Origin: Ureibacillus massiliensis 4400831 = CIP 108448 = CCUG 49529
GTDB taxonomy: Bacteria; Bacillota; Bacilli; Bacillales_A; Planococcaceae
Assembly (NCBI RefSeq): GCF_000772965.1
Contig: NZ_JPVQ01000034.1
Span: forward strand, 1-37,932
Length of the DNA: 37,932 nt
Direction: 5' to 3'
Shown: positions 1-37,932 of the stretch, one piece after another
How the letters are laid out: every line of letters starts with the position of its first letter
How positions within the stretch are numbered: position 1 is the stretch's first letter
Notes under the pieces: generated by a model
What the model was told of the DNA's origin: nothing
The model's input: the letters and a program-made list of their open reading frames with translations, nothing else
Databases searched by the model: none
Translations under genes and position numbers: made by a program

Positions 1-118
1 TCTAATTTTTTGTGATTTTCAATTTTTCATAGAAGTTTTGACACTACCTAACCTTCCAATGTCATGTTCTTTCATAGTAGATTTTGAGGTAGCTAACATC
101 AAAAATGCAGAAATATTA

Positions 119-148
119 TTGCACTTTATATTTTTATAAGTGTATAAT
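119..148 (+). promoter_or_regulatory. Promoter of the first ars operon
   Basis: A TTGCAC box (119-124) and a perfect TATAAT box (143-148) are 18 bp apart in very AT-rich DNA upstream of arsR. The -35 box is only a partial match. The layout resembles the promoter of the second ars operon (8270-8298), including a shared TATAAGTG stretch between the boxes, so the two promoter regions are probably related. Confidence 0.6.
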
Positions 149-200
149 ATAAGTATATAATTATATATTTAGAAATGTATTTCTCTTTTTATTTACTTCG

Positions 201-219
201 TATATAAGCAAATACTTAT
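201..219. promoter_or_regulatory. Putative ArsR operator, operon 1
   Basis: TATATAAGCAAATACTTAT lies just upstream of the arsR ribosome binding site (AAGGAGG, 222-228). It contains the dyad ATAAG-N6-CTTAT. The same 19-mer with one change occurs in inverted orientation before the second arsR (8254-8272), which is why I call it an operator. Repression by ArsR relieved by As(III) is inferred from the family. Confidence 0.65.
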
Positions 220-235
220 TCAAGGAGGTTTCATC

Positions 236-568
236 ATGGATAAATTACTACTAGAAAAGCAGTTAAAAGCTGTTGCCGATTTAAACCGTATTAAGCTTCT
301 TGCGTGCATGAAAAAGGGGGAAGTTTGTGTCTGTGACTTTGTTGATGTCCTTAAGATATCTCAACCAGCAGTTAGTCAACATCTTCGCAAATTAAAAGAA
401 GCTGGCATTATTACAGAACGGAAAGTTGGAACATGGAAGCATTATCGACTAGTGGAAGAACAATCGCCTGTTATGAATGGAATTTTAGAACAGATCGAAC
501 CGATGTCTGTTTGTAACTGTGATACTGGTTGTTGTACGCATATCGAAGTTCAAGTAAGCAACGGCTAA
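236..568 (+). CDS. arsR: ArsR family arsenite-responsive repressor
   Basis: A 110-residue winged-helix repressor of the ArsR/SmtB family. The metalloid-sensing motif CVCD (Cys31 and Cys33) lies at the start of the DNA-binding region, followed by the recognition helix around SQPAVSQHLRKLKEAG. This is the As(III)-binding arrangement of the plasmid R773 and pI258 ArsR type. The C-terminus carries a second cysteine cluster (CNCDTGCC, about residues 93-100) that may add metal affinity. An AAGGAGG ribosome binding site precedes the ATG. It is first in the operon arsR-arsD-arsA-hesB-like-arsM-orf and probably represses it from the site at 201-219. It is clearly distinct in sequence from the second ArsR at 7873-8220. 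Confidence 0.93.
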   Translation: MDKLLLEKQLKAVADLNRIKLLACMKKGEVCVCDFVDVLKISQPAVSQHLRKLKEAGIITERKVGTWKHYRLVEEQSPVMNGILEQIEPMSVCNCDTGCCTHIEVQVSNG

Positions 569-645
569 GTTAAGGATTAATTTCATCTGCATATCAACCA
601 GAATTGAAAAGTTTCAAATTACTGAAAATAAGGAGCTGTTATACT

Positions 646-996
646 TTGAAAAAAATCGAAATTTACGAACCGGCAATGTGCTGTTCTACTGGCGTATGTG
701 GACCATCAATCGACCCTGAACTATTACGAATGTCTTTTGTAATGAATAATTTAAAGAAGGTAAATATAGACGCTGAACGATTCAACTTAACGTCAGAACC
801 ATCAATGTTTGTGGAAAATGAAACAGTTAATTCTTTACTAGCGAAAGAAGGGTTAGAAGCTTTACCCGCTACTTTTATAGATGGTGAATTAATTTGTAAA
901 GGTGCTTACCCTACGAATTCACAGTTTTCTAAATGGACTGGGCTTACTGAAGAAGAATTACTACAAAAACCAAAAGTACGCATTTCATTAAAATAA
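646..996 (+). CDS. arsD: ArsD arsenite metallochaperone
   Basis: ArsD carries As(III) from cytosolic thiols to the ArsA ATPase and weakly represses ars transcription. I start it at TTG (646), which has AAGGAG about ten bases upstream; this gives 116 residues, the usual ArsD length, with the conserved triad at Cys12, Cys13 and Cys18 in CCSTGVC. An in-frame ATG at 604 would add 14 unsupported residues. The fold is thioredoxin-like, with the cis-Pro segment LPATFIDGE near residue 75. Distal vicinal cysteine pairs known from R773 ArsD are absent. It ends 16 bases before arsA, as expected for chaperone and ATPase made together. Confidence 0.93.
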   Translation: MKKIEIYEPAMCCSTGVCGPSIDPELLRMSFVMNNLKKVNIDAERFNLTSEPSMFVENETVNSLLAKEGLEALPATFIDGELICKGAYPTNSQFSKWTGLTEEELLQKPKVRISLK

Positions 997-1012
997 AAGG
1001 AGATGCATCAAC

Positions 1013-2782
1013 ATGGAACGCTTTACTATAGAACATTTCCCTAAAACCCCTTTTCTTTTCTTTACTGGTAAAGGTGGCGTTGGAAAAACATCTGTCGCAA
1101 GCAGTCTGTCTATTTCAATGGCGAACGAAGGGAAAAAAGTATTGTTAATTAGTACAGATCCAGCGTCTAATTTACAAGATATTTTCAACCAAACCCTCTA
1201 TAATACACCGACAAAAATTGAAGGTGCAGAAAATCTATATGCACTCAATTTAGATCCTGAACTTGCAGCTCAAAAATATAAAGAACAAATGGTAGGTCCT
1301 TATCGTGGGAAATTACCTGAAGTTGTTCTTCAAAATATGGAAGAACAATTATCAGGTGCATGTACAGTTGAAATCGCTGCATTTAATGAGTTTGCACAAC
1401 TTTTAACGAATCCTACATTGATTGAGCAATTTGATACCATTGTATTTGATACAGCACCAACCGGACATACGCTTCGTTTGTTACAACTCCCTTCCGCATG
1501 GTCTACATTTTTAGATGAAAATACAACAGGAACGTCTTGTTTAGGACCATTAAAAGGATTGGAACCACAACGTGAAATGTATAAAAAAGCTGTTTCACAA
1601 CTAACGAATGCAGCTCAAACAGCATTAATACTTGTTACACGTCCAGAAACAAATCCGCTAAAAGAAGCTGCACGTGCATCCCACGAGCTATATGATATAG
1701 GAATTCAAAACCAAATCGTCTTAATTAACGGATACATGCAAAATTTAAATCAAAATGACGACATCGAACAAGCATTTATTAATCGACAAAGTAAAGCATT
1801 AGAGGAAATGCCAGAACAATTGCAATCATTTGAGCATTATTACTTACCGTTTGTACCGTATTCTTTATCCAGTATTGAACTTATGCAAGCTTGGATAACA
1901 GATGAAGAAGTATTACACGAAATTGCATCGGTAGAAGATACGTCGATTCCTAAAATTGAGCAAATGATTATGGATTATTTACAACGCAAACCCAAACTTA
2001 TTTTCACAATGGGTAAAGGTGGCGTCGGAAAAACAACCGTTGCTTCATACATTGCCCTTCGACTAGCTGAAGAAGGCCTAAGCGTTCATCTAACAACGAC
2101 AGACCCTGCAGCTCATCTTAATTGGACGTTTGGTGATGAAACAGTAGAAAATTTAACCGTTAGTCGAATTGATCCAAAAGTAGAAGTGTCGAATTATGAA
2201 GCAGAGGTACTCGCAAAAGCAAGTGAAACGATGAATGAAGAAGGATTAGCATTTGTAAAAGAAGACTTGGCATCCCCTTGTACAGAGGAAATCGCCGTAT
2301 TCCGAGCGTTTGCTAATGTTGTAGAAGACCATCAGGATGAAATCATTATAATTGATACAGCACCTACTGGTCATACACTTTTATTACTCGATGCAACTGA
2401 AAGCTATCACCGTGAAATTAGTCGCTCACAAGGTGATATTCCAGCTTCAGTTTCAAATCTATTACCGCGTTTACGTGATGCAAATTATACAAGTGTTGCG
2501 ATTACAACATTGTCAGAAGCAACACCAGTTTATGAAGCAACACGTTTACAAGAAGATTTAAAACGAGCTGGTCTATCTGTCGATTGGTGGATTGTGAATC
2601 AAAGCTTTACAACCGTTAGTACAACTAGCAAGATACTTAAACAAAAACAACAGTCTGAATCGAAATGGCTTCAAGAAATACAATTAATTAGTAAGGATCG
2701 TTATGTAACAATTCCGTGGGTAAAAACTGCACCTTTAGGAATTAAAGGATTACATCAACTTAAAGGAGAGTTAATTAAATGA
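1013..2782 (+). CDS. arsA: ArsA arsenite-stimulated ATPase
   Basis: The 589-residue soluble motor of arsenite efflux, with two homologous nucleotide-binding halves. P-loop GKGGVGKT occurs at residues 19-26 and again near 333-340. The signature DTAPTGHT occurs once in each half. The metalloid-site cysteines are in SGACTVEI (first half), TSCLGPL, and SPCTEEI (second half), matching the positions that bind As(III) or Sb(III) in R773 ArsA. It receives arsenite from ArsD and would energise the ArsB permease encoded on the opposite strand at 6563-7858. Its end overlaps the next gene by four bases (ATGA), indicating translational coupling. Length is normal and no damage is visible. Confidence 0.95.
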   Translation: MERFTIEHFPKTPFLFFTGKGGVGKTSVASSLSISMANEGKKVLLISTDPASNLQDIFNQTLYNTPTKIEGAENLYALNLDPELAAQKYKEQMVGPYRGKLPEVVLQNMEEQLSGACTVEIAAFNEFAQLLTNPTLIEQFDTIVFDTAPTGHTLRLLQLPSAWSTFLDENTTGTSCLGPLKGLEPQREMYKKAVSQLTNAAQTALILVTRPETNPLKEAARASHELYDIGIQNQIVLINGYMQNLNQNDDIEQAFINRQSKALEEMPEQLQSFEHYYLPFVPYSLSSIELMQAWITDEEVLHEIASVEDTSIPKIEQMIMDYLQRKPKLIFTMGKGGVGKTTVASYIALRLAEEGLSVHLTTTDPAAHLNWTFGDETVENLTVSRIDPKVEVSNYEAEVLAKASETMNEEGLAFVKEDLASPCTEEIAVFRAFANVVEDHQDEIIIIDTAPTGHTLLLLDATESYHREISRSQGDIPASVSNLLPRLRDANYTSVAITTLSEATPVYEATRLQEDLKRAGLSVDWWIVNQSFTTVSTTSKILKQKQQSESKWLQEIQLISKDRYVTIPWVKTAPLGIKGLHQLKGELIK

Positions 2783-3063
2783 AAATCAGTCCAGAAGGTA
2801 AAAATTATTTAGTTCAAGTTTTAGCGGATTCAGAGGTGAAAACACTTCGTTTCTACGGTATTGCAGGTTGCTGTGGTGTTAATCTAGGAGTTGACCTAAA
2901 AGCTGCAGAAGAAAATGATACAGTTGAAACAATTGAAGAAATCGAAGTTGCTATCGACCCAAGTATTGCTCCTCAGTTAACCGATGTCACAATCCATGCA
3001 GAAGAAGAAAACGGTGAGATTGGTTTAGTATTAATTGGTTATAATCCAACTTCTTGTTGTTAA
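2779..3063 (+). CDS. HesB/IscA-like protein of the ars operon
   Basis: A 94-residue protein resembling the HesB/IscA (iron-sulfur biogenesis) fold, with a short core and acidic C-terminal half. The GCCG motif near residue 31 and the terminal CC pair could bind thiophilic metals. The canonical IscA trio of cysteines (C, then C-x-C near the end) is not seen, so ordinary Fe-S cluster delivery is doubtful. It overlaps arsA by four bases and lies 12 bases before arsM, so it is made together with both. HesB-like genes recur in Firmicute ars operons but their role is not established; arsenite binding or handover to ArsM would be a reasonable guess. Confidence 0.7.
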   Translation: MKISPEGKNYLVQVLADSEVKTLRFYGIAGCCGVNLGVDLKAAEENDTVETIEEIEVAIDPSIAPQLTDVTIHAEEENGEIGLVLIGYNPTSCC

Positions 3064-3075
3064 GGAGGAACTAAA

Positions 3076-3876
3076 ATGAAACGTGAAGATGATATTCGAC
3101 AAGCTGTTCGTGACAATTATACAAAAGTAGCTATTAAATTAAATAGCTCTAATAATTGTTGCGCCCCGAACTGTTGTGATCCAAGTGAAAATCAATCAAT
3201 AACAATTGATGAACTATCACAAAAAATGGGTTATACAGCTGAAGAACTGGCTTCAATTCCTGACGGTGCAAATATGGGGCTTAGCTGTGGTAATCCACAA
3301 GCTATTGCTGACTTAAAGAAAGGCGAAATAGTTGTAGATTTGGGTTCTGGTGGAGGCTTTGATTGCTTCCTTGCTTCACCTAAAGTTGGTCCAACCGGCA
3401 AAGTTATCGGTATTGATATGACACCCGAAATGATTAGTAAAGCACGTCGTAATGCTGAAAAGCCTGGTTTTAATAACGTGGAATTTCGTTTAGGAGAAAT
3501 TGAACATATGCCAATTGTTGATTCGTCAGTCGATGTCATTATTTCAAATTGTGTTATTAACTTATCACCGAATAAACCACAGGTATTTAAGGAAGCATAT
3601 CGTATTTTAAAATCAGGTGGCCGAGTAGCTATCTCAGATGTAATCTTAACTACTGAATTACCTGAAAGCTACCTAAACGATATGAACTTATATTCTGGTT
3701 GTATTTCAGGTGCAATTTCAATCAAAACATATGAAGAATACTTAAAAGATGCAGGATTCATAGATATTCAAATTATTCCAAAAGATGAATCAAAAGAGTT
3801 TATTCGTGAATGGCAACCTAACTACGATTTAGAAAACTATATCGTATCTGCTATCATCCAAGCAAAGAAGGCATAA
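3076..3876 (+). CDS. arsM: Arsenite S-adenosylmethionine methyltransferase
   Basis: A 266-residue ArsM. The SAM-binding motif I is VVDLGSGGGFDCFL. The three As(III)-binding cysteines of the family are present: one in LSCGNP (Cys71), one in SNCVINLSP, and one in YSGCISGAI. An extra cysteine-rich N-terminal segment (NNCCAPNCCDP, residues 26-36) precedes the core and may bind trivalent arsenicals. The enzyme converts As(III) to methylated and volatile arsenicals. The gene follows the HesB-like gene by 12 bases with an AAGGAGG site and is followed within three bases by a small ORF. It complements efflux, and it also supplies methylated species relevant to the ArsN1 gene nearby. Confidence 0.95.
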   Translation: MKREDDIRQAVRDNYTKVAIKLNSSNNCCAPNCCDPSENQSITIDELSQKMGYTAEELASIPDGANMGLSCGNPQAIADLKKGEIVVDLGSGGGFDCFLASPKVGPTGKVIGIDMTPEMISKARRNAEKPGFNNVEFRLGEIEHMPIVDSSVDVIISNCVINLSPNKPQVFKEAYRILKSGGRVAISDVILTTELPESYLNDMNLYSGCISGAISIKTYEEYLKDAGFIDIQIIPKDESKEFIREWQPNYDLENYIVSAIIQAKKA

Positions 3877-3879
3877 ATT

Positions 3880-4074
3880 ATGACTGTTAATCATTCCAGT
3901 ACATTAACAATTGAGTATTTCCAGTCCTATATTCAATTAGTGATGAATAGTAGAGAACTTTCGCTTGAAGAAGCAACACAATTTATAGATCAATTCTTCT
4001 TTAGTGGTGACCTTTTAGTATACGGTACAGAGACAAAAAATAATTTTGAATTAGCGATTAATAGCTTTAAATAA
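3880..4074 (+). CDS. Small hypothetical protein after arsM
   Basis: A 64-residue ORF starting three bases after the arsM stop, with AAGAAGG in the arsM tail as a plausible ribosome binding site, so translation may be coupled. The product is soluble, has no cysteine, and is rich in aromatic and acidic residues (for example the FIDQFFF segment). I do not recognise a family. Its position at the end of the operon and before a strong terminator favours a real gene, but it could be a decayed remnant. Confidence 0.45.
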   Translation: MTVNHSSTLTIEYFQSYIQLVMNSRELSLEEATQFIDQFFFSGDLLVYGTETKNNFELAINSFK

Positions 4075-4246
4075 TAATTCAGTATCTAGCATTTAATTAT
4101 TTCAGCAGTATGTTAACTATTCTTTTTGAATCATTACTCAAGCAAGGAGAAACTGAATAGATACTAATATTTATATATATTTGTAAAGTTTTGATGACTC
4201 TCTAATGGGCCATTTAATGGAATAACAGTAAATAAAATAGGCATGT

Positions 4247-4306
4247 AAAAAAACACCCCGCTGAATCGTATTAGATTGACTATACGATTCAGGGGGTTTT
4301 TCTTTT
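4247..4306. terminator. Bidirectional terminator between convergent ars operons
   Basis: CTGAATCGTAT (4261-4271) pairs with ATACGATTCAG (4282-4292). The stem extends with CCCC/GGGG and is flanked by an A-run on the left and a T-run on the right. It therefore can stop transcription from both directions, between orf 3880-4074 and arsN1. Confidence 0.9.
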
Positions 4307-4335
4307 TAGAAGACATATGAAAAGTTAAAGTGTTT

Positions 4336-4836
4336 TTAACTCACACCAACCACTTTACTTCTTCTCTCTAAAAATATATTGTCCCGCCAGACCCCATCTC
4401 TTTTACCGATTTTTTCCCGAATACCTACAACTTTAAATCCATTTTTCTTATGTAAATGGATGCTTGCTTCATTTTCTAAAAAGATTTTTGCTTCTAAAGT
4501 CCAAAAGCCTTGTTCTTCTGATTTGTTGATTAAAGTTTGAAGAAGTAAGTTTCCGATTCCCTTACCCTTAGCATTTGGATGAATATATATACTAATTTCT
4601 CCTACACCGGAGTATACTTTTCTTAATGAAACTGGAGTAAGCTTACACCACCCTAAAATTGTTGATTCTTCATGTACGACTAATGAACATTCTAGATTCG
4701 CATTACTAATCCAATGTTCAAATGTAGAAGGAGCTTGTGTTTCAAAGGTTGCAATTCTCGTTGCAATACCTGCCTCGTAAATAAATTTAACCTGTTCCCA
4801 ATCCTCATTTGTAACTTTTCTAATACTGATTGTCAT
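4336..4836 (-). CDS. arsN1: ArsN1-type GNAT acetyltransferase
   Basis: A 166-residue GNAT N-acetyltransferase of the phosphinothricin acetyltransferase-like group. The N-terminal motif GIATRIATFET is typical of ArsN1, the enzyme that acetylates the amino group of arsinothricin, an organoarsenical glutamate mimic. The acetyl-CoA loop is seen as HPNAKGKGIGNLLL. It is the last gene of the minus ars operon, 18 bases after the phosphatase gene. Neighbourhood and motif both favour ArsN1, but the sequence alone cannot exclude activity on phosphinothricin or methionine sulfoximine. Confidence 0.8.
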   Translation of the reverse strand: MTISIRKVTNEDWEQVKFIYEAGIATRIATFETQAPSTFEHWISNANLECSLVVHEESTILGWCKLTPVSLRKVYSGVGEISIYIHPNAKGKGIGNLLLQTLINKSEEQGFWTLEAKIFLENEASIHLHKKNGFKVVGIREKIGKRDGVWRDNIFLERRSKVVGVS

Positions 4837-4854
4837 TGTTACTAACCTCCAAAT

Positions 4855-5283
4855 TTATGCATTAGGGAAGATTCGTTTTAATGCTTCTTTCATTTGTGGT
4901 TTTACTTTAATTTTAGGTCTAGCAGTCATGGCAATTTCTTCTGCTTCTTCAATTGTATCAGCCTTACCTAAAGTTAATAATGTACCAATTGCCACAGTTC
5001 CTGTGCGGTTACTTCCTCCTTGACAGTGGAAGTAAACATTCTTACCTTCATTATAAGCATTTACAACGTTCGTAATAGATTCTTTGATAGATTCATCTTG
5101 TTGATCTGCATCATCTACAATAGGACTGTGAATACGATTGTATTTTGTTTCTTCTTGTGGTGCTTCTGCTCTTAAATCGAAAATAGTATCTATTTTTTCA
5201 TTTTCCATCACATCATTAATATCATCTGCCCCACCGATGAAAATTCGGCCATTTAATAATACATGATAATTTCTATTGGTCAT
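4855..5283 (-). CDS. Dual-specificity/tyrosine phosphatase-like protein
   Basis: A 142-residue protein with the cysteine phosphatase signature HCQGGSNRTGT (CX5R), a preceding FDLRAEAP segment typical of small dual-specificity phosphatases, and a basic helical tail. I start it at the ATG at 5283, which has GGAG about ten bases upstream; an upstream in-frame ATG at 5340 would add 19 residues. Low-molecular-weight phosphatases and thioredoxin-coupled ArsC share CX5R chemistry, but this is a different fold, so it is probably not an arsenate reductase. It lies inside the ars operon between arsC and arsN1. Its substrate is unknown. Confidence 0.75.
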   Translation of the reverse strand: MTNRNYHVLLNGRIFIGGADDINDVMENEKIDTIFDLRAEAPQEETKYNRIHSPIVDDADQQDESIKESITNVVNAYNEGKNVYFHCQGGSNRTGTVAIGTLLTLGKADTIEEAEEIAMTARPKIKVKPQMKEALKRIFPNA

Positions 5284-5360
5284 TTTTTTAATCTCCAGTC
5301 TCATATTATTAGTGTTTATACTACCAATATAGATAAGCAATTGCTTATCTATATTTTAAA

Positions 5361-5387
5361 AGAAAACCAAGAGAAGAACTCTCTTGG
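5361..5387 (-). terminator. Hairpin after arsC
   Basis: CCAAGAG (5367-5373) and CTCTTGG (5381-5387) form a short stem. On the minus strand it is followed by TTTTCTTTT. It may cause partial termination between arsC and the phosphatase/arsN1 genes. Confidence 0.6.
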
Positions 5388-5398
5388 CATTTAAATTA

Positions 5399-5821
5399 TT
5401 ATTCGCCTGTTTCAGCAAATCTTTTTATTCTTTCACCAACTTCATCACGAACACGCTGGAATACTGACCATTTTTCTTCATCTGTTCCTTGTGCTTTAGC
5501 TGGATCATCAAATCCCCAATGTTCACGTTTTACAGAAGGTGGTGTAACTGGGCATTTATCTGCTGCATCTCCACATAAGGTAACGACTAGATCCGCATTA
5601 TTTAGAGTTTCAAAGTCAATAATATCCGACGTTTGATTCGAAATATCAATTCCAATTTCATTCATAGCTTTCACAGCATTAGGATTCAATCCATGTGCTT
5701 CAATTCCAGCACTTTTTACCTCCCATTCATCTGAAGGTAATACTTTCTTTGCCCAACCTTCTGCCATTTGGCTTCGACAAGAGTTTCCTGTACATAAGAA
5801 GTATAATGTTTTTTTCGCCAT
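5399..5821 (-). CDS. arsC: Arsenate reductase, thioredoxin-coupled type
   Basis: A 140-residue ArsC of the pI258/B. subtilis class, which reduces As(V) to As(III) using thioredoxin. The P-loop is CTGNSCRS with nucleophile Cys10. The redox relay cysteines are Cys83 and Cys90 in [11 protein letters not shown]. The FDDPA motif near residue 105 carries the general acid. Length is normal. It is the second of two adjacent arsC genes: the upstream copy carries an extra DNA-binding domain. The ATG has a GGAG-type site upstream, and a hairpin (5361-5387) follows the stop. Confidence 0.95.
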
Positions 5822-5859
5822 GTTGTAATTTCTCCTTTTATATCTTTCGACTTTAATAG

Positions 5860-6549
5860 TTACTTTAGTATGTCGCTATGTTCAACGTAATATAAATCGT
5901 CTAATAAGTCTTCATACTCAACCCCACAAGCCCAGGCTAAACGATGAATGAAGAACTTAGATGGTTCTGTTAAATTATTTTCTGTTTTAGAAAGATAGTC
6001 ATCATTTATATTTAGTTTTTTTTCTAAATCTTGAATACTTAATCCTTTTTGTTCACGAAGTTTTTGAATGCGTGCTCCGAAATCATCTTTTCGTTTAAGG
6101 TAATTCAGTTTTGTATTATTAGCATCAAATGCAACTCCTGTGTCCCCTTGAATAAACTTTATAATAGTCGCTTCAATTTCATCTCTTATACGTCTAAATT
6201 CATCAAGTACTTCTTCCTCGGTTCCACGTGCCTTTGCAGGATCATCAAATGACCAATGATAATGGCCTGCTCTTGGTAGGATAGCCGGACAACCCTCTTT
6301 TGCATCTTTACATAGGGTAACAACAAAATCGACTTGAGTAATTAATTTCGCACTCACTACGTCTGATGTTTGATTAGAAATATCAATACCTTTTTCTTTC
6401 ATGACTTCAACTGCTAATGGATGTAATCCTCTTGGTTCAATTCCAGCGCTATAAACATCATACCCGCTTCCTAAATATTTCTTTGCAAATCCTTCTGCCA
6501 TTTGGCTTCTACAAGAGTTTCCTGTACATAAAAAATAAATTGATGCCAT
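5860..6549 (-). CDS. arsC: Arsenate reductase fused to XRE-type HTH domain
   Basis: A 229-residue protein in two parts. Residues 1-135 form a complete thioredoxin-coupled ArsC: P-loop CTGNSCRS with Cys8, relay cysteines Cys80 and Cys87 in [11 protein letters not shown], and the FDDPA motif. After a linker, residues about 157-218 form a Cro/XRE helix-turn-helix domain ([19 protein letters not shown], then [15 protein letters not shown]). The reading frame is continuous with no stop or internal start that would suggest two genes. It lies 13 bases after arsB and 38 before the normal-length arsC. The family normally ends near residue 135, so the fusion is unusual; it could be a redox- or arsenate-linked regulator, or an enzyme held at DNA. 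This is inference. Confidence 0.88.
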
Positions 6550-6562
6550 GTGTAATCTCTCC

Positions 6563-7858
6563 TTAGAAAATTAGTAGTGTTATAAACAAGCCGAATAACG
6601 TGATAAATAGGATTGGTATTGTTAGCACAATACCCGTTTTAAAATAAGTACCCCAAGAGATTTTGACACCTTTTTGAGATAGAACATGTAGCCATACTAA
6701 TGTTGCGAGTGAACCAATTGGTGTTATTTTGGGACCTAAATTAGAGCCGATAACATTTGCATATATAAGAGCTTCTCTTACAATTCCAGTAGTATTCGTT
6801 TCAGCAATAGCTAATGCGTCAATCATTACAGTTGGCATATTGTTCATAACAGAAGACAAGATTGCAGCGATAAAGCCCATTGCCATCGTTGCGACAAATA
6901 AACCTTGATTAGCAAATGTTTCAATCAAACTAGCTAACGAATCCGTGAGCCATGCATTTCCTAAACCATATACAACCACATACATTCCAATTGAGAAAAA
7001 CACGATATTCCACGGTGCGCCTTTAATTACGGCTTTTGTATTTACAACACTACTTCTTCTAGCCATTAGTAAAAAGAAGATAGCGATAATTCCAGCAACA
7101 ATAGATACTGGAGTGTTAATAAACTCACTCATGAAATAACCGATTAGTAATAACCCGAGAACATACCACGAAAGGTGGAACATTTTTAAATCCTTAATAG
7201 CTTCGTGCGGTTTTCTTAACTTAGATAAATCGTACTCTTTCGGAATACTTTTTCTAAAATAAATTAATAAAACTGTAATTGTTGCAATCAATGAAAATAT
7301 GTTTGGAATAATCATCCTTGAAGCATATTCGACAAACCCAATGTTAAAGAAATCCGCAGATACAATATTCACCAAGTTACTGACAACGAATGGTAACGAA
7401 GTAGTATCCGCTATAAACCCACTTGCCATGATAAACGGAAAAATCATTGCTTCTTTAAAATTTAAATTTCGAACCATCGCTAATACAATCGGCGTTAAAA
7501 TCAATGCTGCTCCATCATTTGCAAATAATGCTGCGACAATTGCTCCTAAAATACTTACATAGACGAACATTTTAATGCCATTACCTTTTGCAGCTCTTGC
7601 CATGTGTAATGCTGCCCATTCAAATAAACCAATTTCATCTAAAATTAGTGAAATCAGAATAATTGCTACAAAAGATAAAGTTGCGTTCCATGTAATTCCA
7701 ATTACTTCAGAAACATCATTAAAGTCAACAACACCAACTATTAAAGCTAGAATTGCGCCTCCACAAGCAGTCCATCCGATGTTCAACCCTTTTGGCTGCC
7801 AGATGACAATAATAAGTGTTACTAAAAAAATGACTGTTGCTAAAATAGCAGTTACCAC
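6563..7858 (-). CDS. arsB: ArsB arsenite/antimonite efflux permease
   Basis: A 431-residue integral membrane protein of the ArsB (ion transporter superfamily) type, with about 12 hydrophobic segments and the conserved [11 protein letters not shown] and [10 protein letters not shown] motifs. It exports As(III)/Sb(III), either alone using the proton gradient or with ArsA as motor. It belongs to the pI258-like ArsB family and not Acr3. The start is GTG at 7858 with GGAGAGG upstream, itself overlapping the end of arsR. ArsA and ArsD are encoded in the other operon, so both operons together supply the full pump. Confidence 0.93.
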
Positions 7859-7872
7859 TAAATTCCCTCTCC

Positions 7873-8220
7873 TTACTCACATGAGATGCGTAAACCATGT
7901 TCTTCTAGTTCTTGTAGATAATAGTCTTGGTTAGGGAGATGCTTTAATAAACTACGAATTAAAGGGTAGAAATTAGAATCTCTATTCAACGAATAAACAA
8001 TCCATTGTCCTTTTCTTGCTTCAATAACTAAACCAGCATCTTTCAATTTACGAATATGTTGACTAATTGCTGGTTGACTAACTTTAAAAACCTCTACAAA
8101 TTCACATACACAATAGTCATTCGTTTCCAACATTTTAATCATTGTTAATCTTGTTTTATCGCCTAATAGCTTCAAAATCAACGCTGTTTCATCTATTTCC
8201 ATTATCGAAGTTTGCAACAT
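7873..8220 (-). CDS. arsR: ArsR family repressor of the second ars operon
   Basis: A 115-residue ArsR/SmtB winged-helix repressor. The sensing motif CVCEF (in [12 protein letters not shown]) and helix [16 protein letters not shown] match the arsenite-sensor type. I start it at the ATG at 8220, behind AGGGAGG (8226-8232); an in-frame GTG two codons upstream overlaps that site and is less likely. It leads arsR-arsB-arsC(HTH)-arsC-phosphatase-arsN1. Its operator motif (8254-8272) is almost the same as that of the first arsR, so cross-regulation of the two operons is likely. Confidence 0.93.
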
Positions 8221-8253
8221 AAGCACCTCCCTAAGAAATTTAAATATTAGTAT

Positions 8254-8272
8254 ATAAATATTTGCTTATATA
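8254..8272. promoter_or_regulatory. Putative ArsR operator, operon 2
   Basis: Read on the minus strand this is TATATAAGCAAATATTTAT, one base different from the site before the first arsR (201-219). It overlaps the -10 box of the promoter at 8270-8298, as expected for a repressor site. Confidence 0.65.
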
Positions 8273-8298
8273 ATAATGCACTTATATATATAATGCAA
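8270..8298 (-). promoter_or_regulatory. Promoter of the second ars operon
   Basis: On the minus strand TTGCAT (8298-8293) and TATTAT (8275-8270) are 17 bp apart and directly precede the operator and the arsR ribosome binding site. Confidence 0.6.
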
Positions 8299-8460
8299 TT
8301 GTTTTCATGTAAATTTTTTATTAAGAAAAAACATTTGAAGCTTTTGAAGTAAGCTGCCCTGATAGTTTAAATACATTCTTTTACAATCACACCTAAATTT
8401 TAACGTGAATTTCCATATTTCTTTGAAGGTGTTGTTCAACAATATGGACCTATACATGAG

Positions 8461-8489
8461 AAAAAGCACAATTCTTGTTGCAGAATTGT
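8461..8489 (-). terminator. Hairpin just beyond the 3' end of the outer intron
   Basis: ACAATTCT (8468-8475) and AGAATTGT (8482-8489) form a perfect 8-bp stem, followed on the minus strand by GCTTTTTC. It lies about five bases after the predicted 3' end of the group II intron, so the intron appears to sit immediately upstream of an intrinsic terminator. The rest of 8299-8460 shows no gene. Confidence 0.65.
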
Positions 8490-8541
8490 TGGCAATAGGT
8501 AAGCGTTTGATATTATCTCCAGCTTTTCCCCTGCTCCACAC

Positions 8542-8574
8542 GGAACGTGATAGTTTCCCATCATTCCGCGTTCC
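8542..8574 (-). ncRNA. Domain V-like hairpin of the outer intron
   Basis: On the minus strand GGAACG...CGTTCC closes a roughly 33-nt hairpin with an inner TGAT/ATCA stem and a GGGAAACT apical part. Size and position (55 bases after the IEP stop, about 45 before the intron end) fit catalytic domain V. The catalytic triad is not the standard AGC, so I am less sure than for the inner intron. Confidence 0.55.
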
Positions 8575-8628
8575 ATCTAGCGATGGCTTTGTTAATTATA
8601 AGTTTCAAGTTACTCTAAGTGATTTGGG

Positions 8629-9587
8629 TTATTCAATTCGTTCTAGCTCACATTTCTTCCGATATTTATTGATTTTCTCAACCATCGGTTGTGATATTTC
8701 CAAATTCTTTATTAGTGTGTTTATCTTAGTTTTGTCAGTCATATGGATTAACTTATGAACATCTTTATGGAGGATGCGTAGGTTATTAAACTTGTCATTT
8801 CCACCTAGATACAGAGGAATATAGTGGTGACAGTGTACATCTTGAGCTTGAAGGAATATACCTGTAATTTCACAGTTTCCTTTTTTCATACTGTATCGAC
8901 TAATCCTATTGTCCATATATTCAACACTGCGTGTCAGAATCGTCGATTCCATCAGTAAGGCTATTTCTTGCTTGATATTTTTGTGTAGATTTTTATAAAT
9001 CTGCCCTCGACCTTCAACCGTGAATGGTGTTAGACTTTGCGTAAAGCAAATGGTATTTTTCGTCTGAACATTCGCTAGTGGATAAAGATAAATACCAGCA
9101 ATTTTAAATGTCTTACATCCCAAACTATAAAATTTTTTATAGGATGGGGGTGGATTCGTTGGATGTGCATACTTCCCGATTGACCTAAGACGATTGTACA
9201 TCATTGCACTGATTTCATAGGCAAGACGTGAGAACGCTAAGTTGACGTGTGTCGCTCTATTAAAGTAATTATGTAACCCTAAGACAAAGCTATTGAAACG
9301 CATAGCGTTTTGAATGGTTGGTGAAGAACGAAGTTCTTTCACTCGTTCCTTCGCTTCAGCTTTTATTTTCTGTATCTTTTCGGCACGAACAAAAGTGTGA
9401 GCCACTCGCTTTTTACCTTTTCTATTTGCGCGAATGGTAAATCCAAGAAAAGCTGATTCATTTTTACGTAGGTTAATAATCTTCGATTTTTCTGGTGAGA
9501 TATCGAGTTTTAACCGTTCTTTCAGAAATAGCTTTACAGCATGAAACCACCTTTCGGCGGTTTTTGCATCTCGACAGAGAATTTTAA
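8629..9587 (-). CDS. Outer intron IEP, 3' part: RT fingers end, maturase, HNH
   Basis: This is the second half of a group II intron-encoded protein. Reading starts in frame at about 9585 with KILCRDAKTAERWF, the segment that normally follows YADD. It continues through the RT7/thumb region (ESAFLGFTIR), the maturase domain X, and an HNH endonuclease (CEITG...VHCHHYIPLYLGG...NLRILHKDVHKLIH). No start codon is needed, since it is continuous with the first half at 11458-12294 once the inner intron is removed. The joined protein would be about 598 residues, the normal size for RT-maturase-HNH proteins. An internal ATG at 9405 could give a separate 258-residue product but is probably irrelevant. 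Confidence 0.85.
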
Positions 9588-9627
9588 GGTAAGTAGACCA
9601 CTGGAACCTCCCCAGTAGCCCCTCTCA

Positions 9628-9661
9628 GAACCGGACGTGAACCTCTCGACTCATCCGGCTC
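9628..9661 (-). ncRNA. Domain V of the inner group II intron
   Basis: On the minus strand the 34-nt element starts GAGCCGGATGAGTC, has a GAGA-type loop and ends CACGTCCGGTTC. The AGC catalytic triad and overall form match domain V of group II introns. It starts four bases beyond the stop of the inner IEP. Confidence 0.9.
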
Positions 9662-9664
9662 CCA

Positions 9665-10909
9665 TTATTCAGCCGTAGGCTTGATACCTATCTCCCAATG
9701 TTTAAAGAGCTTGGGAGATTGCTTTGCTATTCTACCTAGAAAATTTTCTGCTCTCTTTTTATGACGGGCAAACCTCTTATATTTCCTTCTTGCCCACATG
9801 ACTAAGACTTTGTTAATATGCCTTAAAGTTGAGTACATCTCCGATTTGTAGAATTTGCCATAGTAGTTAATCCAGCCTCTAATTGCCGAGTTGAACATCA
9901 TCGATAGGTCTATGAGTTCCTTTTCTGCTTTTAATTGCAGTTTCCAATCTCTCACCTTCTGCCGAATTGATTTCTTTGACTTATTACTGATTGCAGGAGT
10001 GAAATTCACAAAATGCTTTCCCCATCTATTCTTTGATAATCTAGGTCTAAACGTATACCCTAGAAAATCGAACGAAGTGTTTTCATGTTCCTCTTTTCTA
10101 TCTGCATCCTTGCAATATACAATTCTCGTTTTAATTGGATGCAACTCGAGTTTACACTCATTCATTCTCTTATTTAAGGATTCGAGCAATTTCTTTGCTT
10201 CATCTTCTGTCTTACAGTGGATGACTGCATCATCTGCATATCTTGCAAATGGATTGTTTGAGTGATAGATTGACATCCATTTATCGAACGCATAGTGTAG
10301 GAATAAGTTAGCTAGAACTGGACTTATTACCCCACCTTGCGGTGTACCTGATGTGCGTTCTATCATTCCTTCTTTTGTCTGGAAAGGTGTCTTTAACCAT
10401 CTTTTGATATACAGTTTTACCCATCTGTTTTCTGTATGCTTTTCCACTGCTCTCATTAACAATTCATGATCAATATTATCGAACAATCCTTTAATATCAA
10501 ATTCTAAAACCCAGTTATATTTCCAGCACCTTTTGCGTGTAATTTCTATTGCTTGAATTGCATCTTTCCCTGGTCTATATCCATAGGAATCTTCATGAAA
10601 GAACGGTTCAACCGTAGGTTCGAAATATAATTTCGCTGTCATTTGTGCAATTCTGTCAGCAACTGTCGGAATTCCTAGCGTTCTGGTACCTCCAGCTTTC
10701 TTCGGTATGTCTACCGCTTTTACTGCTGGTGGAAAATAACTCCCTGATGACATTCTGTTCCATAATTTATACAGGTTGTCTTTAAGATTCAATTCGAATT
10801 CTTCTATTGACACATCATCAATTCCAGCTGACCCTCTGTTTGCCTTAACTCTTAAGAAGGCTTCATATACTATGTTTTTAGATATCTTATATGGCTTTGT
10901 TTTCCTCAT
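9665..10909 (-). CDS. ltrA: Inner intron-encoded reverse transcriptase/maturase, class D
   Basis: A 414-residue group II intron protein. RT motifs: GIDDVSIEEF (RT0/1 region), EFDIKGLFDNIDHELL (RT3 with catalytic Asp), TPQGGVISPVLANLFL (RT4), FARYADDAV (RT5, catalytic YADD) and FDFLGYTFRPR (RT7). The C-terminal maturase domain X includes RGWINYYGKFYKS and RRKYKRF. The protein ends without a DNA-binding/HNH endonuclease domain, which is the hallmark of RmInt1-like class D introns; such introns retrohome using nascent-strand primers. The frame is intact and of full length, so the intron may still be active. Confidence 0.93.
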   Translation of the reverse strand: MRKTKPYKISKNIVYEAFLRVKANRGSAGIDDVSIEEFELNLKDNLYKLWNRMSSGSYFPPAVKAVDIPKKAGGTRTLGIPTVADRIAQMTAKLYFEPTVEPFFHEDSYGYRPGKDAIQAIEITRKRCWKYNWVLEFDIKGLFDNIDHELLMRAVEKHTENRWVKLYIKRWLKTPFQTKEGMIERTSGTPQGGVISPVLANLFLHYAFDKWMSIYHSNNPFARYADDAVIHCKTEDEAKKLLESLNKRMNECKLELHPIKTRIVYCKDADRKEEHENTSFDFLGYTFRPRLSKNRWGKHFVNFTPAISNKSKKSIRQKVRDWKLQLKAEKELIDLSMMFNSAIRGWINYYGKFYKSEMYSTLRHINKVLVMWARRKYKRFARHKKRAENFLGRIAKQSPKLFKHWEIGIKPTAE

Positions 10910-11457
10910 AAGTTCCTCCCAGCTTTATGGTTGACTTATTTGTAAAACTGAATAATATAACCCCTTCGCTCCATCTCCGTTAGGAGATTTCATCACTACT
11001 ACGAGTTATTCCGCCCCTATACATGGCATTGGTACTCTGATTCTCGTGGGGCTTCCACTTGAAATCTCTCCCTTAACATCCATGTCGGAGGTTCCCACGT
11101 TCCACACAGAAGCCTGTATTAAGTTCACGCCGCCTTTATACCGGTCACCGAACGGACAGTAAACAGGTTTCCTCCGAACTTATCCCGAGTTAACGACTCC
11201 CCCTCGGTTTTGATGACATCTATACGCTTTCGATACTTCCTCAGCGGTTCAATGGTTTTCGTCTCCTTAATACGTACCTGACAGAATCTCGTTCTGCCTT
11301 TTCCCTAACGCTCAATACCATAGCTTTTGACTATAGCACCTTAGGGTGGTTTGCAATCTCTACCTGTATAGCGATTGCGAGAGGCCTACTCTCATCTTTT
11401 GTGCAGCATAGCTCCCTTGTGTGCTTACGCACAATTTGGTTGCTTTCGTGGCACACA

Positions 11458-12294
11458 GTCATCAGCATAACGGACTAGATATCCTTCCTTCAATTGGGTT
11501 CGCTTTTTGGCAAGGAGTTGACCCTCTCTTGTCTTAAATGGTTTATGTAGAGGAAACCATTCCCATTGTTTAGATACCCATTGATCTAATTCATTTAAAA
11601 CAATATTTGATAATAGTGGTGAAAGTAACCCACCTTGTGGAGAGCCTTTTGTCGGTATACCTTCTCCATCAATCTCGGATTTTAACATTTTGGCTATACA
11701 TGCAAGGACTTGCCTGTCTCTAACACCTAAATTCCAAAGTTGTTTAATCAGTAAGGTATGATTGATATTGTCAAAAAAGCCTTTAATATCAATGTCTACA
11801 ACGTAGTGGAGTTGTGACTGGTTGACTAGGTATTGGATTCTAGCCATAGCATGATGAGTAGACCTTAACGGTCTAAATCCATAACTATGATTGAAGAAAT
11901 GAGCTTCCGCTATTGGTTCTAAAACTTGTTTGAAGCACTGTTGAATAATTCTATCGAGGATACATGGAATGCCAAGTGGTCTCATTTTGCCATTATCTTT
12001 TTCTATTAACTTCCGTCTTACTTTCTTCGGGCGATAATTCTTGAGCTGTTTTTGTATTTCTTCTATTAAATTGTTCTCAGTATATTTCTCAATATCTAAA
12101 ATGGTTTTCCCGTCTGTACCTGGGGTTTTTGAGCCTTTATTTGATTTGATTATGCGATACGCCAGTAAAATATTATTCCTCGACGTGATAATGTCGTATA
12201 AGCAATGGAATGTTTCTTTATTTTTAGCTCGCTTATGTAAATCTGTAAAGGTTTCGGTCATACCATAATAATCCCAATATCGTAGAGCTTGCAC
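11458..12294 (-). CDS. Outer intron IEP, 5' part: RT domain up to YADD
   Basis: The N-terminal 279 residues of the outer intron protein. Motifs: SNKGSKTPGTDGKT, DNGKMRPLGIPCILDRIIQ (RT1/2), VVDIDIKGFFDNINH (RT3, catalytic Asp), TKGSPQGGLLSPLLSNIVL (RT4) and LVRYADD (RT5). Coding sense stops exactly after the last GAC of YADD: the next ten codons (to a stop at 11425) are inner-intron RNA sequence. The start is GTG at 12294 or the ATG at residue 12; both are plausible and an AAGGA stands upstream. Without splicing the RT lacks its thumb, maturase and HNH parts (8629-9587), so function depends on removal of the inner intron. Confidence 0.87.
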
Positions 12295-13004
12295 TGTGGC
12301 ATCATTCCTTCATGAAGTGATGTTCCCACATTCTTACCCGACCGGTGCAATACACCTTTGAAAAATAATTATTAACTACCACTAGACTTGGGGCTGTTCC
12401 TCCGCCTTCATTACAAAGGCTTCGTCAGTCGTACCCCTACCCTCACAAGGATAAATACATTTCGATTAAAATCTTATAGCAAACGTTTCAGGTGACAGCC
12501 TTCATTACAACGTTCCTTGCTTTCCAAGTACCTTACAACGTAGCTATCCATTCTTAACGTAGGTGCTTCCTTTAAGCCTGTGAACTAGATACCGCCATCG
12601 TTCGGTATAGCGTATTTCAGAGGGCGCATTTTTACTCCACACCATTCACCCCATCGTAAGATGGTACATGCGTTTCCGCATGCTCAATCTATAGACCCTT
12701 ACCTTCGGAAGTTTGTCAGTTCTTTTCTAATAGAACTATTCTCACCATATTAAGTTTTTCAGCCGTGCGGCATATCCGTTGGCATACCTTTTCCAGAGGA
12801 ATGGCTGCAGCCTTCGTTCTGCCGAATCCACCTGTGCTTCACACCCTATGTCCTGTCAGACATAACGCATGCAGGAGTATTGACGGGATAGTTTCAGAAA
12901 ACATGGTTTCTTCATTCCTATCCTCCGTTGTAAAGTTAAAAATTTGCCACGCAAACTTTCCTGTATTTCATGAAATAAATCACTTATAACAGAACTTGTC
13001 GCGC

Positions 13005-13313
13005 GCGCCCGATTGTGGAAGATCAGATAATGAATCCTGCTTTTTGTTTGTTAAACTAAAGCAACCTTATGTTGAATAACTATTCGTAGTGTTTGTTGGA
13101 ACAAATTCGTTGAGGTCTCAACAGTGTGAAAAGTGTTCTAAAACTTTAGATCAAGTGGACATTATTAGGATTGTAAATGAACATCCAAGGTTTTCTCAAA
13201 AGATATAGGGGATTTGTTTATTTCTACAGACTATCGATATAAACAGATTAAAAAATTTCAAATTTTTTCTATACCCTTTTATGGTAATATTTGTATAGAA
13301 GGGGGTAGTCGGA
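13005..13313. other. Intergenic stretch upstream of the twintron
   Basis: No full gene is seen. Bases about 13093-13206 read in one plus-strand frame as a short zinc-ribbon-like piece (QQCEKCSKTLDQVDIIRI) ending in a stop, without a clear start, possibly the end of a decayed gene. An AGAAGGGGG ribosome binding site for the next gene lies just before 13314. Confidence 0.4.
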
Positions 13314-13715
13314 ATGGAAATTATTTTGAGGAAATTAGCTGATATTGATGGTTGTGTAACATTACAATGTAAGCATTGTGAGGATAAATTTAAGGTCAAT
13401 GTACAAGAGTTTGAAGATTTTCAGGGAGAATTTATGTTTTGCGCCTCTTGTGGATTATCTTCTAACCCACAAGATTTAATTTTTACTGAAGATTTTCAAA
13501 AAAATGCACAGATTGAACTGGAAAACTTCGCATTAAAGGAACTTCAAAAAATGTTTGGCGAGAAGAATGTTAAAGGGAAATTAAAAACACCTAAAGATTT
13601 ATATGAAGTAAACGATATGAATTTAATATTAAAAAACTGTTGTAATCGTCAAGTGAAAATTAATAACTCGGCTAATTTTGCCAGTACATACTGCCCGTAT
13701 TGTGGAGGGATATAG
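13314..13715 (+). CDS. Hypothetical zinc-ribbon protein (gene A of a pair)
   Basis: A 133-residue protein with two cysteine pairs near the N-terminus (CKHC at about residues 21-24 and CASC at about 44-47) that look like a zinc ribbon. A further cluster lies at the C-terminus (CC near residue 109, then CPYCGG at the end). Between them is a charged helical stretch. I do not recognise a family. It has an AAGGGGG-type ribosome binding site. Its stop is followed directly by the start codon of the next gene, whose GGAGGG site lies inside this gene, so the two are almost certainly co-expressed. Confidence 0.7.
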   Translation: MEIILRKLADIDGCVTLQCKHCEDKFKVNVQEFEDFQGEFMFCASCGLSSNPQDLIFTEDFQKNAQIELENFALKELQKMFGEKNVKGKLKTPKDLYEVNDMNLILKNCCNRQVKINNSANFASTYCPYCGGI

Positions 13716-14516
13716 TTGGAGAAAATTACAGCAAATGATTTTAGAATTGTATCATTTAAATTTCGTGGAATTTCATCGGAGTTATTAAGATCAAGTGGTG
13801 AAGATGATGCGAGCAGAAACTTAAATAGGTTTTTAGATTACATTCGGGAGACACAGATTATTTATGATTTTATAGAAAAGAACAATCAAACCCAATACGA
13901 CATACAAGAAAGTATTAAAGAAATTAGCAGTACTCGTCATTTTAAAATTCCATACAAAGACCAAGAACAGATAGCATTTATATACCAACTGTTAGATTAT
14001 ATTGATAAATACTATAGGCACTGGACAGGTTTTGCTCTGTGGTATGGGACAAGTGGTGGGGGTAAAATAAGCGGAATTATTCAGGGATTTAATAATAAAG
14101 TAACAAGATTGTTAGTAAACCATATTTCAACTTACTTAGAGGAGATGGCAATAATGATGGGCGTTAATGATAATCCAAAAACTCCAGTATTAATTCAGGG
14201 TAATGTAGGTCAATTCAATTATGCGCATGGTAATATAGAAGCTGTTCAAAATAATAATTCCCAATCAAATGATGTGTTAGATTTAACAAAAGAATTAATA
14301 AAGATATTGAAAGAGACAGATAATGTTGATGGGGAGATTAGAGATGAAGCAATAGACAACCTAGAAGATTTAGCTGAAGAGGTTGAATCAAATGATAAGC
14401 CTAAAGAAAAAACAATACGACGTATAACAAAAACTTTACGTGACTTAAATGAACTAGCACAAGAAGGTAGTTCATTGGCTTTAAAAGTCGCAGGACTAGC
14501 TGCTCTAATAATTTAA
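13716..14516 (+). CDS. Hypothetical helical protein (gene B of a pair)
   Basis: A 266-residue protein starting at TTG directly after the stop of the zinc-ribbon gene, with GGAGGG about nine bases upstream. The N-terminal half is mixed helical with a glycine-rich segment (GTSGGGK, near residue 110) that is not a proper Walker A motif. The middle has a QGNVGQFNYAHGNIEAVQNN segment, followed by a charged helical region and a hydrophobic C-terminal end (SLALKVAGLAALII). Similar tails with a 'GNV...N' linker occur in AbiTii-like and other phage-resistance-associated proteins, but that is memory of a general pattern, not an alignment. Function unknown; a defence or stress role is possible. Confidence 0.65.
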   Translation: MEKITANDFRIVSFKFRGISSELLRSSGEDDASRNLNRFLDYIRETQIIYDFIEKNNQTQYDIQESIKEISSTRHFKIPYKDQEQIAFIYQLLDYIDKYYRHWTGFALWYGTSGGGKISGIIQGFNNKVTRLLVNHISTYLEEMAIMMGVNDNPKTPVLIQGNVGQFNYAHGNIEAVQNNNSQSNDVLDLTKELIKILKETDNVDGEIRDEAIDNLEDLAEEVESNDKPKEKTIRRITKTLRDLNELAQEGSSLALKVAGLAALII

Positions 14517-14638
14517 AACATTAGATTAAAACAAACAATACTGCGGAATTCAAGGTTTTATTTAATAAATCAATCACCAGCCTGTCACTTCACACCCTTT
14601 TTTGTTTTTCTAAATAGGAGTCACCGTCAACATCCCGG

Positions 14639-14676
14639 AAAGTCGAATTCCTGTACTCTAAGGAATCGACTTTTTT
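14639..14676 (+). terminator. Terminator after the two-gene module
   Basis: AAAGTCGA-TTCCT pairs with AGGAATCGACTTT, followed by a T-run. It lies 120 bases after the 14516 stop. The rest of 14517-15063 has no gene and is AT-rich. Confidence 0.75.
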
Positions 14677-14857
14677 AATTTTACTTTTTAAAGCACTTGT
14701 TATGCATCAGTAAAATAGTCAGCTTAACCTAACCTGCTTCGTTAGTTTAAGTTTAATCCTTCATAATCTCAATTGCATTATATATAAATATTTATTACTG
14801 TATCAACAAACTGGCCCTTTAATGTAGGAACATATTGAAGTTTTACAACATCAGAAG

Positions 14858-14900
14858 AACATAAAAAGAAAAAATCCTGTTTAAATTTGTACAGGATTTT
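14858..14900 (-). terminator. Hairpin downstream of copD (distal)
   Basis: AAATCCTGT (14872-14880) and ACAGGATTT (14891-14899) form a perfect 9-bp stem, followed on the minus strand by a TTTTCTTTTT run. Confidence 0.65.
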
Positions 14901-14993
14901 AATCAAACTTTATTGTCAAATTTACGGACTATGTTTTAAAATATCAAACTTTACTTTAAAGATATAAATAGAACAGACAATCAATTAATAACC

Positions 14994-15040
14994 AAATAAA
15001 AAAAGAGGTCCAGTTCTATCAAAGAATTAGCACCCCTTTT
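14994..15040 (-). terminator. Terminator of the copC-copD operon
   Basis: AGAGGTCCAGTTCT (15004-15017) pairs imperfectly with AGAATTAGCACCCCT from 15023. On the minus strand it ends in a T-run. It lies 24 bases after the copD stop. Confidence 0.6.
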
Positions 15041-15063
15041 TCCTATACGCTTTTCTAAACTCC

Positions 15064-16209
15064 CTATTGAACTCCAAACATTATTCCAAAATATATTGAT
15101 ACAACCATTAAAAGTGAAGAGAATGTAGAAACAAAAACCGATTTCCTGATGATAGCAGCAAAAATGGTTAGTATCATAAATAATATAGCTAAACCAAATA
15201 ATAGGTAACTATCCATTCCGAAAGATATAATGACATTGAAGACTTCAAAATTTTCAGCATTTTGTATTGTGTTTACAATATCTCCACTATATAGCGTTTC
15301 AAAAAGAGGAGAAGCTCCTTCTGTGTTTATCAACAAATAGATCTGATGTGGTGGCCAAGACTGTCCCATAAATGCTGTTAGTCCAAACACAATTAGTGCA
15401 TAAACACTTTCCAACCTTGCCCATTTTAAAGGATTAAATGATTCCTGATTATATCTTCTTCTAAACATTACTCCATTAATAAAAGCAAATAATACTAATG
15501 AGATAATAAATATGTGCTTTAAAACTAATGCTTGTCCGTAATTAACGATAAGACTATTTTGATATTCTTGGATAACTGAAGCATTTGGATCATCATAGGA
15601 ATCAATATCAATTTCCATCGTAAAATAACCAGCTACTATAGTAATGATAAGACAAGTAATAGCGATAGGTGTAAACCATTTCAAAAAGTTTAACCAATTA
15701 TTTTTATTTTTGGAGAACCAACTAATAACCAAAAGAATACCTATCCATACAGTAACCGCTAGGAAATGAAGCGTATGGAAAACGAATCCTTGCCATTCAG
15801 TAATTGTTGCTGCATGGCTTGACCTTCCATAACCTAAAAGCATTAATAAAGTTAGAAAAATAGCCCATATTGTAAGCTTTTTATTTGTTTCTAAATTTTT
15901 AGCCAGTAATACACAAATCAAAATTACGGATATGAAGGTAATAAACAACCATGCTTTTCCAATTTCAAATGTGAACACAACGCTTTTTATAAAGAGCCAG
16001 CGGTCCATATCACCTGCTAATATGTATGCCGTTTGAAAAACTGGAAGAAATGCTGCTATTGGTATTAATCCTGCAGCTAGACAAAGTACTTTTTTAGGGA
16101 CATATATAGGTGGTTTTTTATTCTCGGGAACCATCAATAGAATCAAGGAACCTATAAGAACTGAGAAACTTATGTACAATATAAACTCAGTTAAAGAAAT
16201 TAAGAGCAT
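15064..16209 (-). CDS. copD: CopD/YcnJ-type copper transport membrane protein
   Basis: A 381-residue membrane protein with about eight to nine hydrophobic segments, matching the CopD family (copper resistance D domain, as in B. subtilis YcnJ). Conserved features are the GYGRSSHAAT segment, FHTLHFLAVTVWIG with two histidines in a transmembrane helix, and a GQSWPPH stretch. It would move copper across the membrane with CopC as periplasm-side carrier; in YcnJ the two domains are fused, here they are separate. It follows copC by 17 bases. The YcnK-like repressor and YcnI homologue that often accompany YcnJ are not nearby. Confidence 0.82.
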   Translation of the reverse strand: MLLISLTEFILYISFSVLIGSLILLMVPENKKPPIYVPKKVLCLAAGLIPIAAFLPVFQTAYILAGDMDRWLFIKSVVFTFEIGKAWLFITFISVILICVLLAKNLETNKKLTIWAIFLTLLMLLGYGRSSHAATITEWQGFVFHTLHFLAVTVWIGILLVISWFSKNKNNWLNFLKWFTPIAITCLIITIVAGYFTMEIDIDSYDDPNASVIQEYQNSLIVNYGQALVLKHIFIISLVLFAFINGVMFRRRYNQESFNPLKWARLESVYALIVFGLTAFMGQSWPPHQIYLLINTEGASPLFETLYSGDIVNTIQNAENFEVFNVIISFGMDSYLLFGLAILFMILTIFAAIIRKSVFVSTFSSLLMVVSIYFGIMFGVQ

Positions 16210-16226
16210 TCAGATTCACCTTCACC

Positions 16227-16841
16227 TTATTTTTTATTCTTACTAAACAACATCCAAGCTAATAATCCTAAACCTGCAATAATTAGCGTTATAATGATTA
16301 TATTTACTATAGAAGACGAGTCATTTTCATTGGCTTGTCGGTTTTGCTTTTCTACGTCTTGATCTTCCAGTTCATCTTCTTTATATTCTACAGTTTGAGA
16401 GTTTTCTGAAGAAGTGATGTTTCGTTCATCTTCAGATTGTCCGGCGTTTTCCTTGCCCAGTGTAATTTCGGACTCCTTTATAGTAAAAGAATATTGATTT
16501 TCAATAAGATGACCGTCTGCTCCAACAACTTTCCAATTTACTTGATATGAACCCGGTTCAAGCGAGTCCTCGAATGTTGCTACAAGCATATTATCATTTA
16601 TTTCATGAGACGAAGGGTTAATTACATCTCCAGTATCATTTACTAGGGTAAGAGTACTTCCATTTTCAATTCTAGTATTAAATGATAGCTCTATTCTGTT
16701 TATAGTTTCACTCAGTTGTTCACCATCTCCTGGTGTTGAATTTTCTAAGACAGAATGTGCATTAGCCGTACTAAATTGAGTAATACTAAATAATATTATT
16801 GCGATTAACGACAGTGATAAAGTTCTTCTAATTTTTATCAT
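16227..16841 (-). CDS. copC: CopC domain copper-binding protein, membrane anchored
   Basis: A 204-residue exported protein. A signal peptide (residues about 1-28, ending ANA) is followed by mature AHSVLENSTPGDG, so a histidine lies at the N-terminal copper site, as in CopC. The CopC beta-barrel follows to about residue 125, including the copper-site segment DGHLIENQYSF. The next 50 residues are a Ser/Glu/Asp-rich linker, then a C-terminal transmembrane helix and KNKK tail that keep it on the outer face of the membrane. A GAGGAGG site precedes the ATG. It is the first gene of a two-gene operon with copD. Confidence 0.88.
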   Translation of the reverse strand: MIKIRRTLSLSLIAIILFSITQFSTANAHSVLENSTPGDGEQLSETINRIELSFNTRIENGSTLTLVNDTGDVINPSSHEINDNMLVATFEDSLEPGSYQVNWKVVGADGHLIENQYSFTIKESEITLGKENAGQSEDERNITSSENSQTVEYKEDELEDQDVEKQNRQANENDSSSIVNIIIITLIIAGLGLLAWMLFSKNKK

Positions 16842-17210
16842 GAAATTTCCTCCTCATTAACTAGAAATGCCCCACACATGCAACTGAATCATATCACTAA
16901 TTGATTGAGAAATTATTTTCTTAATCATAAATGTACCAGAAATGTAAAAATAACACTTAAGAAATCACTAAAAATGTTGACAAGAATTAATTACCTATAA
17001 ATTTTATCCTACTCACCTCTTCAATAAAATCTATTATACTTAAAACCTATTATAGTAAATCTCATAAATCCCTAATATAAACACATTTCCATTTTATTAC
17101 CTACAACTTGAAACATCTGTTCGCATTATGTATCATAACTATATATAGTATTTATTTGAATTTATATATACTATATTTTGTTACTTTATTAGAATCCTGG
17201 GAGGTAATAG
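16842..17210. other. AT-rich intergenic region between copC and orf 17211
   Basis: No gene. The two genes diverge from here, so it must hold both promoters. A perfect TTGACA occurs at about 16977 on the plus strand but lacks a -10 box at proper distance. A GGGAGGT ribosome binding site stands before 17211. Confidence 0.5.
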
Positions 17211-18557
17211 ATGTCTAAAGATTTGATTTCTAAAAAACTAAGGAATTTGTTATTGAATAGTGAAACAATAAAAAAGGGCACTTTTAATAAATTATATAAC
17301 TATCTTCAGAAAAACGAATTAATAACCTTTGATGAAATTAAAGAATATCAGGATTTAAATGATTTAACTACGTATATAGACGACTTAATAAACGCATGTC
17401 GTTCAGAATGGAAACCGTCTGATACACAACCAGTACAAGATTTAGGATTATCTTATAAAGATCAGAAAATTGAATGTAATTTATGTGGTTATAAATATTT
17501 AAAGTTAAAAAATAAGATTGTAAATCAAATCAATGGTAAAGTACTTGTGGTAGGTTCTGAATGTGTTAAAGAATTCGGGGAAGAAGTCAAAGGATTGATT
17601 GAAAAAGTAAACCGAGACACTCGAAGAGCTGAAAGAAGAGTACTTCTAGAGAATCATATTCCAGGAATACGAGCTTTTGTGGAAACTACGAATCTAGTTA
17701 ATAGCTTTGATATGATTATTCCTTTAAATTTATCCGTTAAGCTATCAGAAATTACTTCTGATATTAAAAATAATTATGAAGAATTTATCTCTGAGAAGTT
17801 TAACCATTTAGATTTAATTGAAGCCAAATGGGAAATTAAGGAGCATATAATTGAAGCCATTAAATCATTCGTTAATGAAAATAAACAAGAAAAATTCGCT
17901 GCATCATTTGCGATTAAAAATTGGATACTTAAAAATAATAGCTCTACGTTAACAAAGCAAATTAGAGAAGATAATGGATTTATTAAATGGAGAACAATTC
18001 ATAAAATTTACGAAGAGAGATTTATGAGAAGTGTATTACAGCAACTAAATGTTTATCTTAAAAAAGAGAATATTCTTATCGAAAGTTTAAATCCATCTAA
18101 TAGAATTGTAAAAATACGATTTTCGAAAAAGAACAAAATATTGCATGGTAATATCTCATATCAAGATTTTCTACTCAATATAGGTGGACTTCTTTATAAC
18201 GAAACCGATATTAATGCAACTTTTAAAGATTTAATTGATATGGTTAAAATACCCCTTAGTGATTCTGGCAACCTAATAGTAAACTTTGTTTTAGGCAAAT
18301 TACGTAATGTCAACACGAATCTAGTCTATCGTTCTGGGGATGAACTTATTTTAAAACACAAAGATGAATATATACGGATAAGTGCATTAAAACTTATAAA
18401 TGACGTGAAATCTTTATACTTTGAAGATAATATCAGTAATGATTATTTTGTTAATTGGATTGCCACGCATAAAATTAAGATCATGTCTTTAAAAGAGTTC
18501 AAGAACTATAAACAGGCAAAAGAATTAGCTTCAGAGTTAAAAATAAAAAATCTATAA
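17211..18557 (+). CDS. Hypothetical protein with a zinc-binding motif
   Basis: A 448-residue, lysine- and asparagine-rich soluble protein with a good GGGAGGT ribosome binding site. Near residues 89-120 it has a CNLCGYKYLKLKN...GSEC motif, a treble-clef-like zinc site found in several phage and mobile-element proteins before nuclease-like or DNA-binding regions. The rest is mostly helical and without recognisable catalytic motifs. It stands alone. Its low GC and lack of operon partners suggest a mobile-element cargo gene. Function unknown. Confidence 0.6.
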   Translation: MSKDLISKKLRNLLLNSETIKKGTFNKLYNYLQKNELITFDEIKEYQDLNDLTTYIDDLINACRSEWKPSDTQPVQDLGLSYKDQKIECNLCGYKYLKLKNKIVNQINGKVLVVGSECVKEFGEEVKGLIEKVNRDTRRAERRVLLENHIPGIRAFVETTNLVNSFDMIIPLNLSVKLSEITSDIKNNYEEFISEKFNHLDLIEAKWEIKEHIIEAIKSFVNENKQEKFAASFAIKNWILKNNSSTLTKQIREDNGFIKWRTIHKIYEERFMRSVLQQLNVYLKKENILIESLNPSNRIVKIRFSKKNKILHGNISYQDFLLNIGGLLYNETDINATFKDLIDMVKIPLSDSGNLIVNFVLGKLRNVNTNLVYRSGDELILKHKDEYIRISALKLINDVKSLYFEDNISNDYFVNWIATHKIKIMSLKEFKNYKQAKELASELKIKNL

Positions 18558-18671
18558 CTGACTTTTTCGAGAAAACGGTAATAGCATTCGGGTGTGAATT
18601 TGTAGAAGACAAATATAAAGCCTAAGTGTCACAAGGTACCTATGGATAGTTGAAGGAGTTGAAGTGTTACA

Positions 18672-18902
18672 TTATTTTTCCTTCCCAAACCATTTCTGCC
18701 ATAACTCCTGAAACAGTGTATTCCATTTAATCATTACCGCATAGCCAAAAGCTAGAATAACGACTGTAGAAGGATAAATTGGTTGCCCAATAATTAGATT
18801 AGCAATTACTAAGTACGTTAAAGCAATAGGTAAGCAAATGCCTAAAATATTGACATAAAGCATTAGTTTGTAGTAATCCATTTTGATAGCCTCGATTTTC
18901 AT
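18672..18902 (-). CDS. Small hypothetical membrane protein
   Basis: A 76-residue protein with two hydrophobic helices (about residues 13-38 and 43-60) and a basic C-terminus (WQKWFGKEK). An ATG at residue 8 is another possible start. No family recognised. The ribosome binding site is weak, so expression is uncertain. Confidence 0.45.
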   Translation of the reverse strand: MKIEAIKMDYYKLMLYVNILGICLPIALTYLVIANLIIGQPIYPSTVVILAFGYAVMIKWNTLFQELWQKWFGKEK

Positions 18903-19277
18903 TTTAATATTAAAAGAGAATTTATTTTGTATTAGTTTTAATAATCCTTCTTTTCAAAGGTTGCACAGGTAAACGGCTCTCCCATTCCTTCTTTTGGCCA
19001 ATTTTAAATAGCCTTGCTCAGGAGGATTTTGTGAAGCTTAGTGGAATACCCTGTTCACGAAATCGGTAGTATATAATTGGTCGAAGTATTTACATTCTTT
19101 TACTATAAATATCTTTTATTATGTGTCGTTTCCAGTATGGATATACCATATAAATGAAAAAATTAGGATTTATGTTATATAAAACATAGACATACTTGTA
19201 AAGCAATAAAAGATGTAAGGAATATTCAATAAGTAGATTTATTTTTATTAAAGGCAAGAATTAAGTGGGGTATCATA
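18903..19277. other. Intergenic region, possible decayed coding remnants
   Basis: About 375 bases without an open gene. Bases 18950-19075 look less AT-rich than their surroundings and contain short open pieces in several frames broken by stops. They may be a decayed gene, but I cannot identify it. Confidence 0.35.
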
Positions 19278-19472
19278 ATGAAAAAGAAACTCAAAAGTAA
19301 CCGAATCCGTTGTAAACATTGTAATGATATTATCGAATCAAAGAGTACTTATGACTTTCAGATATGCAGATGTAAGGCCGTCGCGGTAGATGGTGGATTA
19401 GAGTATGGAAGACGAATTTATGTTTCAAATCCAGCAGAAGAGCATTATGAAGAGCTGTCAGAATATGAATGA
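19278..19472 (+). CDS. Small CxxC protein, DUF7695-like
   Basis: A 64-residue protein with CKHCND near residue 12 and an ICRCKAVAVDGG segment near 29-40. These two cysteine pairs form a small zinc-ribbon-like unit that I associate with the DUF7695 group of short Firmicute proteins. It is preceded by AAGTGGGG and followed by a very strong terminator, both arguing that it is a real, single-gene transcript. Function unknown. Confidence 0.6.
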   Translation: MKKKLKSNRIRCKHCNDIIESKSTYDFQICRCKAVAVDGGLEYGRRIYVSNPAEEHYEELSEYE

Positions 19473-19478
19473 TATATT

Positions 19479-19525
19479 AAGAAGAATTGATATTCATTAA
19501 GGGAATATCAATTCTTCTTTGATTC
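19479..19525 (+). terminator. Strong terminator after orf 19278
   Basis: AAGAAGAATTGATATTC (19479-19495) and GAATATCAATTCTTCTT (19503-19519) form a perfect 17-bp stem with a 7-base loop. Confidence 0.75.
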
Positions 19526-19575
19526 TCCATCTGTTTAATATACCTCCAATTTCACCGTCTAGTGTTATAAGACAA

Positions 19576-19719
19576 AAAAGTCGGGAACTACGGAGGCTTC
19601 GATTATAAGAAGCTTAAGTAATTTTTTGAGTTAGTTTATTGCTTTTCAAATGAGTAAACAGTAACAATTCGGTACACGACTTTTTTGTATAGCAGAAAGA
19701 AATACGGTTCCCGACTTTT
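19576..19719. repeat. MITE-like element with 13-bp inverted ends
   Basis: AAAAGTCGGGAAC (19576-19588) and GTTCCCGACTTTT (19707-19719) are perfect inverted repeats bounding 144 bp with no coding sense. A related internal copy (CGGTACACGACTTTTTTG) lies at 19670-19687. This is the pattern of a miniature inverted-repeat element or of a deleted insertion sequence. It ends 20 bp from the point where cadA is cut off. Confidence 0.5.
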
Positions 19720-19738
19720 ACTTTTACAAGCAATAAAT

Positions 19739-19801
19739 TCATCCCTGAACACGATACGCTTTCATTTCTTCTTCAGATAATTTCACTTGTTTTTCAGACA
19801 T
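19739..19801 (-). pseudogene. cadA: cadA remnant: first 20 codons only
   Basis: On the minus strand an ATG at 19801, overlapping the cadC stop by eight bases, starts MSEKQVKLSEEEMKAYRVQG and then meets a TGA. This is the N-terminus of the cadmium-exporting P1-type ATPase CadA, which normally continues with F-T-C-A-N-C. The eight-base cadC/cadA overlap is the usual arrangement. The remaining roughly 700 codons are absent and are replaced by the MITE-like DNA, so cadA has been lost by deletion or insertion. Confidence 0.85.
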
Positions 19802-20162
19802 TTGCTTTCACCTCTTTTTGATGTGCCAACGCAATTATGATCAATTGTTTGACATGTTCATCATCCAGTGAATAAAATGCTAACTTTCCTTCTTTTCGAT
19901 ACTTTACAATTCCTTGCTTATTTAAAGTTCTAAGATGATGAGAAGCCGTTGCAACAGAAGAACCAATAATATTGGCAACATCACACACACATAACTCATC
20001 ATCTTGACATAAAGCATAGGAAATTTTTGCTCTATTTTCATCTGCAAGTGCTTTAAACAATTGCGTAACGCTACCTATATCCTCTTTTTCTAATTCTCCT
20101 TGTATTCGATTGACTTTTTCTTCGTCATAACAATAAATTTCACAAGTATCTTTCTTACTCAT
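19794..20162 (-). CDS. cadC: CadC cadmium/lead-responsive repressor
   Basis: A 122-residue ArsR/SmtB-family repressor, the same length as pI258 CadC. The N-terminal DTCEIYCYDEEKVNRIQ supplies Cys7 and Cys11 of the metal site, and ELCVCD (Cys58 and Cys60) completes the four-cysteine Cd/Pb site. The recognition helix is SVATASHHLRTLNKQG. Start is the ATG at 20162 with AAGGAG; an upstream in-frame GTG would add three residues. It sits behind a double operator (20180-20243). Its original partner cadA survives only as a 20-codon stub, but a second operon with the same operators (cadD) remains under its likely control. Confidence 0.93.
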   Translation of the reverse strand: MSKKDTCEIYCYDEEKVNRIQGELEKEDIGSVTQLFKALADENRAKISYALCQDDELCVCDVANIIGSSVATASHHLRTLNKQGIVKYRKEGKLAFYSLDDEHVKQLIIIALAHQKEVKANV

Positions 20163-20179
20163 TAATATCACTCCTTTTC

Positions 20180-20243
20180 ATTCAAATATTCATTTGAATA
20201 TATTGTAACCCTTTTTTATCGTTATTCAAACATTAATTTGAAT
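20180..20243 (-). promoter_or_regulatory. cadC promoter with two CadC-type operators
   Basis: ATTCAAATATTCATTTGAAT (20180-20199) is a perfect 8-4-8 dyad. A second dyad with one mismatch lies at 20224-20243. On the minus strand TTGAAT (-35, inside the distal dyad) and TACAAT (-10) are 16 bp apart. The layout matches 21518-21581 almost base for base. Confidence 0.8.
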
Positions 20244-20279
20244 GAAATCAAAAAAGGTACCGATAATAAATCATTTTAA

Positions 20280-20897
20280 TTAAAATATGAATGAAAACAA
20301 TTCATTGAATGTCCCATTTTCATACATGATATAAATTCCTAATCCTATAAAGATAATTGGAACAATCCAACGTTCATACTTTTCAATTTTTTCCGATACA
20401 AATTCCACATGTGCTAAACGATAACCCATGTAGAGTAAAACCCAAATCATTATTAAAAAGACAATAATAGAGACAATGATCTCGGTCCCGTTTAATGTCG
20501 TGAAATACGGTACATAAATGGAAAAGTCATCTGCACTGGAAGACAATACAATAAAAGTGACTGTTAGAAATAATTGATTAAACCTACCTGATGAAAATAA
20601 GGACAATATGCTGCTATCATCTTCGTCTTCTTCTCCTTTAATCCAAACCTTTATTCCTAAATAAATGGGTAAAAGCCCAAGAAGTCCTATGACCCATTGT
20701 TGAGGGATTAGGTTGGCGACACCTAGGGAAACTAAAAGACTAGCTCCTATAACAATGATCGTTCCAAGATACTTTCCAATCCATACATGTTTTTCTTGTC
20801 CTTTTTTTATTTGTGAAAACAATAAAATTAAAATAACAAGATAATCAATCCCTGTCGCTACATAAATAGCCGCAGCTGTTAGTATAGTTGTTATCAT
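20280..20897 (-). CDS. cadD: CadD cadmium resistance transporter
   Basis: A 205-residue membrane protein with about five to six hydrophobic segments, of the CadD group in the LysE-like transporter superfamily. Features are the N-terminal helix GIDYLVILILLFSQ and the SSSADDFSIYVPYF segment, with acidic residues in a membrane helix. CadD confers cadmium resistance in staphylococci, usually with a CadC- or CadX-like regulator. The start codon follows the methyltransferase stop directly, so the two are coupled. It is probably repressed by CadC through 21518-21581. Confidence 0.88.
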   Translation of the reverse strand: MITTILTAAAIYVATGIDYLVILILLFSQIKKGQEKHVWIGKYLGTIIVIGASLLVSLGVANLIPQQWVIGLLGLLPIYLGIKVWIKGEEDEDDSSILSLFSSGRFNQLFLTVTFIVLSSSADDFSIYVPYFTTLNGTEIIVSIIVFLIMIWVLLYMGYRLAHVEFVSEKIEKYERWIVPIIFIGLGIYIMYENGTFNELFSFIF

Positions 20898-21500
20898 TTA
20901 TTCCCCTCCACTTTTTAAACAAAGGAAAGACCCGACTCCCTTTGAAATAATTCTTTTTTCTTCTAAAATTTCGAACCCTGTTTCCTTCAGTTGATGAGTG
21001 AACTCATCCCATGTAAAGTAGGCTTCTGGGGGATGATCTAATTTAAAGTAAGTGGCAAAAAAGTGAGAAGCATCTTTATTCAAATCTTCGATTAAAAGCA
21101 CCCCACCTGGCTTTATTACCCGATAAAGTTCTGCAATTGCATCTTTCCAGCGAGGAATATGATGGAGGATTCCGAAAACAAAAACAGCATCAAACTTATT
21201 GGAATCTAAATGTGTTTCTAACACGCTGCCAACAAAGAAATTTAAATCGGGATATTCTTTTTTCGCTTTATCAATTTGCGAAGGCATGATATCAAATCCT
21301 ACAAGTTCAGCAGGACGAAATTCTTGAATTAGTTTTGTACTATATCCTGATCCACACCCTGCATCTAATACTGCCTTTCCCTCTAAGGAAAGATTATGCC
21401 TATCTAAAAATTCCTTAAAGGTTTTAAATTCAATGCTTTTTTGCAACCAACGTCTAATCGGATTATTCATCATATAAAACTCAATTTTATTTAACTCCAT
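20898..21500 (-). CDS. Class I SAM methyltransferase in the cadD operon
   Basis: A 200-residue class I methyltransferase: motif I is VLDAGCGSGYSTK, an acidic residue follows in LVGFDIMPSQ, motif IV is FDAVFVFGILHHIPRW and post-motif is VIKPGGVLLIEDLN. Substrate unknown. I start it at the ATG at 21500 with GGGAG nine bases upstream; a TTG at 21509 is the alternative. Its stop is joined directly to the cadD start, and the promoter carries two CadC-type operators, so it should be induced by Cd/Pb. It does not show the ArsM cysteine set, so an arsenite substrate is unlikely. Confidence 0.82.
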   Translation of the reverse strand: MELNKIEFYMMNNPIRRWLQKSIEFKTFKEFLDRHNLSLEGKAVLDAGCGSGYSTKLIQEFRPAELVGFDIMPSQIDKAKKEYPDLNFFVGSVLETHLDSNKFDAVFVFGILHHIPRWKDAIAELYRVIKPGGVLLIEDLNKDASHFFATYFKLDHPPEAYFTWDEFTHQLKETGFEILEEKRIISKGVGSFLCLKSGGE

Positions 21501-21517
21501 ACATGACAACTCCCTTC

Positions 21518-21581
21518 ATTCAAATATTCATTTGAATATATTATACCCCTTTTTTTATTTTATTCAAACAATTATTTGAAT
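21518..21581 (-). promoter_or_regulatory. Methyltransferase-cadD promoter with two CadC-type operators
   Basis: The proximal dyad ATTCAAATATTCATTTGAAT (21518-21537) is identical to the one before cadC. The distal dyad is at 21562-21581. On the minus strand TTGAAT and a perfect TATAAT are 16 bp apart. The whole 64-bp block is nearly the same as 20180-20243, so one is a duplicate of the other. Confidence 0.82.
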
Positions 21582-21717
21582 GATAATCTAACGAAAATGA
21601 CTTTTCAACCACAAGTAAATACCTAGTAAAAAGGAGAATCTTGTAAAAAACTAATCCTAAATTAGGAAAAATATGTTTTAATAAAGAAGATAGTCCAGAA
21701 AGGAGAGTGTAAAATAA

Positions 21718-22650
21718 ATGCCAAGTGAACATCAAGATATTATTGACTTACTAGCCGATAAACCTTATCTAAAAGACTTATTTCTTGAGGTAGGTTTGGA
21801 TAGTCAGTTAACCCAATTATTACAAGAATTAATTAGTGTTACCGATGATGATCGTCCTCTAAATGGACAAGTTATCTCGCGAAGTACAATTTTTGAGCGA
21901 ACAGAGAGATTCATCCAATGCTCAAGAAAAGTAGATGAAGTGGACAACACAGACGATCAAGGACAACCTCGCCAACCAACGCAATTTGTGCCCCCCTTAG
22001 CGAAGGGACAATTAATAAAAGCAAAATTTTCAGCAGTTGGGAGCGAACTCGATAGAGAACATTTTGCTATCGTATGGGATGCTATTCCAAACAGAGATTC
22101 CATTCAGGTAATACCAACAGAAAGCATGAAAAGTAAAATAAAAGAAACTAAACATCGGTTCAGTATTGGGAAAATTCGTCCTTTATCACTGGCAACAGCG
22201 GTATGTATGGAGCAAATAACATGTATAAGTCGAAAAAGGATTGTCAAAACTGAATTTACAAAGCAAAATATTCCTGTTTACCTCTCTTCAGATCAGGAAA
22301 AGAGAATTGAAGAAGGTATTCGTGTAATGTTGTTAAATGAAGAATCTTTGCTAGAGCACCTAATTAAAAACAATTTAAAGTTTATTCCACAATTTGATAA
22401 CCCAGCACAACAGTTAACCCATTTGTTAAGACCGTTGATGTCAAAGAGTTACGATAAGAAAGTTTTAACTTATACACTCTACAACGATTCAACGGAGTAC
22501 AAAATCACTTGGGTAAAAACTTCTTTAAAAAAAGAACGTAGAGTCAGGACCATTCAAAGCCTAGCCAATGTCATTGATACCGACACAAAAGATAGGATAA
22601 CGGCAAGAAATGAAATTTACCAAAAAATGTTGGAAACGGTGATTTCATAA
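21718..22650 (+). CDS. PemK/MazF-like domain protein
   Basis: A 310-residue protein. After about 95 N-terminal residues, the stretch LAKGQLIKAKFSAVGSELDR (from about 94), then HFAIVWDAIPN and VIPTES, resembles the PemK/MazF fold, in which a Gly/Ser-Glu loop and the 'IVW' strand lie in the RNase core. A long C-terminal part of about 130 residues has no recognised motif. Typical MazF toxins are about 115 residues, so this is a large variant. No antitoxin gene lies next to it, so a classical toxin-antitoxin role is doubtful. A GAAAGGAGAG site precedes the ATG. It stands alone between the cad block and the transposon remains. Confidence 0.6.
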   Translation: MPSEHQDIIDLLADKPYLKDLFLEVGLDSQLTQLLQELISVTDDDRPLNGQVISRSTIFERTERFIQCSRKVDEVDNTDDQGQPRQPTQFVPPLAKGQLIKAKFSAVGSELDREHFAIVWDAIPNRDSIQVIPTESMKSKIKETKHRFSIGKIRPLSLATAVCMEQITCISRKRIVKTEFTKQNIPVYLSSDQEKRIEEGIRVMLLNEESLLEHLIKNNLKFIPQFDNPAQQLTHLLRPLMSKSYDKKVLTYTLYNDSTEYKITWVKTSLKKERRVRTIQSLANVIDTDTKDRITARNEIYQKMLETVIS

Positions 22651-22778
22651 AATATCGGCTAAAATATATTGCATATTTTACCAACATGAGTTATTCTATT
22701 ATTAGTAAATAACCTTCACGTCAAGGTAATCTTGACAAATAGCAATACTACATACCTTTAAGCTCGGTAAGCGAGCAC

Positions 22779-22810
22779 AAAAAAAAGCCTCCTTTTTCAA
22801 AGGAGGCTTT
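22779..22810 (-). terminator. Terminator overlapping the end of orf 22797
   Basis: AAAGCCTCCTTT (22784-22795) pairs with AAAGGAGGCTTT (22799-22810), loop of three bases, T-run on the minus strand. The stem includes the last codons and stop of the gene at 22797-23018. Confidence 0.85.
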
Positions 22811-23018
22811 GTTCATGTTCTAAATCAAAGTCATCTGGTTGAAAATCTAAATAATAGTTAAGTTCTTTCCCACAACATGGACATGTTTTTCTATTATTGC
22901 TATTTAGTTCAAATATCGTTTGCTTTGCAGCTGTTTCGGATATTGCTTCTAATTCACGTGTGATAGAACGGTTATCACATTGTCGATCCGAACAAAACAA
23001 AGAGATGTAATATCTCAT
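22797..23018 (-). CDS. Small hypothetical zinc-ribbon protein
   Basis: A 73-residue protein with cysteines near residues 9 and 14 (FCSDRQCDN) and a CPCCGKEL pair near 47-50, suggesting one small zinc site. It has a strong AGGAGG ribosome binding site and its own terminator, which overlaps the last codons. No family recognised. Confidence 0.55.
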   Translation of the reverse strand: MRYYISLFCSDRQCDNRSITRELEAISETAAKQTIFELNSNNRKTCPCCGKELNYYLDFQPDDFDLEHEQSLL

Positions 23019-23224
23019 ATATAATCCTCCTCTATTTCCTTTTTCCCCTTACTATCTTTTTTATGCAGTTTTTCCTTTGAAATTCCTGTTTTCTGGGGAA
23101 AAGAGTAAGTAATTAACAATGCTTAATATGAAAATAAAAATGAACTTATGAACTGACCTAGCGTTTTGAGACACACATAAAACACCATCAAATATTGACT
23201 TCTTGAAGTTAATTTTATGGCTAC

Positions 23225-23336
23225 GAGGCTTGACATGGAGCCTCTGCGGGCATAATTCTTGAGCCATAGAACCAGCTTTATAACATTGCTGGCTCTTCCA
23301 AACGAGGCTATCATGCCCGCCACTCCATGTAAAGCC
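23225..23336. repeat. Long imperfect stem-loop inside the IS
   Basis: ACATGGAG and GCGGGCAT (23233-23253) pair with ATGCCCGC and CTCCATGT (23313-23330). An inner hairpin CCAGC/GCTGG lies at 23272-23292. It lies between the orfB stop and the left end of the IS, with no coding sense. It may be a structured RNA, a transcription barrier or a nested small repeat. Confidence 0.6.
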
Positions 23337-23369
23337 GTTTCTTCGATGTTAATTATTTAATACATCACC

Positions 23370-24170
23370 CTAGGCTGCTTGTTGACCAAATTCAATTGGC
23401 GTCAAGTAGCCTAGTTTTTGTTGAATTCGTTCCTTGTTATAATACTGAATATACATGTCCACACGACTACTTACTTCTTCTATGCTCAATGAGTTCATTT
23501 TGACATACTGAAATTCTTCCGTTTTTAAATTCGAATGGAAGGACTCAATAACCGCATTATCCCAACAGTTTCCACGACGAGACATGCTTCCTATTAAGTT
23601 CTTTTCCTTTATATAAGTTTGGTAAGCATAAGAGGTATACACGCTTCCCTGATCTGAATGCACAATGACTCCATTTGGGTAACTTCTTTTTTCTAAAGCT
23701 GCCTTTAAGACATCCATCACCAACGGTGTTTGTTGATGGTCATACAGTTTGTAGGCCACTATTTCATTGTTATAAAGATCTAATATGGACGCTAAGTAAA
23801 GGGTAGTACTACCATACTGAATATACGTAATATCTGTTACCCACTTTTCATTTGGATTTGCTGCGTAAAAATCACGTGCTAATACATTTGGAACAATCAC
23901 TTCCTGTACACCTTGAGATTTCCATTTTCGTTTACGTTTAATACGACACTGTAGATTATGTTTTTGCATCAATCTTTGAACTGTATTTCTATTTAGTTCG
24001 ATATTATATTCCTTTTTAAGTAACGCTTTAATTTTCCTATGTCCATTTCTATATTTTGTACGTTTACACAGTTCTATTATTTTATTTTCAGTATCATTTA
24101 TTTCGTTTACATCTTCATTTAACCAGCGGTAATACGTAGAACGTGGGATCTTTAATACCTTTAAAATCAT
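23370..24170 (-). CDS. IS3-family transposase OrfB (DDE integrase)
   Basis: A 266-residue (from its first ATG) rve-type integrase. The catalytic triad is seen in VTDITYIQYG (Asp), VIVHSDQGSVY (Asp) and WDNAVIESFHSNLK (Glu). An N-terminal HTH_21-like part (STYYRWL, KYRNGHRKIKALL) precedes it. The frame stays open upstream of the ATG through KEVYGNRKGVERKV into orfA, in the -1 frame, with a TTAAAG run as a possible slip site. This implies an OrfAB fusion transposase by programmed frameshift, as usual in the family. No damage seen. Confidence 0.92.
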   Translation of the reverse strand: MILKVLKIPRSTYYRWLNEDVNEINDTENKIIELCKRTKYRNGHRKIKALLKKEYNIELNRNTVQRLMQKHNLQCRIKRKRKWKSQGVQEVIVPNVLARDFYAANPNEKWVTDITYIQYGSTTLYLASILDLYNNEIVAYKLYDHQQTPLVMDVLKAALEKRSYPNGVIVHSDQGSVYTSYAYQTYIKEKNLIGSMSRRGNCWDNAVIESFHSNLKTEEFQYVKMNSLSIEEVSSRVDMYIQYYNKERIQQKLGYLTPIEFGQQAA

Positions 24171-24214
24171 AGTGACAGTATATTTTTTACTTAATCTTTC
24201 TACCGTAGGTAAGA

Positions 24215-24532
24215 TTACTTTACGTTCAACTCCTTTGCGATTGCCATAAACTTCTTTAAGATTTCATTCTCCATTTCTAAATGAGCCATTTTTCGGTTTA
24301 TCTTATCTGTTTCAGACTGTCCTTCTGGGCCATGACCATAAGTGTATTGTTTACCAATTGGCTGATCAAAACGATAGATTTCATTATTTTTGTACCATCG
24401 CATCCACGTTTCTACTTGCGATTTATTTTTAACCCCATACTTCTCCATAATTTCTCTAGTTGTTAATATGCCTGCTAACTTTTCCTTTACGACAGCCCAT
24501 TTTACTTTTGATGAATAACTATTTTTGCCCAC
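24215..24532 (-). CDS. IS3-family OrfA (helix-turn-helix)
   Basis: A 105-residue protein with a GTG start (24532) behind GGAGGTG. It has an HTH of the IS3 OrfA type (LTTREIMEKYGVKNKSQVETWMRWYK) that binds the IS ends, followed by a C-terminal leucine-zipper-like segment (MAHLEMENEILKKF). orfB is in the -1 frame and begins within the end of this gene. Confidence 0.9.
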   Translation of the reverse strand: MGKNSYSSKVKWAVVKEKLAGILTTREIMEKYGVKNKSQVETWMRWYKNNEIYRFDQPIGKQYTYGHGPEGQSETDKINRKMAHLEMENEILKKFMAIAKELNVK

Positions 24533-24646
24533 GCAAAAACACCTCCGACTATTTGTTCATATTTTCCAATATGCCCTATTCGAAGGTGTTTTATGTTGTC
24601 TTATTAAATTAGGTTAGTCCATTAGAGTTTTTCTCTAAGTTCATTT

Positions 24647-25020
24647 TTATTTATTGTTAAGACTCTCGTATTGAGTTACTTTAAGCGAAATAAACCTTTT
24701 CACTTCGTTTGATACATCTGAACGAATCCCTGCTTTTCTGTATATTTTCCATTCGATGATTGGTTCCCCTTCTTCTTTTAATTTTTCAATGCAGAATTCA
24801 ACTCGTCTTTTTTGGAAGGCTACTAGATCTTCTGAAACTTTACTGATAAACTCCATTGATTCAGGTAGCTTTTCCGACTTTTTCTCCAATACGGATAGCT
24901 TGTTAATTTTCTTCCCTAGTGATGTTGCTGTAATTCTTGTGGGTTTTTCAGCATCAAAATCCCAATTTTGAACCGCTTTCTTTAATCATGCCAAAAATTC
25001 CTCATCTCTTTTTTTTCCAA
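24647..25020 (-). pseudogene. tnsD: C-terminal fragment of tnsD, frameshifted
   Basis: Minus-strand reading gives WKKRDEEFLA, a stop, LKKAVQNWDFDAEKPTRIT, then KLPESMEFISKVSEDLVAFQKRRVEF and EWKIYRKAGI near the end, stop at 24647. This is the C-terminal part of Tn7-type TnsD/TniQ proteins (the 'KLP...V.ES...F..RRI...W.I.R.AGI' pattern). A tract of eight A's at about 25009-25016 shifts the frame and there is an in-frame TGA. It fits exactly the part missing from tnsD at 26060-27628, which breaks after RVD. It is directly fused upstream to a tnsC 5' piece (25021-25170). Confidence 0.75.
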
Positions 25021-25170
25021 TTCAAGATCCAAATGCTTCTCAAATGGCTGAAAATATTGAAAAAGTCTCTGGATACAATGGAACCGATAATTCGGATTTA
25101 AGGTCCGTTCTTTTTCATCAAACGGAGGAAACATTGATATTTGTTCAATAACGTCATCCTCAGTAAAAAG
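25021..25170 (-). pseudogene. tnsC: N-terminal fragment of tnsC
   Basis: About 50 codons on the minus strand reading LFTEDDVIEQISMFPPFDE, NPNYRFHCIQRLF and QYFQPFEKHLDLE. The 'YFQP...H..L' part is the motif that precedes the ATPase core in Tn7 TnsC. It has no start codon and stops being tnsC-like at the tnsD junction (about 25020). At its other end it meets the plus-strand tnsC 3' half head to head at about 25170, around AAGATGCTT, which is nearly its own inverse complement. Confidence 0.6.
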
Positions 25171-26091
25171 ATGCTTAATTTTTTTGTAACACTTGTTAAT
25201 ACGATTGGTATTCCTGTAATTATCGTAGGTACGAATAAAGCAATCTCAGTGTTACAGAGTGAGTTTAGACAAGCTAGACATGGGAGTGATCAAGGAGATA
25301 TGGTTTGGTCACAAATGCCACATGACGCATCGTGGGATTTATTTATGGATGGGATGTGGGAGTATCAGTGGACAACCGAATATACACCTCTATCATCTGA
25401 ACTCAGCGAATTGATTTACGAGGAGAGCCAAGGAATTCTCGACATTGCAGTGAAACTTTTCATGTTATCACAGGTAAGAGCTATTGCAACTGGAGAAGAA
25501 AAATTAAGTAAACAAATGATCAAACAAGTGGCTAGCGATAGTCTTAGACTGGTTAAGTCTATGCTAGAAGCATTAAGGTCAGGAATTCCAAGCGAAATCG
25601 CCAAATATGAGGATATTCGACCAATTGATATGGATGAGGAAATGGAAAAATATAAAGGCTCCATAGATTTACAAGAGAAGATTCGCATTCAAAAGAAAAT
25701 CCAAGAACAAAAGCGAGTGAAAAAGGAACAATCTCTTTTAGAAGAAGTAACGTTGCAACTATTATCCATGGATTTCGAACCAAAAGAAGTTCAGAGTGCT
25801 ATTAAAAAAGTGCTCAAACAATTTGGGGAAGACATTGAAAAATCAATTGTGCTGAAAGAGGCTGTAAAATTGCTTATTGATAAAGATGAAAAGAAAGCGG
25901 ATAGTCCAAGTAAGAAAAAGAGAGCAACGCCATCAAGTGAAAATTATTTAGTCTGCTTAATGCACGAAGCAAGACAGAAGAAGAAATCTGTCTATGAATA
26001 TTTTCTTGATCAAGGAATCATTAAAAAACCATTAGATGAGTTATGGGAGGATAAAGAAGTTGCTACATTGGTTTACGACGCCATATCCTGA
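25171..26091 (+). pseudogene. tnsC: C-terminal part of TnsC transposition regulator
   Basis: About 306 codons matching the C-terminal part of TnsC, the AAA+ ATPase that links target-selection TnsD to the TnsA/B transposase. MLNFFVTLVNTIG and IPVIIVGT (sensor-1 region), FRQARHGSDQGDMVW, then SQGILDIAVKLFMLSQVRA and SMLEALRSGIPSEIAKYEDI are family features. The Walker A and B motifs are missing: the sequence before MLNFF is unrelated, and the 5' piece is inverted next to it. An ATG at 25141 or 25171 could allow a truncated product, which could not act as an ATPase. It overlaps tnsD by 32 bases, as in an intact operon. Confidence 0.82.
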
Positions 26092-27628
26092 TGAATTGCT
26101 TTACAGTGTGTTTGCAAGATATCATGTCAGATCAGGAAATACAAGTCCTAAAATGGCGATCGAAGAACTGTTCGGAAAACGAACAGTTCGTTCAGTTTGG
26201 GATTTACCTGCTAACTTAAATGTGTTATTGAATCAAATTGGTTCCTATTGGAATGAAGAAAAATTGATTAATAATCATACAATGTATCCTTATTATGCCT
26301 CCTTTTTACTTCCGAAACAGGCAAAACAAGTGAAAAAATCTATGTTTGATAGTGATGGAAGTACAATCCATACCCGTATTGGTGTTGCTGCAAGCAATGT
26401 GAAAGTAAAAACCAATCTTTTGGTATGCAGTGACTGTATTAAAGAAGATATGGAAACTCATGGTGAAACGTATTGGCGGCGGGTTCATCAAGCCCCAGGC
26501 GTTTTTATTTGTCCGAAACATGAAACGGTGCTAGAGAAAACAACCGTTTCAGCAAAATCCGAAAACCAGCATGAGTTTATTGTTGCTACTCCTTTTGTTG
26601 AAAGAAAAAAAGTTAATCTTAATGGTTTAAATGATGAAGATATTCAGTTCTTGGTAAAGGTTGCAAAAGTGACAGAATCGCTTCTAAACAATCCCCATCT
26701 TCAAACAAATGATAATACTATTCGGAATAAATACTTGGAACTATTAAAGCAGAAGGGATACGCAAATATTAACGGATTTATAAAACGGGAAAGGTTATAT
26801 CAAAGTTTTGGGGTAAAATTCTCCGACACTATATTAGAACTATTGCAATCTGCTGTGACGTTCAAAGAATCCGATTGGTTAACGATGGTTTTTCAAAAGC
26901 ACCGTAAATCCTTTCATCCGATTCGGCATTTGTTAGTAATGATGTTTTTGGAAACGGATTTGGAGCATTTGCTTGGTAAAAATGAATTCCTCCCATTTGG
27001 TAAAGGACCATGGTTATGTTTGAATGTAGCTTGTCCGAACTATCATAAGCGTGTTGTAAAGGATTTACGAATTACATTGGATTATGGTACAAGGAAGCCT
27101 GTTGGAACCTTTCAATACGATTGTGGCTTTATTTATTCAAGAAAAGGTCCCGATCGAAATGAAGAAGATAAATTTCGAATTGGCACAATAAAAGAATACG
27201 GTCATGTTTTGAAGAAAAAGCTGACCGAAGCAGTTAATGAAGGTAAAACACTTGCTGAGATTTCAAGGGAATTTCAAGCAGACCGTGGAACAATCAAAAA
27301 ATACGCAGCTAAATTGAATTTAAATGTTCTATGGAAGACTCCAAAAATAGAAGCAGAAATCGTTCAAGGTCCAATTGAAGATTTAGAGAAGCAAGTACAA
27401 TTAAGAAAAGAGAAATGGATGGAAATTCAAGAGTTGTATCCCGAGAAGTCTAAAACGGAACTCAGAAAACTGGTACCTGATGTTTATGCTTTTTTGTATC
27501 GTAATGACCGAGACTGGCTAAATGAATTTTCACCAATCAAGAACAAAATTCAGACTCCTAACCACCGAGTTGATCGAATTATGCCAATATTAATTATAAA
27601 ACCAAACTGTTACTTTTATAGTTTTTAG
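26060..27628 (+). pseudogene. tnsD: TnsD/TniQ target-selection protein, C-terminally truncated
   Basis: TnsD binds the end of glmS and brings Tn7 to attTn7. The start is probably TTG at 26060 behind GGGAGG (26045-26050), giving MLHWFTTPYPDELLYSVFARYHVRSGN, the usual TniQ beginning; the ATG at 26036 is less typical. Zinc-finger residues are seen in CSDCIKEDMETHGETYWRRVHQ...CPKH and CLNVACPNYH. Family-like sequence ends at RVD (27574); the last 17 codons are unrelated. The missing C-terminal DNA-binding part lies on the opposite strand at 24647-25020. It ends about 180 bases from the glmS stop codon. Tn7 tns genes normally point away from glmS, but this one points towards it, which supports an inversion. 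Confidence 0.85.
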
Positions 27629-27716
27629 TAAATTACACTTAATAAATACTATTGGAGGTAAAAACAAGAAAACCTTGATACAGCGGGGTTTATCGCAGTA
27701 CCAAGGTGAACCTTTG

Positions 27717-27785
27717 TGTCATAACAACTTATAATTAGATGTCAAATATAATTATAAGTTGTGACAGTATTAGTTATAACTCACA
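27717..27785. repeat. Inverted repeats at the glmS-proximal transposon end
   Basis: TGTCATAACAACTTATAATTA (27717-27737) and TAATTATAAGTTGTGACA (27749-27766) are inverted and differ only by three bases. A further ACTCACA lies at 27779-27785. Tn7-type ends read TGT...ACA, so the terminus is probably the ACA at 27766 or at 27785, 39 or 20 bases from the glmS stop. The repeats could be TnsB-binding sites or a hairpin beyond glmS. Bases 27629-27716 contain no gene. Confidence 0.5.
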
Positions 27786-27805
27786 ATTTTGTTATAAATA
27801 ACTCC

Positions 27806-29608
27806 CTACTCAACAGTCACTGATTTTGCCAAGTTACGTGGTTTATCGACGTCACAGCGGCGGTGTAATGCAGCGTAATAGCTTATTAATTGTAATGGTA
27901 CGACTGTTACAAGTGGTGTTAATAATGAATGGACTTTTGGGATGACTAGGCGGTCGCCTTCTTCCTCTAAGCCTTCCATTGAAATGATGCATGCGTTAGC
28001 TCCGCGCGCAACGACTTCTTTTACATTACCACGAATGTTTAATGCCACTTGTTCTTGTGATACTAAGGCAAATACAGGAGTTCCTTCTTCGATTAAAGCA
28101 ATTGTTCCGTGCTTTAATTCCCCACCAGCAAAACCTTCTGCTTGGATATAGGAAATCTCTTTTAGCTTCAGTGCGCCTTCTAAGCTTACATAGTAATCCA
28201 GGTTACGGCCAATAAAGAATGCATTTCGAGCAATTTTTAAGTAGTCTTCTGCAATTTGCTCTAATTCGTCTTTTGAATCAACCATTGTTTGAATGCCATT
28301 TGCTGCAATTGCTAACTCTTGTTTTAAGTCAAAATCAATATCTTTACCAGTTGATTGAGCCGTCACATATGCAGCTAATGCTAATACAGCTACTTGTGCT
28401 ACATACGCTTTTGTTGAAGCAACGGCAATCTCTGGACCAGCATGTAATAATAACGTGTAGTCTGCTTCACGAGAAAGAGTTGAACCAGGAACATTTGTAA
28501 TTGTTAAAGCTGGGTAGCCCATTTCTTTAATTTTCACTAACACTTGACGGCTATCAGCAGTTTCACCAGATTGAGTGATGAAAATGAATAATGGTTTCTC
28601 TGATAGTAAAGGAACGTTATAACCAAACTCACTTGAAATATGAACCTCTACAGGAATCCCTGCGATTTTCTCAAAGAACTGTTTCCCAATTAAGCCTGCG
28701 TGATAACTTGTTCCCGCTGCAATAATGTATAAACGATCAGCTTCTTTTAATGCTGTTAAAATATTTTCATCAATTGCAAGTTCGCCATTTACATCGCTAT
28801 ACTCTTGGATGATTTTACGTACAACACCTGGTTGCTCATCCATTTCTTTTAACATGTAGTGTGGATATGTCCCTTTTTCGATGTCGCTTGCATCTAATTC
28901 TGCTTTGAATGGTTTACGATCAATTTCGCGACCATCTAAAGTTGTAATCTCCACTCTATCTCTATGAACAAGAACTACTTCTTTATCGCGTAACTCGATA
29001 TATTGATCTGTTACTTGAAGCATAGCCATTGCATCAGATGCAACTACATTAAAGCCATCACCTACACCTACTAATAAAGGTGATTTATTTTTAGCAACGA
29101 AAATTGTATCTTCGTCTTCTTTATCTAATAATGCGAGAGCATATGAACCATGTACTAAAGATAATGTTTTACGAAATGCTTCTACTGTTGTTAAGCCTTC
29201 ATTTGCAAATAATTCTACTAATTGAACGATTACTTCAGTATCTGTATCAGATTGCATTTGAATACCTTTTAAATAAGCTTTTTGTAATAAGTGATAGTTC
29301 TCGATTACACCATTGTGCACTAAAGTAAAACGTCCTGAAGCACTTTGGTGAGGGTGAGCATTTAGTTTATTTGGTACACCGTGTGTTGCCCAACGCGTAT
29401 GACCAATACCGATTGTAGCTGTAACATCATCATCTACAGCTGTACGTAAGTCTGCAATACGACCTTTTTCTTTGAAAACTGTCACGCCTTCTTCATTTCG
29501 AACCGCGATACCCGCCGAATCATAGCCACGGTATTCTAGTTTCTCTAACCCTTTTAATAAAATTTCCTTTGCGTCTAGCGCACCATTATATCCAACGATT
29601 CCACACAT
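27806..29608 (-). CDS. glmS: Glutamine-fructose-6-phosphate aminotransferase (isomerizing)
   Basis: A 600-residue GlmS makes glucosamine-6-phosphate from fructose-6-phosphate and glutamine, the first step of cell-wall amino sugar synthesis. The start is the ATG at 29608, giving MCGIVGYNG with the catalytic N-terminal Cys; GGAGGA stands eight bases upstream. The Ntn amidotransferase domain fills residues 1-240 ([16 protein letters not shown]). Two SIS isomerase domains follow ([29 protein letters not shown]), ending [12 protein letters not shown], the conserved end recognised by TnsD. A glmS ribozyme precedes it. The sequence is intact; the insertion lies outside the coding region. Confidence 0.97.
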
Positions 29609-29744
29609 ATGATTTATCCTCCATGATGCCAAATTAACTTCTTTTTGATGAAACACAAAAAAGACAATGCAAAAGGTATTTACAAATTGCATATTTGATA
29701 GGAATTCTGTCTAATTCTTATCTCCCTAAGCATTGTAAGTGTAC

Positions 29745-29922
29745 TTGGCATGTTCAATTGTATTTGCCTTTTCGTTCTTCTGTCCATAAAATCACTTTTA
29801 TGTTTTAAAACGAAAGTAACAATCGGGCATCTCGATCGGGAGGCATCCGCCGAAAATTCGATAACCTCCACCTCGTCAACTAAGGATTCATGACCGTCCG
29901 ATTTCCTTAGCTCAGGCGCTGT
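29745..29922 (-). ncRNA. glmS ribozyme/riboswitch
   Basis: On the minus strand AGCGCC (29920-29915) is followed by the P2-P2.1 region ending GACGAGGTGGAGGTTATCGA, then GGCGGATGCCTCCCG, the strongly conserved core of the glmS self-cleaving ribozyme. Cleavage is expected between the A and G of AGCGCC (29920/29919) with glucosamine-6-phosphate as cofactor, destabilising glmS mRNA. The 3' limit (P3/P4) is approximate. The rest of 29609-29744 is leader sequence. Confidence 0.93.
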
Positions 29923-29997
29923 AATTGTTTTCCGATTTTTTTATAATGCGCACCGTTTCCCTCCTTTTAGCGCAGGTTGCTTATTACAAGCAATTTC

Positions 29998-30026
29998 ATC
30001 ATACAGAATATGCAAGTTTTCGTCAA
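29998..30026 (-). promoter_or_regulatory. glmS promoter
   Basis: On the minus strand TTGACG (30026-30021) and TATGAT (30003-29998) are 17 bp apart, about 80 bases before the ribozyme cleavage site. This is a good SigA-type match. Confidence 0.75.
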
Positions 30027-30061
30027 TAATATGTGTACTAAGTACAAATAAACTCTTAAAA

Positions 30062-30107
30062 TAAAAGAAAAAATTTCCACTAGATGTATTCATTTTCTAG
30101 TGGAAAT
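30062..30107 (-). terminator. Terminator downstream of the PfpI gene
   Basis: ATTTCCACTAG (30073-30083) and CTAGTGGAAAT (30097-30107) form a perfect 11-bp stem, T-rich tail on the minus strand. It separates the upstream gene from glmS. Confidence 0.85.
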
Positions 30108-30200
30108 CGTACTTATTATATTAAAATGAGTTGGAAAATGTGACAGCATGAAAACATTTTCACGATTTGCGAAAGTTATATTACGCTTCGTAAACCTTCA

Positions 30201-30725
30201 TTACAAATCCTTTTCTTTTAATAAATTTACAATTTCACGGTTAAAAGCAGGTAAGTCTTGAGGCGTTCTGCTTGTCACGAGTTGCTTTTGACATACCACA
30301 ACTTCTTCATCATGGAATTTTGCCCCTGCATTTTCTAAATCAACACGTATAGATTTATATCCTGTAATATCTCTTCCATCAATGGATCTTGCTGTAATGA
30401 GTAGTTGTGGACCATGACAAATTGCAAAGACAGGCTTCATTTCACTCATGAACGATTTCGTAAATGCTACAACGCGATCATCGTCACGCAATAGGTCAGG
30501 TGAGAAGCCTCCAGGAATAAATAAAGCATCAAAATCTTCTGGTTTTACATCTGAAACACCAAAATCAATTTCTACCCTTACTTCTCCTTGCTTCCCTCGT
30601 ACGGCCTTATTTCCTTCTTTATCAATCGTCACCACAGTATGCCCAGCTTCCTCTAATGCCTCTTTTGGACTTGTAAATTCAATGTCCTCAAATAAATCCG
30701 TTATTAACGTAGCAATTTTAGCCAT
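30201..30725 (-). CDS. DJ-1/PfpI family protein (YfkM-like)
   Basis: A 174-residue member of the PfpI/DJ-1 class of glutamine amidotransferase-like proteins. The nucleophile elbow is AICHGPQLL with the reactive cysteine and adjacent histidine, and FIPGGFSPD carries the oxyanion part. Relatives include the B. subtilis general stress protein YfkM and deglycase/protease PfpI proteins; the actual activity (glyoxalase, deglycase or protease) cannot be told here. It has an AAAGGAG site and its own terminator and lies between glmM and glmS, which is not its usual place in B. subtilis. Confidence 0.88.
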   Translation of the reverse strand: MAKIATLITDLFEDIEFTSPKEALEEAGHTVVTIDKEGNKAVRGKQGEVRVEIDFGVSDVKPEDFDALFIPGGFSPDLLRDDDRVVAFTKSFMSEMKPVFAICHGPQLLITARSIDGRDITGYKSIRVDLENAGAKFHDEEVVVCQKQLVTSRTPQDLPAFNREIVNLLKEKDL

Positions 30726-30810
30726 TGCAATCTCTCCTTTTTTCTTAATTCACAAATACTATGGACGAAAAGGAGGGTAATTAAACGCGATATGATGTTC
30801 ATTTGAATAT

Positions 30811-30841
30811 AAAAAACCCAGTATATTTAATCTACTGGGTT
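30811..30841 (-). terminator. Terminator of the cdaA-cdaR-glmM operon
   Basis: AACCCAGTA (30815-30823) and TACTGGGTT (30833-30841) form a 9-bp stem with a T-run on the minus strand, ten bases after the glmM stop. Confidence 0.88.
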
Positions 30842-30850
30842 CATTTTATA

Positions 30851-32200
30851 TTAGGCTAGGCCCATTTCTTCTTTAACAACAGCTGCAATACGATTTACAT
30901 AGCTTTCACATTGTTCTTCTGTTGCAGCTTCTACCATTACTCTAACTAAAGGTTCTGTTCCAGAAGGACGTACTAGTACGCGCCCGTTTCCAGCAAGCTC
31001 TGCTTCTACTTCAGCAATTACATTTGCCACTTTTTCATTTTGTGTAACAGCATGTTTATCAGTTACTCTTATATTCACTAAGCGTTGTGGGTAAACTACC
31101 ATTTCAGCTGCTAGTTCAGAAAGACGTTTTTTCGTAACCTTCATAATGTTCACTAATTGAATTGCTGTCAGTAATCCGTCGCCCGTCGTATTATAATCTA
31201 AGAAAATAATATGACCTGATTGCTCTCCACCTAAGTTATAGTTGTTTTTACGCATTTCTTCTACTACATAGCGGTCACCAACAGCGGTTTTTACACTTGC
31301 CATACTGTTTGCTTCAAGTGCTTTATAGAATCCCATATTGCTCATAACTGTTGAAACAATCGTATTTTGTTTTAAACGACCTTTTATGTTCAAATATTTA
31401 CCGATGATAAACATAATTTGATCGCCATCAACGATTTTCCCGTTCTCATCAACTGCAATTAGTCGATCCCCATCGCCATCAAAAGCTAATCCGATATGTG
31501 CTTCTCGCTCAACAACAAACGCTGCCAGTTTTTCTGGGTGTGTTGATCCGACACCATCATTAATATTTAAACCGTCCGGAGAAGACCCCATTGACGAAAT
31601 GTCTGCTTCTAAATCTGCAAAAAGATGTGTAGCTAATGAAGATGTTGCACCATGGGCACAATCCAATGCAACATGAATTCCCATGAAGTCTTCATCAACT
31701 GTTTGTTTTAAGTATGAAATATATTTTTGACCGCCTTCGAAGTAGTCACTAACGGTACCTAAATCCCCACCAATCGGGCGAGGTAATGTATCTTCTTCTG
31801 AATCAAGGATGTTTTCAATTTCTTCTTCCTGTGCATCAGTCAATTTAAAGCCATCTGGACCAAAAAATTTTATCCCATTATCTGCAACTGGGTTATGAGA
31901 TGCAGAAATCATTACTCCAGCATCAGCGTTCATTATACGTGTTAAATAGGCTACTCCTGGTGTTGTGATAATTCCTAATCGCATTACTTCAACGCCTATT
32001 GAAAGTAATCCTGCAACAAGTGCTCCTTCTAACATATGACCTGAGATTCTTGTATCTCGACCTATAATTACTTTAGGGCGTCCTGTAGCATGTTTCGTTA
32101 AGACATATCCACCAACTCGTCCGAGCTTAAAAGCGAGCTCTGGTGTTAGCTCTGTATTCGCAACACCACGGACCCCATCAGTTCCAAAATATTTTCCCAT
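30851..32200 (-). CDS. glmM: Phosphoglucosamine mutase
   Basis: A 449-residue GlmM interconverts glucosamine-6-phosphate and glucosamine-1-phosphate, the step after GlmS. The start [10 protein letters not shown] is typical; the phosphoserine loop is [17 protein letters not shown]; the metal-binding loop is [13 protein letters not shown]; the sugar-binding segment GGEQSGH and the phosphate-binding loop [12 protein letters not shown] follow. A GAAGGAGAG site precedes the ATG. It follows cdaR by about 110 bases. In Firmicutes GlmM can bind and inhibit CdaA, which explains the co-location. Confidence 0.97.
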
Positions 32201-32311
32201 TAGTTATTCTCTCCTTCAATGCTAGTCATTTGTGTTAATGCTAGACATTCAATGCCTCATCCTGTTAATTCCAATTTATCGAACTCTTTTTCTCAAAAGG
32301 TCTAGAATCTA

Positions 32312-33346
32312 TTATTCAGTTGGAATTTGTTCTGTATTGTTTTCTATAATTTCGTCTGTTTGTTCTTCTTCATTGGTTTGTTCAGTTTCTGTCGGTTCTT
32401 CTTCAGGTACTTGTGTTACATTAGCTTGTACTAAAATGGTTTCAGAAGAAACTTTTGTTGCACCATTTGGCACAACTAAATTCACCTCATACTCACCTGT
32501 TTGTGTAATTTCGGTCACGTCAAATTCTACGACTAATTCTGTGAGTCCGTCAACAATAGATTTTGGACCAAACACTTTTACAGATTCTGTTGTCGTCGAT
32601 ATACGATTAATGAGTACATCTTCTGAAGGCGTTCCAGTCTGAACTATCCTTATCGGGATATCTTTACTATATTCAGCGATATCTACCCTTACTTTCACTT
32701 TTGAAGGCTCTACTAAAACATCGAGTTTATTTAAATTACTATCTAAAACTTTCACATCTGCATCTTGCTCGAATGAAGAGTTTATTCCGGGATTACCTGT
32801 TACAGTAGCTTTTACGTAATTTATACTGCCAATCACACTCTTAGCACCTGTAACAAATACAGTACTAGGCTCTGCAGTCATTCCTTGAAGTACATATGCC
32901 TCATCAATCAGATTATGATTCATTTCCGGCTCTACACGTAATTCAGCAGTGACTCGTTCTTCAATAATGATGTCGACTGTTTCTGGATTTATTTTTACAG
33001 ATAACTTATCGGAAAAGGCTTCGTGTTTTATCCTCACCGTATGTTCACCGATTAATAGGTCATTTAAATCAACAAAGACCTTATAATCCTTTTGAAGCTT
33101 CGTGTTTAAAACGATTTGTAATGGACCTTCAATGGTAACATCCACTGTTTCTGGCAATCCCGATACAATTAGATTATCTGAATCATAATACACTTCTAGT
33201 GGCACGTCTGTGAGAATATCCACATGATTATTTGCTGTTGAAGAAATTCCTTCATCCAACAGTGATTTTACGTAGAAGAACATGACAATTGCCAATACTA
33301 ATGCTGTGACTCTGAGTATCCAAGGACTATCAAATAGTTTATCCAT
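32312..33346 (-). CDS. cdaR: CdaR (YbbR domain) regulator of CdaA
   Basis: A 344-residue extracytoplasmic protein with an N-terminal membrane anchor (LRVTALVLAIVMFFYV) followed by about four YbbR repeats and an acidic, Glu/Thr-rich tail. I start it at the ATG at 33346, with GGAGGGG eight bases upstream, so it overlaps cdaA by eight bases; an upstream in-frame start at 33403 would lie deep in cdaA. CdaR modulates the diadenylate cyclase CdaA. Confidence 0.93.
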   Translation of the reverse strand: MDKLFDSPWILRVTALVLAIVMFFYVKSLLDEGISSTANNHVDILTDVPLEVYYDSDNLIVSGLPETVDVTIEGPLQIVLNTKLQKDYKVFVDLNDLLIGEHTVRIKHEAFSDKLSVKINPETVDIIIEERVTAELRVEPEMNHNLIDEAYVLQGMTAEPSTVFVTGAKSVIGSINYVKATVTGNPGINSSFEQDADVKVLDSNLNKLDVLVEPSKVKVRVDIAEYSKDIPIRIVQTGTPSEDVLINRISTTTESVKVFGPKSIVDGLTELVVEFDVTEITQTGEYEVNLVVPNGATKVSSETILVQANVTQVPEEEPTETEQTNEEEQTDEIIENNTEQIPTE

Positions 33347-34175
33347 TCTTTTTACCCCTCCAAGTCCACTTAGAGGATAGATCCGATTCATGCTCCGGAC
33401 CAAACCACATAGTTCTTAATTGAGTTTCAAATTCTTCTAAAGAAAGATTGCGATATAAATCACCATTTTTTGTTAAACTAATGCCACCAGTTTCTTCAGA
33501 AACAATAATTGTAACTGCATCTGTCACTTCACTAAGGCCCAGTGCTGCTCGGTGCCGTGTTCCTAATTCTTTGGAAATAAATGTACTTTCTGAAAGCGGT
33601 AAGTAACAAGCTGCTGCTGCTACTTTTGTTTTTTGTATAACAACCGCACCATCATGTAACGGTGTATTTGGTATGAATATATTAATCAGCAATTCCGAAC
33701 TAATATCTGCATTCATTTTTATCCCTGTTTCAATATATTCAGTTAATCCTGTTTCATTTTCAATAGAGATAAGTGCTCCAATTCGGCGTTTCGCCATATA
33801 ACTTACAGCTTTTTTCATCGCTTCGATTAGACGCGACTGTTCATCTTCTAATTGACTTGTAGAACGGCGGAATATCTTTCCTCTTCCAAGCTGTTCTAAT
33901 GCTCTTCTTATTTCAGGTGTAAATATAATTATGATTGCTATGAAACCAAAATCAATTACTTGTTGCAACATCCAACCTAGTGTATCTAGTCCTAAAACTT
34001 CTGTCGCAATTCTGGCAAATATGATGACGAATAGCCCTTTTAGTAATTGAACAGCTTTTGTTCCTTTAATAAGTGTAAGTAGTTTATATACAACGTACCA
34101 AACGAGAAGTACATCTAAAAAACTTATAATTATATTTACAGGTGTAAGGTCTGTAAATTGTTCAATAATCTGCAT
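33339..34175 (-). CDS. cdaA: Diadenylate cyclase CdaA
   Basis: A 278-residue membrane enzyme that makes c-di-AMP from two ATP. Three hydrophobic helices lie in the first 90 residues, followed by the DAC domain with its DGAVVIQ and GTRHRAALGLSE motifs. It forms the conserved cdaA-cdaR-glmM operon. The eight-base overlap with cdaR suggests coupled translation. c-di-AMP in Firmicutes controls potassium/osmolyte balance and wall integrity. Confidence 0.96.
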   Translation of the reverse strand: MQIIEQFTDLTPVNIIISFLDVLLVWYVVYKLLTLIKGTKAVQLLKGLFVIIFARIATEVLGLDTLGWMLQQVIDFGFIAIIIIFTPEIRRALEQLGRGKIFRRSTSQLEDEQSRLIEAMKKAVSYMAKRRIGALISIENETGLTEYIETGIKMNADISSELLINIFIPNTPLHDGAVVIQKTKVAAAACYLPLSESTFISKELGTRHRAALGLSEVTDAVTIIVSEETGGISLTKNGDLYRNLSLEEFETQLRTMWFGPEHESDLSSKWTWRGKKNG

Positions 34176-34345
34176 GTGGCATCCCCCACTTTAGTCTAGC
34201 TAATCCATTATCCAAAAACATAATGGTATACCCACATTTTTATGGCTAATTGATGGTTAACTTTTATTTATACATACTTTCTTAAACCACTTTAAAATAA
34301 ATCATGACGATAAAAACAGTATATCATATTTCATTTATTCTCCAT

Positions 34346-34385
34346 TATAAAAACACAACTCGATCACTTGCAATTGATCGAGTTG
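34346..34385 (-). terminator. Distal hairpin downstream of rsiW
   Basis: CAACTCGATCA (34356-34366) pairs with TGATCGAGTTG (34375-34385), 11 bp, with TGTTTTTAT on the minus strand. The rest of 34176-34425 has no gene and must include the cdaA promoter. Confidence 0.8.
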
Positions 34386-34425
34386 ATAAAAGCAAACTAC
34401 AGATACGATAATTTCCTTTTTAATC

Positions 34426-34459
34426 TGCTAAAAAAGCCCACCCTTTCGAGTAGACTTTT
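34426..34459 (-). terminator. Proximal terminator of sigW-rsiW
   Basis: On the minus strand AAAAGTCTAC and GGTGGGCTTTT pair (with G-U pairs) around a TCGAAA loop, T-run after it, 30 bases beyond the rsiW stop. Confidence 0.7.
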
Positions 34460-34489
34460 GTCATAATAGTTTATGAAATATTTTTACGG

Positions 34490-35098
34490 TTATTCAAAGA
34501 GTTCCATGAAATTACTACCCATTGATTTTATTTCATACCATAACCATTCAAAGGTTTCATCAATCTCTTCAATTTCCCCAGTTACAACTGCTGTGGAAGC
34601 CATATATTCGCCATTGATCACTGTTACATTCCCATCTACTTCGCCTTTTATTAGAATATCGCCATTTTTTACAACGATATCTCCTTTGACTATTTCTCCT
34701 TCGGGAACGATTACTGTTTTACCATCCACAACTAAGTTTGGCTGATTAGTAACTGCAAATTCGTCATCTGGATAACTACTGATTACCGATGCACTCATAA
34801 ATAAGAAGAACACCGCAACAGCAACCAAAATCGGATGTCGTCTGAACCATCTTTGAACACCTACTCGATTTCGTTCTTTTGGTAGGCGTTTCATAACCTC
34901 GCTTTCAAAATGTGGAGGTGCTTGTATATGTGCTGCACTTTTTACAAAAGCAATTGTGTCACTTAACTCGTGCATATGTTCCTTGCAAGAATAACAGTTT
35001 TGTAAATGCATTTTAAGTTGTTGTTCATGCTCACGACTAATATCACCATCAAGATATTCATGCATATAGTCAACTATGTTTGGTGGACACGTACTCAT
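34490..35098 (-). CDS. rsiW: Anti-sigma-W factor RsiW
   Basis: A 202-residue anti-sigma factor. The N-terminal zinc anti-sigma domain has H-x3-C-x2-C (HLQNCYSC, residues about 31-38) that holds SigW. A single transmembrane helix (ILVAVAVFFLFMSASVI, about 88-104) is followed by an extracytoplasmic domain with repetitive beta-like turns (GEIVKGDIVVKNGDILIKGE). Regulated proteolysis after envelope stress frees SigW. It lies 13 bases after sigW with a GTAGGAGG site. Confidence 0.94.
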   Translation of the reverse strand: MSTCPPNIVDYMHEYLDGDISREHEQQLKMHLQNCYSCKEHMHELSDTIAFVKSAAHIQAPPHFESEVMKRLPKERNRVGVQRWFRRHPILVAVAVFFLFMSASVISSYPDDEFAVTNQPNLVVDGKTVIVPEGEIVKGDIVVKNGDILIKGEVDGNVTVINGEYMASTAVVTGEIEEIDETFEWLWYEIKSMGSNFMELFE

Positions 35099-35111
35099 GC
35101 AAATTTACCTC

Positions 35112-35675
35112 CTACAAATTGTTTAATTGCTTTCGGAGAGCTTCACGCCCTCTGTGAATTCTAGTTTTCACTGTCCCTAATGGCAAGTCTAAAATTTCAC
35201 TAATTTCTTGCAAGGAAAGTTCCTCTATATATTTTAATACGATAACAGATCGATACTTATCAGGTAACCTACTTATTTCATATTGTATTCTATCCTGTAA
35301 TTCCATTTGTAGGGCTGCATCATCAGGTGATTGCTCGTCTGAAGATAATTGTGAATACATATCAAGACCATCCGTACCAGCAACCTCTGCATCTAAGTAA
35401 TAATCGGGTTTCTTCTTTCGTATCCGATCTATACAAAGGTTCGTCGCTATTCGATATAGCCAAGTAGAGAATTTCCTTTTTTGATCAAAGGTATGAAGGT
35501 TTATATACGCACGAACAAAAGCCTCTTGCGCAATGTCCTCAGCCTCATGATTGTTACCTAGCATTCGATAACATATTTGATATAGTTTATGCTGGTAGAG
35601 GCTCACAATATCAGAAAATGCGTTTTGATCACCTTTAAGCACTTGCTTTATTCTTTTGTTCACTAGCGCATCCAT
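35112..35675 (-). CDS. sigW: ECF sigma factor SigW
   Basis: A 187-residue extracytoplasmic-function sigma factor. Region 2 (YQICYRMLGNNHEAEDIAQEAFVRAY, STWLYRIATNLCIDRIR) and region 4 (LPDKYRSVIVLKYIEELSLQEISEILDLPLGTVKTRIHRGREAL) are complete. It directs the response to antimicrobial and envelope stress. An autoregulatory promoter stands upstream (35713-35739). Confidence 0.95.
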   Translation of the reverse strand: MDALVNKRIKQVLKGDQNAFSDIVSLYQHKLYQICYRMLGNNHEAEDIAQEAFVRAYINLHTFDQKRKFSTWLYRIATNLCIDRIRKKKPDYYLDAEVAGTDGLDMYSQLSSDEQSPDDAALQMELQDRIQYEISRLPDKYRSVIVLKYIEELSLQEISEILDLPLGTVKTRIHRGREALRKQLNNL

Positions 35676-35712
35676 TTAAATTCCTCTCCACCTTTGTCGG
35701 TTCCCTATCTTG

Positions 35713-35739
35713 TACGTTCTTTCTCATTTAAAAGTTTCA
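35713..35739 (-). promoter_or_regulatory. SigW-type autoregulatory promoter
   Basis: On the minus strand TGAAAC (35739-35734) and CGTA (35716-35713) are 17 bases apart, the known SigW promoter signature, about 40 bases before the sigW start codon. Confidence 0.82.
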
Positions 35740-35827
35740 TTTTTTATAAATTATATCAAAAATTTTTAATTCCTTATTAGTATAAATTACATTTATACCC
35801 AATTCATATAATCCATAGAAACTATTT

Positions 35828-36733
35828 TTAAACTAATTTTTCCCCAAACAAAGAACCCATAAGAGCTACTGCAGCATCTGCTGTTTTATTTCTTTCGTCC
35901 AATATTGGATTTACCTCCACAAATTCAGCAGAAGTAATAATTTGTGCCTCTTCTAACATTTCCATAGCAAGATGGCTCTCTCGATATGTTATCCCTCCAG
36001 GTACCGGGGTACCAACTCCAGGTGTATATAAAGGATCTAATGCATCTAAATCCAAAGATAAATGCACGCCGTCAACTTGTTGATTTCTTAAATATGCAAT
36101 GGCATCCTCAATAACCTTCGTCATACCTAATCGATCAATTTCATGCATTGAATAAACTTTAATGCCAAGTTTTTTAATTAATTCCCTTTCACCTTCATCA
36201 ACAGAACGTGCACCAATAATAATTACATTTTCAGGCTTTATTTTTGGTGTATATCCGTTTATCATTGTTAGTTTATCATTACCTAGACCCAAACTTACAG
36301 CTAGTGGCATACCATGGATATTACCAGATGGTGTAGTATCTGGTGTGTTTAAATCTGCATGTGCATCATACCAAATGACACCTAAATTTTTATAGTACTT
36401 ACCTAGTCCTGCCAATGTACCGATTGCAATACTATGATCTCCCCCTAGCACAAGAGGAAAACTATCACTATCAATTACATCCTGCACTTTATTTGCAAGA
36501 TGGTTACTAACCTCTATAATCTCATTTAAATTTAACAATTTATTGTTTTGTTCTATAACTTGATTTCCTCTTTTAAATTGAATATCTCCTTCATCCACTA
36601 CTTCATATCCAAGTGTTGTTAAACGTTCAATAATATCCGCATAACGAATAGCACTAGGGCCCATATCAACCCCTCTTCTTCTTTGTCCGTAGTCAGATGG
36701 TACTCCTATAATGGATATTTTCTTTTTCAACAT
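35828..36733 (-). CDS. rocF: Arginase
   Basis: A 301-residue arginase hydrolysing arginine to ornithine and urea. The binuclear manganese site is visible in GGDHSIAIG, WYDAHADLNTP and SLDLDALDP, with the C-terminal EVNPILDERNKTA. Normal length. The ATG has AAGGGGG upstream. It stands alone upstream of sigW, not in a rocDEF operon. Confidence 0.95.
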   Translation of the reverse strand: MLKKKISIIGVPSDYGQRRRGVDMGPSAIRYADIIERLTTLGYEVVDEGDIQFKRGNQVIEQNNKLLNLNEIIEVSNHLANKVQDVIDSDSFPLVLGGDHSIAIGTLAGLGKYYKNLGVIWYDAHADLNTPDTTPSGNIHGMPLAVSLGLGNDKLTMINGYTPKIKPENVIIIGARSVDEGERELIKKLGIKVYSMHEIDRLGMTKVIEDAIAYLRNQQVDGVHLSLDLDALDPLYTPGVGTPVPGGITYRESHLAMEMLEEAQIITSAEFVEVNPILDERNKTADAAVALMGSLFGEKLV

Positions 36734-36865
36734 GTTATTACCCCCTTGTAGTTATTTCTATTTTAGTCGGAAACATTACATTGACTCAACTTGACATAGA
36801 AATGTATATTTATTCAACTTAGGATTTAACATTTGTGTGCTAATATTTATCTGAAATAAGTTTTT

Positions 36866-36902
36866 ATAAAAAAAATCCTCTACTCTATTGAGTAAAGGAT
36901 TT
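36866..36902 (-). terminator. Terminator of the tRNA cluster
   Basis: AAATCCT-ct-ACTC pairs with GAGT-aa-AGGATTT (36873-36902) with a T-run on the minus strand, 33 bases beyond tRNA-Gln. Confidence 0.85.
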
Positions 36903-36934
36903 GTCATATTTTATGTAAGAAATTATTATGAAAA

Positions 36935-37009
36935 TGGCTGGGGTACCAGGATTCGAACCTGGGCATGACGGAATCAAAATCCGTTGCCTTACCGCTTGGC
37001 TATACCCCA
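36935..37009 (-). tRNA. tRNA-Gln (TTG)
   Basis: 75 nt including encoded CCA. Anticodon loop reads ATTTTGATT with TTG. T-loop GGTTCGAATCC. Last tRNA of the cluster. Confidence 0.95.
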
Positions 37010-37014
37010 ATAAC

Positions 37015-37098
37015 TGGTGGAGAGGGACGGATTCGAACCGCCGAACCCGAAGGAGCGGATTTACAGTCCGCCGCGTTTAGCCACTTCGCTACCTCTCC
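37015..37098 (-). tRNA. tRNA-Tyr (GTA)
   Basis: 84 nt including CCA, with the long variable arm of tRNA-Tyr. Anticodon GTA within GACTGTAAATC. Confidence 0.95.
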
Positions 37099-37112
37099 AG
37101 ATTAAACACTTA

Positions 37113-37188
37113 TGGTGGAGGATGACGGGCTCGAACCGCCGACCCCCTGCTTGTAAGGCAGGTGCTCTCCCAGCTGAGCTAATCCTCC
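37113..37188 (-). tRNA. tRNA-Val (TAC)
   Basis: 76 nt including CCA. Anticodon stem CCTGC/GCAGG with loop CTTACAA, anticodon TAC. Confidence 0.95.
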
Positions 37189-37233
37189 AAATGCAAGTGA
37201 ATCATAGAAATTTAATTCTAATATAATTTTAAA

Positions 37234-37308
37234 TGGTGACCCGTACGGGATTCGAACCCGTGTTACCGCCGTGAAAGGGCGGTGTCTTAACCACTTGACC
37301 AACGGGCC
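37234..37308 (-). tRNA. tRNA-Glu (TTC)
   Basis: 75 nt including CCA. Anticodon stem CCGCC/GGCGG with loop CTTTCAC, anticodon TTC. Confidence 0.95.
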
Positions 37309-37437
37309 AACTATGTATGTCCTAAACAAGACAAGAATTATCTTATCATATTCAGTATTTCGATGCAACACTTTTTTCTACTTTAATTCACTTTTTATCG
37401 AAAAATCAATTTCAATATAGTAAAGCTGCAAAAAAAA

Positions 37438-37512
37438 TGGCTCCGAAGGTAGGACTCGAACCTACGACCAACCGGTTAACAGCCGGTTGCTCTACCACTG
37501 AGCTACTTCGGA
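37438..37512 (-). tRNA. tRNA-Asn (GTT)
   Basis: 75 nt including CCA. Anticodon stem ACCGG/CCGGT with loop CTGTTAA, anticodon GTT. First tRNA after the 5S gene. Confidence 0.95.
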
Positions 37513-37650
37513 ACGTTATTATAATCAATAATTTTTAAAGTACATTTATTATTATAATCACGAACAAAAAATAATCAAGTATTTTACATAAAAAAATAAA
37601 TATTTAGAAAGTATAGTTTAGAACTATCCTTAAATTAAATATTTTAAAAT

Positions 37651-37684
37651 AAAAAGCCACTACCGATTTCAGTAACGGCTTTTT
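37651..37684 (-). terminator. Terminator after 5S rRNA
   Basis: On the minus strand AAAAAGCCGTTAC pairs with GTAGTGGCTTTTT. It lies directly after 5S and before tRNA-Asn, so the tRNAs need read-through or their own promoter. Bases 37513-37650 hold no gene. Confidence 0.75.
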
Positions 37685-37687
37685 GTG

Positions 37688-37801
37688 CGAAGCGACGTCC
37701 TACTCTCACAGGGGGAAGCCCCCAACTACCATCGGCGCTAAAGAGCTTAACTTCCGTGTTCGGTATGGGAACGGGTGTGACCTCTTTGCCATTATCACTT
37801 C
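37688..37801 (-). rRNA. rrf: 5S ribosomal RNA
   Basis: The conserved 5S core (GAGGTCACACCCGTTCCCAT, CGAACACGGAAGTTAAGCTC, CGCCGATGGTAGT, GAGAGTAGGACG) reads on the minus strand. The ends pair as GAAGTGA with TCGCTTC. Bases 37802-37932 are the spacer towards a 23S gene outside the window. Confidence 0.96.
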
Positions 37802-37932
37802 ACTTGCACATGGATGTGCTGGCTTCGCCGTTGCGACACGATGTCGCGCCTTTAGGCGAAGTTCCTATTTAGTTGAAAGAACTTTGTTCTCTCAAAACTG
37901 GATAAAGACATTGAATTTGTTCAAGTTTGTTT

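Follow-up and report, generated by a model that had tools for sequence, protein, structure and literature searches.

A group II intron lineage that probably homes to the YADD codons of other introns

A nested pair of group II introns in Ureibacillus massiliensis

The analyzed window, the whole 37,932-nucleotide stretch of Ureibacillus massiliensis DNA (contig NZ_JPVQ01000034.1), contains one group II intron inserted into the reverse transcriptase (RT) gene of another. Both introns lie on the reverse strand and comprise the following features:

8489..13004, reverse strand: outer group II intron of the Rfam D1D4-5 type (RF02004 and RF00029 matches; the flanks of copies in other genomes diverge outside these ends)
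12756..12940, reverse strand: outer D1–D4 core (RF02004, group II D1D4-5; 89.4 bits)
11458..12294, reverse strand: N part of the outer intron-encoded protein, running 279 codons from a GTG start through YADD
8629..9587, reverse strand: outer intron-encoded protein, C part with maturase region and HNH-like end, resuming within the codon after YADD
8489..8573, reverse strand: outer domains V–VI (RF00029; 56.5 bits)
9588..11456, reverse strand: inner group II intron of 1869 nt, delimited by empty alleles in G255, G238, G127 and Halobacillus amylolyticus and by the RF00029 end at 9588
11276..11393, reverse strand: inner D1–D4 core (RF01999, group-II-D1D4-2; 120.6 bits)
9665..10909, reverse strand: inner RT-maturase, 414 aa, intact, with its own YADD preserved
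9588..9663, reverse strand: inner domains V–VI (RF00029; 52.3 bits)
11223..11227, reverse strand: inner EBS2 guide GCGUA (covariation scan)
11192..11198, reverse strand: inner EBS1 guide AGUCGUU (covariation scan and permutation test)
11465..11469, reverse strand: IBS2 (TATGC) within the RT gene of the outer intron, covering the Tyr codon and the GC of the Ala codon
11457..11463, reverse strand: IBS1 (GATGACT) within the RT gene of the outer intron, covering the two Asp codons and the initial base of the codon that follows

The outer intron measures 4516 nt with the insert and 2647 nt without it. Its 5' end is accurate to a few bases, and Rfam places its 3' end at 8489, which corrects one end of the originally predicted span of 8495–13004. 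The outer frame reads to ...VRYADD, the last Asp codon ending at 11458; the next codon is divided between T (11457) and TT (9587-9586), after which the protein continues with KILCRDAKTAERWF. The insertion is in phase 1 of the codon directly behind the catalytic motif, and the original prediction of a frame that reaches YADD at 11458 and resumes at about 9585 was borne out. The TIGR04416 match of the N part stops at profile position 215, and the C part is contiguous with the N part in the uninterrupted copies L096 and L169.

The inner intron starts with GTGTGCC at 11456, which fits GUGYG, the 5' consensus of group II introns, and its domain V/VI match ends at 9588, the empty-site boundary. Its protein contains RVT_1 and GIIM domains and matches TIGR04416 with 426 bits; a domain profile search of its 414 residues found no endonuclease domain. 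As anticipated, a complete intron with an intact RT and a domain V is nested in an intron of another Rfam type: covariance models detect D1–D4 and domain V/VI in each, with RF01999 (D1D4-2) for the inner and RF02004 (D1D4-5) for the outer intron. The inner RT is 59% identical to those of introns on Sinorhizobium meliloti plasmids. These domains, the missing endonuclease, this identity and the D1D4-2 RNA are in keeping with the predicted RmInt1-like class D intron, a class label that we presume to apply.

Uninterrupted outer copies, which the original prediction had proposed as its check, exist and join precisely. In G255, a genome of the same genus, the outer intron lacks the insert and encodes an open frame of 603 aa that is 100% identical to the outer N part over 279 aa. 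Its DNA matches the two flanks at 99.5% (1548 nt) and 99.8% (1099 nt) identity, with the junction exactly at 11457/9587, and the insert therefore corresponds to 11456-9588. The predicted restoration of an RT-maturase-HNH protein stands as to the single frame, and the HNH end is weak, discernible by eye and scoring 19.0 bits (E 0.0015), below the Pfam cut-off of 21.4. Two further exact empty alleles accompany complete nested introns in the same genomes. G127 carries an insert-free copy (L167) whose outer intron is identical to the insert-bearing one (0/1543 and 0/1094 differences), and Enterococcus avium carries one empty copy (L148) among six full outer copies, reading GATGACT followed directly by GCAATATC. 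Alkalihalophilus pseudofirmus OF4 also carries a complete homologous twintron (L009/L083).

Recurrent insertion at one base in many outer introns

The inner-intron family comprised 110 loci, including the window; 17 lacked a placed 5' end preceded by 15 nt or more of exon and were excluded, leaving 93. The first relative search contributed the best 80 of 226, so the set leans towards close relatives, and an order-level search gave the same 261 genomes as the family-level search. Among the 93 placed loci, 52 sit at the same base, immediately after GCNGAYGAYn (50/91 once two duplicate records are dropped, L087 being L011 and L142 being L130). Membership of the YADD set requires GCNGAYGAY at −10 to −2, which makes those bases invariant by definition and leaves −13 to −11 free. 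The hosts at this site are RTs of outer introns from about thirty genomes in multiple phyla, spanning five Rfam RNA types (D1D4-2, -3, -4, -5 and -6), and 9 of the 10 host N pieces tested match TIGR04416. The site specificity of the inner lineage is well supported, and the YADD position is very probably the homing site of a lineage and not an accident.

Signs of recent movement are found in several genomes. Inner introns identical over about 1.87 kb occupy different outer types within single genomes, with 0/1872 differences among three copies in Bacillus sp. OV166, 0/1868 among three in Sporosarcina globispora and 0/1864 among six in E. avium. Copying of the E. avium twintron as one unit fits worse, since nine bases vary among the outer copies and the inner copies agree throughout their first 1500 nt. 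Independent entry of the inner intron into outer copies that had already spread, or else conversion, would fit these alleles better.

Guide sequences and the codons that they face

A complementarity scan pairs EBS2 (GCGUA) with TAYGC and EBS1 (AGUCGUU) with GAYGAYT. In the window, the guides pair with TAYGC-N-GAYGAYT at 5/5 and 7/7 positions, counting G-U, and the single base left unpaired between IBS2 and IBS1 is the third position of the Ala codon, which can be any base. In a scan of the intron's 5' region, EBS1 stood out as a single clear peak at nt 258, where cognate targets form 6.12 of 7 pairs and non-cognate targets 4.34. The cognate mean was reached in 0/20000 permutations, and likewise with the non-YADD relatives alone. 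Beyond the YADD set, EBS2 covaries only weakly with its targets, and 569/20000 permutations reach the cognate value. Minimum-energy folds of the guide region alone lacked the expected EBS1 loop, and the guide assignment rests on covariation.

Across 23 non-redundant guide/target combinations, which share descent so that Fisher values overstate their independence, a guide G stands opposite the third base of Asp2, Asp1 and Tyr in 21, 21 and 20, respectively. The −1 base, the first of the codon after YADD, covaries with its guide base (A-T in 12, G-C in 3, T-A in 1 and a mismatch in 7). Individual exceptions occur: a guide A faces C in L126 and L130/L142, and L046 sits at YADD yet pairs at just 2 of 5 and 3 of 7 positions.

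The guide Gs could have been kept at these positions from a single ancestral guide rather than fitted to codon degeneracy. We regard such an inherited accident as unlikely, though it is the alternative that we take most seriously. One guide is common to many members, and YADD-hitting rows, while scattered over several clades, show only 8 label changes on the RT tree, so that few independent origins can be counted. Against this, the EBS1 and EBS2 guides are nearly invariant although the surrounding bases vary, G occupies all three T/C positions, and the sole N position falls in the unpaired gap. Moreover, the bases facing an exon T in 25 non-YADD relatives are A in 39 cases, G in 5 and T in 2; this cleaned set replaced a first version of 30 introns that included near-YADD rows (A 44, G 10, T 2). 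In the three combinations with a guide A at the Tyr position, that A faces T in 3/3.

The state of the host RT, known systems and significance

We consider it very probable that the inner intron belongs to a class D lineage that retrohomes into other group II introns at their YADD codons and whose splicing is needed to restore the host RT. The inner RNA guides would read the DNA spelling of Tyr-Ala-Asp-Asp plus the following T, the G opposite the third positions of Tyr and both Asp codons tolerating T or C, both synonymous. The predicted target in recipient DNA carries TAYGCNGAYGAYT. The intron would then reverse-splice behind the first base of the codon after YADD and be copied into DNA by its own RT. 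Until the intron leaves the mRNA by splicing, the outer RT would have no active site. Removing the inner intron from the sequence restores the outer frame exactly, and splicing in vivo, like reverse splicing into DNA, is expected from these sequence features. The mobility of the outer intron would accordingly hinge on inner splicing, as the original prediction had proposed; a search of the U. massiliensis genome with the N part (E<=1e-80) matched this locus only and revealed no second near-identical outer copy able to help in trans.

If the inner intron targeted YADD and spliced poorly, the outer RT would be killed and the twintron would persist by linkage alone. The outer frame is short or broken in 5 of the 37 distinct YADD loci readable on both sides (L002, L010, L011, L023 and L140), and in two of four Sporosarcina outer copies the inner intron aligns only partly to L151. 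Nevertheless, the other 32 loci keep an open outer frame that spans at least 218 aa on the N side of the insert and at least 148 aa on the C side; among them, L029 has a second insertion further on and L092 is a chimaera. Phase 1 insertion, exact rejoining, and D1 and domain V/VI matches at the two ends are also what splicing requires, and we judge a dead pair improbable. A single chance landing with a meaningless position, conceivable from the window as one case and from the bacterial twintrons already known, is already contradicted by the recurrence at one base in five outer RNA types and by guides that match the site and covary with it, and deserves next to no credence.

Beyond retrohoming, we lean slightly towards a hyperparasite lineage, in which a guide matched to codon degeneracy recognizes YADD, any group II RT with T after YADD can be targeted whatever its class or codon usage, and a competitor's RT and maturase come under the control of inner splicing. 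The lineage's own gene would be a poorer target, because the base after the members' own YADD codons is G in 86 and A in 12 of 98 sites, and T in none. We rejected self-avoidance through the −1 base as a standalone claim, as relatives outside the YADD group show these bases too and the Paracaedibacter copies have inserted where the −1 base is A or G; G or A after the own YADD may be a trait of the class.

The present intron resembles RmInt1-like class D introns in its endonuclease-free 414-aa RT-maturase, its identity to S. meliloti plasmid introns and its D1D4-2 RNA. RmInt1 homes to an insertion sequence, whereas the present lineage targets RT genes carried by other group II introns. The introns of Staddon et al. 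(2004) reportedly use a conserved relaxase-gene target in conjugative elements, which likewise differs from a target in another group II intron.

A comparable nested arrangement is TeI3c/TeI4c of Thermosynechococcus elongatus, in which, according to the available portion of the report, identical inner introns lie at a single position within the RT ORFs of several diverged outer introns (PMC2882425). That inner intron has no ORF, one RT serves both introns, and its location between the first two ATGs leaves the outer ORF readable without splicing (PMC2882425); the present inner intron instead encodes its own RT, differs from its host in Rfam type and interrupts the codon that follows the catalytic motif. 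Plastid twintrons of Porphyridium also share one inner intron at an identical site in two outer introns, but their outer proteins are truncated remnants, and the accessible text describes no YADD site (PMC4476101). In Hamiltonella defensa, c-Ha.de.I1 is reported with three copies at a specific position within other copies and others in IS elements (PMC3522654); this is self-nesting, and the available part of that paper describes neither an RT-motif target nor a codon-matched guide. Within the open-licence PubMed Central literature, in the portions available, we found neither a YADD-homing intron lineage nor a codon-matched EBS described. A review, in its available portion, treats bacterial twintrons as a handful of examples that hardly affect the cell (PMC4424553). 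Nested introns escaped the pipelines of two intron surveys, as far as their accessible text describes them (PMC8919778, PMC4028801), and the YADD-homing group is therefore probably under-counted.

For the biology of group II introns, these observations indicate that a site-specific retroelement can gain a large, horizontally spreading set of targets by reading the very sequence whose alteration would cost its rivals most. The match between guide and genetic code, with G at two-fold positions and the four-fold position unpaired, offers a directly testable RNA guide that tolerates synonymous change. Furthermore, genomes that naturally contain both an empty and a filled allele allow the effect of an inserted intron on the mobility of another element to be measured.

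Structure of the nested introns and probable dependence of the outer on the inner

Features of the window, with intron cores and domains V/VI taken from Rfam matches:
12940-12756 and 8573-8489, minus strand: D1D4-5 core and domain V/VI, at the ends of the outer group II intron
12294-11425, minus strand: ORF belonging to the N half of the outer RT-maturase
11393-11276 and 9663-9588, minus strand: D1D4-2 core and domain V/VI of the inner group II intron
10909-9665, minus strand: inner 414-aa ORF, between the outer halves
9405-8629, minus strand: ORF belonging to the C half of the outer RT-maturase
29931-29760, minus strand: glmS riboswitch-ribozyme (RF00234, 122.6 bits)

The original prediction that the outer RT is read to YADD and continues beyond an insert was borne out: the frame runs through VRYADD up to 11458, the codon that follows is divided between T 11457 and TT 9587-9586 (together Phe), and KILCRDAKTAERWF comes directly after the restored codon. 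The inner intron (1869 nt, beginning GTGTGCC) is complete, as had been proposed, with a D1D4-2 core, domain V/VI and its own 414-aa ORF, in which a domain profile search identified RT and maturase domains only. Two kinds of intron are thus nested, D1D4-5 outside and D1D4-2 inside.

The suggested search for outer copies without the insert yielded an uninterrupted copy in a genome of the same genus (G255), where the open frame spans 603 aa. Over 279 aa the N part does not differ from that of the window, and the flanking DNA (99.5% identity over 1548 nt and 99.8% over 1099 nt) is contiguous at 11457/9587. Three outer copies in G238, one of them with an open frame of only 412 aa, carry no insert here, and a more distant copy on a Halobacillus amylolyticus plasmid is likewise empty at the YADD place. 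G248 contains the same twintron at the same place as the window; the two differ at only 2 positions in 9132 nt outside the inner intron but at 36 inside it. As 35 of these 36 are confined to 9717-10570, a piece of the inner intron has probably been replaced.

Splicing of the inner intron would rejoin the codon after YADD. From the reading frames, unspliced outer mRNA would yield a protein ending ten residues past YADD and hence without the maturase domain. At E<=1e-80 the window's genome gave no further copy of the outer RT, so the outer intron very probably relies on splicing of the inner one or on another maturase; the genome holds two other group II RT genes, one with a stop. Introns without an endonuclease are described in PMC4424553 as priming from the replication fork, and the inner intron, encoding RT and maturase only, would do the same.

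The lineage, its insertion site and its hosts

Relatives of the inner RT were sought with one genome per species, using the best 80 of 226 matches, and further searches enlarged the set to 110 family loci including the window, of which 93 had a 5' end placeable with enough exon. The site GCNGAYGAYn directly precedes the intron in 52 of these 93 (50 of 91 once two twice-fetched records are removed), from about thirty genomes, several with more than one copy. Near misses outside the 52 include L013 (exon under the filter length), L036 (YCDD), L038 (one-base shift), L127 (RYGDD) and L128 (YADA).

In the RT tree, a 32-row clade (SH-aLRT 100) is labelled YADD throughout, with L003 and L089 labelled from the 3' flank alone, their 5' flanks being unread; it comprises Bacillaceae, Caryophanaceae, Bacillaceae plasmids and same-family genomes. 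YADD rows elsewhere are Enterococcus avium with Oceanobacillus, a set with Sulfobacillus and a Methanosarcinaceae MAG, Candidatus Paracaedibacter with a Holosporaceae MAG, a Nitrospirae MAG and a Flavobacteriales MAG, misbinning being possible for single-contig MAG rows. The tree needs 8 changes of this label, and starred branches force at least 5 of them; the habit is therefore either old with losses or repeatedly acquired.

Host introns belong to several Rfam types among the 38 loci submitted, some (e.g. L031, L010) giving no D1-D4 match.

Rfam types of outer introns hosting the lineage at YADD
D1D4-5: window, L004, L008, L009, L012, L016, L029
D1D4-6: L005, L007, L014, L015, L017, L018, L021, L028
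D1D4-3 with D1D4-1: L011, L020, L030
D1D4-4: L006
D1D4-2: L040, L041

Of ten host N pieces compared with the group II RT model TIGR04416, nine matched and that of L127 did not; the match ends at profile position 215 in seven, 211 in L130 and 206 in L031. The outer frame is open for at least 218 aa before and at least 148 aa after the insert in 32 of the 37 distinct YADD loci readable on both sides, a count that leaves out 13 loci, Paracaedibacter copies included; L002, L010, L011, L023 and L140 fall below these limits. In E. avium L029 (5577-6911), the outer C half is broken again by an ORF resembling, by eye, an IS110-type transposase, making two insertions in one intron.

Bacterial twintrons are already known from PMC2882425 and PMC4424553. 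In the former, a Thermosynechococcus intron likewise lies within the RT ORF of others, there between two start codons, and PMC3522654 also reports a specific intron-in-intron position in Hamiltonella. Searches of an open-licence library gave no report of a lineage for which YADD codons serve as homing site in different intron classes, or of guides matched to codon degeneracy.

Guide sequences and their fit to the genetic code

The pairings between intron guides and 5' exon are conventionally named EBS1-IBS1 and EBS2-IBS2. To locate them, intron 5' parts were aligned and each offset was scored for pairing with the intron's own 5' exon versus the exons of others. EBS1, facing the last seven exon bases, is placed by this score at nt 258 (AGUCGUU in the window), with 6.12 of 7 bases paired in cognate versus 4.34 in non-cognate combinations; the difference is 1.77, the runner-up offset reaching 0.56. 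None of 20000 permutations attained the cognate mean, either for all 45 distinct pairs or for the 28 non-YADD pairs alone. The best partner of the upstream exon bases, EBS2, is GCGUA at nt 229, facing exon positions -13 to -9 (4 of 20000 permutations overall, but 569 of 20000 within non-YADD relatives).

The target of the two guides is TAY GC, N, GAY GAY T. Across 23 non-redundant guide/target combinations, G is the guide base opposite the third codon position of Asp2, Asp1 and Tyr in 21, 21 and 20, respectively; of these G, 13, 14 and 11 face T and 8, 7 and 9 face C. The remaining three combinations at Tyr have A, always opposite T. In 25 non-YADD relatives with at least 6 of 7 pairs, by comparison, the base opposite exon T is A in 39 cases, G in 5 and T in 2. 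The third base of the Ala codon (-8) lies between the two pairings and varies freely among 40 distinct exons (A 12, T 11, C 9, G 8). At -1, the 23 combinations comprise 12 A-T, 3 G-C and 1 T-A pairs and 7 mismatches. Against the codon-fit reading stand A opposite C in L130/L142 and L126, and the guides of L046, which barely pair; formal p-values are overstated, as the combinations are related.

Four copies in G346 (L129, L136, L137, L138), with identical RT proteins, follow aaccagggggacggtt and carry a different, fully paired EBS1 (AACCGTC); they form a putative re-targeted branch. In L141, on a Neochlamydia plasmid, EBS2 still fits TATGC while EBS1 (CTTAGTT) fits GACTAAG in a YAD-stop site, which suggests a joint change of guide and target.

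Mobility, target occupancy and a possible wider habit

By comparison of copies, the inner intron is mobile. In Bacillus sp. OV166, three inner copies show no difference across 1872 nt, and two of these lie in hosts of types D1D4-6 and D1D4-4; a fourth copy has 15 differences. Sporosarcina globispora has three copies without a difference across 1868 nt, in hosts of types D1D4-6 and D1D4-3, and E. avium six across 1864 nt, distributed over three host introns. One E. avium outer intron is present in six full copies, five filled and one empty (GATGACT joined to GCAATATC), plus a 246-base piece as a seventh match. The filled copies align mutually only from about the outer 5' end inward and are therefore located at different sites; their outer part contains 9 variable bases, the initial 1500 nt of the inner intron none. 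All four full-length outer 5' halves of Sporosarcina have the inner 5' end after YADD (two truncated matches and three short ones were also found), and in two of the four, alignment to L151 breaks off within the inner intron, after about 110 and 770 bases.

In G127, filled L164 and empty L167 have identical outer halves (0/1543 and 0/1094 differences), and the inner introns of L163 and L164 are identical (0/1875) while their outer 5' halves differ at 59 bases. L092/L163 (G127:C1:3212800-3219300) is chimaeric: its outer RT combines a 5' half of the window's type with a 3' half (VCCFQYESEAQEFFQ) from a different type of intron, as though recombination had joined two twintrons via their inner introns.

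Across whole genomes, TAYGCNGAYGAYT occurs 4, 8 and 10 times in the window's genome, G127 and Sporosarcina, respectively, versus 2, 4 and 5 for the reversed pattern used as control. By coordinate comparison, 3, 3 and 5 sites, half of the 22, lie inside group II RTs; 8 of these 11 are occupied (1, 2 and 5), leaving 3 free, one in G127 and two in the window's genome, where the RT match continues across each:
G000:C74:24755-24767: free site matching the inner guides, group II RT gene
G000:C94:103524-103536: free site matching the inner guides, group II RT gene

Five more outer copies in G127, three filled and two empty, have C at -1 and are missed by the pattern. Every inner copy found, 1 in the window's genome and 5 in G127, lies within an RT gene.

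Other relatives occupy different surroundings. L048 (Cysteiniphilum marinum) sits directly after ggtctactctcc, which resembles the 3' end of another copy, in a tandem arrangement. Among distant relatives, the translated 5' exon, read by eye, ends in W-x-I/V-E in L049, L050, L054, L055 and L056 (motif W.IE before the insertion point, N after it) and in KWV[AV][DN].. in L043 and L047 (motif KWVAD). These introns seem to sit in conserved transposase-motif codons, possibly those of the catalytic E and D, and the YADD lineage may thus exemplify a broader tendency of class D introns to insert into catalytic-motif codons.
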